Assembly (NCBI GenBank): GCA_013426785.1
Contig: JACDZI010000019.1
Coordinates: 1 to 47,464, forward strand
Length of the DNA: 47,464 bases
Direction: 5' to 3'
From: Rhodocyclaceae bacterium
GTDB taxonomy: Bacteria > Pseudomonadota > Gammaproteobacteria > Burkholderiales > Rhodocyclaceae
The translations under genes and the position numbers were made by a program. Shown piece after piece: positions 1 through 47,464 of this stretch (position 1 is its first letter; each line of letters opens with the position of its first letter). The notes under the pieces are model-generated. The model made no database searches, was not told where the DNA came from, and saw only the letters and a program-made list of their open reading frames with translations.

Positions 1-90
1 ATGCGTACCCTTAAAAAATAGCCGCGCAATTTTCAACACCCAAGTACTTAAACTCTTATGGGCTTGATTTTCTACCTATACCCCCTACCC

Positions 91-1377
91 TTACTTAGGA
101 ATCAGCATTCCATCCTTAACGTAGTAGCCAGCAAGTGCGTTACTAACCATCTTATCTTCCGTTGTGTGGTAATAAGTCTTCTCAATTTGTGTAATGCTTG
201 TGCCACACATCTCAGCAACAATAGCTGGCGGAAGATTACTATTGACACGTTGCGTAATGAAATAGTGACGCAGACTGTACGGAACTAATCCACGCTTATC
301 TGGATTAGGTATTTCCGCTTTAACTATCAAGTTATCAAAGTGGACGCCAATAGCTCTTGCTGTAACAGCAGTCGTTCCGTTAGTGCTAAACATAAGTTCA
401 TCTTGTACTAAGTTGACTAAGTCAGCCTCTAATATTTTTCCCGTGTGTCTTTGTCTTGTTAGTTCAATCAAGCCTTTCAAGTACACAGAATCTTTAACAA
501 CAAACTTACGTGTCTTTCTAACCTTACTCGTTTCGCCACGTACAGTGACTTTAATCAAGTCAAAATCATTGCTTCTTGCTTCTGAATGCTCCATATCCTC
601 AATGTCACTCCACTTAAGCTGTAGCTGTTCGCCACGTCTTAAGCCTGTAATTAAAGAGAATCCTAAGTAATAGCCGCAGACAGCTTTGACTAAGTTATTT
701 GGCTCTGTTAAGTTCTTTTCCGCATCCTTAATGTACTCAGCTAATGACTTAGTCCATCGTGCTACTTCGTCATCTGTAAATGTGCTTCGTCTGTTTTCTT
801 CGGAACCTTTGTCAACAGCTTTTAACTTCTTAAAGTCAAATCCATCAATGTATGTTTCCTTATGCTTGTATAGCCAAGCCATCATTGCGTTGACTGAACT
901 TTGTTCGTTTTCAACTGTTGTTTGACTTATGCGTATCGTTTTTTTCTTCTTAGTTTTTGTACGACTGGCGAAATAATCTTCACAATCTGTACGCTCAAGC
1001 TCCTTAAGCTTTACATCTTTACCAATAAACTTTAGCCAATGGTTAAGGTGTGTAGCGATTGTGTTGTACCTACCGCTAACGATAAATCCGTTAGTTACGT
1101 CTTTCTTTCTGTGCTCTAAGTACATCTCAACACCCATACGTGTTGTGATTGAAAAGTACGTTTTTCCTTGTAGCTGTCCCGCCATAAGCTCGTGATAGTG
1201 GAGCTTGGCTTTGTCTATGGCTGTGGCTCTATTACGTGTCTTTAAGCTAAATCGTGCGTACTTGTGCTCCTTAGCAAGCCACATACGCATTTGCCAATAT
1301 TCGCCACGTTTGTAGACTAACGCTTCCTCAAATATTGGAACTTCGTCGTCATTAAATTCAGCTTTTTTGAGTGCCAT
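91..1377 (-). CDS. Tyrosine recombinase / integrase of a guaA-linked element
   Basis: This 428-residue protein is a phage-type tyrosine recombinase that would catalyse site-specific integration and excision of a mobile element. An N-terminal arm and core-binding part covers about residues 1-190, and the catalytic domain follows. Visible catalytic motifs are TGLRRGE with the first Arg near 247, SLRHYF with Arg 370 (His of the usual HxxR replaced by Ser), and the nucleophile region TYYH around Tyr 402/403. It lies downstream of guaA in the same orientation. The gene is much more AT-rich than its neighbours, with many Lys AAG/AAA and TTA codons, which points to horizontal transfer. The rest of the element would lie left of the window. 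The family call is secure; the target in guaA is inferred from position. Confidence 0.93.
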   Translation of the reverse strand: MALKKAEFNDDEVPIFEEALVYKRGEYWQMRMWLAKEHKYARFSLKTRNRATAIDKAKLHYHELMAGQLQGKTYFSITTRMGVEMYLEHRKKDVTNGFIVSGRYNTIATHLNHWLKFIGKDVKLKELERTDCEDYFASRTKTKKKKTIRISQTTVENEQSSVNAMMAWLYKHKETYIDGFDFKKLKAVDKGSEENRRSTFTDDEVARWTKSLAEYIKDAEKNLTEPNNLVKAVCGYYLGFSLITGLRRGEQLQLKWSDIEDMEHSEARSNDFDLIKVTVRGETSKVRKTRKFVVKDSVYLKGLIELTRQRHTGKILEADLVNLVQDELMFSTNGTTAVTARAIGVHFDNLIVKAEIPNPDKRGLVPYSLRHYFITQRVNSNLPPAIVAEMCGTSITQIEKTYYHTTEDKMVSNALAGYYVKDGMLIPK

Positions 1378-1537
1378 TGGACTTTTGAGTAACTACGTTT
1401 TTGAGTAGCCGCAAAGCTGTGCGGCTTTACGTGTAACTGTAAAGTCTTTTCTCAATAAAATCAACAGACTTTTTGAGTTTGTGAAACTTTTGTGTAAGTA
1501 GAAAACCTATATAAATCAACTACTTACGTTAAAAAAG
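1378..1537 (-). promoter_or_regulatory. AT-rich int/guaA junction with repeated arm-like sites
   Basis: This gap between the guaA stop and the integrase start holds no gene. It contains three direct copies of TTTTGAGT (1383-1390, 1399-1406, 1471-1478), a hairpin with arms 1408-1413 and 1420-1425 (GCCGCA/TGCGGC), and an 8-bp inverted repeat GTAAGTAG/CTACTTAC at 1494-1501 and 1520-1527. Such a cluster beside an integrase would fit arm-type integrase binding sites and an attachment site overlapping the guaA end. The function is inferred from layout only. Confidence 0.45.
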
Positions 1538-3103
1538 TCACTCCCACTCGATCGTTCCCGGGGGCTTTCCGGTCACGTCATAAACGACACGGCTGATACC
1601 GCGCACTTCATTGACGATGCGGTTGGAGACCCGCGCCAGCAACTCGTGCGGCAGTTCGGCCCACTTGGCGGTCATGAAGTCGGAGGTCTGCACTGCCCGC
1701 AGTGCGACGACATAGTCGTAGGTGCGACCGTCACCCATCACGCCGACACTCTTGACCGGCAGGAACACGGCGAAAGCCTGGCTGGTCTTGTCGTACCAGT
1801 CGGCAGCACGCAACTCGTCGATGAAGATCGCATCGGCGCGGCGCAGCAGCTCGGCGAATTCCTGCTTCACCTCACCGAGGATGCGCACGCCGAGGCCGGG
1901 GCCGGGGAAGGGATGGCGATAGACCATCTCGTGCGGCAGGCCCAGCGCGATGCCCAGTTCGCGCACCTCGTCCTTGAACAGTTCGCGTAGCGGCTCCAGC
2001 AGCTTGAGGTTCAGCGTCTCGGGCAGGCCACCGACGTTGTGGTGGCTCTTGATGGTGTGCGCCTTCTTGGTCTTGCTGCCGGCCGACTCGATCACGTCCG
2101 GGTAGATGGTGCCCTGGGCGAGCCAGCGTGCATTGGGGAGTTTTTGCGCCTCGGCCTGGAACACCTCGACGAACTCGCGGCCGATGATCTTGCGCTTCTG
2201 CTCGGGATCGGCGACACCCTGCAGGTGCCCCATGAACTGCGCGCTGGCATCGACGTGGATGACCTTGACGCCGAGGTTGCGGGCGAAGGTCTGCATCACC
2301 TGCTCGCCTTCGTTGAGGCGCAGCAGGCCGTTGTCGACGAACACGCAGGTCAGCTGGTCGCCGATCGCCTTGTGCAGCAATGCAGCAACCACGGACGAAT
2401 CGACCCCGCCCGAGAGGCCGAGGATCACTTCCTCCGCGCCCACCTGTTCGTGCACTTTGCGGATCGCCTCCTCGACATAGCCGGGCATGTTCCAGTCGCC
2501 GCGGCAGCCGCAGATGTCGCGCACGAAACGGCCGATGATCTCGCGGCCCTTGAGCGTATGGGTCACTTCGGGATGGAACAGCACCGCATAGAAACCGCGG
2601 CTTTCGTCGGCCATCGCCGCGATCGGCGTCGCCTCGTTGCTGCCGATGATGCTGAAGCCCGGCGGTAGTGCGGTCACCTTGTCGCCGTGCGACATCCAGA
2701 CTTCGAGCAGGCCATGCCCGTCGGCGTTGCTGCGATCTTGGATGCCATTGAAGAGTTTCGAGTGACCTTGCGCGCGCATCTCGGCGAAGCCGAATTCGCG
2801 CTTGGCCGCGCTTTCCACCTTGCCGCCCAGTTGCTCGGCCATGGTCTGCATGCCGTAGCAGATGCCGAGGACCGGCACACCGAGATCGAACACGACTTGC
2901 GGCGCACGCCATTCCTCGGCCTCATAAACCGAGTTCGGCCCGCCCGAGAGGATGATGCCAGCCGGCGCGAAGTCGCGAATAAATTTGGCCGACACGTCGA
3001 AGGGTTGCAGTTCGCAATACACCTGCTGCTCCCGCACGCGGCGGGCGATCAGCTGCGCGACCTGGGAACCGAAATCGAGGATGAGGATTTTCTGGTGGGA
3101 CAT
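1538..3103 (-). CDS. guaA: GMP synthase (glutamine-hydrolysing)
   Basis: GuaA makes GMP from XMP using ATP and glutamine, the last step of guanine nucleotide synthesis in the cytosol. The 521 residues match the usual length. The class I amidotransferase domain has the nucleophile Cys82 in GICYGM and His177/Glu179 in HPEVTH. The ATP pyrophosphatase domain has the P-loop SGGVDSS at 231-237, and the C-terminal dimerisation domain ends GTIEWE. The start at 3103 (MSHQKI) is chosen because that is where family similarity begins; the frame stays open further upstream. It sits 13 nt behind guaB, so both are probably cotranscribed. The 3' end abuts the foreign integrase and is intact, as expected if the element restores the gene end on insertion. 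Confidence 0.98.
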
Positions 3104-3116
3104 GTCAATCGGCGTC

Positions 3117-4577
3117 TCAGTCAACGTGATAGTTGGGTGCTTCCTTGGTGATCTGCACATCATGCACATGCGATTCGCGGATGCCGGCGGCGGTAATCTC
3201 GACGAAGCCGGCCTTGGCATGCATCTCGGCGATGGTCGGGCACCCGAGGTAGCCCATGCTCGAACGCAGGCCACCCATCAACTGATGGATCACTGCGGTG
3301 ACCGGCCCCTTGTAGGGCACGCGCCCCTCGATGCCTTCCGGGACCAGCTTCTCGACGTTGGATTCGTTTTCCTGGAAATAGCGGTCCGACGAGCCCTTCT
3401 GCATCGCGCCGAGGCTGCCCATGCCCCGATAGGCCTTGTAGGAGCGGCCCTGATAGAGCACGGTTTCGCCCGGCGCCTCTTCGGTGCCGGCAAACAGGCC
3501 GCCGAGCATGACCGAATGCGCACCCGCCGCGATGGCCTTGGAGATGTCGCCTGAAAAACGGATGCCGCCATCGGCGATCAGCGGCACGCCGCAGCTGACC
3601 AGCGCTTTGGCGACATTGTCGATCGCGGTGATCTGCGGTACGCCGACACCGGCGACGATGCGGGTAGTACAGATCGAGCCGGGACCAATTCCCACCTTGA
3701 CGGCATCGGCACCGTGGTCGACCAGCGCCCGCGCGGCATCGGCGGTAGCGATGTTGCCGCCGATCAACTCGACCTGCGGATAGTACTTCTTGACCCATTC
3801 GACGCGCTTCAATACGCCCTGCGAATGGCCGTGCGCGGTATCGACGACGATGACATCGACCCCGGCTTCCACCAGGGCGGCGACGCGTTCTTCGGTACCC
3901 TCGCCCACCCCGACCGCCGCACCGGCACGCAGGCGACCATGCTCATCCTTGGCAGCGAACGGATAGTCGGAGGATTTCTGAATGTCCTTGACGGTCATCA
4001 GGCCGCGCAACACCCAGGCATCGTCGATCACCAGCACGCGCTCGAGGCGATGCTGGTGCATCAAAGCCTTGGCTTCCTCGACACTAGCGCCTTCCTTCAC
4101 CGTCACCAACCGGTCGCGCGGCGTCATGATGTTGCCGATGGTTGCATCGAGGCGGGTCTCGAAACGCAGGTCGCGGTTCGTCACGATGCCGACCACCTTG
4201 CCATTCTCGACCACCGGCAGGCCGGAAATCTTGTGGGTGCGCGTCAGGGCCAGCACTTCGCGGACCGTCATGGTCGGCGGAATGGTGATCGGATCCTTCA
4301 GCACGCCGGACTCGTAGCGCTTGACCTTGGCCACTTCGGCCGCCTGCGCCTTGGGTTCGAGGTTCTTATGGATGATGCCGATGCCGCCTTCCTGGGCCAG
4401 GGCGATCGCCAGGCGCGCCTCGGTGACCGTATCCATCGCGGCCGACACCAGGGGCAGGTTCAACTGGATCTTGCGGGTCAGACAGGTGGCCAGGGAAACG
4501 TCGCGCGGGAGAATCGCCGAATGGGCGGGAACCAGGAGCACGTCGTCGAAGGTCAGGGCCTTCTGCAGGAGTCTCAT
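3117..4577 (-). CDS. guaB: Inosine-5'-monophosphate dehydrogenase
   Basis: GuaB oxidises IMP to XMP with NAD+, the committed step to GMP. The protein is 486 residues, normal for bacteria. A TIM-barrel start (FDDVLLVPA) is followed by two CBS domains (about residues 90-205), then the barrel resumes with the active-site loop GPGSICTT, catalytic Cys near 303, and the flap region. The start at 4577 is preferred over the longer open frame because [12 protein letters not shown] is the conserved N-terminus and an AAGGA ribosome site lies just upstream. A TAAAAT at 4604-4609 could be a -10 box for a guaB-guaA operon. The gene is divergent from the DUF4124 gene. Confidence 0.98.
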
Positions 4578-4634
4578 GCTGTTATCCTTGTATCCAAATT
4601 CACATTTTACCACCGCCACACTTGAGGAAATGCC

Positions 4635-5111
4635 ATGAGCGCGCATCGACAACTCACTTTGCTAATGTTGTGCCTGCTGCCGGCCTTTGCCGCTGCGCAG
4701 GTTTACTCATGGAAAGACGCCAACGGCAAGGTGCACTACGGCGACCGTCCCCCAGCCAGCAAACAGGCCGATTCGCGCAAACTGGCGCCACCGCCGCCGC
4801 CCACCGCAGACGAGGAAGCCGCGCGCAAGGCAAGCGCCGACCGCCAGCTGTCCGAGCGCGAGAAGCAACAGAAAGCTCAGGAAGAGGCCAAGAAGAATCA
4901 GGAAGATCCGGCACAGGCCAAACAACGGGCGGAAGGCTGCCAGCAGGCGAAGGCGAACCTGGCAGCCATCGAGTCCGGCCAGGTTCGCTTCAGCGTCGAT
5001 GCCAAGGGAGAACGCGTCGGACTTGATGGTGCGGTACGAGATGCTGAGATCGCCAAGGCGCGCAAGAACGTCGACGACTGGTGCTCGCCGCCCAAGCCGG
5101 CGGCCAAGTAG
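4635..5111 (+). CDS. DUF4124 domain protein, exported
   Basis: This 158-residue protein has a clear signal peptide (hydrophobic [15 protein letters not shown], probable cleavage after AAA) and then the DUF4124 signature [19 protein letters not shown], typical of small periplasmic betaproteobacterial proteins. After a proline run comes a long charged helix rich in Glu, Lys and Gln (about residues 58-100, coiled-coil-like). Two Cys in the mature part (in EGCQQ and DWCSPP) could form a disulfide. No enzymatic role is known for the family. It starts 57 nt from guaB on the other strand, so the two share a divergent promoter region. Confidence 0.85.
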
Positions 5112-5435
5112 CTACTCCTCGACGGCCCCGCTGCCCTTCTTCATCACCTTGCCCTCGGCGGCGCGCTGCTTGCGCACCTCCTTGGGGTCGGCGATCAGCG
5201 GCCGGTAGATTTCTACCCGATCGTGATCGCGTAGGATGGTGTCCAGTTTCGCCAGCTTGCTGTAGATGCCGAACTTGCCCTTGGCCAGATCGATTTCGGG
5301 GTACTTCGCCGGCAAGCCGGAGGCTTCGAGCGCCTGTTGCAAGGTCGAGCCGGCAGGTACCTTCAAGGGCAGGACAATTTGCCGTGCCGGCAGCGCATAA
5401 ACAACTTCGACATTAATGGGATCAGCCATAGACAT
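5112..5435 (-). CDS. rnfH: RnfH family protein
   Basis: A 107-residue protein of the RnfH (UPF0125) family with a ubiquitin-like beta-grasp fold. Typical segments are INVEVVYALP, GSTLQQALEASG and DRVEIYRPLIADPKEVRKQRA. Its molecular role is not established; it usually accompanies ratA in Proteobacteria, as it does here, and is sometimes described as its antitoxin-like partner. The start overlaps the end of ratA by 14 nt, suggesting translational coupling. A second in-frame ATG at 5429 is an equally possible start. The C-terminal tail is basic and then acidic. Confidence 0.88.
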   Translation of the reverse strand: MSMADPINVEVVYALPARQIVLPLKVPAGSTLQQALEASGLPAKYPEIDLAKGKFGIYSKLAKLDTILRDHDRVEIYRPLIADPKEVRKQRAAEGKVMKKGSGAVEE

Positions 5436-5853
5436 GGTGTGCTCGCTTCACGAAGGAATCGACGAAGGTATTGACGATCACGCTGAATACCGGTCCCAGC
5501 GCCTTTTCGAGGATGCGGCTGGAGAACTCGTAGTGCAACCGGAATTCGACCTTGCAGCCGGCATCGCCGAGTGCGGTGAAGCGCCAGCCGCCATCGAGGC
5601 GACGGAACGGCCCCTCGCGCAGGTTGATGTTCATCCAGTGCGGCGGGTCCTTGGGATTTTCGGTGGCGAAGTGCGCCTTGATGCCGCGGAAATTGATGTG
5701 GATGCGCGCGGCCGTGATCTCGGCCGTGCGGGAAATCAGCTCGGTGGCACCGCACCAGGGCAGGAATTGCGGATAGTCTTCGACCCGATCGACCAGATCG
5801 AACATCTGTTGCGGGGTACGCATGATGAGGACCGATTTTTCGACGATAGCCAT
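5422..5853 (-). CDS. ratA: RatA/PasT-type START-domain protein
   Basis: A 143-residue single START/SRPBCC-domain protein of the RatA/COQ10 family. Conserved features include the N-terminal [10 protein letters not shown] strand, the [18 protein letters not shown] segment and the C-terminal helix with VDSFVKRA. In E. coli RatA was reported to block 70S ribosome assembly, while other members bind ubiquinone; which applies here cannot be read from sequence. It precedes and overlaps rnfH. It is divergent from smpB with 68 nt between them, an arrangement widely conserved in beta- and gammaproteobacteria and one that supports the assignment. Confidence 0.9.
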
Positions 5854-5921
5854 GGCGGAGCGGTGCTTTAGAATGCGCGAATTCTAGCGCGAGCCGTACC
5901 CACCAATTCCCCACCCCGATC

Positions 5922-6368
5922 ATGACTATCGCCGACAACAAGAAGGCCTTCCACGATTATTTCATCGAGGAACGCTTCGAGGCAGGCCTGGCGCTCGAAG
6001 GCTGGGAAGTCAAGTCGATCCGCGCCGGCCGCGTACAGCTCAAGGAAGCCTATGTCATCGTCAAGAACGGGGAAGTCTGGCTGCTGGGTTGCCACATCAG
6101 CCCGCTGACCACCGCGTCGACCCACGTTAAGCCCGACCCGGTGCGCACCCGCAAGCTGCTGTTGCACGGGCGCGAAATCGCCCGGCTGATCGGCAAGGTG
6201 GAACGCGCCGGCTTCGCGCTGGTGCCCATCAACATGCACTTCAGCAAGGGCCGCGTGAAACTGGAGATCGGGCTCGCCAAGGGCAAGAAACAATACGACA
6301 AGCGCGAAAGCGAAAAGCAGCGCGATTGGGATCGGGAGAAAGCACGCCTGATGCGCAGCAAGGTTTGA
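5922..6368 (+). CDS. smpB: SsrA-binding protein SmpB
   Basis: SmpB binds tmRNA and carries it to stalled ribosomes for trans-translation. At 148 residues it is normal length. The hallmark N-terminal stretch is [20 protein letters not shown], followed by [20 protein letters not shown]. The C-terminal tail is strongly basic ([20 protein letters not shown]), the part that enters the decoding centre. The gene is divergent from ratA and stops 4 nt before the transporter start. No tmRNA gene was recognised in the window. Confidence 0.98.
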
Positions 6369-6372
6369 GGAG

Positions 6373-7557
6373 TTGAGTCCGGCCACCATCCTCTGGCTGA
6401 TCGCCGGCTGCCTGATGTTGCAGCCGCTCTCCACCGACCTTTACCTCGCTTCGCTGCCCCACCTCGCCACCGACTTCGGCGTCACGCCGGCCGCAGTGCA
6501 GCAGACGCTGTCGCTGTTCGTGATCGGCTTCGGTGTCGCCCAGTTGATCAGCGGGCCGCTGTCGGATCGTTTCGGTCGCCGACCGGTGGTGCTGTGGGGG
6601 TTGGGCATCTACATCGCCGCCAGTCTGGCCTGTGCGCTGGCGCCCAACCTGGACCTACTGATCGCCGCGCGCTTCGTCCAAGCGGTCGGCTGCTGCACGG
6701 CCGCAGTGGTCGCCCGTGCGCTGATCCGCGATGTCTATGCGCCGGCCGAGGGCGCGAAGATGCTGGCCAAGGCGAGTTCGCTGTTGTCGCTCGCCCCCAT
6801 CTTCGGCCCGGTGCTGGGCGGTTATCTGCAAGTCTGGTTCGGTTGGCGGGCTGCCTTCTTCTTCCACACTTTTTTCTGCGGCGTTCTGCTGCTCTCCGCC
6901 GGTCGTTTTCTGGTGGAAACCAACCTGCAGCCAAATCTTGCTGCCATGCGCCCGCGCGGATTGATCGGGGTCTATCGCCGTATCGCCAGCGCCGACTTTT
7001 TCTGGGCCTTCGCCCTGCCCGGCGCATTGTCCTATGCCGCCATCTTCAGCTTCATCTCCGGCTCCTCCTTCCTGCTGATTGATGTACTGGGCGTGCCAAC
7101 CGACCTCTACGGTTACTGCTTCGGCTTCGGCGTTTCGGGTTACCTGCTCGGCACGCTGGTCTGTCGCCGCCTGCTGACGCGCCTCGGCCTGGCCCGTTCG
7201 GTGATGGTCGGAGCATCGCTCTCCCTCTTTTCCGGCCTGCTGTTCCTTGTGCTAGTATCGGCCGGCATTGCCCACTGGACGGTCGTCGTCGGCTGCCTGT
7301 TCCTGACCATGGGCGCCCACGGCATCAATTTCCCCTGCGCGCAGTCGGGGGCCATCGCACCCTTCCCGCGTGAAGCCGGCGCCGCGGCCGGGCTGCTCGG
7401 TTTCTTCACCATGGTGGTGGCACTCGTCACCGGCACCTGGGTCGGCATGAGCCACAACGGCACGCTGCTGCCGCTTGCCGCCACCTCGGCCATGATCGGC
7501 CTGTTGCTGTTCGGCAGCGCTCTGGTCTTCCGCCGCCTGCGCGCTGCGGTCGCCTGA
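6373..7557 (+). CDS. Bcr/CflA-type MFS drug exporter
   Basis: A 394-residue inner-membrane transporter with about 12 hydrophobic segments. The first-helix motif PLSTDLYLASLP and the loop SGPLSDRFGRRPV, MFS motif A between helices 2 and 3, identify the Bcr/CflA subfamily, which exports drugs by proton antiport. The start is a TTG at 6373 only 4 nt behind smpB, with AGGAG directly touching it, so the exact start is uncertain. The next ATG would cut into helix 1. Residues 203-209 (RIASADF) are encoded by a copy of the dispersed core repeat at 6979-7000. The substrate is unknown. Confidence 0.88.
   Translation: MSPATILWLIAGCLMLQPLSTDLYLASLPHLATDFGVTPAAVQQTLSLFVIGFGVAQLISGPLSDRFGRRPVVLWGLGIYIAASLACALAPNLDLLIAARFVQAVGCCTAAVVARALIRDVYAPAEGAKMLAKASSLLSLAPIFGPVLGGYLQVWFGWRAAFFFHTFFCGVLLLSAGRFLVETNLQPNLAAMRPRGLIGVYRRIASADFFWAFALPGALSYAAIFSFISGSSFLLIDVLGVPTDLYGYCFGFGVSGYLLGTLVCRRLLTRLGLARSVMVGASLSLFSGLLFLVLVSAGIAHWTVVVGCLFLTMGAHGINFPCAQSGAIAPFPREAGAAAGLLGFFTMVVALVTGTWVGMSHNGTLLPLAATSAMIGLLLFGSALVFRRLRAAVA
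6979..7000 (+). repeat. Dispersed core repeat inside the MFS gene
   Basis: This copy of the GCCAGCGCCGACTTT core lies within the coding sequence and reads as RIASADF. It is one of two copies outside the CRISPR region. Confidence 0.5.
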
Positions 7558-7572
7558 TCCGGCGCCAACCGT

Positions 7573-8349
7573 CTACTTCAGGCGCTGGCGCCGCATCTCG
7601 AAGAGGCACACTGCCGCTGCCGCACCGACATTGAGCGATTCGCTGCCCGGCGCCAGGGGTATGGTCGTGCGGCGCGACGCCAACGTCAGGAGTTCCGGCG
7701 CAATGCCGGCCCCTTCGTTGCCGAACAGCCAGGCGGTGGGCTGGCTGAAATCCTTCTGGTAGAGCGACGCGCCGTTGTGCGCCACCGCTGCGACCGACAC
7801 GCCGCCATAGCCGCGCAGGAAAGCCACCAGGTCGGCCTGCTCGCGGATACGCAGGGCGAAATGCGCACCCTGCGCGGCGCGCAGCACGCGCGGCGTCCAT
7901 GCACCCGCACAACCCAGTCCCAGCAGGACATCGCTCACACCGACGGCAGCAGCGGTGCGCAGCAGCGTGCCGACATTGCCGGGGTCCTGGATGGCGTCGA
8001 GCAGCAGGCAATCGCTGGCGACCGGAAAAGTCGGCTCCGGCAGCACGGCGATGCGGGCGAGGATGCCCAACGGCGTGGCCAACCCGCTCAAGCTACCGAA
8101 CAAGGCATCCGGCAAGCGCCAGGTCTCCACCGGCGTGAGTCGCGCCAGCAGCGCTTGCACTTCGGGATGGACGAGAGCACCTTCGCTGACGGCAATCAGG
8201 TCGGGCAGCACACCGTGGTCGAGCGCTGCGGCCAGCAGGTGCGGGCCTTCGAGCACGGCACGATTTTCCGCGCGTTGGCGGCGCGCATCGCCGAGCAGCG
8301 CTTTGAGCGCCTTGAACTGCGGGTTGTCGCGGGAAGTGATGATCTTCAC
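7573..8349 (-). CDS. TrmH/SpoU-family RNA 2'-O-methyltransferase
   Basis: A 258-residue SPOUT enzyme that should transfer a methyl group from AdoMet to a ribose 2'-OH in rRNA or tRNA. The N-terminal substrate-binding part begins [17 protein letters not shown], and the catalytic trefoil-knot domain carries the three SpoU motifs: [27 protein letters not shown], and [17 protein letters not shown]. The start is a GTG at 8349 overlapping the rnhB stop as GTGA, which implies coupling; the frame is open far upstream, but there it is the shadow of rnhB. It is the last gene of the rpsB-lpxB operon. The exact RNA target cannot be named. Confidence 0.9.
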
Positions 8350-8912
8350 GCGAACAGATCCAGTTGCTCGCGCACCGGCGCGAAGCTGCGGCGATGTGCT
8401 GGACAAGGGCCGAGCGTACGCAAAGCCGCCAAATGGGCCGCCGTGCCGTAGCCTTTGTGGCGCACGAAGTCGTAGCCGGGATACAACACATCGAGTGCCG
8501 GCATGCCGGCGTCGCGGGTGGTCTTGGCGAGGATTGAGGCGGCGGAAATTTCGGCGACCGTCGCATCGCCGCCGACGATGGCGCGCGCCGGAATATCCAG
8601 CGCGGGACAACGATTGCCATCGATGAGGATTTCCTGCGGACGAAGCGACAAGCCGGCCACGGCGCGCTGCATGGCGAGCAGGGTCGCCTGAAAAATATTG
8701 ATCTCGTCGATCTCTTCCACCGACGCTGCGGCGATCGACCAGGCGATGGCCTTGAGACAAATTTCCGCTGCCAGCTGTTCGCGTCGGGCGGCACTGAGCT
8801 TCTTGGAGTCGGCCAGTCCGACGATCGGCTGCGCCGGGTCGAGGATCACCGCCGCCGCGACCACCGGGCCCGCGAGCGGCCCCCTGCCCGCTTCATCGAC
8901 ACCGCAAATCAT
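8346..8912 (-). CDS. rnhB: Ribonuclease HII
   Basis: RNase HII cuts RNA in RNA-DNA hybrids and removes single ribonucleotides from DNA. The 188 residues are slightly short but complete. The catalytic carboxylates start with Asp6-Glu7 in [12 protein letters not shown]. The family motifs [14 protein letters not shown] and [12 protein letters not shown] follow, and the C-terminal [14 protein letters not shown] loop recognises the junction. It overlaps lpxB by ATGA at the front and the methyltransferase gene by GTGA at the back, the usual lpxB-rnhB order of Proteobacteria. Confidence 0.97.
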
Positions 8913-10114
8913 TTCACCAGTGACAGCACGGCGCTGGCGGCCTTCTCGGCAGTGTTCTGGCGCAACTGCCGGTGGGTGTCGGTGAACAGGTTGCCGAGGC
9001 GCATCCTGACCTCGCCATCGACCACCAGATTGCCGAGTGCCTGGGCCAGGTTTTCCGGCGTGGCGTCATCCTGAAGGAACTCGGGCACGGCAAAGCATCC
9101 GGCCAGGATGTTCGGCAGGCCAACCCAGGGCTGGTAACGCATGCGCTTCATCAGGCGCCATGACCACGGCGACATGCGGTAGGTGATCACCATCGGTGCC
9201 TTCAGCAGTGCCGCTTCGAGGGTGGCAGTGCCGCTGGCAACCAAGGCCCCGTCGCAGGCGGCCAGGGCGTCCTGGGCATGACCGAACAGCAGCTTGACGA
9301 AACCGTCCGACTGGGTCAGCGGGTCGATTACCGCGCCGACCGGAATCTTGGTGGGTTCCGGGCACAGCCAGTCCTGCGCCCCTTGGGCCCACATCTCGGT
9401 CTCGAACCGGTTGCGCGTCTCGCGCGACACCAGCGGCACGAGGAAAAATGCGTTGGGAAATCGTTCGCGCAGCAATCCAGCCGTCCGGATGAACAGCGCC
9501 GCGTGGAAAGCCACCTCGGATTGCCGGCTGCCCGGCAGCAGTGCGAAGATCGGGCCGGCGTTATCCGGCAATTCCAGCAGCTCGCGCGCCGCCGGGCGGT
9601 TGGTCTCGACCGGCAGCACATCGGCGAGCGGATGGCCGACGTAGTCGACAGGCATGCCGACCTTTTCGTAGAGCGGCGGCTCGAAGGGGAACAGGGCCAA
9701 CAAACGGTCTGCGGCCTCGGCGATGCGGCGGACGCGGCCACCGCGCCAGGCCCAGACCGATGGACTGACGTAATGCACGGTACGAATGCCAGCGCGCTTG
9801 AGCCGCGCTTCCAGCCAGAGATTGAAATCCGGCGCATCGACGCCGATGAACACATCGGGTTTTTCTTTGAGCAGACGCTTGAGCAGGGCGCGACGCACGC
9901 CGGCAATCTCGCGGTAATGCTTGAGGACTTCGGCGTAGCCACGTACTGCCAGGGTCTCCGATGGCCACCAGGCCTCGAAACCGGCACGCTGCATCTTCGG
10001 CCCGCCGATGCCGAAAAACTCGGCGCCGGCAGCACGGCGCTTGAGCGCTTCGATCAGATGGGCGGCAAGCAGGTCACCGGAGGCTTCGCCGGCAACAAGG
10101 GCAATGCGCGTCAT
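8909..10114 (-). CDS. lpxB: Lipid-A-disaccharide synthase
   Basis: LpxB joins UDP-diacylglucosamine and lipid X to form the lipid A disaccharide at the inner face of the cytoplasmic membrane. The 401-residue GT19 enzyme shows the start [17 protein letters not shown], the FFGIGGPKM segment, [10 protein letters not shown], the YVSPSVWAW motif, and the C-terminal GTATLEAAL and [13 protein letters not shown] region. It overlaps lpxA by 1 nt and rnhB by 4 nt, so it is embedded in the lipid A gene block. Confidence 0.98.
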
Positions 10115-10896
10115 CAGCGGAGGATGCCGCGTCCCGCCGTTGCGAGGAAATCCGAGAGCGCGGCCAGCGGCGCCAGTTCGCCCTGCGCCTCCGCAGCAAT
10201 GGCGGTGGTGGCTTCTTCGAGTTTGAGTCCGTTGCGATAGAGCGTCTTGTAGGCGCGGCGCAAGCCGACGATAGCCTCCGGCGAAAAACCACGCCGTTTG
10301 AGGCCTTCGCTATTGATGCCATGCGGGGCGGAAGGATTGCCCGAGGCGGTCACATAGGGCGGTAGATCCTGCAACAGGATCGTACCCATGCCGGTCATCG
10401 AGTGGGCGCCGATGCGCACGAACTGGTGGACGACGGTGAAGCCACCGAGGATGGCCCAGTCGCCGACATGCACGTGGCCGGCCAGTTGGGCGTTGTTGGC
10501 GAAGATGGTCTGGTTGCCGATCTGGCAGTCGTGTGCAACATGTACGTAGGCCATGATCCAGTTGTCGTCGCCGATGCGCGTCGCGCCGGCATCCTGCACC
10601 GTGCCGCGATTGAAGGTGCAGAACTCGCGGATGGTGTTGCGGTCGCCGATTTCCAGGGTGGTCGGCTCGCCGCCGTATTTCTTGTCCTGCGGTGCGGCAC
10701 CCAACGAGGCAAACTGGAAGATGCGATTGTCGCGGCCGATCCTGGTCGGCCCCTCGATGACCACGTGCGGACCGACTCGGGTACCGTCGCCAATCTCGAC
10801 ACCGGCACCGATGACTGAGTAGGCGCCGATGCTAACACTGGCGCCTAGGTAGGCGGCCGCATCGACCAGTGCGGTCGGATGGATGCTCACCGTCAT
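10114..10896 (-). CDS. lpxA: UDP-GlcNAc acyltransferase
   Basis: LpxA starts lipid A synthesis by moving a 3-hydroxyacyl chain from acyl carrier protein to UDP-GlcNAc. The 260-residue protein has the left-handed beta-helix hexapeptide repeats from [14 protein letters not shown] onward. The catalytic His lies in the AHDCQIGN region, and the substrate loop is [18 protein letters not shown]. The helical C-terminal domain ends with [11 protein letters not shown]. The gene lies 1 nt after fabZ and overlaps lpxB by 1 nt. Confidence 0.98.
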
Positions 10897-10897
10897 C

Positions 10898-11347
10898 TCA
10901 GCCTTCCAGCTTGCGCACGGTACAGATCAGTTCGGCCTCGCAAGCGACCTGACCATCGACCTTGGCCTGGGCGGCGAACTTCCACATGCCGCGCTTGTTG
11001 AGGGTGATCGACACTTCCATCATCAACTGGTCGCCGGGGCCGACCGGCCGCTTGAAGCGCGCGCCGTCGATGCCGACGAAGTAATAGACCGACTTGTCAT
11101 CGGGCTGGCTGCCCATGGTCTTGAACGACAGGATCGCCGCAGTCTGCGCCATGGCTTCAATGACCAGCACACCGGGCATCACGGGATGATGGGGATAGTG
11201 GCCGGGAAAGAAGGGTTCATTCATGCTGACATTCTTCAGCGCCGTAATGCGCTCGCCCGGCACGACCTCCAGCACCCGATCCACCAGCAGGAAGGGATAA
11301 CGGTGCGGCAGGTATTCGAGGATTTCGTGGATATCCATCTGGCTCAC
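10898..11347 (-). CDS. fabZ: 3-hydroxyacyl-ACP dehydratase FabZ
   Basis: FabZ dehydrates 3-hydroxyacyl-ACP in fatty acid elongation and competes with LpxA for 3-hydroxymyristoyl-ACP, which explains why it sits between lpxD and lpxA. The 149-residue hot-dog protein has the active-site segment [22 protein letters not shown], with the catalytic His in GHYP and Glu in VIEAMAQ. The N-terminal [16 protein letters not shown] is also typical. It overlaps lpxD by 4 nt (ATGA). Confidence 0.98.
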
Positions 11348-12318
11348 GGCGATTTCTCCAATTCGGCAAGACGCTTTTCGAGGGCGCGTATTCTATCGGC
11401 CATCGCATCCAGATGGCGCAGGCGCGCGAAGTTCTTCTGCCAGTCGGCATGGGCCATGAATGGAATGGTGCCGGTATAGCTGCCCGGCGTCGTGATCGAT
11501 TTGGCGACGAGGGTACCGGCGGAGACATGCACGTTCTCGGCCAGCGTCAGGTGACCCAGGATGATTGCACCTCCGCCAATCGTGCAACCAACGCCGATTT
11601 TTGCGCTACCGGCGATACCGACACAGCCAGCCAATGCAGCATGGGCACCGATGTGAACGTTATGGCCAACCTGGATCTGATTGTCGAGTTTGGCCCCATT
11701 GTCAATAATCGTGTCATCAAGGGCGCCACGATCGATCGTCGTGTTGGCCCCGATCTCGACATCGTCGCCGATGATGACCCGGCCGGTCTGGGCGATCTTT
11801 ACCCAGTCTCCTGCTGCACCGCGCGCATAGCCGAAACCATCGGCACCGATCACCGCGCCGGCGTGAATGATCACTCGCCGGCCGATGCGGCAGCCTGGAT
11901 AAATCTTGACACCGGGATAGAGGATGCTGTCCTCGCCGATCTCGACGTCTCCGCCCAGCCAGCACTGCGCTCCAATGCTGACGGAAGCCGGCACGGTCGA
12001 CTCGACGACGGCGGAGTCATGAATCCCGGGCGGCTGTGCCGGCAGTTCGCCGAGCCACTGCGACACTCGCGCGAAGTAGAGATAGGGCTGCGGGGTAATG
12101 ATCGCTGCCACAGGACATTGGGTGGCCATTTCACTGGCAAGAATCACGGCACCTGCTCGGGTATGCGCCAGCAGCCCGCGGTATTTCAGGTTGGCGAGGA
12201 AGCTCAGGTGCTCGGGGCCGGCCTTTTCGAGGGTCGCCAAGCCGGACACGGTTTGCTTGCCGTCCCCCCGCAACTCGCCACCGAATCGGGTGACGATCTC
12301 CTCGAGCCGCCGGCTCAC
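11344..12318 (-). CDS. lpxD: UDP-3-O-acylglucosamine N-acyltransferase
   Basis: LpxD adds the N-linked hydroxyacyl chain in the third step of lipid A synthesis. The 324 residues include an N-terminal uridine-binding domain ([15 protein letters not shown]) with the [20 protein letters not shown] segment. A long run of hexapeptide repeats follows, with the catalytic His in [11 protein letters not shown], and then a C-terminal helix ([17 protein letters not shown]). It begins 12 nt after skp. Confidence 0.98.
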
Positions 12319-12330
12319 GTCGATCGCGAC

Positions 12331-12840
12331 TTATTTGGCAACCGCCGCATCGCCCAGCGCCTTGATCACCTTGTCAGTCAGGTCAATGCGCGGACTGAAA
12401 TAAACCGCCTCCTGGACAATCAGGTCGTACTTTTCGGTCTCGGCGATTTGCCGGATGATCTTGTTGGCGCGTTCGAAGATCCCGGCCATTTCCTCGTTCT
12501 GCCGCAGGTTCAGGTCTTCACGGAACTCGCGCTGCTTGCGCTGAAAATCCCGATTGAGTTCATTGAATTCGCGCTCTTTGGCACGGCGATCACTTTCGGC
12601 CATGGTGACGCCGTTCTTCTCGATGGACTCCTGTAGTCCCTGCAAACGCTTCGAGATCTGCTGGAGTTCCTGGTCACGGCGCTCAAACTCCTTCTCAAGT
12701 TTCTGCTTGGCTTTCTTCGCTTGAGGAGACTCCTGAACTACGCGCTGGCCATTGACGAACCCAATCTTGAATTCGGCCAATGCTGGCGTGGCCACCAGGG
12801 CCAGCAGCATCGGCAACACGATGCGAAGTGCGGGTTTCAT
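12331..12840 (-). CDS. skp: Periplasmic chaperone Skp/OmpH
   Basis: Skp holds unfolded outer-membrane proteins in the periplasm and delivers them to BamA. The mature protein is mostly a charged helical hairpin (about residues 45-110), as in the trimeric tentacled chaperone. A signal peptide is evident (LRIVLPMLLALVATPALA), followed by the family start EFKIGFVNGQRVVQESP. The start at 12840 gives 169 residues and a proper signal; the upstream extension overlaps bamA and is not needed. TCTCCT on the plus strand just upstream corresponds to an AGGAGA ribosome site. It sits directly behind bamA, as in most Proteobacteria. Confidence 0.95.
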   Translation of the reverse strand: MKPALRIVLPMLLALVATPALAEFKIGFVNGQRVVQESPQAKKAKQKLEKEFERRDQELQQISKRLQGLQESIEKNGVTMAESDRRAKEREFNELNRDFQRKQREFREDLNLRQNEEMAGIFERANKIIRQIAETEKYDLIVQEAVYFSPRIDLTDKVIKALGDAAVAK

Positions 12841-12853
12841 TGCTTCTCCTGTC

Positions 12854-15142
12854 TCAGAACACCGAACCCATCTGGAATTGCAGGACCTGCGTTTCATCGC
12901 CGTCCTTCTTGCCTAGCGGCGCCGCTAAACTGAACTTGAGCGGACCCATTGGCGATATCCAGGCTAGAGACAAGCCGGTACTGTAACGCATGCCTTCATC
13001 GCCAATGAAAGCGGCAGTCTGACCACCCCAGATCTTGCCTGCATCGACAAAAGCCCCCAAACGCAAGGATTTATCCATTCCGCTGCCTGGCATCGGGAAA
13101 AGAAACTCGGCATTCGCCACGAACCTGCGGCTACCACCAAGACGATCCTCGGTGGTCGGATCCTGCGGGCCAAGAGAGCCTGGCTTATAGCCACGGACGG
13201 ACCCGACTCCACCGGCGTAGTAATAGCGCCAGAATGGCAAGGGATCGCCGCCGATACCGTCCGCAAAACCGAGTTCCCCATTGACCATCAACGTGGTTTC
13301 ACGCGTCATGGGGAAGTATTGCTGGTACTGCAGGTTGGTTCGATAGAAACCCAGCTTGTCGGCCCCAAAAGCCACCTCACCTCCAGCTTTCGCCACATAG
13401 CCCTTCATCGGGTAGATACGGCTGTCCAAGGTGTCCTTGGCCCAGCCCAGACTGGCGATCAAGCCTGCATAGCTATCACCATTCTTGGTAATGAAGTCAT
13501 TGTAACGCTGCGGTGTGATGGCTGTCGTCTTGATCTGGGTATCGTCGAAAGTCAAGCCGAAATTGATCTGGTTGTCTTCGCCGATGGGGTAACCGTAGCG
13601 CACCCCGCCACCATAAGACTTGGTGGCATAACTGGCCAGCGTCGCCGTCTTCGAAGTATCCGTATCCTTGTAATAAACATCGAAACCGCGACTAATGCCG
13701 TCGATGGTGTAGTAAGGATCGGTGTAGGAGAACGAATACAGCTTGTTGATCTTGCTGGTGTTGAAGCCCACCCCGATGTGTTTGCCGCTACCGAACAGGT
13801 TCTGCTGGTTGACCGAGCCGGAGAACACAATACCTTCCGAACTCGACAAGCCGGCGCCGAGCATCATGTTGCCGGTCGGCTTTTCCTTGACATTGACATT
13901 CAGGTCAACCTGGTCGGTGGTACCCGGCACGGCGGGTGTTTCGACCGTTACTTCATCGAAGTAACCTAACTTATCCACCCGCGAACGGGACTTGTTGATT
14001 TTCTCGCCGTCGTACCAGGCGCCTTCCATCTGGCGCATTTCCCGGCGGACCACTTCGTCGCGCGAACGCGTGTTGCCCTGGACTTGGACACGCCGCACAT
14101 AAACACGCCGGCCTGGATCGACGAACAGAGTAAACGCCACATGCTTCTTTTCCTTGTCGATTTCGGGCGCGGCATTGACGTTAGCAAACGCATAGCCATC
14201 GTTGGAAAGACGGTCACTGATGGCTTTGGTTGTCGCTGTCACTTGCTCGCGGGAAAACAGGCTGCCCGGCTTGATCGTGACCAGCTTGATCAGTTCGCTC
14301 TCCGGCAACAGCAGTTCGCCAGCGAGTTTAACGCCTGAGACAGAATACTGGTCGCCCTCGTTCACATTCACCGTAATGTAGATGTCTTGCTTATCGGTCG
14401 AGATGGAAACCTGCGTGGATTCGATGTTGAACTCGATGAAACCACGATCAAGATAGTAGGAACGGATCGTTTCCAGATCGCCCGACAGCTTCTGCTTGGA
14501 ATACTGGTCGTTCTTCGTATACCACGTCAGCCAGCCCGACGTGGTCAGCTTGAACTGTTCGAGCAAATCCTTTTCCTTGAAGGCATTGGCACCGACAATG
14601 TTGATCTGCCTGATCTTGGCGATTTCTCCTTCATCCACCGCGAAAGTGATGCCAACGCGATTACGTTCCAGAGGCGTCACCGTAGTAGTGATCTGCGCTG
14701 CATAGTGGCCCTGGGAAAGATACTGGCGCTTGAGTTCCTGCTCGGCCCGTTCGACCATGGAACGGTCGAAAATGCGTGATTCAGCCAGGCCAACCTCGCG
14801 CAGACCCTTGCGCAGTTGCTCCTTGTCGAAGGCCTTGGTACCGACAAATTCAAGCGAGGCGATGGCCGGACGTTCCTCGACCAAAACGACCAGCACACCA
14901 CCTTCGACCTCAAGACGCACGTCCTTGAAGAAGCCAGTGCCGAACAGAGCCTTGATGGCCTGCGCAGCCTTGTCTTCGGTCAGCGTATCCCCTACCTTGA
15001 CCGGCAGGTAACTGAAAACGGTGCCCGCTTCAGTACGCTGGATGCCCTCAATGCGAATATCGCTGACCACGAAAGGAGAAAACGCGGCTGCGGACCTGAT
15101 CAGCAGGGCGAAAAGAATACCAGAAAGTAGTAAACGGTTCAT
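12854..15142 (-). CDS. bamA: Outer-membrane assembly factor BamA
   Basis: BamA is the pore-forming core of the BAM complex that folds beta-barrel proteins into the outer membrane. The 762-residue precursor has a signal peptide (LLLSGILFALLIRSAAA), five POTRA domains from about residue 22 to 420 (the first starts VVSDIRIEGIQRTEAGTVFSYL), and a 16-strand barrel. The barrel carries the conserved VRGY motif (GVGSVRGYKPG) and ends with the C-terminal aromatic signal (LQFQMGSVF). It is placed between rseP and skp, the common order. Confidence 0.98.
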   Translation of the reverse strand: MNRLLLSGILFALLIRSAAAFSPFVVSDIRIEGIQRTEAGTVFSYLPVKVGDTLTEDKAAQAIKALFGTGFFKDVRLEVEGGVLVVLVEERPAIASLEFVGTKAFDKEQLRKGLREVGLAESRIFDRSMVERAEQELKRQYLSQGHYAAQITTTVTPLERNRVGITFAVDEGEIAKIRQINIVGANAFKEKDLLEQFKLTTSGWLTWYTKNDQYSKQKLSGDLETIRSYYLDRGFIEFNIESTQVSISTDKQDIYITVNVNEGDQYSVSGVKLAGELLLPESELIKLVTIKPGSLFSREQVTATTKAISDRLSNDGYAFANVNAAPEIDKEKKHVAFTLFVDPGRRVYVRRVQVQGNTRSRDEVVRREMRQMEGAWYDGEKINKSRSRVDKLGYFDEVTVETPAVPGTTDQVDLNVNVKEKPTGNMMLGAGLSSSEGIVFSGSVNQQNLFGSGKHIGVGFNTSKINKLYSFSYTDPYYTIDGISRGFDVYYKDTDTSKTATLASYATKSYGGGVRYGYPIGEDNQINFGLTFDDTQIKTTAITPQRYNDFITKNGDSYAGLIASLGWAKDTLDSRIYPMKGYVAKAGGEVAFGADKLGFYRTNLQYQQYFPMTRETTLMVNGELGFADGIGGDPLPFWRYYYAGGVGSVRGYKPGSLGPQDPTTEDRLGGSRRFVANAEFLFPMPGSGMDKSLRLGAFVDAGKIWGGQTAAFIGDEGMRYSTGLSLAWISPMGPLKFSLAAPLGKKDGDETQVLQFQMGSVF

Positions 15143-15145
15143 GCT

Positions 15146-16531
15146 TCAGCCAAAGACTAAGCGATTGATATCGTTGTAGAACGCCAAGGACATCAGCAAT
15201 GCCAGCATAACCACGCCAACCTGCTGGCCGATTTCCATCACACGTTCCGGGAGAGGGCTACCCTTCAGAATTTCCACCAGATAATACAATAAATGTCCCC
15301 CATCCAGCACCGGGATGGGTAGCAAATTCAGCACTCCCAGGCTGATGCTGATCAACGCCAGAAAGCGCAGGTAGTGATCGCCGCCCAGTCGGGCCGACTG
15401 CCCGGCGTAATCGGCGATAGTCACTGGTCCTGAGATGCTCCTGACCGACAGTTCGCCGGTCAGCATGCGTCCGATCATGCGCAGGCTCAAGATCGAGGTT
15501 TCCCAAGTCTGTGTCAGCGACTTCTGCAATGCGGTGAAAGGGTCGTAGCGGATGGTCACGTAAGCCTTGCCGCGCAATTGCGGATCGTCGCGCACAGCAA
15601 TACCGATGCGCGCAACCTGCTTGCCGGACTGGTCCATTACCCTGTCCGGAGTAACTTCGACTTGCAGTAACTGCGATTTACGCTCGAACTCGATGGATAG
15701 CACTCGCTCCTCCGCTTCCCGGATGTATCGGGCCACCTCGTGCCAGTTGGGAGTAAGCGCACCATCAATGGCAAGAATCCGGTCTCCTGCCGACAACCCT
15801 GCTGTGGCAGCGGGCGATCCAGGGGTTATGTCACCAATCACCGGTGGAAGGGCCGGACGCATCAGACGCAGTCCGAGTGCCGGCAACAGGTCTTTGTCGA
15901 GATTGCGGGTGTCGATACCGGTCGTCTCGAGACGATGGACGGCGATATTGCCTTTTTCGTCGATGGTTTCGAGAATCGCGACCTCATGGTCGAGGATGCG
16001 ACGCAACAGTTCCCAGCGCATTTCCATCCAGGTTGCCACCGGGGTTCCGGAGACCGACCGCACCGTCTCGCCAGAGCCGACTTTTGCCTCAGCAGCCAGC
16101 GTACCGACCGGCGGGGCAGCCAGGATCGGTCGCAATTCCTCAACCCCACTCACGAACAGCAACCAGTAAAGCATCACCGCCAACAGCAAGTTGGCCACGG
16201 GGCCAGCCAGGACGATCAGGCTGCGCCGCGCGACGCTTTGTCGGTTGAATGCCCGCGACAAGTCTTCGGGGGCTACCTCCCCTTCACGTTCGTCGAGCAT
16301 CTTGACATAGCCACCGAGCGGGAAGGCCGACAAAGCCCATTCCGTGCCATTCGGGCCGAAACGCTTCAGCAGCAAGGGCTTGCCGAAGCCGACCGAAAAC
16401 CGCAGGATCTTGACGTCGCAGAGGCGCGCCACGGCATAGTGACCGAGTTCATGGACAACGATCAATATTCCGAGAGCCACCACGAAAGCACCGACTACCC
16501 AGAGGAAGCCGTCCATCGAAAATCCTGTCAT
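15146..16531 (-). CDS. rseP: Site-2 intramembrane zinc protease RseP
   Basis: RseP cleaves the anti-sigma factor RseA and leftover signal peptides within the inner membrane. The 461 residues contain the zinc motif HELGH at 27-31 in the first membrane helix, two periplasmic PDZ domains (about 125-300), and the C-terminal third zinc ligand motif [12 protein letters not shown] near 405. The ATG at 16531 overlaps the dxr stop as ATGA; a second in-frame ATG lies five codons later. Residues 150-157 (KVGSGETV), in the first PDZ domain, coincide with a one-mismatch copy of the dispersed repeat. The dxr-rseP-bamA order is classical. Confidence 0.97.
16062..16085 (+). repeat. Dispersed core repeat (variant) inside rseP
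   Basis: It matches the repeat core with one change (CCAGAGCC for CCAGCGCC). Read on the gene strand it encodes KVGSGETV. Because PDZ domains often carry a similar GD/GE turn here, convergence is possible. Confidence 0.35.
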
Positions 16532-17715
16532 GCCAGCCAGCGGTTCACCAGGTCGGAAGCCACGGTGCGCGCCTCGACATCCGCAGCAAGAATGGCGGGA
16601 AGATCAGGCGTCTCGGCAAATACAACCCTGTCCAGCGTCGCCGTGATGATCCGGGCAATGTCGAGGAAGGGCAGCTTGCCGTCCAGGAAAGCGGCCACCG
16701 CGATCTCGTTGGCGGCATTCAGCACGGCGGGGGCGTTGCCACCCGCGCGCAAGACGCGGAACGCCAGTCCCAGGCAGGGGAAACGCTCGAAATCGGGCCG
16801 TTCGAAATCCAAATGGGCAATCGTGGGCAGATCAAGCGGCGCTACCCCGGAGACCACACGATCGGGCCAGGCCAGCGCATGAGCGATTGGCGTGCGCATG
16901 TCGGGATTGCCCAGTTCGGCGACAACCGAGCCATCGACGTACTGCACCAGGGAGTGGATCACGCTCTGTGGATGGATCACCACCTGAATCTGTTCGGGGG
17001 TCAGATTGAACAGCCAGCGCGCCTCAATGACTTCCAGACCCTTGTTCATCATGGTCGCGGAGTCGACCGAGATCTTGCGGCCCATTGACCAGTTGGGATG
17101 GGCGCAGGCTTCGTCGGGGGTCACTGTCTTCAAGCGTTCCAGCGGCGTGGTGCGGAACGGGCCGCCCGAAGCCGTCAGCAAGATATGACTGACGCCGGAG
17201 TTTGCCGCGTCACCGGCATAGTCAGCCGGCAATGACTGGAACACCGCGTTATGTTCGCTGTCGATCGGCAGCAGCACCGCACCATGCGCCCTGACTTCCG
17301 CCATGAACAACGCACCGGCCATCACCAGCGCCTCCTTGTTGGCCAGCAGCACACGTTTGCCAGCCCGTACTGCGGCCATCGTCGGCGGCAGGCCGGCCGC
17401 ACCGACGATGGCCGCCATCACCGCATCCACTTCCGGCAGTGCTGCGACGAATTCCAGCGCCTGCGGACCGGCAAGCACTTCGGTGGCCAGCCCGGCAGCG
17501 CGCAGGCGTGCCGTCAGCGGCTCGGCATCGCGCTCGTGGCCGACCACGGCATGGCGAGGCCGGTGCTGCACACACTGTTCGAACATGACATCGACCCGGT
17601 TGTTGCCGGTCAGTGCCAGCACTTCATAGCGGTCGGGATGGCGGGCCACCACATCAAGCGTACTCAAGCCGATCGAACCGGTGGCACCAAGGATTGTCAG
17701 TTTCTGTCGGGTCAT
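16528..17715 (-). CDS. dxr: 1-deoxy-D-xylulose 5-phosphate reductoisomerase
   Basis: Dxr (IspC) converts DXP to MEP, the second step of the non-mevalonate isoprenoid pathway. The 395-residue protein has the NADPH-binding start [18 protein letters not shown], the [12 protein letters not shown] segment, the metal/substrate motif [12 protein letters not shown], and the flexible loop region with [22 protein letters not shown]. It overlaps cdsA by ATGA. Its product pathway supplies undecaprenyl diphosphate made by the neighbouring UppS. Confidence 0.98.
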
Positions 17716-18500
17716 GTTCCAGTCCAGTATAGCGTCAAGGCCACCAGCGGCAGAACCGAAAGCTGGCTATCGACGCGATCAAGAATGCCGCCGTGTCCGG
17801 GCAACAACTGGCTGCTGTCCTTCATGTTGGCCTGACGCTTCAGCATCGATTCGAACAAGTCGCCGATGATACTGAAGGCGGTCAGCAGCACAAGAAAACC
17901 CACCAGCCAATATCCACTCCCGGCAATCACCTGCGGGTAGGCGACGTTGACCAGCAGTCCATAAAGCACGACACCCAGCAAACCTCCTACCGCCCCTTCC
18001 CAGGTTTTCCCCGGGCTGATACTGGGCGCCAGCTTGTGCTTGCCGAAGGCCCGCCCGGTGAAATAAGCAGCACTGTCCGCGATCCAGACTGCCGACATCA
18101 CCAGCAGGAGCAGCAAGGGTGAACGCTGGATCAGATCAACGATTGCAGCCCAGGTCGGTACCAGCAACAGCCAGCCCACCGGATAGCCCAATACCCCCGG
18201 TCGCCAGCCGGATTTAAGGAGAAACGGTACGATCAACCAGAAGGTGACGGCCAGCACCCATAGTGTCGGGGTCGTGATGCTGCCACTGGCAAAGGCGAAG
18301 AATGCGCAAGACGCTATAACTAAAGTGGCAAACGCGATTCTCACAACCGGCCCACCTGCCAGCAAACCCGCCCATTCCCACGCAGCCAGTCCGGTTGCAA
18401 CGGCGAACAGAATGGCTCCCACACTCGGCGGCAAAAGAAAAACGACCATCAGGAATCCCGCAATCAGGGACAGCGCGGTCAGCAGCCGCGCTTTAAGCAT
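17712..18500 (-). CDS. cdsA: Phosphatidate cytidylyltransferase
   Basis: CdsA makes CDP-diacylglycerol from phosphatidic acid and CTP in the inner membrane, the branch point to all phospholipids. The 262 residues include about seven hydrophobic segments. The CdsA signature is split over [15 protein letters not shown] and [22 protein letters not shown], with the metal-binding Asp in [13 protein letters not shown]. The start overlaps the uppS end by 8 nt. Confidence 0.97.
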
Positions 18501-19311
18501 CGGGGAATTCGGCCGGTAAAGTCGGCGCTGTCAGGACGGCCGCCAGGGGATTGGTCTTGTTATCGGGAGCAGCGAGCAGTTGCTCGCTGGTACGGCCGAA
18601 CCGCCGTTCGCGCTTACGGAAGCTCGCGATGGCGGTATCCAGAGTGGCCTCGTCGAAATCAGGCCAACATTGCTCGGTGAAGAATAGCTCGCAATAAGCC
18701 AGTTGCCAGAGCAGGAAATTGCTGATGCGTTGCTCGCCACCGGTGCGGATGAACAGATCCGGTTCCGGTGCGTAATTCATCGCAAGGAAAGGCTCCAGAT
18801 CCACTTCGGTATAGTTGCCTGCCTTTTCAGGATAAGCTTGTACCAGCCCATTGAAGGCTTGCATCAGATCCCAACGCCCGCCGTAGTTCGCAGCAACTGT
18901 CAGATGCAGTTTTTCATTGCCGGCGGTAAGGCTCTCACCGCGACGGATCAGGTCAATCAGGCGGGGTTCGAATGCCGAGAGATCGCCGATGATCCGCAAG
19001 CGCACGCCGTTCTGGTGCATGCGGCCAACCTCGCGCTCCAGTGCCGCCACGAAGAGGTTCATCAAATACTTGACCTCCTCGGCCGGTCGCCGCCAGTTTT
19101 CCGAGCTGAAAGCAAACAGCGTCAAATGCCCGATGCCACGGTCGGTACAGCCCTTGACCAGCCGCCGTACCGTCTCGACTCCCTGTTGATGGCCAGCCAC
19201 GCGGGGGAGAAAACGCTTTTTTGCCCAGCGACCGTTGCCATCCATGATCACCGCCAGATGACGCGGTACCGGGCTGTGGGCTGGGATGGTGCGGGTCGAG
19301 CTGGAAAACAT
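18493..19311 (-). CDS. uppS: Undecaprenyl diphosphate synthase
   Basis: UppS condenses farnesyl diphosphate with eight isopentenyl diphosphates to build the lipid carrier for peptidoglycan and O-antigen. The 272-residue cis-prenyltransferase shows the motif [16 protein letters not shown] with the catalytic Asp, the [14 protein letters not shown] segment, and the C-terminal [20 protein letters not shown] and [11 protein letters not shown] motifs. The C-terminal tail beyond about residue 245 is longer than usual and not conserved. The gene lies 24 nt after frr. Confidence 0.97.
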
Positions 19312-19335
19312 GAGGAGAGATCGTCGACCGACAGC

Positions 19336-19896
19336 CTAGACGGCCATCAAATCCTTTTCCTTTTCGGCCAGCAACTTGTCGACTTCGGCCACATGCTTGT
19401 CAGTGAGCTTTTGTACATCATCCTGGGCGCGGCGCTCCTCGTCCTCGGGAATCTCGTGCTTCTTCAGGGCATCCTTGAGGTGGGCAATCGCATCACGGCG
19501 CAGGTTGCGGATGGCCACCTTGGCGTTTTCCCCTTCATGCCGAACCACCTTGATGAGGTCGCGGCGCCGTTGTTCAGTCAGCATCGGCATCGGCACCCGC
19601 AGGAGATCACCCTGGGTCGCTGGATTGAGGCCAAGATCGGAGTCGCGGATCGCTTTCTCAACCTTGACGATCATGGGCTTTTCCCAAGGCTGCACACCGA
19701 TGGTGCGCGCATCGACGAGGGTGATGTTGGCCACTTGGTTGATCGGCATCGGCGTACCGTAGTAATCGACCATGACATGATCCAGCAGACCGGTATGCGC
19801 ACGCCCGGTACGCACCTTGGCCAGATCGTGCCTGAGCGCTTCCACGCTCTTCTGCATCTTGTATTCAGTGGTTTTCTTCAGTTCGGCAGTAATCAT
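19336..19896 (-). CDS. frr: Ribosome recycling factor
   Basis: RRF splits the post-termination ribosome together with EF-G. The start at 19896 gives 186 residues, the usual length, and has a good AGGAG ribosome site 7-8 nt upstream; the longer frame starts inside pyrH and is not needed. Conserved segments are [34 protein letters not shown], the hinge region [16 protein letters not shown] and the C-terminal helix. Order pyrH-frr is conserved across bacteria. Confidence 0.98.
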
Positions 19897-19931
19897 GCAA
19901 AACTCCTGGCAATACATCTCAGCAATAGGCT

Positions 19932-20651
19932 TCAGCAATGGACCAAGGTCCCCTCGTCCTCGCCAAGCACCACGCGCTTCAATGCACCGGGTTTGAAGAT
20001 AGAGAAGACGTTGATCGGCAACTTCTGGTCACGACAAAGAGCAAACGCCGTCGCATCCATCACGGCCAGATTCCGCCCAATCGCCTCATCAAAGCTGATC
20101 CGGGTAAAACGCGTCGCGGTCGGATCCTGCTTCGGATCAGCCGTATAGACACCGTCGACCTTGGTGGCCTTGAGAACGATATCGGCCCCGATCTCTGAGC
20201 CGCGCAAGGCAGCGGCCGTATCCGTCGTAAAGAACGGGTTGCCAGTACCGCCGCCAAAGATGACGACCCGCCCCTCCTCAAGATAACGGATCGCCTTGCC
20301 GCGAATATAAGGCTCGACTACCTGCTCGATGACGAACGCTGATTGCACCCGCGCATTCAACCCTGCCTGCCGCATGGCATCCGCCAGCGCCATGGCGTTC
20401 ATGACAGTGGCCAGCATCCCCATGTAATCAGCCGTGGCCCGATCCATGCCGGAGGAAGCCCCCGCCATGCCGCGGAAGATGTTGCCACCACCGATCACCA
20501 CACCGACCTCGACCCCCAGATCCGCCACCGCCTTGATCTCATTGACGATGCGCCACAGGGTTTCCCGATTGATGCCATAAGCATCATCCCCCATCAAGGC
20601 TTCGCCTGACAGCTTGAGCAGGATGCGCTTATGATGGGGAACGGTGGTCAT
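19932..20651 (-). CDS. pyrH: UMP kinase
   Basis: PyrH phosphorylates UMP to UDP with ATP. The 239-residue amino-acid-kinase-fold protein starts [14 protein letters not shown] and has the nucleotide-binding [12 protein letters not shown], the subunit and UMP contacts [13 protein letters not shown] and [17 protein letters not shown], and the [14 protein letters not shown] motif. It lies between tsf and frr, the standard order in Proteobacteria. Confidence 0.98.
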
Positions 20652-20659
20652 GTCCGGCC

Positions 20660-21559
20660 TTACTTCCTGGCCGCCGCCGCGGCCGCCTGTTCAGCCACTT
20701 CGGCAGCGAAGTCGTTCACCTTTTTCTCGATGCCTTCGCCAACGATGTAGAGCGTGAAGCTGTGCACCTGCGCACCCTTGGCCTTGAGCAACTGCTCGAT
20801 CGTCTGCTTGCCGTCCTCGGCCTTCACGAAGACCTGGCCGAGCAGGGTCACGTCCTTCAGGTATTTCTGGACGGTACCTTCGGCGATCTTCTCCAGCATC
20901 GCCTCGGGTTTGCCCGCCTCGCGCGCCTTCTCGATCGCGATGCGACGCTCGGTATCGAGCAGGTCGGCCGGCACGCCGCTGGCATTCAGCGACTTGGGCT
21001 TGGAAGCGGCAATGTGCATCGCCAGATCTTTGCCAAGCTGCTCATCGCCACCCGAAGCATCGACCAGCACGCCGATCTTCGAGCCACCATGAACGTAGGA
21101 AGACAACTTGCCCTGTGCTTCGATGCGAGCGAAGCGACGCAGTGTCATGTTCTCGCCGATCTTGCCGACTAGCGCGGTGCGCGTCGACTCGACCGTACCC
21201 GCCCCCATCGGCAGGGCCGACAGCGCAGCCACGTCGACCGGATTGCAGTTGGCCACCAACTCGGCGCAGCCTTTGGCCAGCGCGATGAACTCGTCGTTCT
21301 TGGCGACAAAGTCAGTCTCGGAATTCACCTCGACCACGGCACCCAACTTGCCATCGGCAGCCACAAACATGCCGACCACGCCCTCGGCAGCAATGCGCGT
21401 TGCCGCCTTGGTCGCCTTGTTGCCCAGCTTGACGCGCAGGATTTCCTCGGCCTTGGCCAGGTCGCCGCCGGCTTCGGTCAGCGCCTTCTTGCATTCCATC
21501 ATCGGCGCGTCGGTCTTCTCGCGCAGTTCCTTGACCATGCTAGCAGTAATTTCAGCCAT
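20660..21559 (-). CDS. tsf: Elongation factor Ts
   Basis: EF-Ts recharges EF-Tu by exchanging GDP for GTP. The 299-residue protein starts [20 protein letters not shown] with the UBA-like domain. The key TDFVAKN motif contacts EF-Tu, and two core subdomains follow (with [13 protein letters not shown] and [11 protein letters not shown]). The C-terminus is an Ala-rich helix. It lies 5 nt after rpsB in the same operon. Confidence 0.98.
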
Positions 21560-21564
21560 CGCGA

Positions 21565-22317
21565 TTACTCCCCTGCGCCTTCCTCGACCTCGACAAACTC
21601 GTCGTCGCCCGCCATCTGCTGAACCACTTCATTCACCGCAGCGTTCTTGCCCTCGAGGATCGCGTCGGCAATACCGCGTGCGTAGAGGCGAATGGCGCGC
21701 GAAGAATCGTCGTTACCCGGAATGACATAGTCGATACCGATCGGCGAGTGGTTGGTATCGACCACCCCGATCACCGGAATGCCCAGCTTGTTGGCTTCGG
21801 TAACGGCAATCTTGTGATAGCCAACGTCAATGACGAAAATCGCATCCGGCAGTGCAGACATCTCCTTGATGCCACCGAGGCTTTTCTGCAGTTTAGTCAG
21901 CTCGCGCTGCATCATCAGAGCCTCTTTCTTGTTCATTTTCTCGAAAGCGCCATCTTCGGCCATCTGTTCCATGTCCTTGAGGCGCTTGATCGACTGCTTG
22001 ACCGTCTTGAAGTTGGTCAGCATGCCGCCCAGCCAGCGCTCGTCGACACAGGGCATGCCGGCGCGCTGCGCCTCCTCGCCGACAATTTCGCGCGCCTGGC
22101 GCTTGGTGCCGACAAACAGGACCGTGCCGCGCTTGGCGGACATTTTCTTGATGAAGCTGGTCGCTTCGTTGAACTTGGCGAGGGTCTTCTCAAGGTTGAT
22201 GATGTGGATCTTGTTGCGATGGCCGAAGATGTACGGGGCCATCTTGGGGTTCCAGAAACGGGTCTGGTGGCCGAAATGAATGCCGGCCTCCAGCATCTGG
22301 CGCATGGTCGTGCTCAT
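21565..22317 (-). CDS. rpsB: 30S ribosomal protein S2
   Basis: S2 is assembled late into the small subunit near the mRNA 5' path. The protein is 250 residues, beginning [18 protein letters not shown], which fixes the start at 22317; upstream open frame is leader. Typical motifs are [26 protein letters not shown], and [20 protein letters not shown]. It opens the long leftward operon. The 126 nt between promoter and start leave room for an S2 autoregulatory leader, though no structure was computed. Confidence 0.98.
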
Positions 22318-22442
22318 AGTCGAATCTCCGATATGGGTTATATCCGCCACCCGGCCGGTTCCCTGCCCATTTGACTGAAGCGGGGCACCCATTCGGCGCC
22401 AGGTGTGTGAATTTTGCCCTTGGGCTCAAGGACAAGCGCGCG

Positions 22443-22472
22443 ATTATACTGCCTGAAACGACTTCGTTTCAA
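22443..22472 (-). promoter_or_regulatory. Probable rpsB operon promoter with palindrome
   Basis: Read on the minus strand this is TTGAAA, 18 nt, then TATAAT, a close sigma-70 match driving rpsB. An 8-bp perfect inverted repeat with a 2-nt centre (TGAAACGA at 22454-22461 and TCGTTTCA at 22464-22471) covers part of the -35 and spacer, so it could be an operator. Confidence 0.7.
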
Positions 22473-22538
22473 GGTGCTGCGGCTATCCAGAATGACCGAA
22501 GATAGAATCCAGCGATTTCCAGCAGAAAGCACGCCCCG

Positions 22539-23336
22539 ATGAGCATCACGATCAAGACTCCCGCAGAAATCGAAAAAATGCGCCTCGCCGGACGCCTGGC
22601 CGGCGAAGTGCTCGACTACATCGGGCCATTCGTCAAGCCCGGGGTCACCACCGAGGAACTCGACCGGCTCTGTCATGACTACATGATCGAAGTGCAAGGT
22701 TGTATCCCCGCCCCCCTCCACTATGCGCCCCCCGGCTATTCCCCCTATCCGAAATCGATCTGCGCCTCGGTCAATCATCAGGTCTGCCACGGCATCCCGA
22801 ATGAACGTCCGCTGAAAAAAGGCGATATCGTCAATCTTGACATCACCACGATAAAAGAGAGCTGGCACGGCGACAGCAGCCGCATGTTTGTCGTCGGCGA
22901 TGCCTCGATCATGGCCAAGCGCCTGGTGCGGGTGACCCACGAATGTCTCTGGATCGGCATCGCCCAGGTCAAGCCTGGCACCCGCCTCGGCAATATCGGT
23001 GCGGCCATTCAGCGCCATGCCGAAGCAAACGGATTTTCAGTCGTGCGTGAATTTTGCGGCCATGGCATTGGCCGCAAATTCCACGAAGAACCCCAGGTGC
23101 TCCACTATGGCAAGGGCAACGAAGGGCCCATCATGGAACCGGGCATGGTGTTCACCATCGAGCCGATGATCAATGCCGGCAAGGCCGCCATTTCTGAGTT
23201 GGCAGATGGCTGGACCATTGTCACCCGCGACCGTAGCCTGTCCGCCCAGTGGGAGCACACGATCACCGTCACCGCTGACGGCGTCGAAGTCCTGACCCTC
23301 TCGGCTGATGCCCCGGCCAATCCGTTCCCGACTTGA
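22539..23336 (+). CDS. map: Methionine aminopeptidase type I
   Basis: MAP removes the initiator Met from nascent proteins using two metal ions. The 265 residues carry the motifs MRLAGRLAGEVLDY, CASVNHQVCHGIP, and the metal ligands in LDITTIKESWHGDSS (two Asp), CGHGIGRKFHEEP (His), GMVFTIEPMI (Glu) and WEHTITVT (Glu). The gene is divergent from rpsB, a very common arrangement. Its 3' end overlaps the proposed glnD start by 29 nt. Confidence 0.98.
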   Translation: MSITIKTPAEIEKMRLAGRLAGEVLDYIGPFVKPGVTTEELDRLCHDYMIEVQGCIPAPLHYAPPGYSPYPKSICASVNHQVCHGIPNERPLKKGDIVNLDITTIKESWHGDSSRMFVVGDASIMAKRLVRVTHECLWIGIAQVKPGTRLGNIGAAIQRHAEANGFSVVREFCGHGIGRKFHEEPQVLHYGKGNEGPIMEPGMVFTIEPMINAGKAAISELADGWTIVTRDRSLSAQWEHTITVTADGVEVLTLSADAPANPFPT

Positions 23337-25929
23337 GGCTTTACTTGCCGTGCCTGCCGCAGCCCCATTGACCGATGCCCGGATCGTCGCTGAATTACGG
23401 CGCATGTTGCAAACCGGTCGTCAGGCACTGCTTGGAAAATATCAGGCCGGGGGTAGCCCGGCTGCCCTGTTACGGGATTTGGCACGCCTGGTTGACCGGA
23501 CATTGCAACAGATCTGGGGCTCCCTCGACCTCGACCAGCGGCTTTGCCTCGCCGCCGTGGGAGGCTATGGACGCGGCGAACTTTATCCGGCCTCCGACGT
23601 CGATCTGCTGGTCCTGCTACCGGATGACAATACGACCAACTGGCGTCCCGCCATCGAGCAGTTGATCGGATTGCTCTGGGACACCGGACTGGAAATCGGC
23701 CACAGCGTCAGGACCATTGACGACTGTCTGGACGAAGCAGCCCGCGACATCACGGTTCAGACTGCCCTGCTCGAAGCCCGCCCGCTCTGCGGCAATCGGG
23801 CGTTATTCACGGATTTCGCGGCGCGGTTCCGGCAGTCACTCGATCCGCAGCGATTTTTCAGGGCGAAGCGCCTGGAGCAAGAAGAACGCTACGCCAAACA
23901 CAACGACACCCCGTACAACCTGGAGCCCAACTGCAAGGAAAACCCTGGCGGACTACGCGACTTGCAGATCGTCCTGTGGGTCGCACGGGCCGCCGGCCTG
24001 GCCCAGAACTGGCCCAGGCTCGCCGCTTCGGCAGTCATTTCGCCGGCCGAAGCGCGCCAACTGGCACGCACGGAAAGTTTCCTGCGGCGCGTACGCATTA
24101 GCCTGCACCTGCTAACCGGTCGCCGCGAGGACCGGTTGCTGTTCGACCATCACGAAGCGCTGGCGTACTCACTCGGATATGCCGCCACGCCCGCGCGGCG
24201 CGCTTCGGAAGTAATGATGCAGCACTATTACCGCAATGCCAAGCAAGTCACCCAGTTGAACACCCTGGTACTGCTCGATCTGGCCTCACGCCTCGAAGCA
24301 CGTCCGAGCGTGCCGCCGATCGTCATCGACGATGATTTCCAGATGGTGCATGAACTGCTGGACATCCGCACCGCCGACCTATACGAACGCAGGCCGGAAG
24401 CCCTGCTGCGCAGTTTCCTGCTGCTCTCCCAGCGCAACGAACTGAAAGGCATGACCCCGCGCAGCCTGCGCGCGCTCTGGCACGCGCGCGGCCGTATCGA
24501 TCCGGAGTTCCGCCGCTCTGCACAAAACCGTGCCAATTTCCTTGCGCTCTTCAAGGAAAAGCGCGGCCTGACCCACCAGCTGCGGCGCATGAACCAGTTC
24601 GACATTCTGGGTGGCTACCTGCCCGCCTTCGGACGCATCGTCGGCCGCATGCAGCACGACCTGTTCCATGTTTACACTGTCGACCAGCATATCCTGCAAG
24701 TGGTGCGCAACCTGCGGCGCCTGTCCCTGCCGGAATTCGCGCACGAGTATCCCTACTGCTCACGATTGATGGCGGCGTTCCCCGACCGCTGGCGGCTTTA
24801 TGTCGCGGCGCTGTTCCATGACATCGCCAAGGGCCGGGGTGGCGACCATTCCCGGCTGGGCAGGGCTGATGCGCGTCGCTTCTGCCACGACCACGGCATC
24901 GGCAAGGAGAATACTGCCCTGATCGTTTTCTTGGTCGAACAGCACCTTACCATGTCGGCTTATGCGCAAAAACAGGATCTGGCCGATCCGGAGGTCATTC
25001 GCCTTTTCGCCAAAATGGTCGGAACCGAGGAACGCCTGACCGCCCTCTACCTGCTGACCATGTGCGATATCCGCGGTACCAGCCCGAAGGTGTGGAACGC
25101 GTGGAAAGCCAAGCTGCTCGAAGACCTCTACCGGATGACGCGACGGGTGCTGAAAGGCGAAACCATGACGCCGTTGGCCGGCATCGAGGAACGGGGGGAA
25201 GATGCTCGCCGCCTGCTGCGCCTGCGCGGGCTACAACCGGGCGTCGAAACCGCGCTATGGGAACAGCTCGATACCGGTTACTTCCTGCGCCATGACAGCG
25301 AGGAGATTTCGTGGCACACCCTGACCCTCTATTACCGACCTGACGCGGCAAGACCGGTGGTGCGCACCCGCCTCAACCCCGCAGGAGCAGGCCTTCAGAC
25401 CATGATTTACACGCGCGACCAGCCGGAACTGTTCGCGCGCATCTGCGGTTTTTTCGCCCGCCTCGGCTTTTCGATCGTCGACGCCAAGATCCATACCACC
25501 CGGCACGGCTACGCCCTTGACAGTTTTGTGATTCTCGATGCCGGCAACACCCTGCCCTACCGCGACATGATCGGGCTGATCGATCACGACCTGGCAGAGC
25601 ATCTCGAACAACAGCCCGCGCTGCCCGCACTGCGTCCCGGAAGGGTTTCACGACAGGTCAAACACATCCCCCTCAACCCGGAAGTGTCGATCCGCAGCGA
25701 CGAAGGCAAGCGTTGTTACATCCTCTCCATCACCGCAGCAGACCGACCGGGCCTGCTGTATGCGATTGCGACCACGCTGGCCAAGCATCATGTGCGCTTA
25801 TCGACTGCCAAAATCGCCACGCTAGGAGAGCGCGTCGAAGACACCTTCTTGATCAGCGGCACGGAACTGGGTAAGACCGCTACGCTGGTACAACTCGAAC
25901 AGGAACTGCTCGGGGTTCTCCAAGTCTGA
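23308..25929 (+). CDS. glnD: PII uridylyltransferase / uridylyl-removing enzyme
   Basis: GlnD senses glutamine and adds or removes UMP on PII proteins to control nitrogen metabolism. The 873 residues are of normal length. The nucleotidyltransferase domain has GGYGRGELYP and Asp97/Asp99 in SDVD; the HD hydrolase domain has His504-Asp505 in LFHDIAKGRGGDHS. Two C-terminal ACT domains follow, starting near 690 (MIYTRDQPELFARICG) and 800 (ILSITAADRPGLLYAI). The start is uncertain: ATG 23308 overlaps map, and a GTG at 23350 follows a GAGG. The map-glnD order is widespread. It is the last core gene before the CRISPR region. Confidence 0.97.
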   Translation: MPRPIRSRLEALLAVPAAAPLTDARIVAELRRMLQTGRQALLGKYQAGGSPAALLRDLARLVDRTLQQIWGSLDLDQRLCLAAVGGYGRGELYPASDVDLLVLLPDDNTTNWRPAIEQLIGLLWDTGLEIGHSVRTIDDCLDEAARDITVQTALLEARPLCGNRALFTDFAARFRQSLDPQRFFRAKRLEQEERYAKHNDTPYNLEPNCKENPGGLRDLQIVLWVARAAGLAQNWPRLAASAVISPAEARQLARTESFLRRVRISLHLLTGRREDRLLFDHHEALAYSLGYAATPARRASEVMMQHYYRNAKQVTQLNTLVLLDLASRLEARPSVPPIVIDDDFQMVHELLDIRTADLYERRPEALLRSFLLLSQRNELKGMTPRSLRALWHARGRIDPEFRRSAQNRANFLALFKEKRGLTHQLRRMNQFDILGGYLPAFGRIVGRMQHDLFHVYTVDQHILQVVRNLRRLSLPEFAHEYPYCSRLMAAFPDRWRLYVAALFHDIAKGRGGDHSRLGRADARRFCHDHGIGKENTALIVFLVEQHLTMSAYAQKQDLADPEVIRLFAKMVGTEERLTALYLLTMCDIRGTSPKVWNAWKAKLLEDLYRMTRRVLKGETMTPLAGIEERGEDARRLLRLRGLQPGVETALWEQLDTGYFLRHDSEEISWHTLTLYYRPDAARPVVRTRLNPAGAGLQTMIYTRDQPELFARICGFFARLGFSIVDAKIHTTRHGYALDSFVILDAGNTLPYRDMIGLIDHDLAEHLEQQPALPALRPGRVSRQVKHIPLNPEVSIRSDEGKRCYILSITAADRPGLLYAIATTLAKHHVRLSTAKIATLGERVEDTFLISGTELGKTATLVQLEQELLGVLQV

Positions 25930-25943
25930 AACGGGAAACTGCC

Positions 25944-26069
25944 ATGAGCTGGATACGCGCACAATTCACCATCCATGACCTGCAGCGCCTGCTGTTCAAG
26001 CTGGCCACCAACGGCAAGCTTGCCGCCGCACTCTCAAGCAAGTCTGGCGGCATAATCTTTCGGAATTGA
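25944..26069 (+). CDS. Short unrecognised ORF at the glnD/CRISPR border
   Basis: A possible 41-codon frame starting MSWIRAQFTIHDLQRLLFK, 15 nt after glnD. It has no recognised family and no clear ribosome site. Its middle is made of the GGCAAGCTTGCC palindrome that also heads three other cas-region intergenic elements, and it ends just after a CATAATC. It may be chance, or the start of a gene cut off when the CRISPR locus arrived. Confidence 0.2.
   Translation: MSWIRAQFTIHDLQRLLFKLATNGKLAAALSSKSGGIIFRN
26013..26056 (+). repeat. Degenerate copy of the long dispersed element
   Basis: It starts with GGCAAGCTTGCCGC and ends CATAATC with nearly the same spacing as the intact long copies at 36851, 41970 and 43123. 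The core between is degraded. It stands in front of the Cas10 fragment, the first gene of the CRISPR region. Confidence 0.4.
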
Positions 26070-26082
26070 CGGGAGGGAACGT

Positions 26083-26292
26083 ATGGCGCAGGAAATACTC
26101 GAACAGTCGTCCCGAGTGGCGCTGGCTGCACTGCTGCACGATCTGGGCAAATTCGCCGAGCGCGCCCGCCTGCCCAGCGACAAGGAGCGCCTGGAAACCT
26201 GGAAGCAGCTCGACTGCCCGCACTGGGACGGCCGGCCCAGCCATATTCATGCGGCCTACACCACCGTTGGCTGGATGATTGTCAGCGCATAA
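26083..26292 (+). pseudogene. Orphan N-terminal fragment of a second Cas10 (HD part)
   Basis: The 69 codons read VALAALLHDLGKFAERARL and then HIHAAYTTVGW, which fits the N-terminal HD nuclease region of Csm1/type III Cas10 proteins: an LLHDxGK metal motif, then a spaced HxHAAYT. The frame stops after about 62 family-like residues, and cmr1 follows 27 nt later, so nothing of the palm, zinc or GGDD parts is left. It differs from the full-length Cas10 at 27327, whose N-terminus has WIHDPAEK. A good ribosome site (GGGAGG) precedes the ATG, so the peptide could still be made. Most likely it is the scar of a replaced cas10 gene. Confidence 0.65.
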
Positions 26293-26319
26293 ATTTGCAG
26301 CATCAATGGGGAGAATGGC

Positions 26320-27330
26320 ATGCAGCGCAAGACCTGGAAGATCGCATTCGCCACGCCTGCCTTTCTCGGCAACGCCGAACAGCAGGCGCAATGGCGCACG
26401 CCGCCGTTCAAGGCGCTGCTGCGGCAGTGGTGGCGCATACTCCGTTGGAATGATGGCATCCGTGACATCGTCACACTGCATCGCGAGGAAGGCCGCTGGT
26501 TCGGCGTTGCCGCTGACGATGGCGGCTCATCACAGCAATCGCAGGTGCGGATACATCTGGCCGAGACGTGGAGCACAGGCAGTCCCGTCGACTGGCCAAA
26601 AATAGCCGGTCTTACCCATCCAGAAGTCAAGGTGCCGGTGCAGGCCGACCTTTACCTCGGCTTCGGCCCGATCACAACGAAATCCCGGCGCACCGCGATC
26701 CTTCCCGATGCCCACAATGAACTTCGTATTGCCTCCCCGGACGACTTCCCGCTGGATGACCTGCTCAAACTCATCGCCTGGTTCGGCACGCTGGGTTCCC
26801 GCTCACGCAACGGGTGGGGTTCGCTGCTCATCGAAGGCATGCCATCGCCAACCCGCGACGACAAACTGCTGCAACGCATCACCCGCCCGCTCGATACCTG
26901 CCTGCGCGAAGACTGGCCGCATGCGCTGGGCCGCGACGACAACGGCCCGCTGATCTGGAAAACCGCAGCCAAGGCGAGTTGGCGCGAGGTGATGCAGGAA
27001 CTGGCGCGCGTCAAGATCGCGTTCCGAACACAGCCCCGGCTATCGCTTGACGGGGTACGTGATGGAGTGTTTGCCGATCGGCATGTGCTGGCCTATCCGG
27101 TTACCCATCATTCCGTGGGCGAATGGGACAACAATGCCCGGCTTGCCAACCAACTTCGGTTCAAGGTACTGAAAGAGGGCGTGCAATTCATTGGTGTCGC
27201 CTTCCACCTGCCCTGCGCACTTCCCCTGCAGCTACGCCAACCGGTTCAGATCAGCAGGCAAGCCGACATCTGGCGCGCCGTCCACTCTGTCCTCGACCAA
27301 AACATGACCCGCCTCGGAGCCAACCCATGA
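26320..27330 (+). CDS. cmr1: Cmr1, type III-B RAMP subunit
   Basis: Cmr1 caps the 3' end of the crRNA-bound Cmr effector complex and helps hold target RNA. The 336-residue RAMP protein starts with the family hallmark, IAFATPAFLGNAEQQ followed by RTPPFKALLRQWWR. It has a glycine-rich turn GTLGSRSRNGWGS and a second RAMP unit towards the C-terminus (GVQFIGVAFHLP). It overlaps cas10 by ATGA and starts the functional cmr operon. Length is normal for a two-RRM Cmr1. Confidence 0.92.
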   Translation: MQRKTWKIAFATPAFLGNAEQQAQWRTPPFKALLRQWWRILRWNDGIRDIVTLHREEGRWFGVAADDGGSSQQSQVRIHLAETWSTGSPVDWPKIAGLTHPEVKVPVQADLYLGFGPITTKSRRTAILPDAHNELRIASPDDFPLDDLLKLIAWFGTLGSRSRNGWGSLLIEGMPSPTRDDKLLQRITRPLDTCLREDWPHALGRDDNGPLIWKTAAKASWREVMQELARVKIAFRTQPRLSLDGVRDGVFADRHVLAYPVTHHSVGEWDNNARLANQLRFKVLKEGVQFIGVAFHLPCALPLQLRQPVQISRQADIWRAVHSVLDQNMTRLGANP

Positions 27331-30239
27331 GCACCCTCTGGCAAACCAAGCTCGCCGCCTGGATACACGATCCGGCGGAAAAGGCGCTGGTGCTGCTGCG
27401 CGACCCGGCCGGACACGAACAGGGCACGGTCAAACATCTGCGCGCCGATCTCGCCCCACTGATCGCCGACGCCAATCAGGCGGCCGTCAAGCAGGGCGAC
27501 TGGTGGGCATCCGCTGCCGACCGGCCGCAATGGCCGCGCGACGCAAAGGATGGGCGCTACGCCGCCTGGTCGCAGGTGCGCTTCGCTGACACACCGGCCA
27601 TCATCCACCCGCTTTCCGGCGAGAGCTTCGCGCTCGGCGACCTGGCCGATGCCCATGTCGAGGCGCTGAAATCCGTCAGCCTCGACCACTTCCGCGAACT
27701 GATCGCGCTGGGTGGCGAGGACACGCGGCTGGCCTTCCTCGCGCTGTGGCGCTTCGGCCCGGAAACACCGGCCGCCGAACTCGACAAGCTGTGGCAGATG
27801 CTACCGGCCGACACGCGCACGCCCGACCACTCGATCTGGAACCATCTCGACATGGTCGCCGCGCTGGCCGGCGCGCATGATGGCGGTACCCCGGCGCTGC
27901 TGAGCATGAGCTTCGGCCCGGTGCAAGGCTTTATCGCCCAGGCCCGCTCCACCTCCGACCTGTGGGCCGGTTCGCACCTGCTCTCTTCGCTGGTGTGGGA
28001 AGGCATCAAGACGCTGGCCGGCGAAATCGGCCCGGATGCCGTGGTCTTCCCGCAACTGCGCGGGCTGGCCGCCGTCGATGCCTGGCTGCTGGACGAAGCG
28101 GAGGCAGCCGATCAAGGTGCCGCTTGGCGCGAAAGACTGGAGTCCGCCCACTGCGGCCTGCTCGAATCCGCTTCCGATGCCAACCCGCTGTTCGCCGCCG
28201 CACTGCCGAACAAGTTCCTCGCCATCGTGCCGGCCGCGCGCGCTGAAACACTGGCCCGCCGCATCGAAGCCGCCGTGCGCGAGGCGGCACTGGCCTGGGC
28301 CAAGGCCGCCGCCAGCCGCGTCATGGGCGCAACAGAAGGCGACGAAGCCCATTGGCGCCAGCAGATCGCAACGCAACTCGCCGGCTTCCCCGAAGTCCAT
28401 TGGGCCATCGCCGACTGGCCGGAAAAAGTCGGCGCTGGCGAGACGGCGCTGACACCCTTGCGGGACACGCTGGCTGCCTTCGTCCCCGACAGCGCCGATT
28501 TCTTCTCCCGGCCGGTGTGGAAAATCCTGTCCAAGGAACTCAGCGTCGACGGCGCCGTTTTCTACACCCCGAACCCCGGCATCGCCTACCCGGCCGTATT
28601 CGACGCGGCCGAGCGCGGCCTAGCGGTGGCCAAATCGCTGCGCGCCTTCGCGCAAAACCCGCAAGGGGGCTACCGCTGCACCCTCTGCGGCGAACGCGAA
28701 TGGCTGACGCCGCAGTCTGACTGGTTGGGTTTGGCGCCAGAAAAGCGCAAGCAGCAAGCCGGAAACCCGTGGCCGGAGCTCGCCACCACGCGCAAATTCG
28801 GCATCAAGACCGGCGAGCACCTGTGCGCCATCTGCACCACCAAGCGCCTGTGGCCGACGCTGTTCGCCGAGCGCGTAGGCCAACTCATCGGCGCGGATGT
28901 GGGCCGCTACGTGGTTAGCACCCACACGATGGCCATGGCGACCACACTTGAACGACTGGCTGGCGAGAGTTCTCTTGGTCATCGAGCGGGCCTGCAAGGC
29001 CTCGCCGCCCACACCGCCGGCGCCGACACTGTGGCGCTACCGCGTCGCCTGCTGCGACAGGTGCGCCGCTCCCCCGAGGCCGACATCCTGCGCCGCCTGC
29101 CGGCCGCCTTCGATGCGGCGCGCGAGGCCGACGACGAGCGCGGCTACGAGCAACTGTCACGTCGGGTCAAGGAGCTGGGCGGTGGCATCGAAACCTACTA
29201 CAGCTTGATCCAGATGGACGGCGACCGCATGGGCGCATGGCTAACTGGCGAGACCGGCGAATTCGCCACGACGTTCCGTGAATCCTGGCATCCGCAGGTA
29301 CGTGCCACGGTCGGGCAGCGTTACCGCGACCATGCCGACCTGCAGGCCTATCTCGCCTCCCCACGGCCGCCCTCGCCGGGTCGTCATCTCGCCATGTCGC
29401 AAGCCCTAAACGACTTCTCGGTGAGGATCGTGCCGCACATCGTCGAAAACCTGTGCAAAGGCAAACTGCTCTATGCCGGCGGCGACGACGTGCTGGCCAT
29501 GGTGGCCGTCGACGATCTGCCCAAGGCCATGCTGATGCTGCGGCTGGCGTGGTCGGGGCTGGACATGAAGGATCTCGACACCTGGGGCATGGCGCCGGGA
29601 AACTCCCTGCGGCTGGCCAGGGGCTTCGGCATCCTCGACGGTCGCCTGATGCGCTTGATGGGCGAGCGCGCTACCGCCTCGCTGGGCGCCGTCATCACCC
29701 ATCACCAGGCGCCGCTCGCCGCCGTGCTGCGCGGCCTGCGTGAAGCCGAAGCACGCGCTAAGGCTGCCGGGCGCAATGCCTTCTGCCTGCGCGTGGTCAA
29801 GCGCGGCGGTGGCGAAGTGGGCTTTACGGCGCCGTGGTGGTGGCAGGGAAACACCCCCGATGCCATCGGCCAGACACCCTTCGGCGCGCTGCTGCGGGTC
29901 AGAAACGCACTGATCGGCGGTAAAGACGAAGGCATGTCGCGGCGTGCGGTCTATCTGGCGCGCGAATGGCTGGTTCGCCTACCCGACTGGCCGGGCGCCG
30001 GCCACGATGCCGACTGGCAGGCCATGACCACCGGCCGTCTCACGCTGCAATTCGCGCGGCAGCAAACCGACCCGCGTTTCGATCCCGACCCGCGACTAGC
30101 CGCCGATCTGGTCGCGACAGCCTGCCAACTGGCCTCGGTGCAGCAACGCGAACCGCGCCAGATCATCGACGACCTGCTCGCCTGCGCCGAATTCCTTTCC
30201 CGCGAGGTGCGCGCCCCCGCCAGCCGGAGCCAGCCATGA
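27327..30239 (+). CDS. cas10: Cas10/Cmr2, type III-B large subunit
   Basis: Cas10 is the signalling subunit: on target RNA binding its Palm domain makes cyclic oligoadenylates from ATP, and its HD domain may cut DNA. The protein has 970 residues. It has an N-terminal HD motif (His14-Asp15 in WIHDPAEKA), a Cys4 zinc finger (Cys451, Cys454, Cys500, Cys503), and the intact cyclase motif YAGGDDVLAM with GGDD at 718-721. MSFGPVQGFIAQARSTSDLW marks the first Palm. The start overlaps the cmr1 stop (ATGA) and the end overlaps cmr3. Residues 367-374 (KVGAGETA) come from a copy of the dispersed repeat. The intact GGDD argues that the nearby CARF proteins are fed by this enzyme. Confidence 0.96.
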   Translation: MSTLWQTKLAAWIHDPAEKALVLLRDPAGHEQGTVKHLRADLAPLIADANQAAVKQGDWWASAADRPQWPRDAKDGRYAAWSQVRFADTPAIIHPLSGESFALGDLADAHVEALKSVSLDHFRELIALGGEDTRLAFLALWRFGPETPAAELDKLWQMLPADTRTPDHSIWNHLDMVAALAGAHDGGTPALLSMSFGPVQGFIAQARSTSDLWAGSHLLSSLVWEGIKTLAGEIGPDAVVFPQLRGLAAVDAWLLDEAEAADQGAAWRERLESAHCGLLESASDANPLFAAALPNKFLAIVPAARAETLARRIEAAVREAALAWAKAAASRVMGATEGDEAHWRQQIATQLAGFPEVHWAIADWPEKVGAGETALTPLRDTLAAFVPDSADFFSRPVWKILSKELSVDGAVFYTPNPGIAYPAVFDAAERGLAVAKSLRAFAQNPQGGYRCTLCGEREWLTPQSDWLGLAPEKRKQQAGNPWPELATTRKFGIKTGEHLCAICTTKRLWPTLFAERVGQLIGADVGRYVVSTHTMAMATTLERLAGESSLGHRAGLQGLAAHTAGADTVALPRRLLRQVRRSPEADILRRLPAAFDAAREADDERGYEQLSRRVKELGGGIETYYSLIQMDGDRMGAWLTGETGEFATTFRESWHPQVRATVGQRYRDHADLQAYLASPRPPSPGRHLAMSQALNDFSVRIVPHIVENLCKGKLLYAGGDDVLAMVAVDDLPKAMLMLRLAWSGLDMKDLDTWGMAPGNSLRLARGFGILDGRLMRLMGERATASLGAVITHHQAPLAAVLRGLREAEARAKAAGRNAFCLRVVKRGGGEVGFTAPWWWQGNTPDAIGQTPFGALLRVRNALIGGKDEGMSRRAVYLAREWLVRLPDWPGAGHDADWQAMTTGRLTLQFARQQTDPRFDPDPRLAADLVATACQLASVQQREPRQIIDDLLACAEFLSREVRAPASRSQP
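28424..28448 (-). repeat. Dispersed core repeat inside cas10
   Basis: A copy of the core in reverse orientation, translated as KVGAGETA at residues 367-374 of Cas10. Confidence 0.6.
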
Positions 30240-31330
30240 CCCAGCACATCTTCATCCATCCGACCGACACGCTTTCGCCGCGCGGCCATCTGTTGTTCGG
30301 CGCCGCCGGCAGTTTCGGCGCCGCCGCCATGCCGCCCGCACCCTCGGTGTTCGCTGGGGCCTGGCGCAGTGCCGTCCTTGGCAGCGATGCCACCCGTCTC
30401 GCCGCCTTCGAGCGGCGCGAGCAAGCGACGGCCGACCTCGACTTCCGCCTGACCCATGTCAGCCTCGCCCGCCGGCTAAACGGCGGCAAGGAGGCGCTGT
30501 TTCCCCTGCCTGCCGACCTGGTGGCGCTCGACGACGGCCTGCACCGCCTTGAACCGCAAGCGCCTCCAGCGGGCATCCGCCTCGCCCACCCCCTGCCGCT
30601 GACGGCCGTGCTGCGCGCACCACAGGGCAAACCCAAAGCCGGGCAATGGCTGACCGATGCCGGTTTCCGCGATTACCTGCACGACAAACTTCCCGCTGCC
30701 GACCGCCTCGTTGCTGCCAGCGAACTGTGGCAAAGAGACCTGCGGCCCGGCCTCGCGCTCGACGGTACCACCCGCACCGGGGAGGACGGCGCGCTGTTCT
30801 CCGTTGAACACATTGCGTTGGCGCCGGGCGTCGGCTTCATCGTCGGCGCAACCGGCGCCGATGCCGCGCTAAGACCCGGCGGCGCCCTGCGCCTGGCCGG
30901 CGACGGCCGCTCGGCACAGTGGGAGCCCATCGACTGGACGCCACCCGCCGCGCCGCTGGAAGCGATTACCGCCCGTCGCCGCTTCCGCCTTGTCCTCGCC
31001 ACACCGGGTCTGTTCGCTGACGGCTGGCTGCCGCCGGGCGTCGACCCCGTCACCCACCGTCTCGCCAGCGCCGACTTTTCCACACAACTGGTCTGCGCCG
31101 CTGTGCCGCGCGCCGAACTCGTTTCCGGCTGGGACCTGCTCAAGAACCAGCCCAAGCCAGCGCTGCGCGCCGCCCCCGCCGGCAGCGTGTATTGGTTCGA
31201 TGACTTCGCGGGCGACGTCGGCAAGCTTGCCGAATGGATCGACGGCGGACTTTGGGCCGAGAATGACACTATCGACACAACCCGTCGTCAGGAAGGCTGG
31301 AACCGCGTCTGGCTGGGCGCCTGGATTTAA
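30236..31330 (+). CDS. cmr3: Cmr3, type III-B RAMP subunit
   Basis: Cmr3 sits at the foot of the Cmr complex with Cas10 and binds the 5' tag of the crRNA. The 364 residues start IHPTDTLSPRGHLLFGAAGSFG and contain the GLALDGTTRTGEDGALFSVEHI region typical of Cmr3, which recognises the tag. The ATG overlaps the cas10 stop; the open frame further upstream is a shadow. Residues 275-281 (RLASADF) are encoded by a dispersed repeat copy. The stop lies in a 13-bp tandem duplication. Confidence 0.88.
   Translation: MTQHIFIHPTDTLSPRGHLLFGAAGSFGAAAMPPAPSVFAGAWRSAVLGSDATRLAAFERREQATADLDFRLTHVSLARRLNGGKEALFPLPADLVALDDGLHRLEPQAPPAGIRLAHPLPLTAVLRAPQGKPKAGQWLTDAGFRDYLHDKLPAADRLVAASELWQRDLRPGLALDGTTRTGEDGALFSVEHIALAPGVGFIVGATGADAALRPGGALRLAGDGRSAQWEPIDWTPPAAPLEAITARRRFRLVLATPGLFADGWLPPGVDPVTHRLASADFSTQLVCAAVPRAELVSGWDLLKNQPKPALRAAPAGSVYWFDDFAGDVGKLAEWIDGGLWAENDTIDTTRRQEGWNRVWLGAWI
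31056..31079 (+). repeat. Dispersed core repeat inside cmr3
   Basis: A perfect core copy in the plus orientation, translated as RLASADFS. Confidence 0.6.
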
Positions 31331-31344
31331 GGCCTGGATTTAAG
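31319..31344 (+). repeat. 13-bp tandem duplication at the cmr3 stop
   Basis: GCCTGGATTTAAG occurs twice head to tail, so the TAA stop context of cmr3 is doubled before the cmr4 ribosome site (AGAGGAGA). Confidence 0.8.
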
Positions 31345-31355
31345 AGGAGAACCCC

Positions 31356-32267
31356 ATGTTTGAAGCACAATCCCTGTTGTTCTATTGCTGCCTGACGCCG
31401 CTGCACATGGGCGCTGGTACGGCCATCGGCGCCATCGACAACCCGATTCAGCGCGAAGTCCATAGCGGCCATCCGCTGATCGCCGGCTCGGGCATCAAGG
31501 GCGCGCTGCGCCATCATCTCGCCCGTTCATGGAACAAGCACGACGACATCAAGCGCCTGTTCGGCCCAGAAAAGGACGCCTCGGAACATGCCGGCGCGCT
31601 GGCCTTCAGCGATGCCCAGCTGGTCGCCTTCCCGGTGCGCAGCCTGAAAAGCACTTTCGTCTGGGCCACCTGTCCCTACGCGCTGGCGCGACTCAAGCGG
31701 CTGGCCGCCAACGCCGGCATCGCGGCAGACTGGACGATCCCGAAAGTCGGCGCTGGCGAGACGGCGTCAGCCTCCGACAACACCCTGTCCGGCGACAGAC
31801 TGATCCTCGAAGCATTCGAATTCAAAAAGACTGGCGACTGCGCCGCCATCGCCGCGTGGCTCGCCGACCATGCCCTGCCGCCCGGTACCGCGCATGACTT
31901 CTTCCGCGCCAAGCTCAAGGGCGATCTGGTGGTGCTCGACGACGGCGACTTCTCCCACTTCGTCAAGAACGCCACGGTGGTCGAGCCGCATGTGCGTATC
32001 GACGACGAGACGGGAACCGCAGCCAAGACCGGCCTCTTCTACACGGAGAACCTGCCGCCCGAATCGCTGCTCGCCGGGCTGGCGCTGGCCAGCATCGAGC
32101 GCGGCAAGGGCGACCGCGAGAAGCTCGCCGCCAGAACCATCCTCGCCCGTCTGCTCGACGGCAACGGTGCAGGGCAGGCCGGCATCAAGGACAGCGCCGT
32201 GCAGATGGGCGGCGACGCCACCACCGGGCGCGGCCTGGTATTGATCCATCCGGCGATGGGGGCTTGA
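31356..32267 (+). CDS. cmr4: Cmr4, backbone and target-RNA nuclease
   Basis: Cmr4 forms the repeated backbone of the complex and cuts target RNA every six nucleotides. The 303 residues start with the Cas7 hallmark CLTPLHMGAGTAIGAIDNPIQ. Asp28 in the IDNPIQRE segment matches the catalytic Asp loop of the family. The GSGIKGALRH glycine-rich region follows, and VQMGGDATTGRGLV is near the C-terminus. Residues 130-137 (KVGAGETA), in the thumb-side region, come from a dispersed repeat copy. It is preceded by a strong AGGAGA site. Confidence 0.95.
   Translation: MFEAQSLLFYCCLTPLHMGAGTAIGAIDNPIQREVHSGHPLIAGSGIKGALRHHLARSWNKHDDIKRLFGPEKDASEHAGALAFSDAQLVAFPVRSLKSTFVWATCPYALARLKRLAANAGIAADWTIPKVGAGETASASDNTLSGDRLILEAFEFKKTGDCAAIAAWLADHALPPGTAHDFFRAKLKGDLVVLDDGDFSHFVKNATVVEPHVRIDDETGTAAKTGLFYTENLPPESLLAGLALASIERGKGDREKLAARTILARLLDGNGAGQAGIKDSAVQMGGDATTGRGLVLIHPAMGA
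31742..31766 (-). repeat. Dispersed core repeat inside cmr4
   Basis: A reverse-orientation core copy that reads KVGAGETA in Cmr4, the same peptide as in Cas10. Confidence 0.6.
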
Positions 32268-32269
32268 AC

Positions 32270-32656
32270 ATGGCGCAAACACTCGACCAGCAACGCGCCG
32301 CTTTCGCGTGGGATAAGGCCAAGACTTGCTCTGAGGAATATCGCAAGCTTGCCAAGGGCGCACCGGCCCTCATCATGGGCAACGGCCTGATGCCGTCGCT
32401 CGCGTTCTGGCAATCGGCCGGCAATGAAACTTCGCAGCGCGGTAAGGCTGGCAAGGAATTCTGTGGCGACTTGCTGGCTTGGCTCGTGAAGCGATTTCAG
32501 ACTCACAAAGTGTTCACACCCATGCCGCACGATTTCAAGACCGCTCTGGATGCCCTGCACGCGAAAGCCGACAGCGCGTTTTACATGCAGGCCACCGACG
32601 AAGCTCTGGAATTCCTCAAATGGCTGCGGCAGTTCGCCGACGCCGCCAAGGAGTAG
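32270..32656 (+). CDS. cmr5: Cmr5, type III-B small subunit
   Basis: Cmr5 is the small all-helical subunit (Cas11-like) that stacks along the Cmr4 filament. The 128-residue protein starts TLDQQRAAFAWDKAK and has the family segments YRKLAKGAPALIMGNGLMPSLAFW and the C-terminal TDEALEFLKWLRQFADAA. ATG 32270 is preferred; a TTG at 32264 would overlap the cmr4 stop. It ends 7 nt before cmr6. Confidence 0.92.
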   Translation: MAQTLDQQRAAFAWDKAKTCSEEYRKLAKGAPALIMGNGLMPSLAFWQSAGNETSQRGKAGKEFCGDLLAWLVKRFQTHKVFTPMPHDFKTALDALHAKADSAFYMQATDEALEFLKWLRQFADAAKE

Positions 32657-32663
32657 GCCCGCC

Positions 32664-33797
32664 ATGCCTCACGCCGCCGTTCCCGCCTATGTCGGCCAGC
32701 AGTTCGTGGACTGCCCGCCCGGACACCGCTTCAATCTCTATTTTCCGATCTGGCGCGATGACTGGATCGCCGATAAAAACGGCAAAGCACCAGCGATCCG
32801 CGCCTGCACCAGCTTGCCTCCCACTGCCAAAAAGCTCCTCGCCGCCCTGCTTGCCCGCCAGCGCGCCCAAGCCGATGCGGTCAGCGCTCTGGTGCTTGAA
32901 GCCAAAGGGCTATCCCCCTTCGCCACCGGCCTCGGCAACGAGCACCCGGTGGAAAACGGCTTCGCCTTCCTCTCGCCCTACGGCCTGGCCTATCTCGCCG
33001 GTTCCGGCGTCAAGGGCGTCCTGCGCGCCGCCGCGCAGGAACTCGCCGGTGAAGCCAACCCACCACTCGACGAGGCCGACATCGAAGCGCTGTTTGGCAA
33101 GGAACCGCCCCCCGGCTGCCAGGACGCCGAACGCGGCGCACTGAGCTTCTGGGATGTCTTCCCCGACTGCGCCGCGCTGAGCGTCGAGATCATGACCCCG
33201 CACCACGGCGGCTACTACCAGAACGGCGGCACGCCCAACGACGCCGGCCAGCCCAACCCGATTCCTTTCCTCGCCGTGCCGCCCGGCGCGAAGTTCCAGT
33301 TCGTCGTCCAATGCGACGAACGCCGCTTGCCGGAAGCGCTCGCCAGCCGGTGGCAGGACGTCGTGCAGACGATCTTCATCCACGCCTGCGACTGGCGCGG
33401 CTTCGGCGCCAAGACGGCGGTGGGCTATGGCGCGCTGGCTTTCGATGCGGCTGCCGCCGCCCGCGCCCAGGAGGAGAAGTGGGCGGCGGCGGCGGCGGCG
33501 GCCCGCGAAGCTGCTCTGGTGGCGATGACGCCCAACCAACGCGTTATCGAAGACTTCCAGACCACCTGTGCGGCACGCCTTGAGCAACTGCGTGGCGGCA
33601 AGGATAGGCCAAACACCGTCATTCACCAGAAGGCCCGCGAACTGGCCAAGGCAGCACTCGAAGGCAGCGACTGGACGATCTCTGAAAAACAGGCGGTGGC
33701 CAATGCCATCGAAGAGTGGATTCCGCGACTCATTGAGCGCATGGACACCAAGGAAATACGCAAGAGCCTCAAGCTCGCAGCCTTGCGCACCCCATAA
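32664..33797 (+). CDS. cmr6: Cmr6, type III-B RAMP subunit with long C-terminal tail
   Basis: Cmr6 lies at the head of the complex next to Cmr1. The 377-residue protein has the RAMP motifs GLGNEHPVENGFAF, YLAGSGVKGVLRAA, and FGAKTAVGYGAL near the end of the RAMP domain (about residue 258). Beyond that is an Ala- and Glu-rich helical tail of roughly 110 residues (EEKWAAAAAAAREAAL, then TPNQRVIEDF) that exceeds a minimal Cmr6. The tail's role is unknown. Only 43 nt separate it from the AbrB-type antitoxin gene. Confidence 0.92.
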   Translation: MPHAAVPAYVGQQFVDCPPGHRFNLYFPIWRDDWIADKNGKAPAIRACTSLPPTAKKLLAALLARQRAQADAVSALVLEAKGLSPFATGLGNEHPVENGFAFLSPYGLAYLAGSGVKGVLRAAAQELAGEANPPLDEADIEALFGKEPPPGCQDAERGALSFWDVFPDCAALSVEIMTPHHGGYYQNGGTPNDAGQPNPIPFLAVPPGAKFQFVVQCDERRLPEALASRWQDVVQTIFIHACDWRGFGAKTAVGYGALAFDAAAAARAQEEKWAAAAAAAREAALVAMTPNQRVIEDFQTTCAARLEQLRGGKDRPNTVIHQKARELAKAALEGSDWTISEKQAVANAIEEWIPRLIERMDTKEIRKSLKLAALRTP

Positions 33798-33840
33798 TCT
33801 GCCACTACAATCAATTTATGCCATTTTTATAAATAATGTC

Positions 33841-34110
33841 ATGAATACTGCAACAATGTCACAAGGCGGACGCGTGGTCGTTCCCAAACCCTTGCGCGAA
33901 AAACTCGGCGTCAAGGAAGGCGACGAGGTGATCTGGACGGAAGTTGATGGTCAGATCGTGCTGACCTCGCGCAAACTCCAAGTGGAGCGGTCGCAGCGCT
34001 TTTTTTCCGAACTCATGGCCGACTACCAGGGCGACTCGCTGGTGGACGAACTCATCGCCGAACGACGCGCCGAAGCCGCACGGGAAGACAGTGAAAGCGC
34101 GGGCCAATGA
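33841..34110 (+). CDS. AbrB/MazE-type antitoxin
   Basis: An 89-residue protein with an N-terminal swapped-hairpin DNA-binding domain (ATMSQGGRVVVPKPLREKLGVKEGDEVIW), the AbrB/SpoVT/VapB-type fold. An acidic C-terminal tail (DELIAERRAEAAREDSE) would wrap around the toxin. It overlaps the next gene by ATGA, as usual for VapB-VapC pairs. The sequence just upstream is AT-rich (TTTTTATAAATAAT), unlike the rest of the operon, so the pair may also have its own autoregulated promoter. Confidence 0.85.
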   Translation: MNTATMSQGGRVVVPKPLREKLGVKEGDEVIWTEVDGQIVLTSRKLQVERSQRFFSELMADYQGDSLVDELIAERRAEAAREDSESAGQ

Positions 34111-34508
34111 GTGGCGAGCAGGTACTTGACGCCTCCGCCGTTCTGGCCTGGATACTGTGCGAACCGGGCGCGGAGCGCGTCACCGCACTCATGCTGCAAG
34201 GCAACTGCCTGATCTCCAGCATCAATGCGGCCGAAGCGGTGGCGCGGCTGGCCGACACGGGCCGGCCTGAAACTGCACTGCGTGAAGTGATCGGCCATAT
34301 CGGCGCCCGCCTGGTGCCTTTCGATGCCGCGCAGGCCACCGAATCCGGCCTGCTGCGGCCACGCACCCGCCACCTTGGCCTGTCGCTTGGCGACCGCGCC
34401 TGCCTCGCCCTGGCCCTCATGCAAGGCGCCAGCGTCATTACCGACGACCGGCCGTGGCTGGAACTGGCCGAACCGCTCGGCCTCGCCATCGAGTGCATTC
34501 GCCCTTGA
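34107..34508 (+). CDS. PIN-domain toxin (VapC-type ribonuclease)
   Basis: A 133-residue PIN-domain protein. The acidic residues expected for the Mg-dependent RNase site are in place: Asp8 (VLDASAVLAW), Glu43 (INAAEAVARL), Asp96 (SLGDRACLA) and Asp113/114 (ITDDRPW). VapC toxins cut specific tRNAs or rRNA when the antitoxin is lost. It overlaps the antitoxin by ATGA and cas6 by TTGA, so the toxin-antitoxin pair is physically locked into the cas operon. The RNA target is unknown. Confidence 0.88.
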   Translation: MSGEQVLDASAVLAWILCEPGAERVTALMLQGNCLISSINAAEAVARLADTGRPETALREVIGHIGARLVPFDAAQATESGLLRPRTRHLGLSLGDRACLALALMQGASVITDDRPWLELAEPLGLAIECIRP

Positions 34509-35440
34509 ATCCAGCGCTCCCCCTCGCCCGCTACCGCCTCGAATTCGAGGTCGAAACGCTTTTATGCCTGCCCGCCTACGCCGGCTCCACCCTGCGCGGC
34601 GCCTTCGGTGGCGCCCTGCGCGCCATCGCCTGCATGACGAAGCTGAAAACCTGCGAAGGCTGCCCGCTGCTACGCACCTGCCCTTACGCCACCGTCTTTG
34701 AGTCGCCCGCGCCGGCGGCCGGCCATGCCTTGCAGAAATTCACCCAGGTGCCGCACCCCTACGTCATCGAACCGCCCGGCTGGGGCGAAAAAGCCTACGC
34801 GCCGGGTGACATGCTCGCCTTCCATCTGGTCCTCGCCGGGCGGGCGCTGGACCAGTTGCCGCTGGTCCTGTGGGCCTTCGTGCGCGCCTTTCGCCACGGC
34901 ATCGGCAAGGGCGACGGCACGGCACGGCTGACGCGCGTCGTCCACCTCGGCAGCGCAGCAACCCTGGTCCTCGACGGCCCGGAAGCCACGCTGGCCCCCC
35001 ATGACAGCGCCGTCCCGCCAGCGCCGACTTTTGCGGGCGACCGCCTTAGCCTCGCCATCGACACCCCCCTGCGCCTGCAAAAGAACGGCCACCCCATCGA
35101 TGCCGCCGACCTGACGGCGCGCGACCTGCTGATGGCGCTGGTACGACGCATCGCCCTGCTCCATGAATTCCACGGCCCCGGCCCACTACCGCTCGACTTC
35201 AGCGCCCTGGCGCAAGCGGCCACCGGCATCGAAAGCCTGAAAGACCTGCACTGGCGCGACTGGACCCGCTATTCCAGCCGCCAGCAACAGAAAATGGTGC
35301 TGGGCGGCGTGGTCGGCCGCTGGACGCTCGCGGGCGATCTCACCCCTTTCTTCCCCTTCCTGCATCTGGGGCAATGGCTGCATGTCGGCAAGGAAGCCAC
35401 CTTCGGCATGGGCAACTATCGGCTGGAAACGCCCGCATGA
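34505..35440 (+). CDS. cas6: Cas6 pre-crRNA endoribonuclease
   Basis: Cas6 cuts the long array transcript within each repeat to leave the 8-nt 5' tag. The 311-residue RAMP protein has an N-terminal cysteine cluster (CEGCPLLRTCPY) common in this subgroup, and the C-terminal glycine-rich signature FLHLGQWLHVGKEATFGMGNY. The start is taken as TTG 34505, overlapping the toxin stop as TTGA; an upstream ATG at 34454 would overlap more. Residues 169-177 (AVPPAPTFA) come from a dispersed repeat copy. Without this gene the array at 44820 could not be processed. Confidence 0.93.
   Translation: MNPALPLARYRLEFEVETLLCLPAYAGSTLRGAFGGALRAIACMTKLKTCEGCPLLRTCPYATVFESPAPAAGHALQKFTQVPHPYVIEPPGWGEKAYAPGDMLAFHLVLAGRALDQLPLVLWAFVRAFRHGIGKGDGTARLTRVVHLGSAATLVLDGPEATLAPHDSAVPPAPTFAGDRLSLAIDTPLRLQKNGHPIDAADLTARDLLMALVRRIALLHEFHGPGPLPLDFSALAQAATGIESLKDLHWRDWTRYSSRQQQKMVLGGVVGRWTLAGDLTPFFPFLHLGQWLHVGKEATFGMGNYRLETPA
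35009..35032 (+). repeat. Dispersed core repeat inside cas6
   Basis: A plus-orientation core copy read in a frame different from the cmr3 copy, giving AVPPAPTF. Confidence 0.6.
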
Positions 35441-35730
35441 CCACCTTCTTCGTCACTCGCCACCCCGGTGCCCTCGACTGGGCACGCGCCAAGGGCATCG
35501 CCTTCGACCGCCATGTCACTCACCTCGACCCGCAGGAAGTCGGCGCTGGCGATACGGTGATCGGGTCCTTGCCGGTGCATCTGGCGGCGGAGGTTTGCAT
35601 TCGCGACGCGCGCTATTTCAACCTGTCGCTCGACTTGCCGGCCCATCTGCGCGGCCGTGAACTCGATGCAGCGACACTCGAAACATGTGCCGCGCGGCTG
35701 GAGGAATTTGACGTGAGGAAGTGTCCATGA
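35437..35730 (+). CDS. csx16: Csx16 (VVA1548 family)
   Basis: A 97-residue protein of the Csx16 family, found only with type III systems. It starts TTFFVTRHPGALDWARAKGI and contains HVTHLDP, the GDTVIGSLPVHLAAEVC segment and ARYFNLSLDLPAHLRGREL. The family has been proposed to degrade cyclic oligoadenylates (ring nuclease), which would switch off the neighbouring CARF effector. It overlaps cas6 and the CARF nuclease gene by ATGA on both sides, so all three are coupled. Residues 34-41 (EVGAGDTV) match a dispersed repeat copy, although a GD here is also family-typical. Confidence 0.88.
   Translation: MTTFFVTRHPGALDWARAKGIAFDRHVTHLDPQEVGAGDTVIGSLPVHLAAEVCIRDARYFNLSLDLPAHLRGRELDAATLETCAARLEEFDVRKCP
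35536..35557 (-). repeat. Dispersed core repeat (variant) inside csx16
   Basis: A reverse-orientation copy with GATACGG for GAGACGG, translated as EVGAGDT. Confidence 0.45.
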
Positions 35731-36845
35731 AGATTCATGTCTGCCTGGTGTCTGCCCAAGCCGCGCCGAATCTGCTGCCCACGCTCGACCCCGCGCTCAA
35801 GCCCGATGAAGTGGTGCTACTCGTCAGCGGCAAGATGCAGCCTGCCGCCGCATCACTGGCCGGCGTGCTCAAAGAGCTTGGGGTAAAAATCAACAGCGTG
35901 CCGATCGCGAACGAGCATGATTATTCGAGCATCGAACAAACCCTGCTCGACGTTGCCGCGATCCATGAGGGCCACGAAATCCACCTCAACCTTACCGGTG
36001 GAACAAAACTGATGGCTCTGGTCGCCCAGTCGGTGGCCAGCGAAGCGGGGTGGCGCAGCTTTTACGTCGATGTCGATACCGACACCATTGCCTGGATCGA
36101 TCGCAAAAATCCGCCGCAACCGCTTGGCGAACAACTGCGTTTGCGACACTACCTGCATGCCTACGGTTTTGAATTGCCCGCAGCGCCTGCCCGGCCACAA
36201 ATCAGCCGCGCCCAGCGGGACCTGACCCAGACGCTGATTTCCCAGATCGGCAGTCTGGAAGCGCCCATCACGCAACTCAACTGGCTGGCCCAGCAGGCGG
36301 AGGACCGAAGGAATCTCACCAGCACGATGAACCAGCAACAGGACAACCGCGGACTGGAAGCCCTGCTGCGCCATTTCACGGATGCCGAGGTGCTGCACGT
36401 AAAGGGCGACAGCATCGTCTTCCGCGATGAAGCCGCCCGCGATTTCGCCAAAGGCGGCTGGCTCGAGCACCACGCTTATGATCAAGTGGCTGGCTTGACC
36501 GGCCCGTTGAAGATTCGCGACAAGGCCCTCAATCTGACCGTCAGCAGCCGGGGCGTCGTCAACGAACTCGACATTGCCTTGATGGCGCGCAATCGCCTGT
36601 TCGTCATCGAATGCAAAACCGCCCGAATGGACAGACCAGAGGCACCCAAAGCCAATGACACCCTGTTCAAACTGGCCGAAGTGTGCCGGCGCGTCGGCGG
36701 GCTCGGTACGCGCGGCATGCTGGCCAGTTATCGCCCGTTACGCGAGCCCGAAAAGAAACTGGCGCAAGCGCTCAACATCGAACTGGTATGTGGCCGCGAG
36801 CTGTGCGAGCTGGACACACGTCTCAAAGCCTGGATCGGGCGCTGA
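35727..36845 (+). CDS. can2: Card1/Can2-type CARF nuclease (DUF1887 family)
   Basis: A 372-residue two-domain effector. Residues 1-150 are a CARF domain (HVCLVSAQAAPNLLPTL, LVSGKMQ, then the ligand motif LNLTGGTKLMALVAQ) that should bind a cyclic oligoadenylate. The C-terminal part is a PD-(D/E)xK nuclease with Glu280, Asp282 (NELDIALM), Glu295 and Lys297 (FVIECKTA) in place. Characterised relatives degrade single-stranded DNA and RNA when bound to cA4, slowing growth during infection. The start overlaps csx16 (ATGA) with AGGA upstream. It is the last gene of the first cas operon. Confidence 0.92.
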   Translation: MKIHVCLVSAQAAPNLLPTLDPALKPDEVVLLVSGKMQPAAASLAGVLKELGVKINSVPIANEHDYSSIEQTLLDVAAIHEGHEIHLNLTGGTKLMALVAQSVASEAGWRSFYVDVDTDTIAWIDRKNPPQPLGEQLRLRHYLHAYGFELPAAPARPQISRAQRDLTQTLISQIGSLEAPITQLNWLAQQAEDRRNLTSTMNQQQDNRGLEALLRHFTDAEVLHVKGDSIVFRDEAARDFAKGGWLEHHAYDQVAGLTGPLKIRDKALNLTVSSRGVVNELDIALMARNRLFVIECKTARMDRPEAPKANDTLFKLAEVCRRVGGLGTRGMLASYRPLREPEKKLAQALNIELVCGRELCELDTRLKAWIGR

Positions 36846-36850
36846 CCCCC

Positions 36851-36896
36851 GGCAAGCTTGCCGCGCCGTCCCGCCAGCGCCGACTTTTTGCATAAT
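36851..36896 (+). repeat. Long dispersed element, copy 1
   Basis: It begins with the 12-bp palindrome GGCAAGCTTGCC, contains the core GCCAGCGCCGACTTTTT and ends GCATAAT. It lies 5 nt after can2 and places CATAAT 8 nt before the ATG of the next gene. There is no ribosome site, so it may supply a -10 for a leaderless transcript. Confidence 0.7.
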
Positions 36897-36904
36897 CCGG
36901 CCGC

Positions 36905-37194
36905 ATGACCCCGCCCACCGCCTATTCCCGCCGCATCCTGCTCGCCGTCACCGGCCTGTCGCCGCAGATCGTCACCGAGACGCTCTACGCGCTGGCCCGC
37001 GACGGCGGCTTCGTGCCCGGCGAAATCCACCTGCTCACCACCCAGGAGGGCGCGCGACTGGCGAAAGCCGCATTGCCGCATCTGGACAGTAACCAGTTCC
37101 ATGCGCTCCTTGCGGATTACACCCGTGTTGTCGGCCCCGACAGCATCGGTGCCTTCGACAGCAAGGTAAAGTTCTCCCGTACCCCGGCTCTGCC
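36905..37194 (+). pseudogene. Internally deleted copy of the NE0113-family CARF gene
   Basis: The first 72 codons match the intact gene at 42024 almost exactly (RRILLAVTGLSPQIVTETLY to LLADY), including most bases. After that the homology jumps: TRVVGPDSIGAFDS resembles AGVVGRDSEAF near residue 292 of the intact protein, and the bases 37117-37143 match 42893-42919 at most positions. Roughly 220 codons are therefore missing. The frame then runs through a CRISPR leader and half repeat into the IS element and stops at 37360, so no functional protein is expected. Confidence 0.85.
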
Positions 37195-37274
37195 TGAAGA
37201 CAAGTCCGCGATGACCGCCAACCTTCTGCCCCCCCGCAACCTTCTGTTTTTAATTTGTTTTATAGTATCCGACG
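37195..37274 (+). other. Second CRISPR leader (remnant locus)
   Basis: AGACAAGTCCGC and ATGACCGCC at 37197-37219 match 44739-44760 with one change. The 17 nt before the repeat (TTTTATAGTATCCGACG) resemble those before the main array. Spacing to the repeat is 55 nt here and 59 nt there. It therefore is a leader of the same family. Confidence 0.8.
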
Positions 37275-37303
37275 GTCAGCAAAATGCCCTGAAAACAAAG
37301 GGA
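37275..37303 (+). CRISPR. Left part (29 nt) of an interrupted CRISPR repeat
   Basis: It is identical to the first 29 nt of the main-array repeat, GTCAGC through CAAAGGGA. The last 8 nt (37296-37303, CAAAGGGA) are the target-site duplication of the inserted IS element. The remaining 7 nt, TTGAGAC, lie at 40587-40593. Confidence 0.95.
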
Positions 37304-37328
37304 GGGTATCCGGATTTCGTGATTGAAA
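37304..37328 (+). repeat. Left terminal inverted repeat of the ISL3 element
   Basis: 25 nt starting GGGTATCCGGATTTC; it pairs with 40554-40578 with one mismatch. Confidence 0.95.
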
Positions 37329-37364
37329 ACCAGCCTACCGACAATGCCGTCACAGCATAGCAAA

Positions 37365-37427
37365 ACCGGAAATTGTGATTGACATAACAGTGATGCACTG
37401 TTATTATGAAACCGGAACATGTGATTG
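37365..37427 (+). promoter_or_regulatory. Passenger operon promoter and operator
   Basis: TTGACA at 37379-37384, a 17-nt spacer, and TATTAT at 37402-37407 form a near-consensus sigma-70 promoter. The spacer is a perfect palindrome, AACAGTG-ATG-CACTGTT (37386-37402). Two direct repeats of ACCGGAA..TGTGATTG (37365-37381, 37411-37427) flank it. This layout suggests autoregulation by a passenger protein. Confidence 0.75.
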
Positions 37428-37470
37428 TTGTACTTTGTAGAACCTATCTGTACCAAGGGAGGGCTTGATG

Positions 37471-37908
37471 ATGGATCAGCGACAAGAGATGGCCAGTGAA
37501 ACACTAGGACGGGCTATCAGCGAAGTTGTTCAGAGCGGCCTGTATGGCGCAGCGGAAGCCACTCATGCACGCGCATTCATCAATGGCGAACCGACCAACT
37601 TCATGGTCGTAGTCTTTGCTCAGACGCCAGAGGCTGCTGCCGCCATCAAAGAACGCGCTCTGACGGCTACGCCGCACGAGCGCACTGCCATCGATACGGA
37701 ACATCGAGGTATGGCAGGATTGGCTGATATGCTGGCTCAACAACCCGGCGGAAAGCCCTTCGTCTTCGATAATGGGCCGAGCTACAATCAATTCGTCGTT
37801 GGCCCAAGCGGCAGCGGTATGTCACATGCAGCCGCTGCTGAGGTAGTCAAGTCCAATTGCAAGATGTCCACCAAACTTCGTATCGCGCCTTCTGGACAGG
37901 AGTTGTAG
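37471..37908 (+). CDS. Unrecognised passenger protein (145 aa)
   Basis: No family was recognised. It starts at ATG 37471, 8 nt behind AAGGGAGG; two earlier in-frame starts (37465 TTG, 37468 ATG) are possible. The sequence is soluble, with MASETLGRAISEVVQSGLYGAAEA near the start and a Gly/Ser-rich GPSGSGMSHAAAAE near the end. It is the first gene after the palindromic promoter and lies 3 nt before the next frame. Candidate roles are operator-binding regulator or antitoxin component, both guesses from position. Confidence 0.6.
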   Translation: MDQRQEMASETLGRAISEVVQSGLYGAAEATHARAFINGEPTNFMVVVFAQTPEAAAAIKERALTATPHERTAIDTEHRGMAGLADMLAQQPGGKPFVFDNGPSYNQFVVGPSGSGMSHAAAAEVVKSNCKMSTKLRIAPSGQEL

Positions 37909-37911
37909 ATC

Positions 37912-38172
37912 ATGGGATCTATTGCCATACCAACTCGCGGACTCGCCGAGTACATCGACGACCTGGCGCGTGAGCATAATGTCCGTTACATTCGGACACC
38001 CAATGACGCCTTGGCCGATGTCATCACCCGATTGGCCGACGACGACGTGGTAATGGACGACGTGGAACTGCTACTGCTGGCGCTGGAACGTGCCGGCGTC
38101 ATCGCCAGCACGGATGTTGTGCCGCTGCACGTAAATTACCTGCGCGAGAAGTTCAATGTTCGATCCGTTTAA
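37912..38172 (+). CDS. Small passenger protein preceding Fic, candidate antitoxin
   Basis: An 86-residue acidic protein (LADDDVVMDDVELLLLALERAG) with AGGAG upstream. It overlaps the Fic gene by 17 nt, the tight coupling expected of an antitoxin-toxin pair. The inhibitory (S/T)xxxE(G/N) motif of known Fic antitoxins was not found, so the role is inferred from gene order only. Confidence 0.6.
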   Translation: MGSIAIPTRGLAEYIDDLAREHNVRYIRTPNDALADVITRLADDDVVMDDVELLLLALERAGVIASTDVVPLHVNYLREKFNVRSV

Positions 38173-39121
38173 GGACTTTGAGACCTGCGGATATCTGCGC
38201 AACACCCTTCACGAGAAAGACGCGCGGATCATTAAGCGGGTTGAGCACGAGATGTTCACCCGTCACCTAGCCGAGGCAACGAACTACTTGGCCGGCTGTA
38301 AGGTCGTTTGCTATCGGGACTTTCTGGCCGTGCACCGGATGCTCTTCTCCGAATTCTATCCGTGGGCCGGCCAAGACCGGGCGACGACGGCCCCGAATAG
38401 CGCTGTGACGAAAAGCGGGATTGCGTTCTGTCATCCAATGGACTGCCGCCGAGCCGTGGAAGCCGGTCTGCGTCTTGCTCAGGACAAGGCAACCATGAAT
38501 GCCAAGTCGGGCGAAGTGATGGGGCTGTTCGCATACGGGCATCCATTCCTGGACGGAAACGGGCGCACCATGCTGCTGGCTCACATCGAGCTTGCACATC
38601 GAGCGGGATTCTCGATTGCCTGGGAGAGAACCAACAAGGCGGATTACCTGAACGCCTTGAGCAAAGAAATCATATCTCCCGGTCGAGGCATCCTTGATGC
38701 ATACCTCTTGCAGTTCAAGGGGCCGCGTATGGATCGCAAGGAATGGGGTATCGCGATCTTGGGGATGAAGGGCTTGGACGGCCTCGATGAGGATAACCGG
38801 GTCGACGGCGATCTTTCAGATCCTGCGGTAGCAGAGCGCTATCGACAGTTTGAAGAGCAGCGAGGCTATCAGTACACGCTCGCCGAACACGGCCCCCTGG
38901 CACAGGAGTGGAAGGCGGTGCCGGCCAACGGCAGGCAGAGCGGTACGGTTGAGGCGGTATCTGAGACTGAAGTCATCCAGCATGTCGGGCGAGATAAGTA
39001 CGTTGTGTGGGACCGCCAGCGGCTTTCTGGCGCTGACCTGGAGGTCGGCCAGCATGTGGAGATCAGCGCCGATGGCAGAATCCAGGAGCCACCTGAGCGG
39101 GATTCCGGCCTCACGATGTAG
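38156..39121 (+). CDS. Fic-domain protein with KfrB-like C-terminal domain
   Basis: A 321-residue protein. Residues 1-190 form a Fic domain, which normally transfers AMP from ATP to a target hydroxyl. The core motif HPFLDGNGRTML has the catalytic His and the GNGR anion loop but lacks the final Arg of HxFx(D/E)GNGRxxR (Leu instead), so activity or nucleotide choice may differ. The C-terminus (SGTVEAVSETEVIQHVGRDKYVVWDR) resembles the small KfrB-type domain seen on plasmid-borne Fic proteins. It ends 2 nt before the transposase gene. A toxin role is likely but unproven. Confidence 0.82.
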   Translation: MFDPFKDFETCGYLRNTLHEKDARIIKRVEHEMFTRHLAEATNYLAGCKVVCYRDFLAVHRMLFSEFYPWAGQDRATTAPNSAVTKSGIAFCHPMDCRRAVEAGLRLAQDKATMNAKSGEVMGLFAYGHPFLDGNGRTMLLAHIELAHRAGFSIAWERTNKADYLNALSKEIISPGRGILDAYLLQFKGPRMDRKEWGIAILGMKGLDGLDEDNRVDGDLSDPAVAERYRQFEEQRGYQYTLAEHGPLAQEWKAVPANGRQSGTVEAVSETEVIQHVGRDKYVVWDRQRLSGADLEVGQHVEISADGRIQEPPERDSGLTM

Positions 39122-39123
39122 CA

Positions 39124-40548
39124 ATGCCTGCGAACATCCTCAACCTGCCGGCCTACACCGTCACTGCGCTGCAAGAGAACGAGCACGACTACCACATTGA
39201 TGCAACGGTCAAGGCCATGCCGGTCTGTCCGCATTGTCGAGGTGGTGACCTGAGCGGCTTTGGCCGTCGTGAGCAGATGGTGCATGACCTGCCGTCCCAC
39301 GGGCGCCGGGTCGGTCTTTACGTTGATACCCGTCGCTTCAAGTGCAATCCGTGCAGCATCAACCAGGGCAAGACGGTGACGTTCTACGAGCCACTGCCGG
39401 ATGTTGATGAGCGCCGGGCCATGACCTCCCGATTGAGGGCATGGATCGGCAAACAGGCCATCAAGCGGACGTTCGCCAGCCTCGCCGAGGAGGTCGGCAT
39501 CGACGAGAAGTCAGTGCGCTCCGTCTTCCGGGACTACATCAATGAACTGGAAAAGACCATCCGCTTCGAGGTACCGCGCTGGATGGGCATCGATGAAATC
39601 TACCTGATCCGGCCGCGCTGCGTCATCGCCAACATCGCCAACAACACCATCGTGGACATGCTCCACAATCGGAACAAGGAAACGGTGGTGCGTTACCTGC
39701 ATCATCTGGAAGGAAAAGATCGCATCCAGTACGTGGCGATGGACATGTGGCAGCCTTATCGCGATGCCTGCCATGCCGTGATTCCGGACGCCAAGATCAT
39801 CATCGACAAGTTCCATGTCGTCAAGATGGCGAACGAGGCAATGGAGCGTGTCAGGAAGGACTTGCGCGAGCGCCTGACGCCCAAGCAGCGTCGTGGACTG
39901 ATGCACGACCGCTGGGTAATGCTCAAGCGCGAACGCGATCTGACCGATGAAGACAGCCTGCTGCTATCAGGATGGATCAGGAATTACCCCGAACTCGGCC
40001 TGGCCTACCGCCTCAAGGAGGACTTCTTCGGTATCTACGACGCGGAGTCACCCGATGAGGCCCAAGGCCGCTTCCTTCAATGGAAGAGCCAGATCACGCC
40101 AGACATCGAGCCGGCCTTCTTCGACCTGGTGCGCGCCTGGGGCAACTGGAATCCGTGGATTCTGGAGTATTTCAACCACCCGATCACCAATGCCTACACC
40201 GAGTCCCTGAATAACCTGATTCGGGTCATGAACCGGCTTGGACGAGGCTACAGCTTCGAGGCCCTACGCGCCAAGATTCTCTTTGCCGAAGGAGCGCACA
40301 AACGCACCAATAGCCGGCCGAAGTTCGAGCGGAAATCCAGAAAAGAAGCCTTGCAGGCGCTACTGAATGGCGAAGATATCGAGTCCGACTTATCGGAAGG
40401 GGCCATCGGATTGGCAGGGACGCGAAGCTTCAGCATGGGAAGAATGTCGCCGACGCACAAGCCATCAACACAACTACCAGAACCGCCAAAGAACTACGGC
40501 GTCGATATTTCAACACTAACTCGAATGCTGGAGAACGGCGAGTTGTAA
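39124..40548 (+). CDS. ISL3-family transposase
   Basis: A 474-residue transposase with an N-terminal zinc-binding segment (CPHCRGG, then FKCNPC), a helix-turn-helix region (FASLAEEVGIDEKSVRSVF), and a DDE catalytic core: Asp157 in MGIDEIYL, Asp207 in VAMDMWQPYRDA, and Glu360 in NAYTESLNNLIR. These fit ISL3. The gene ends 5 nt before the right inverted repeat. It appears intact, so the element may still move. Confidence 0.93.
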   Translation: MPANILNLPAYTVTALQENEHDYHIDATVKAMPVCPHCRGGDLSGFGRREQMVHDLPSHGRRVGLYVDTRRFKCNPCSINQGKTVTFYEPLPDVDERRAMTSRLRAWIGKQAIKRTFASLAEEVGIDEKSVRSVFRDYINELEKTIRFEVPRWMGIDEIYLIRPRCVIANIANNTIVDMLHNRNKETVVRYLHHLEGKDRIQYVAMDMWQPYRDACHAVIPDAKIIIDKFHVVKMANEAMERVRKDLRERLTPKQRRGLMHDRWVMLKRERDLTDEDSLLLSGWIRNYPELGLAYRLKEDFFGIYDAESPDEAQGRFLQWKSQITPDIEPAFFDLVRAWGNWNPWILEYFNHPITNAYTESLNNLIRVMNRLGRGYSFEALRAKILFAEGAHKRTNSRPKFERKSRKEALQALLNGEDIESDLSEGAIGLAGTRSFSMGRMSPTHKPSTQLPEPPKNYGVDISTLTRMLENGEL

Positions 40549-40553
40549 TGTCG

Positions 40554-40578
40554 TTTCAATCATGAAATCCGGATACCC
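40554..40578 (+). repeat. Right terminal inverted repeat of the ISL3 element
   Basis: 25 nt ending CCGGATACCC, the complement of the left end with one mismatch. Confidence 0.95.
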
Positions 40579-40593
40579 CAAAGGGATTGAGAC
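40579..40593 (+). CRISPR. Right part of the interrupted CRISPR repeat
   Basis: CAAAGGGA is the duplicated target site and TTGAGAC the repeat end. Joined to 37275-37303 it rebuilds the full repeat. No further repeat follows. Confidence 0.95.
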
Positions 40594-40737
40594 GTTTTCA
40601 ACAAAATCAACAACGATCTGACCTACAAGCTCGACAGCCTGGGCAAGGCGGCGCGCGGCCTGTCTGGCGAAACCTGGCTGCTCTCGGTTCGTCCGCCGAC
40701 GCCAACCCTGCTGGAACGTCTGCGCGGCGCAAGTTGA
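40591..40737 (+). pseudogene. 3' fragment of an unidentified gene behind the broken repeat
   Basis: From the last bases of the repeat an open frame without a start codon reads NKINNDLTYKLDSLGKAARG and then LSGETWLLSVRPPTPTLLERL before a stop. Codon use is like neighbouring genes. This looks like the C-terminus of a longer protein whose front was lost when it was joined to the CRISPR repeat. The first 35 nt might alternatively be a spacer. The family is not recognised. Confidence 0.45.
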
Positions 40738-40810
40738 GCCAGCGAAAGTCAGCGCAACTCGCCCCGGAAATACCTTACAATCACACGAACACTTCGTGGA
40801 ATTGTAAAGA

Positions 40811-41965
40811 ATGATCCCGCGCACCGCCGCCGCCCTGCTGAACGAAATTCGTACCGGCTATCCCGTCATCACCCTCACCGGCCCGCGCCAGTCCGGCAAG
40901 ACCACGCTGGCGCGCACTGCTTTTGGCGACAAACCCTACGTCTCGCTGGAAACGCCGGATGAGCGCGAATTCGCCGAGCTTGACCCGCGCGGCTTCCTGG
41001 CGCGTTTTCCGGATGGCGTCATCATCGACGAAGTGCAACACGTCCCCGCCCTGCTCTCGTGGCTACAGACGGACGTGGATGCCAGCGGCCAGATGGGGCG
41101 CTTCGTCCTCACCGGCTCGCAGAACTTCAGCCTGATGGCGAACCTCAGCCAGAGCCTGGCCGGGCGCTCGGCCCTGGTGCAGTTGCTGCCCCTGTCGATT
41201 ACCGAACTGCGGCAAGCCGGCAAACTGCCGGACGAACTCGACGCCCTGCTGTTGCGCGGCGGCTACCCCGCGCTCTACGCCCGCGCCGTCCAGCCGGCGC
41301 GCTGGTATGCCGACTACACCCAGACCTATCTCGAACGCGACGTGCGCCAGATCACCCAGGTGCAGGATCTCGGCAGCTTCCAGCGCTTTTTGCGCCTGGC
41401 CGCCGGGCGCACCGGACAACTGCTCAATCTCGCCAGCCTGGCCCAGGATGCCGACATCGCCCAGAGCACGGCCCGCGCCTGGCTCTCCGTGCTCGAAGCC
41501 AGCTATGTCGTCCATCTCCTGCGGCCCCACCACCGCAACTGGGGCAAGCGCATCGTCAAGATGCCCAAACTCTACTTTCTCGACACCGGGCTGGCGGCGT
41601 CCCTGCTCGGCATCCAGACCTCCGCCCAACTGGCCCCCCATCCCCTGCGCGGTGCCTTGTTCGAGACCCTCATCGTCGGCGAATTCCTCAAGGCCCGCTG
41701 GCATGCCGGCTGGCCGTCCAACCTGTATTTCTGGCGCGACAACATCGGCCTCGAAATCGATCTGCTGCGCGAAGAACCCGATGGACTCTACCCGGTGGAA
41801 ATCAAGTCCGGCGCCACCGTCACCGAAGACCAGTTCAAAGGCCTGCGCAAGTGGCTCGCTGTCGCCGGCCCCGAGGCCCGCCAAGCGCGCCTCGTCTGCG
41901 CTGCGCCGGAAAGTTACACACGCAGCGGCATCGACGTGCGCCGCTGGCAGGATGCCGCCGATTAA
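40811..41965 (+). CDS. AAA-type ATPase with DUF4143 domain
   Basis: A 384-residue ATP-binding protein of the AAA_14/DUF4143 type. Walker A is TGPRQSGKTTLA (about residues 23-34) and Walker B is GVIIDEVQHVP. The sensor segment is FVLTGSQNFSLM, and the C-terminal DUF4143 part includes IGLEIDLLREEPDGLYPVEIKSG, which resembles a PD-(D/E)xK-like fold (E-I-D, then E-I-K). The function is unknown. Such genes often sit in defence and mobile regions, and this one lies between the wrecked and intact CRISPR modules in the same direction. It may be a passenger rather than a CRISPR component. Confidence 0.85.
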   Translation: MIPRTAAALLNEIRTGYPVITLTGPRQSGKTTLARTAFGDKPYVSLETPDEREFAELDPRGFLARFPDGVIIDEVQHVPALLSWLQTDVDASGQMGRFVLTGSQNFSLMANLSQSLAGRSALVQLLPLSITELRQAGKLPDELDALLLRGGYPALYARAVQPARWYADYTQTYLERDVRQITQVQDLGSFQRFLRLAAGRTGQLLNLASLAQDADIAQSTARAWLSVLEASYVVHLLRPHHRNWGKRIVKMPKLYFLDTGLAASLLGIQTSAQLAPHPLRGALFETLIVGEFLKARWHAGWPSNLYFWRDNIGLEIDLLREEPDGLYPVEIKSGATVTEDQFKGLRKWLAVAGPEARQARLVCAAPESYTRSGIDVRRWQDAAD

Positions 41966-41969
41966 GCCC

Positions 41970-42015
41970 GGCAAGCTTGCCGCGCCGTCCCGCCAGCGCC
42001 GACTTTTTGCATAAT
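41970..42015 (+). repeat. Long dispersed element, copy 2
   Basis: It is identical to copy 1 over its whole length (GGCAAGCTTGCC palindrome, core, GCATAAT), starts 4 nt after the ATPase stop and ends 8 nt before the next ATG. Confidence 0.75.
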
Positions 42016-42023
42016 CGCCGCCC

Positions 42024-43124
42024 ATGAACACACCCCACGACTATCCGCGCCGCATCCTGCTCGCCGTCACCGGCCTGTCGCCGCAGATCGTCACCGAGAC
42101 GCTCTACGCGCTGGCCCGCGACGGCGGCTTCGTGCCCGGCGAAATCCACCTGCTCACCACCCTGGAGGGCGCGCGGCTGGCGAAAGCCGCGCTGCTGCAC
42201 CCCGATGGCGGCCAGTTCCACGCCCTGCTGGCCGACTACCCGCAGATCGGCCACCCCGCCTTTGACGAGCGCCACATCCACGTCATTGCCGACGCCGCGG
42301 GTGCTCCGCTCACCGACATCCGCACGCCACCAGAAAACGCCGCCGCCGCCGATGCCATCACCGCGCTGGTGGCCGAACTCACCCGCGACGAACAGGCCGC
42401 CCTGCATGTCTCGATTGCCGGCGGCAGGAAAACCATGGGCTTCTACCTCGGCTACGCCTTCTCGCTGTTCGCCCGGCCGCAGGATCGGCTCTCGCATGTG
42501 CTGGTCTCGCCGCCCTTCGAGAGCCACCCGGAATTCTTCTTCCCGCCCGCCACGCCGCGCCGCTTGGCGACCCGCGACGGGCGGCACATCGATACCGCCG
42601 AAGCCGTCGTCACCCTGGCGGAAATTCCCGTCGTGCGCCTGCGCCACGGCCTGCCGCAAGCGCTCCAGGCCGGCCGTGCCAGCTTCAACGAAACCGTCGC
42701 CGCGCTGCAATCCGCCTTCGCCCCGCCGCGCCTCGACATCGAGCTGGCAACCCGCCGCGTGCGTTGCGGCGAGCGCGCCGTCACGCTCAAACCGGCCCTC
42801 GTCGCCTGGCTGGCCTGTCACGCGCAGGCCGCGCTCGCTGGCCAGCCGTTGCGTCACTGGCGCGACATCGACAGCGCCGACTTCCTGCGCCCTTACGCCG
42901 GCGTCGTCGGCCGCGACAGCGAAGCCTTCGAAGCGGCGCAACGACGCCTCAAGGACGGCATGGAAAAGGAATTCTTCGAGCAGAACAACGCCAAGCTCGA
43001 CGCCGCGCTGAAAGCCGCCCTCGGCCCCGCCGCCGCGCCCTACCTGCTGGCGCGCGCCGGCAGGAAACCGCACACCCGGCGCGGGCTGGCGCTGCCGGCC
43101 GAGGCGATCACGCTCCTGCCCTGA
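42024..43124 (+). CDS. NE0113-family CARF protein (annotated elsewhere as Csm6-type)
   Basis: A 366-residue protein of the TIGR02584/Cas_NE0113 family. The N-terminal CARF part has RRILLAVTGLSPQIVTETLYAL, and a second ligand-side motif is HVSIAGGRKTMGFYLGYAF. The C-terminal part (from about 215) is helical. I see no convincing HEPN RNase motif; the only R-x6-H (RDEQAALH) lies just before a CARF strand. It may therefore bind and possibly cleave the cyclic messenger, or regulate, rather than act as an RNase. It follows a long dispersed element and precedes cas2. A deleted second copy lies at 36905. Confidence 0.88.
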   Translation: MNTPHDYPRRILLAVTGLSPQIVTETLYALARDGGFVPGEIHLLTTLEGARLAKAALLHPDGGQFHALLADYPQIGHPAFDERHIHVIADAAGAPLTDIRTPPENAAAADAITALVAELTRDEQAALHVSIAGGRKTMGFYLGYAFSLFARPQDRLSHVLVSPPFESHPEFFFPPATPRRLATRDGRHIDTAEAVVTLAEIPVVRLRHGLPQALQAGRASFNETVAALQSAFAPPRLDIELATRRVRCGERAVTLKPALVAWLACHAQAALAGQPLRHWRDIDSADFLRPYAGVVGRDSEAFEAAQRRLKDGMEKEFFEQNNAKLDAALKAALGPAAAPYLLARAGRKPHTRRGLALPAEAITLLP

Positions 43125-43166
43125 CAAGCTTGCCGCGCCGTCGCGCCAGCGCCGACTTTTTAATAT
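43123..43166 (+). repeat. Long dispersed element, copy 3
   Basis: GACAAGCTTGCC (one change in the palindrome), core GCCAGCGCCGACTTTTT, ending TTAATAT. It begins inside the stop of the previous gene and ends 7 nt before the cas2 ATG. Confidence 0.7.
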
Positions 43167-43173
43167 GGCCGGC

Positions 43174-43458
43174 ATGGACACCCCGCGCACCCTTTACCTC
43201 GTCGCCTACGATGTCTGCGAACCGCAGCGGTTGCAACGCGTGTGCCGTTATCTCACTGGCTACAAGGTGGGCGGACAGAAATCGGTGTTCGAAGTCTGGG
43301 TCACCCCGGCCGAACTCAAACACATCCGCGCCGACCTCGAGCAACTGATGGAACCCGCCGCAGACCGCCTGCACATCCTTGCCCTCGACCCGCGCATGAA
43401 ACCGCGCTGTCTGGGCCGGGCCACCAGTTTCGAGCAGAACTATTTCGCCATCGTCTGA
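43174..43458 (+). CDS. cas2: Cas2 (first copy)
   Basis: Cas2 pairs with Cas1 to insert new spacers. The 94-residue ferredoxin-like protein reads RTLYLVAYDVCEPQRLQRVCRYL, with the conserved Asp in YDV, and KVGGQKSVFEVWV for the second strand. The ATG at 43174 is chosen because it lies at the same distance from the upstream dispersed element as the starts at 36905 and 42024; an ATG at 43165 would overlap the element. The stop is 2 nt before cas1. Confidence 0.93.
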   Translation: MDTPRTLYLVAYDVCEPQRLQRVCRYLTGYKVGGQKSVFEVWVTPAELKHIRADLEQLMEPAADRLHILALDPRMKPRCLGRATSFEQNYFAIV

Positions 43459-43460
43459 GC

Positions 43461-44429
43461 ATGACCAGCCTGTTCGTCGACCGCCGCGCCGTGCATCTGG
43501 AACTCGAATCCGGCGCCATCGTCTTCCGCGAAAACGGCGAGCGCATCGGCACCGTACCCATCGCGCCACTCACCCGCGTGTTTTTGCGTGGCGACGTACA
43601 TCTTTCCGCCGCCCTGCTCGGCCAACTGGGCGAACGTGGTGTCGGTGTGGTGGTATTGTCCGGCCGCCAGGGCAAGCCCAGCCTGCTGCTGGCGCGCCCA
43701 CACAACGATGCCGCGCGGCGCGTCGAGCAGATCAGGAAGAGCATGGATGCCGGCTTCTGCCTCACGCTGGCCCGCGATCTGGTCGACAAGAAACTCAACC
43801 GCCAGATCGCATGGTGCGACGAGCTGCGCGAGCGCGACATGCAGGCGCGCTACGAGCTTACTCACGCCATGCAACTGCTCAAAGAACGGCAGAGCCACCT
43901 GGCCCGTGCGGAGAACCTCGGCACCCTGCGCGGCATGGAAGGCGCGGCGGCAGCCTGCTATTTCGACGGCCTCAAGGCCGTGGTGCCCGACAGTCTGCAT
44001 TTCAAGAGCCGCAACCGCCGCCCGCCGAAAGACCCGTTCAACGCCCTGCTGTCGCTCACCTACACGCTGGCACATGCGGAACTGGCCATTGCCCTGTATG
44101 GCGCGGGCTTCGATCCTTACGTCGGTTTTTATCACCAGCTCGACTTTGGCCGCGAATCGCTCGCGTCCGACCTGCTCGAACCGGTGCGCCCACTGGCCGA
44201 CCGTTTCTGCCTGCAACTGGTCAGGAAACAGACCCTGACCAAAGACGACTTTTCCACCAGCGAATCCGGTTGCCTGCTCGGCAAGGCCGGCCGCGCGCGT
44301 TACTACGCTGCCTACGAGGCCTACAGCGAAGTGCTGCGCGCGGCGATCCAGGCCGAAGTCGAGGCGCTGGCCGAACGCGTCGGCCACGCCATCGAGGCGC
44401 CCCCCTTCGACGCGGACGAAGCGGCATGA
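43461..44429 (+). CDS. cas1: Cas1 integrase
   Basis: Cas1 is the integrase of the spacer-acquisition complex. The 322-residue protein has the beta-rich N-terminal domain (SLFVDRRAVHLELESGAIVF) and the helical catalytic domain. The metal ligands are Glu160 (LRGMEGAAAACYF), His225 (GFYHQLDFGRESL) and Glu240 (SDLLEPVRP). It is flanked by a cas2 gene on each side and overlaps the second by ATGA. All key residues are present, so acquisition is likely functional. Confidence 0.97.
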   Translation: MTSLFVDRRAVHLELESGAIVFRENGERIGTVPIAPLTRVFLRGDVHLSAALLGQLGERGVGVVVLSGRQGKPSLLLARPHNDAARRVEQIRKSMDAGFCLTLARDLVDKKLNRQIAWCDELRERDMQARYELTHAMQLLKERQSHLARAENLGTLRGMEGAAAACYFDGLKAVVPDSLHFKSRNRRPPKDPFNALLSLTYTLAHAELAIALYGAGFDPYVGFYHQLDFGRESLASDLLEPVRPLADRFCLQLVRKQTLTKDDFSTSESGCLLGKAGRARYYAAYEAYSEVLRAAIQAEVEALAERVGHAIEAPPFDADEAA

Positions 44430-44710
44430 CTGACACCATCATCTGCTACGACATCTCGAGCCCGAAGCGGCTCGGCCGCGTCTTTCGCTTACTGAAGAAA
44501 TGCGCGCTGCCGCTGCAATACTCGGTGTTCCTGTTCAGCGGCGACGACCGCCAGCTTGATCGCTGCCTGGCGCAAGCCGCCGGGCTGATCGACGCGCAGG
44601 AAGATGATCTGCGCGCCTACCCGCTGCCCAAACGCGGCTTCAAGGCACGGCTGGGCAAGGCCGCGCTACCGGAGGGCATCCAGTGGAGCGGCCTGCCGAC
44701 GGCATGGTAG
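44426..44710 (+). CDS. cas2: Cas2 (second, divergent copy)
   Basis: A second 94-residue Cas2-family protein, starting TDTIICYDISSPKRLGRVFRLL with the family Asp in YDI and LQYSVFLFSGDDRQLDRCL for the central strand. It is clearly different from the first Cas2: the C-terminal half (DDLRAYPLPKRGFKARLGKA) carries no resemblance to the CLGRATSFEQNYF end of the other. It overlaps cas1 by ATGA and ends 109 nt before the array. Whether it forms a hybrid Cas1-Cas2 complex or is regulatory cannot be told. Confidence 0.88.
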   Translation: MTDTIICYDISSPKRLGRVFRLLKKCALPLQYSVFLFSGDDRQLDRCLAQAAGLIDAQEDDLRAYPLPKRGFKARLGKAALPEGIQWSGLPTAW

Positions 44711-44819
44711 AGTCAACTCGCGCATTACCCTCGCCAAGAGACAAGTCCGCAATGACCGCCCGCTTTCGCTATCACGCCTCACAAGCCTCTGTAATGAAAT
44801 GGTTTTACGGTAGCTGACA
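44711..44819 (+). promoter_or_regulatory. CRISPR leader of the main array
   Basis: A non-coding 109-nt stretch between cas2 and the first repeat. It holds the AGACAAGTCCGC/ATGACCGCC block at 44739-44760 and a TTTTACGGTAGCTGACA end. Both are shared with the remnant leader at 37195, which marks them as functional leader parts. Confidence 0.8.
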
Positions 44820-47375
44820 GTCAGCAAAATGCCCTGAAAACAAAGGGATTGAGACTGTGTCGATTTGTTACGGATATGAATGACATTTTCGTCAGCAAAA
44901 TGCCCTGAAAACAAAGGGATTGAGACGATAATTTCCTGGTCGGTCTCCCACAATGGGGTTGGTCAGCAAAATGCCCTGAAAACAAAGGGATTGAGACCAA
45001 TCCACCTCCCGAATTGGCTTATTGTATTCCGTCAGCAAAATGCCCTGAAAACAAAGGGATTGAGACCCGAATTGGCTTATTGTATTCCCCGCTTGGTGAT
45101 TGTCAGCAAAATGCCCTGAAAACAAAGGGATTGAGACTTTTTCGCCAACCTCATTGCGGCCTCATGGCATAGTCAGCAAAATGCCCTGAAAACAAAGGGA
45201 TTGAGACAGTTTCTTGCAAGTTGTTCTCCTGTGTTCTCGTCAGCAAAATGCCCTGAAAACAAAGGGATTGAGACTCCGTGAGTAATACCGATCAACCGCC
45301 AGCGCTTCGTCAGCAAAATGCCCTGAAAACAAAGGGATTGAGACCTCACAATCAAGAGTGAATAAGATTTCGCCACTGGTCAGCAAAATGCCCTGAAAAC
45401 AAAGGGATTGAGACCGGTGCTAGTACCGTTTGCTGCCTGACAGTGCCTGTCAGCAAAATGCCCTGAAAACAAAGGGATTGAGACGACAGGTTGGCACGGG
45501 ACAGGTTGGCACCGGACTGTCAGCAAAATGCCCTGAAAACAAAGGGATTGAGACATAGCGAAATGGAAGGCTGCTTGATACCTAGAGGTCAGCAAAATGC
45601 CCTGAAAACAAAGGGATTGAGACATCATTGCAAACAAATCTTCAGATGCAATCTCCGCTTGTCAGCAAAATGCCCTGAAAACAAAGGGATTGAGACACCG
45701 ATTTCCAACCAGTACCAACAACTATTACGTCAGCAAAATGCCCTGAAAACAAAGGGATTGAGACCCAACCAACAAAAGCTCCTTCTTGTGGACATATTGT
45801 CAGCAAAATGCCCTGAAAACAAAGGGATTGAGACATCAATTCAGTGGGCAACTCCCACCCGATAATGGTCAGCAAAATGCCCTGAAAACAAAGGGATTGA
45901 GACGTTTGTCGTCAGTGACAACATGCAAGTCTTGCCGAGGTCAGCAAAATGCCCTGAAAACAAAGGGATTGAGACTTAATAAGCTCAACGGGTTGCCGCA
46001 GTTCCCGGTCAGCAAAATGCCCTGAAAACAAAGGGATTGAGACTTGCCGAATAACCCAAAAGGGCGGCGGCAAGCTTGTCAGCAAAATGCCCTGAAAACA
46101 AAGGGATTGAGACCCCGACAAATTGCCGCGCCTTTGCAGGAACATCGGGTCAGCAAAATGCCCTGAAAACAAAGGGATTGAGACGCTGGGGCTTGCCTAG
46201 CCTTGCGGCTGGGGCTTGTCAGCAAAATGCCCTGAAAACAAAGGGATTGAGACGTGCTCCCGGAATGGTAGTGCTCCACCAATTCCGTCAGCAAAATGCC
46301 CTGAAAACAAAGGGATTGAGACACCATGAGGGAAGGGTAAGCATAAAACCGATGTCAGTCAGCAAAATGCCCTGAAAACAAAGGGATTGAGACGGGTAGA
46401 TGTGGAAATATTCAGACATTGTTTTGTCAGCAAAATGCCCTGAAAACAAAGGGATTGAGACAAACCGATGTCAACCGTTTCGGCGTCTTTCAGAGGTCAG
46501 CAAAATGCCCTGAAAACAAAGGGATTGAGACTACCTTTATCCCTAAAGACCGACCAACCCGCTTGGTCAGCAAAATGCCCTGAAAACAAAGGGATTGAGA
46601 CAATGTGTTAAGGCTTTACCTTATGCGGCAAGCTTGTCAGCAAAATGCCCTGAAAACAAAGGGATTGAGACTTAATCACGGGTGGCAGGTTCGCCGGGAT
46701 GGTGAAGTCAGCAAAATGCCCTGAAAACAAAGGGATTGAGACGCAGCCTCGTCGGTGAAGCGGTTGCAGAGTAGCGTCAGCAAAATGCCCTGAAAACAAA
46801 GGGATTGAGACATTTTTCACTGCCAGGTTATCGGGTAATGCAATGTCAGCAAAATGCCCTGAAAACAAAGGGATTGAGACCATTCTGCGCGGCGCCTTCC
46901 TTTGCGCGCTGAATGTCAGCAAAATGCCCTGAAAACAAAGGGATTGAGACGCGATGTCCTTGACATTGGCTTTGCGTGCGATGCGGTCAGCAAAATGCCC
47001 TGAAAACAAAGGGATTGAGACTTCCATAATTTCGATGAATGCGGCAATCATGGCTGGTCAGCAAAATGCCCTGAAAACAAAGGGATTGAGACCCGGCCAA
47101 ATTGTTAAAGATCGGAAAGACTAGCGGTCAGCAAAATGCCCTGAAAACAAAGGGATTGAGACGTTGGCCAGCCGGCGAGCATCGTCCGGGGTCATAAGTC
47201 AGCAAAATGCCCTGAAAACAAAGGGATTGAGACGGTTGCCATTCTTATCAGTCTTTACGGACGGCAACGGTCAGCAAAATGCCCTGAAAACAAAGGGATT
47301 GAGACGAAAGTGAACCGCTAACATCCCGAAAATTTTAGAGTCAGCAAAATGCCCTGAAAACAAAGGGATTGAGAC
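44820..47375 (+). CRISPR. CRISPR array, 37 repeats and 36 spacers
   Basis: The 36-nt repeat starts GTCAGCAAAATG and ends AAAGGGATTGAGAC; all 37 copies I read are identical. Spacers are 31-37 nt, mostly 33-35. The repeat contains a short stem CCCT/AGGG around GAAAACAA. The last 8 nt, ATTGAGAC, match the 5' tag type of type III crRNAs (ATTGAAAC-like), so transcription is rightward from the leader at 44711. Several spacers overlap each other in sequence (see findings). Even the last repeat is perfect, so the array may be truncated rather than naturally ended. Small frames seen inside the array are repeat artefacts. Confidence 0.99.
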
Positions 47376-47464
47376 GCGATAATTCATCTGATGAGAGGTA
47401 ACGCGGCTGTCTGCGCATTCCACGGCACTTGGACAGTGATTCCAGCGGAAACTGGACAGGCATT
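47376..47464. other. Sequence after the last repeat, no gene seen
   Basis: 89 nt without a repeat. It contains TTGGACAGTGATTCC and CTGGACAGGCATT, two related TGGACAG units in direct order, which resemble the multiple short repeats at ends of some IS21-type elements. The window ends here, so this stays a suggestion. Confidence 0.25.

Follow-up and report, generated by a model that had tools for sequence, protein, structure and literature searches.

The window analysed here (the whole stretch of 47,464 nt, from a Rhodocyclaceae bacterium) contains a mobile element lodged in a CRISPR repeat, which raises two questions: has the element broken a working array, and does it seek such repeats? The 36-nt repeat is split 29|7 by the element, and the two parts (37275–37303 and 40587–40593) joined together equal the repeat of the array in the same window, letter for letter. 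The initial annotation was thus right that the insertion lies exactly inside a CRISPR repeat and that removal of 37304–40586 restores it. The precise 8-bp duplication that it described, CAAAGGGA, corresponds to nt 22–29 of the repeat and is present at both ends of the element; for the given right end, the chance of finding this duplication together with the 7-nt repeat tail is 4^-15 (about 1e-9, equal base frequencies being assumed). The fact that a 96.5% identical copy, also 3275 bp long, in a Gallionellaceae MAG (G428, locus L015) carries a different duplication, CAAATTTC, indicates that the 8 bp come from the target site rather than from the element. The coordinates of the features are given in Table 1.

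Table 1 Features at and around the split CRISPR repeat, in window coordinates
Feature	Position	Strand	Evidence
5' fragment of cas_NE0113 (Csm6-type ring nuclease) gene	36905..37138	+	89% nt identity to the full gene's region
Relic segment, approximately from the second cas2-like gene's end up to and including the leader	37156..37274	+	Match to G300
Solitary CRISPR repeat, first 29 nt	37275..37303	+	Identical to nt 1–29 of array repeat
8-bp target duplication CAAAGGGA, left copy	37296..37303	+	Perfect match to right copy
ISL3-family element with passenger genes, 3275 bp	37304..40578	+	Inverted repeats and duplication; same length in L015
Left terminal inverted repeat	37304..37328	+	24/25 complementary to right end
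Passenger ORF, 147 aa	37465..37908	+	No family found; 97% aa kept in G428 element copy
Passenger ORF, 86 aa, candidate antitoxin for Fic (inferred)	37912..38172	+	Overlaps fic start
Passenger Fic-family protein, C-terminal KfrB domain, 321 aa	38156..39121	+	Pfam Fic 2.3e-11, KfrB 7.6e-9
ISL3-family transposase, 474 aa	39124..40548	+	Pfam and NCBIfam profile matches
Right terminal inverted repeat	40554..40578	-	24/25 complementary to left end
8-bp target duplication CAAAGGGA, right copy	40579..40586	+	Perfect match to left copy
Solitary CRISPR repeat, last 7 nt (TTGAGAC)	40587..40593	+	Sequence match to array repeat
Second Card1-like CARF nuclease gene, C-terminal stub, 47 codons	40594..40737	+	77% aa over 44 residues to G300 Card1-like tail
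Full cas_NE0113 gene (context)	42024..43124	+	NCBIfam TIGR02584 2.9e-80
Main array leader (context)	44739..44819	+	Sequence comparison with relic leader
Main CRISPR array with 36 spacers between 37 intact, identical repeats (context)	44820..47375	+	Repeat count

The element combines the features of an ISL3 insertion: a DDE transposase, terminal inverted repeats and an 8-bp duplication. Its transposase matches Pfam DDE_Tnp_ISL3 (PF01610, 7.6e-60, profile positions 1–240 of 240) as well as PF13542 and PF14690, and scores 273 bits against NCBIfam transpos_ISL3 (NF033550; cut-off 180), while the 25 bp at either terminus are complementary at 24 of 25 positions (96%), in agreement with the family and the 25-bp inverted repeats named in the initial annotation. 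ISL3 elements have terminal inverted repeats of about 15–40 bp and give 8-bp target duplications, with a preference for AT-rich DNA. In its own genome the element is present in one copy (two perfect end matches); another contig holds one end-like site with 3 mismatches. A repeat-driven misjoin in a metagenome contig could in principle mimic an insertion, and this genome is in 241 contigs and this contig carries duplicated segments; however, a precise 8-bp duplication at both ends is not the product of a misjoin, and the duplicated segments differ by 11–27%, so that an assembler would not confuse them. The chance of such an artefact is close to negligible.

The proposal that the element breaks an array did not hold, since the 37-repeat array is intact. 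Nor does the split copy belong to that array: it is solitary and starts 7545 nt before the start of the first array repeat. The next repeat lies 4.2 kb past the element and the Card1-like stub adjoins the right side of the split repeat, so that, where an array member is flanked by spacers and further repeats, this copy is not. The genome contains 38 exact copies of the repeat's first 29 nt, all on this contig. When the 36 spacers were compared with the element and the collected loci at E up to 0.01, none matched the element; the matches at this threshold were pieces of the same array, the overlap of spacers 3 and 4, and, for spacer 30, a 24-nt match with two mismatches in L124, which is an unrelated stretch (E 0.005).

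We regard the split repeat as a relic of a duplicated, decayed CRISPR-Cas locus rather than an array member, because it is solitary and lies between a 5' fragment of the ring-nuclease gene with a copy of the leader on one side and the 47-codon Card1-like stub on the other. The ring-nuclease fragment shares 89% of its nucleotides over 274 bp with the gene at 42024, starting upstream of the start codon, and matches the Pfam profile at positions 1–38 of 208 only. The relic stretch at 37156–37274 matches the related genome G300 just before and into the first G300 repeat (query 309–456, 74%). The proximal part of the relic leader is identical to the main leader at 56 of 77 positions (73%), and the main and G300 leaders agree at 58 of 81. 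The cas2-tail part of the relic aligns weakly, and the second cas2-like gene is named from its ORF and from weak matches of the first cas2 alone (34–41% identity at its place in relatives). The source would have been a duplicated segment of the order Card1-like, ring nuclease, cas2, cas1, cas2-like, leader and repeat. Deletions in it would have brought the 5' part of the ring-nuclease gene next to the approximate end of the second cas2-like gene, and the tail of a second Card1-like gene next to the repeat's end.

The solitary repeat itself has not diverged from the array consensus (36/36 identical). Given that the proximal leader retains 73% and the ring-nuclease fragment 89% identity, the repeat was either homogenised recently or constrained until shortly before the insertion. 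It is conceivable that leader and repeat functioned as a second acquisition site or mini-locus, and that an inactivating insertion was selected there as a self-limiting or anti-defence event. This would account for the preserved repeat and for a relic leader that differs from the main leader about as much as the main leader does from that of G300, with no accelerated decay visible; moreover, inactivation of CRISPR-Cas by IS elements is described in the available part of PMC10359306. Nevertheless, the genes are truncated on both sides, and inactivating the relic would change little because, 4 to 7 kb downstream, there is an intact array accompanied by cas1 and cas2 genes. We therefore consider a selected inactivation unlikely.

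Taking the target and its surroundings together, we hold it very probable that this is an ordinary ISL3 insertion with Fic cargo into a solitary relic repeat, in DNA that would be decayed and dispensable because the repeat is left over from a duplicated segment with deletions. An element carrying the 147-aa ORF, the pair formed by the 86-aa ORF and Fic, and the transposase gene would have transposed into the repeat; by analogy with the family, the transposase would have made a staggered 8-bp cut at CAAAGGGA, and fill-in would have duplicated these 8 bases. Decay probably preceded the insertion, which was presumably neutral. The mechanism is ordinary, and the example is unusually clean.

The initial annotation had further suggested that repeats may be a recurring target. 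We reduced 99 alignment rows (loci from several searches and the window) to 49 distinct right-end targets, leaving out 13 duplicate flanks, 21 rows without a recognised right end, 5 near a contig end and 11 partial ones; a further inspection covered 22 rows with unrecognised right ends separately. Among distinct insertions with a definable right end, only that of the window (1/49) lies in a repeat and none of the 48 others does. An 8-bp duplication with at most one mismatch was found in 17 of 47 distinct insertions, the left end not being found in the remainder. Apart from the window's, the one flank that matched elsewhere within its locus, and there only once, is that of L052; this match is a palindrome next to a poly-A run and is not among the spaced repeats of the array screen. 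That screen, which is independent of the element's ends but blind to solitary repeats without a nearby array, covered 92 and then 18 element loci and revealed one case missed by the end-based count: L035, L186, L202 and L208, which represent one insertion. L035 (genome G756) is a relative with the same Fic module inside a CRISPR array of another genome; its left end is not definable, neither end can be placed in a repeat with certainty, and a duplication was looked for without success. A repeat with 72-bp spacing was seen about 5 kb from the element in L075, and none of the copies L194, L195 and L196–L198, which are outside the 49, is in an array.

The usual targets are AT-rich, the 8-mers of the 49 distinct insertions having a mean GC content of 24%, whereas half of the window's own CAAAGGGA is G+C. 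CAAAGGGA is atypical in a target model built from the 46 other targets: just 5 of these 46 do no better, and 27% of window positions match or exceed its score. The model places 6.0% of its weight in repeats, which make up 2.5% of the length, and 16% in leader and array, which make up 6%. Base composition alone was rejected as the cause: it would make arrays somewhat attractive, yet the actual 8-mer is a poor target, leaving composition as a weak factor only. Targeting beside hairpins, which CRISPR repeats and terminators alike can form, was likewise discarded, since flank folding compared with composition-matched controls from the same loci gave no clear preference: the median share of controls at least as stable was 0.375 for right flanks (36 of 47 had enough controls) and 0.456 for 15 left flanks, and folding at the window site is weak, with 0.96 and 0.865 of its controls being no less stable.

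A preference of the element, or of its Fic-carrying branch, for CRISPR repeats or arrays might be read from the fact that, among the matches shown, two of three independent places of the module (86-aa ORF, Fic and ISL3 transposase; the window, G428 = L015 and G756 = L035) are in CRISPR DNA. In addition, the inverted repeat ends on its inner side in GATTGAAA, which on direct inspection is similar to the 3' termini of many CRISPR repeats. However, with 0 of 48 other insertions in a repeat, L035 lacking provable ends in one and any duplication, the other targets fitting plain AT-richness and no hairpin preference, we find such a preference highly improbable; the element does not seek repeats. Three observations sit less easily with an ordinary insertion into a relic: the atypical target CAAAGGGA, the 36/36 repeat beside diverged flanks and the G756 copy in an array.

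For mobile elements in general, the idea of repeats as a recurring target stands in a small way, because two unrelated elements were found in repeats. Of the 49 stretches in a cas1 survey of related genomes, the window being one, 34 contain an array. In G304 (L164), a DDE_Tnp_1 element, which we take to be ISAs1-like, lies in a CRISPR repeat with an 8-bp duplication, ATTGAGAC, equal to the repeat's last 8 nt; it resembles the window's element in duplicating 8 bp within a repeat but differs in transposase family and in lying inside a long array. In G317 (L176), an IS110-family element splits a repeat of similar type in a related genome, although here the overlap is 4 nt (CTGA), the transposase is of the DEDD type and the repeat is inside an array. 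In the gaps of L140, L141, L144 and L174, no transposase was recognised when the ORFs were read by eye; at the start of the L174 gap, one spacer is followed by a repeat that breaks off after about 20 nt. Cut last repeats with no element recognised beside them are also present in L148, L150 and L170, which makes an insertion a weaker reading of the cut last repeat in L135.

The cargo lies between the left end and the transposase gene, in the order 147-aa ORF, then 86-aa ORF and Fic pair, and we infer a putative toxin–antitoxin module. The Fic protein has the catalytic motif HxFx[DE]GNGR (HPFLDGNGR at residue 129), and its best solved relative is VbhT (1.5e-11). VbhA/VbhT-type modules carry an inhibition motif, [ST]xxxE[GN], in the partner or in Fic; it is absent from the 86-aa ORF, the 147-aa ORF and the Fic protein. 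Pfam and PDB searches with the 86-aa ORF gave no match worth naming. The ORF is also directly 5' of fic in L205, L206 and L207, where a related ISL3 transposase was not found within the fetched stretch. In this ISL3 group, Fic, HepT/HEPN or restriction genes lie directly ahead of the transposase gene. It is a long shot that the group has an exchangeable pre-transposase slot for addiction or restriction modules (Fic, HepT/HEPN with nucleotidyltransferase, PstI-like restriction-modification) and that, at the same time, its Fic-bearing branch accumulates in CRISPR loci.

There are precedents for mobile elements entering CRISPR loci, published ones for IS elements among them: the available part of PMC10359306 describes 163 natural IS insertions into cas genes, and it refers to work on IS elements in CRISPR loci and on prophages integrated into direct repeats. 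Those cases likewise involve an IS with a target duplication inside a CRISPR-Cas locus, but since the element in the window hit a solitary relic repeat, its insertion does not imply that immunity was lost. ISL3 and type III go unmentioned in that part of the text. Like the window's element, ISPpu12/ISPpu12a combines an ISL3 transposase with extra genes, and the available part of PMC4133298 likens ISPpu12a to a non-composite transposon; there, however, the extra genes are tnpR plus two further ORFs, of which one putatively encodes a lipoprotein, rather than a 147-aa ORF and an 86-aa ORF with Fic-KfrB. Tn3-family transposons also carry toxin–antitoxin pairs near the transposition genes, HEPN-MNT included (PMC7157771, available part, in which neither ISL3 nor Fic was matched), whereas the present group is of the ISL3 family and has its Fic, HepT/HEPN or restriction genes immediately 5' of the transposase gene. 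Literature searches of titles and abstract starts returned no ISL3 element in a CRISPR repeat and no ISL3 toxin cargo slot.

In summary, this locus offers a guide to reading such finds: the relic is split, the array is whole, and the other copies have no taste for repeats. As the survey found repeats hit by unrelated elements, the rate of insertion in repeats versus spacers is measurable at scale. In this ISL3 group, the exchangeable cargo of toxin and restriction genes is a better lead than the insertion itself, posing a separate, testable question of how insertion sequences avoid loss. If such cargo exchange and accumulation in CRISPR loci were both true, the element would be a self-preserving insertion sequence that shelters in its host's immune memory and may switch off that memory.

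The ISL3-family insertion sequence lies exactly inside a CRISPR repeat, as the initial annotation had proposed. The element is preceded by nt 1-29 of the repeat and followed by the final 7 nt; joined, these give exactly the repeat of the window array, GTCAGCAAAATGCCCTGAAAACAAAGGGATTGAGAC. The predicted 8-bp target duplication, CAAAGGGA, was likewise found on both sides of the element, and the 25-bp inverted repeats are present, with 24 of the 25 positions matching. With all four bases equally frequent, a given end would show both the duplication and the repeat tail by chance with a probability of about 1e-9. The 29-nt start of the repeat has 38 copies in the genome (3.24 Mb, 241 contigs), every one of them on the window contig. 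The element ends form a single pair in the genome, and another contig has one more end-like site with 3 mismatches. Two further transposases of the family in this genome are 71% and 37% identical. The closest copy of the element, in a stretch fetched from the Gallionellaceae MAG UBA2239 (L015), has the same length and 96.5% identity (114 differences in 3275) but carries a different duplication, CAAATTTC, indicating that CAAAGGGA is target sequence rather than part of the element. The ISL3 assignment also held. The insertion is real and exact, and its mechanism is ordinary.

Coordinates of the features discussed (window positions unless a fetched stretch, L, is named; G, genomes compared)
Feature	Position	Description
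NE0113 (Csm6-type ring nuclease) 5′ copy	36848-37139	86-89% like the sequence surrounding the start of the NE0113 gene at 42024; Pfam match confined to positions 1-38 of 208
Segment adjoining the NE0113 copy	37156-37303	148 nt, 74% match to G300 sequence that leads up to and enters the first array repeat there
Split repeat	37275-37303, 40587-40593	29 nt and 7 nt
ISL3-family element	37304-40578	3275 bp
Passenger genes		Left end to transposase: 147-aa ORF, 86-aa ORF, 321-aa Fic protein with KfrB domain
Transposase	39124-40548	Three ISL3 Pfam domains; above the NCBIfam ISL3 cut-off
AAA_14/DUF4143 ATPase gene	40811-41965	Between Card1-like stub and ring-nuclease gene; no match found in the G300 contig
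Main array	44820-47375	37 identical repeats, 36 spacers
Spacers 3 and 4	44998-45101	Share 22-23 nt (overlapping protospacers)
Last repeat to contig end	47376-47464	About 90 nt; possibly the end of an IS21-type element
G304 element	L164:7284-8646, reverse strand	1286 bp; DDE_Tnp_1 transposase; 19/20 inverted repeats
G317 element	L176:14091-15607	IS110 family; 1476 bp
G300 cut terminal repeat	L135:419-970, reverse strand	Stops at 27 nt; Y1 (IS200-like) transposase gene there
L035 element	L035:335-2983	62% transposase and 64% Fic identity to the window element
Cas2-like protein	L031:5493-5768	Directly ahead of ISL3 transposase; Pfam CRISPR_Cas2 0.0003
72-bp-spaced repeat	L075:12112-12275	Present three times; an ISL3 copy lies about 5 kb away; possibly coding

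The element had also been thought to break an array, and this was not borne out: the 37-repeat array is whole, and the split repeat is a solitary relic outside it. The segment between the NE0113 copy and the element may include the end of a presumed second cas2-like gene, in a weak alignment. Directly 3′ of the repeat are 47 codons, and an alignment of 44 of them shows 77% identity with the end of the Card1-like (CARF nuclease) gene of G300, a close relative with the same array repeat and the order cas6, csx, Card1-like, NE0113, cas2, cas1, cas2-like, array. Card1 (53% identical to the window's at 35721), NE0113, cas2 and cas1 are likewise ordered in the genome G107. The partial NE0113 gene, the leader-side match and the Card1-like tail are therefore what is left of a duplicated segment that has undergone two deletions, and the split repeat is its only repeat. 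The deletions probably preceded the insertion, because a deletion caused by the element is expected to start at an element end, and here both duplication copies and the full repeat tail remain.

Other elements have struck repeats as well. A cas1 search of the taxonomic family matched 46 of 395 genomes at threshold. The survey took in the surroundings of all 47 cas1 places found, together with an array end and a continuation, 48 stretches in all; with the window added, 34 of the 49 hold an array, with 785 repeats in total including the window's 38. The DDE_Tnp_1 element of G304, presumably ISAs1-like, follows a perfect repeat and duplicates its final 8 nt exactly (ATTGAGAC), and the IS110-family element of G317 interrupts a repeat, with CTGA as the 4-nt overlap. 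A second element of G304 encodes integrase-core (rve) domains and has a full repeat on either side; the end search detected no ends or duplication for it. The cut repeat of G300 may be a decayed array end, since cut last repeats also occur without a recognised element (L148, L150, L170). Three of the four recognised two-sided insertions, the window's included, are in repeats and one is in a spacer, which is not distinguishable from the 51% share of repeats in array length. PMC10359306 reports 163 natural insertions of IS elements into cas genes, and it cites IS elements in CRISPR loci and prophages integrated in direct repeats.

The suggestion that repeats are a recurring target finds modest support in other elements (G304, G317); for this element it is not supported. 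Transposase copies came from a scan of genome contigs (71 loci) and from sampling 297 genomes of the family and 399 of the order. Sampling 32 genomes of the G756 family and 369 genomes of the class as well brought few more copies, and no array contained any of these. The 99 alignment rows comprised 49 distinct insertions with a definable right end, and only the window's has a recurring CRISPR repeat at its right flank. The target 8-mers of the 49 average 24% GC and favour A or T at positions 2-7; the insertion sites showed no preference for flanking hairpins. CAAAGGGA is an unusual target: in a model derived from the 46 other 8-mers, 5 of them score no higher, and its score is equalled or exceeded at 27% of window positions. 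An end-independent array screen (92 loci plus 18 more) gave one case, L035 of the MAG DX2.bin19, a single insertion shared with the G756 loci L186, L202 and L208. On one side of this Fic-carrying relative is a partial repeat and on the other the irregular final repeat of an array whose repeat, GCATCACCCGGCCGGTTGGCCGGGTGCGGATTGAAAC, is of a different type; the left inverted repeat of the element was not recognisable and no duplication was found. Both that CRISPR repeat and the right inverted repeat of the element, at its inner end, contain GATTGAAAC. The module of 86-aa ORF, Fic and ISL3 transposase was seen in CRISPR DNA at two of three independent places; with so few places, one of which was the starting point, we do not claim a preference for CRISPR DNA. 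That the element seeks repeats is not shown.

The Fic passenger contains the motif HPFLDGNGR, and its nearest solved relative is VbhT. The 86-aa ORF and fic overlap, and their order is kept in relatives of the pair in three genomes (G728, G636 and G548); the 14-kb stretches fetched there showed no related ISL3 transposase. This arrangement would suit an antitoxin and its toxin, although the inhibition motif known from Fic systems is absent from all three passenger proteins.

ISPpu12a, described in PMC4133298, is an example of passenger-bearing ISL3 elements, and PMC7157771 describes Tn3 transposons with toxin-antitoxin passengers, HEPN-MNT among them. An ORF of at least 70 aa ends near the transposase start in 56 of the 60 copies where that start is near-complete. 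The Pfam scan covered 54 of these ORFs; L092, which duplicates the L038 place, and L041, with an ORF reading of 4776 bases, were left out. With one protein possibly counting in more than one family, matches were to HepT-like (7), Fic (6), HEPN (4), DUF6036 nucleotidyltransferase (3), HepT-like_2, BsuBI/PstI restriction enzyme and AbiEii (2 each), and NotI, Zeta toxin and PIN_10 (1 each); not all cargo is of toxin or restriction type, as DUF2807 (3), DUF5710 (2) and TetR (1) were also matched. Among the PADLOC matches were restriction enzymes, SoFic, several candidate systems and one Cas2-like protein, the only Cas2 match among the 54 ORFs (1.6e-14). The Cas2-like protein of L031 could be a VapD-like relative. 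ISL3 copies among L015-L067 carry unrelated toxin-antitoxin or restriction families (Fic, HepT/HEPN, PstI-like restriction, Zeta) just ahead of the transposase, and the position of the ORF suggests that it belongs to the element also in copies without a defined left end.
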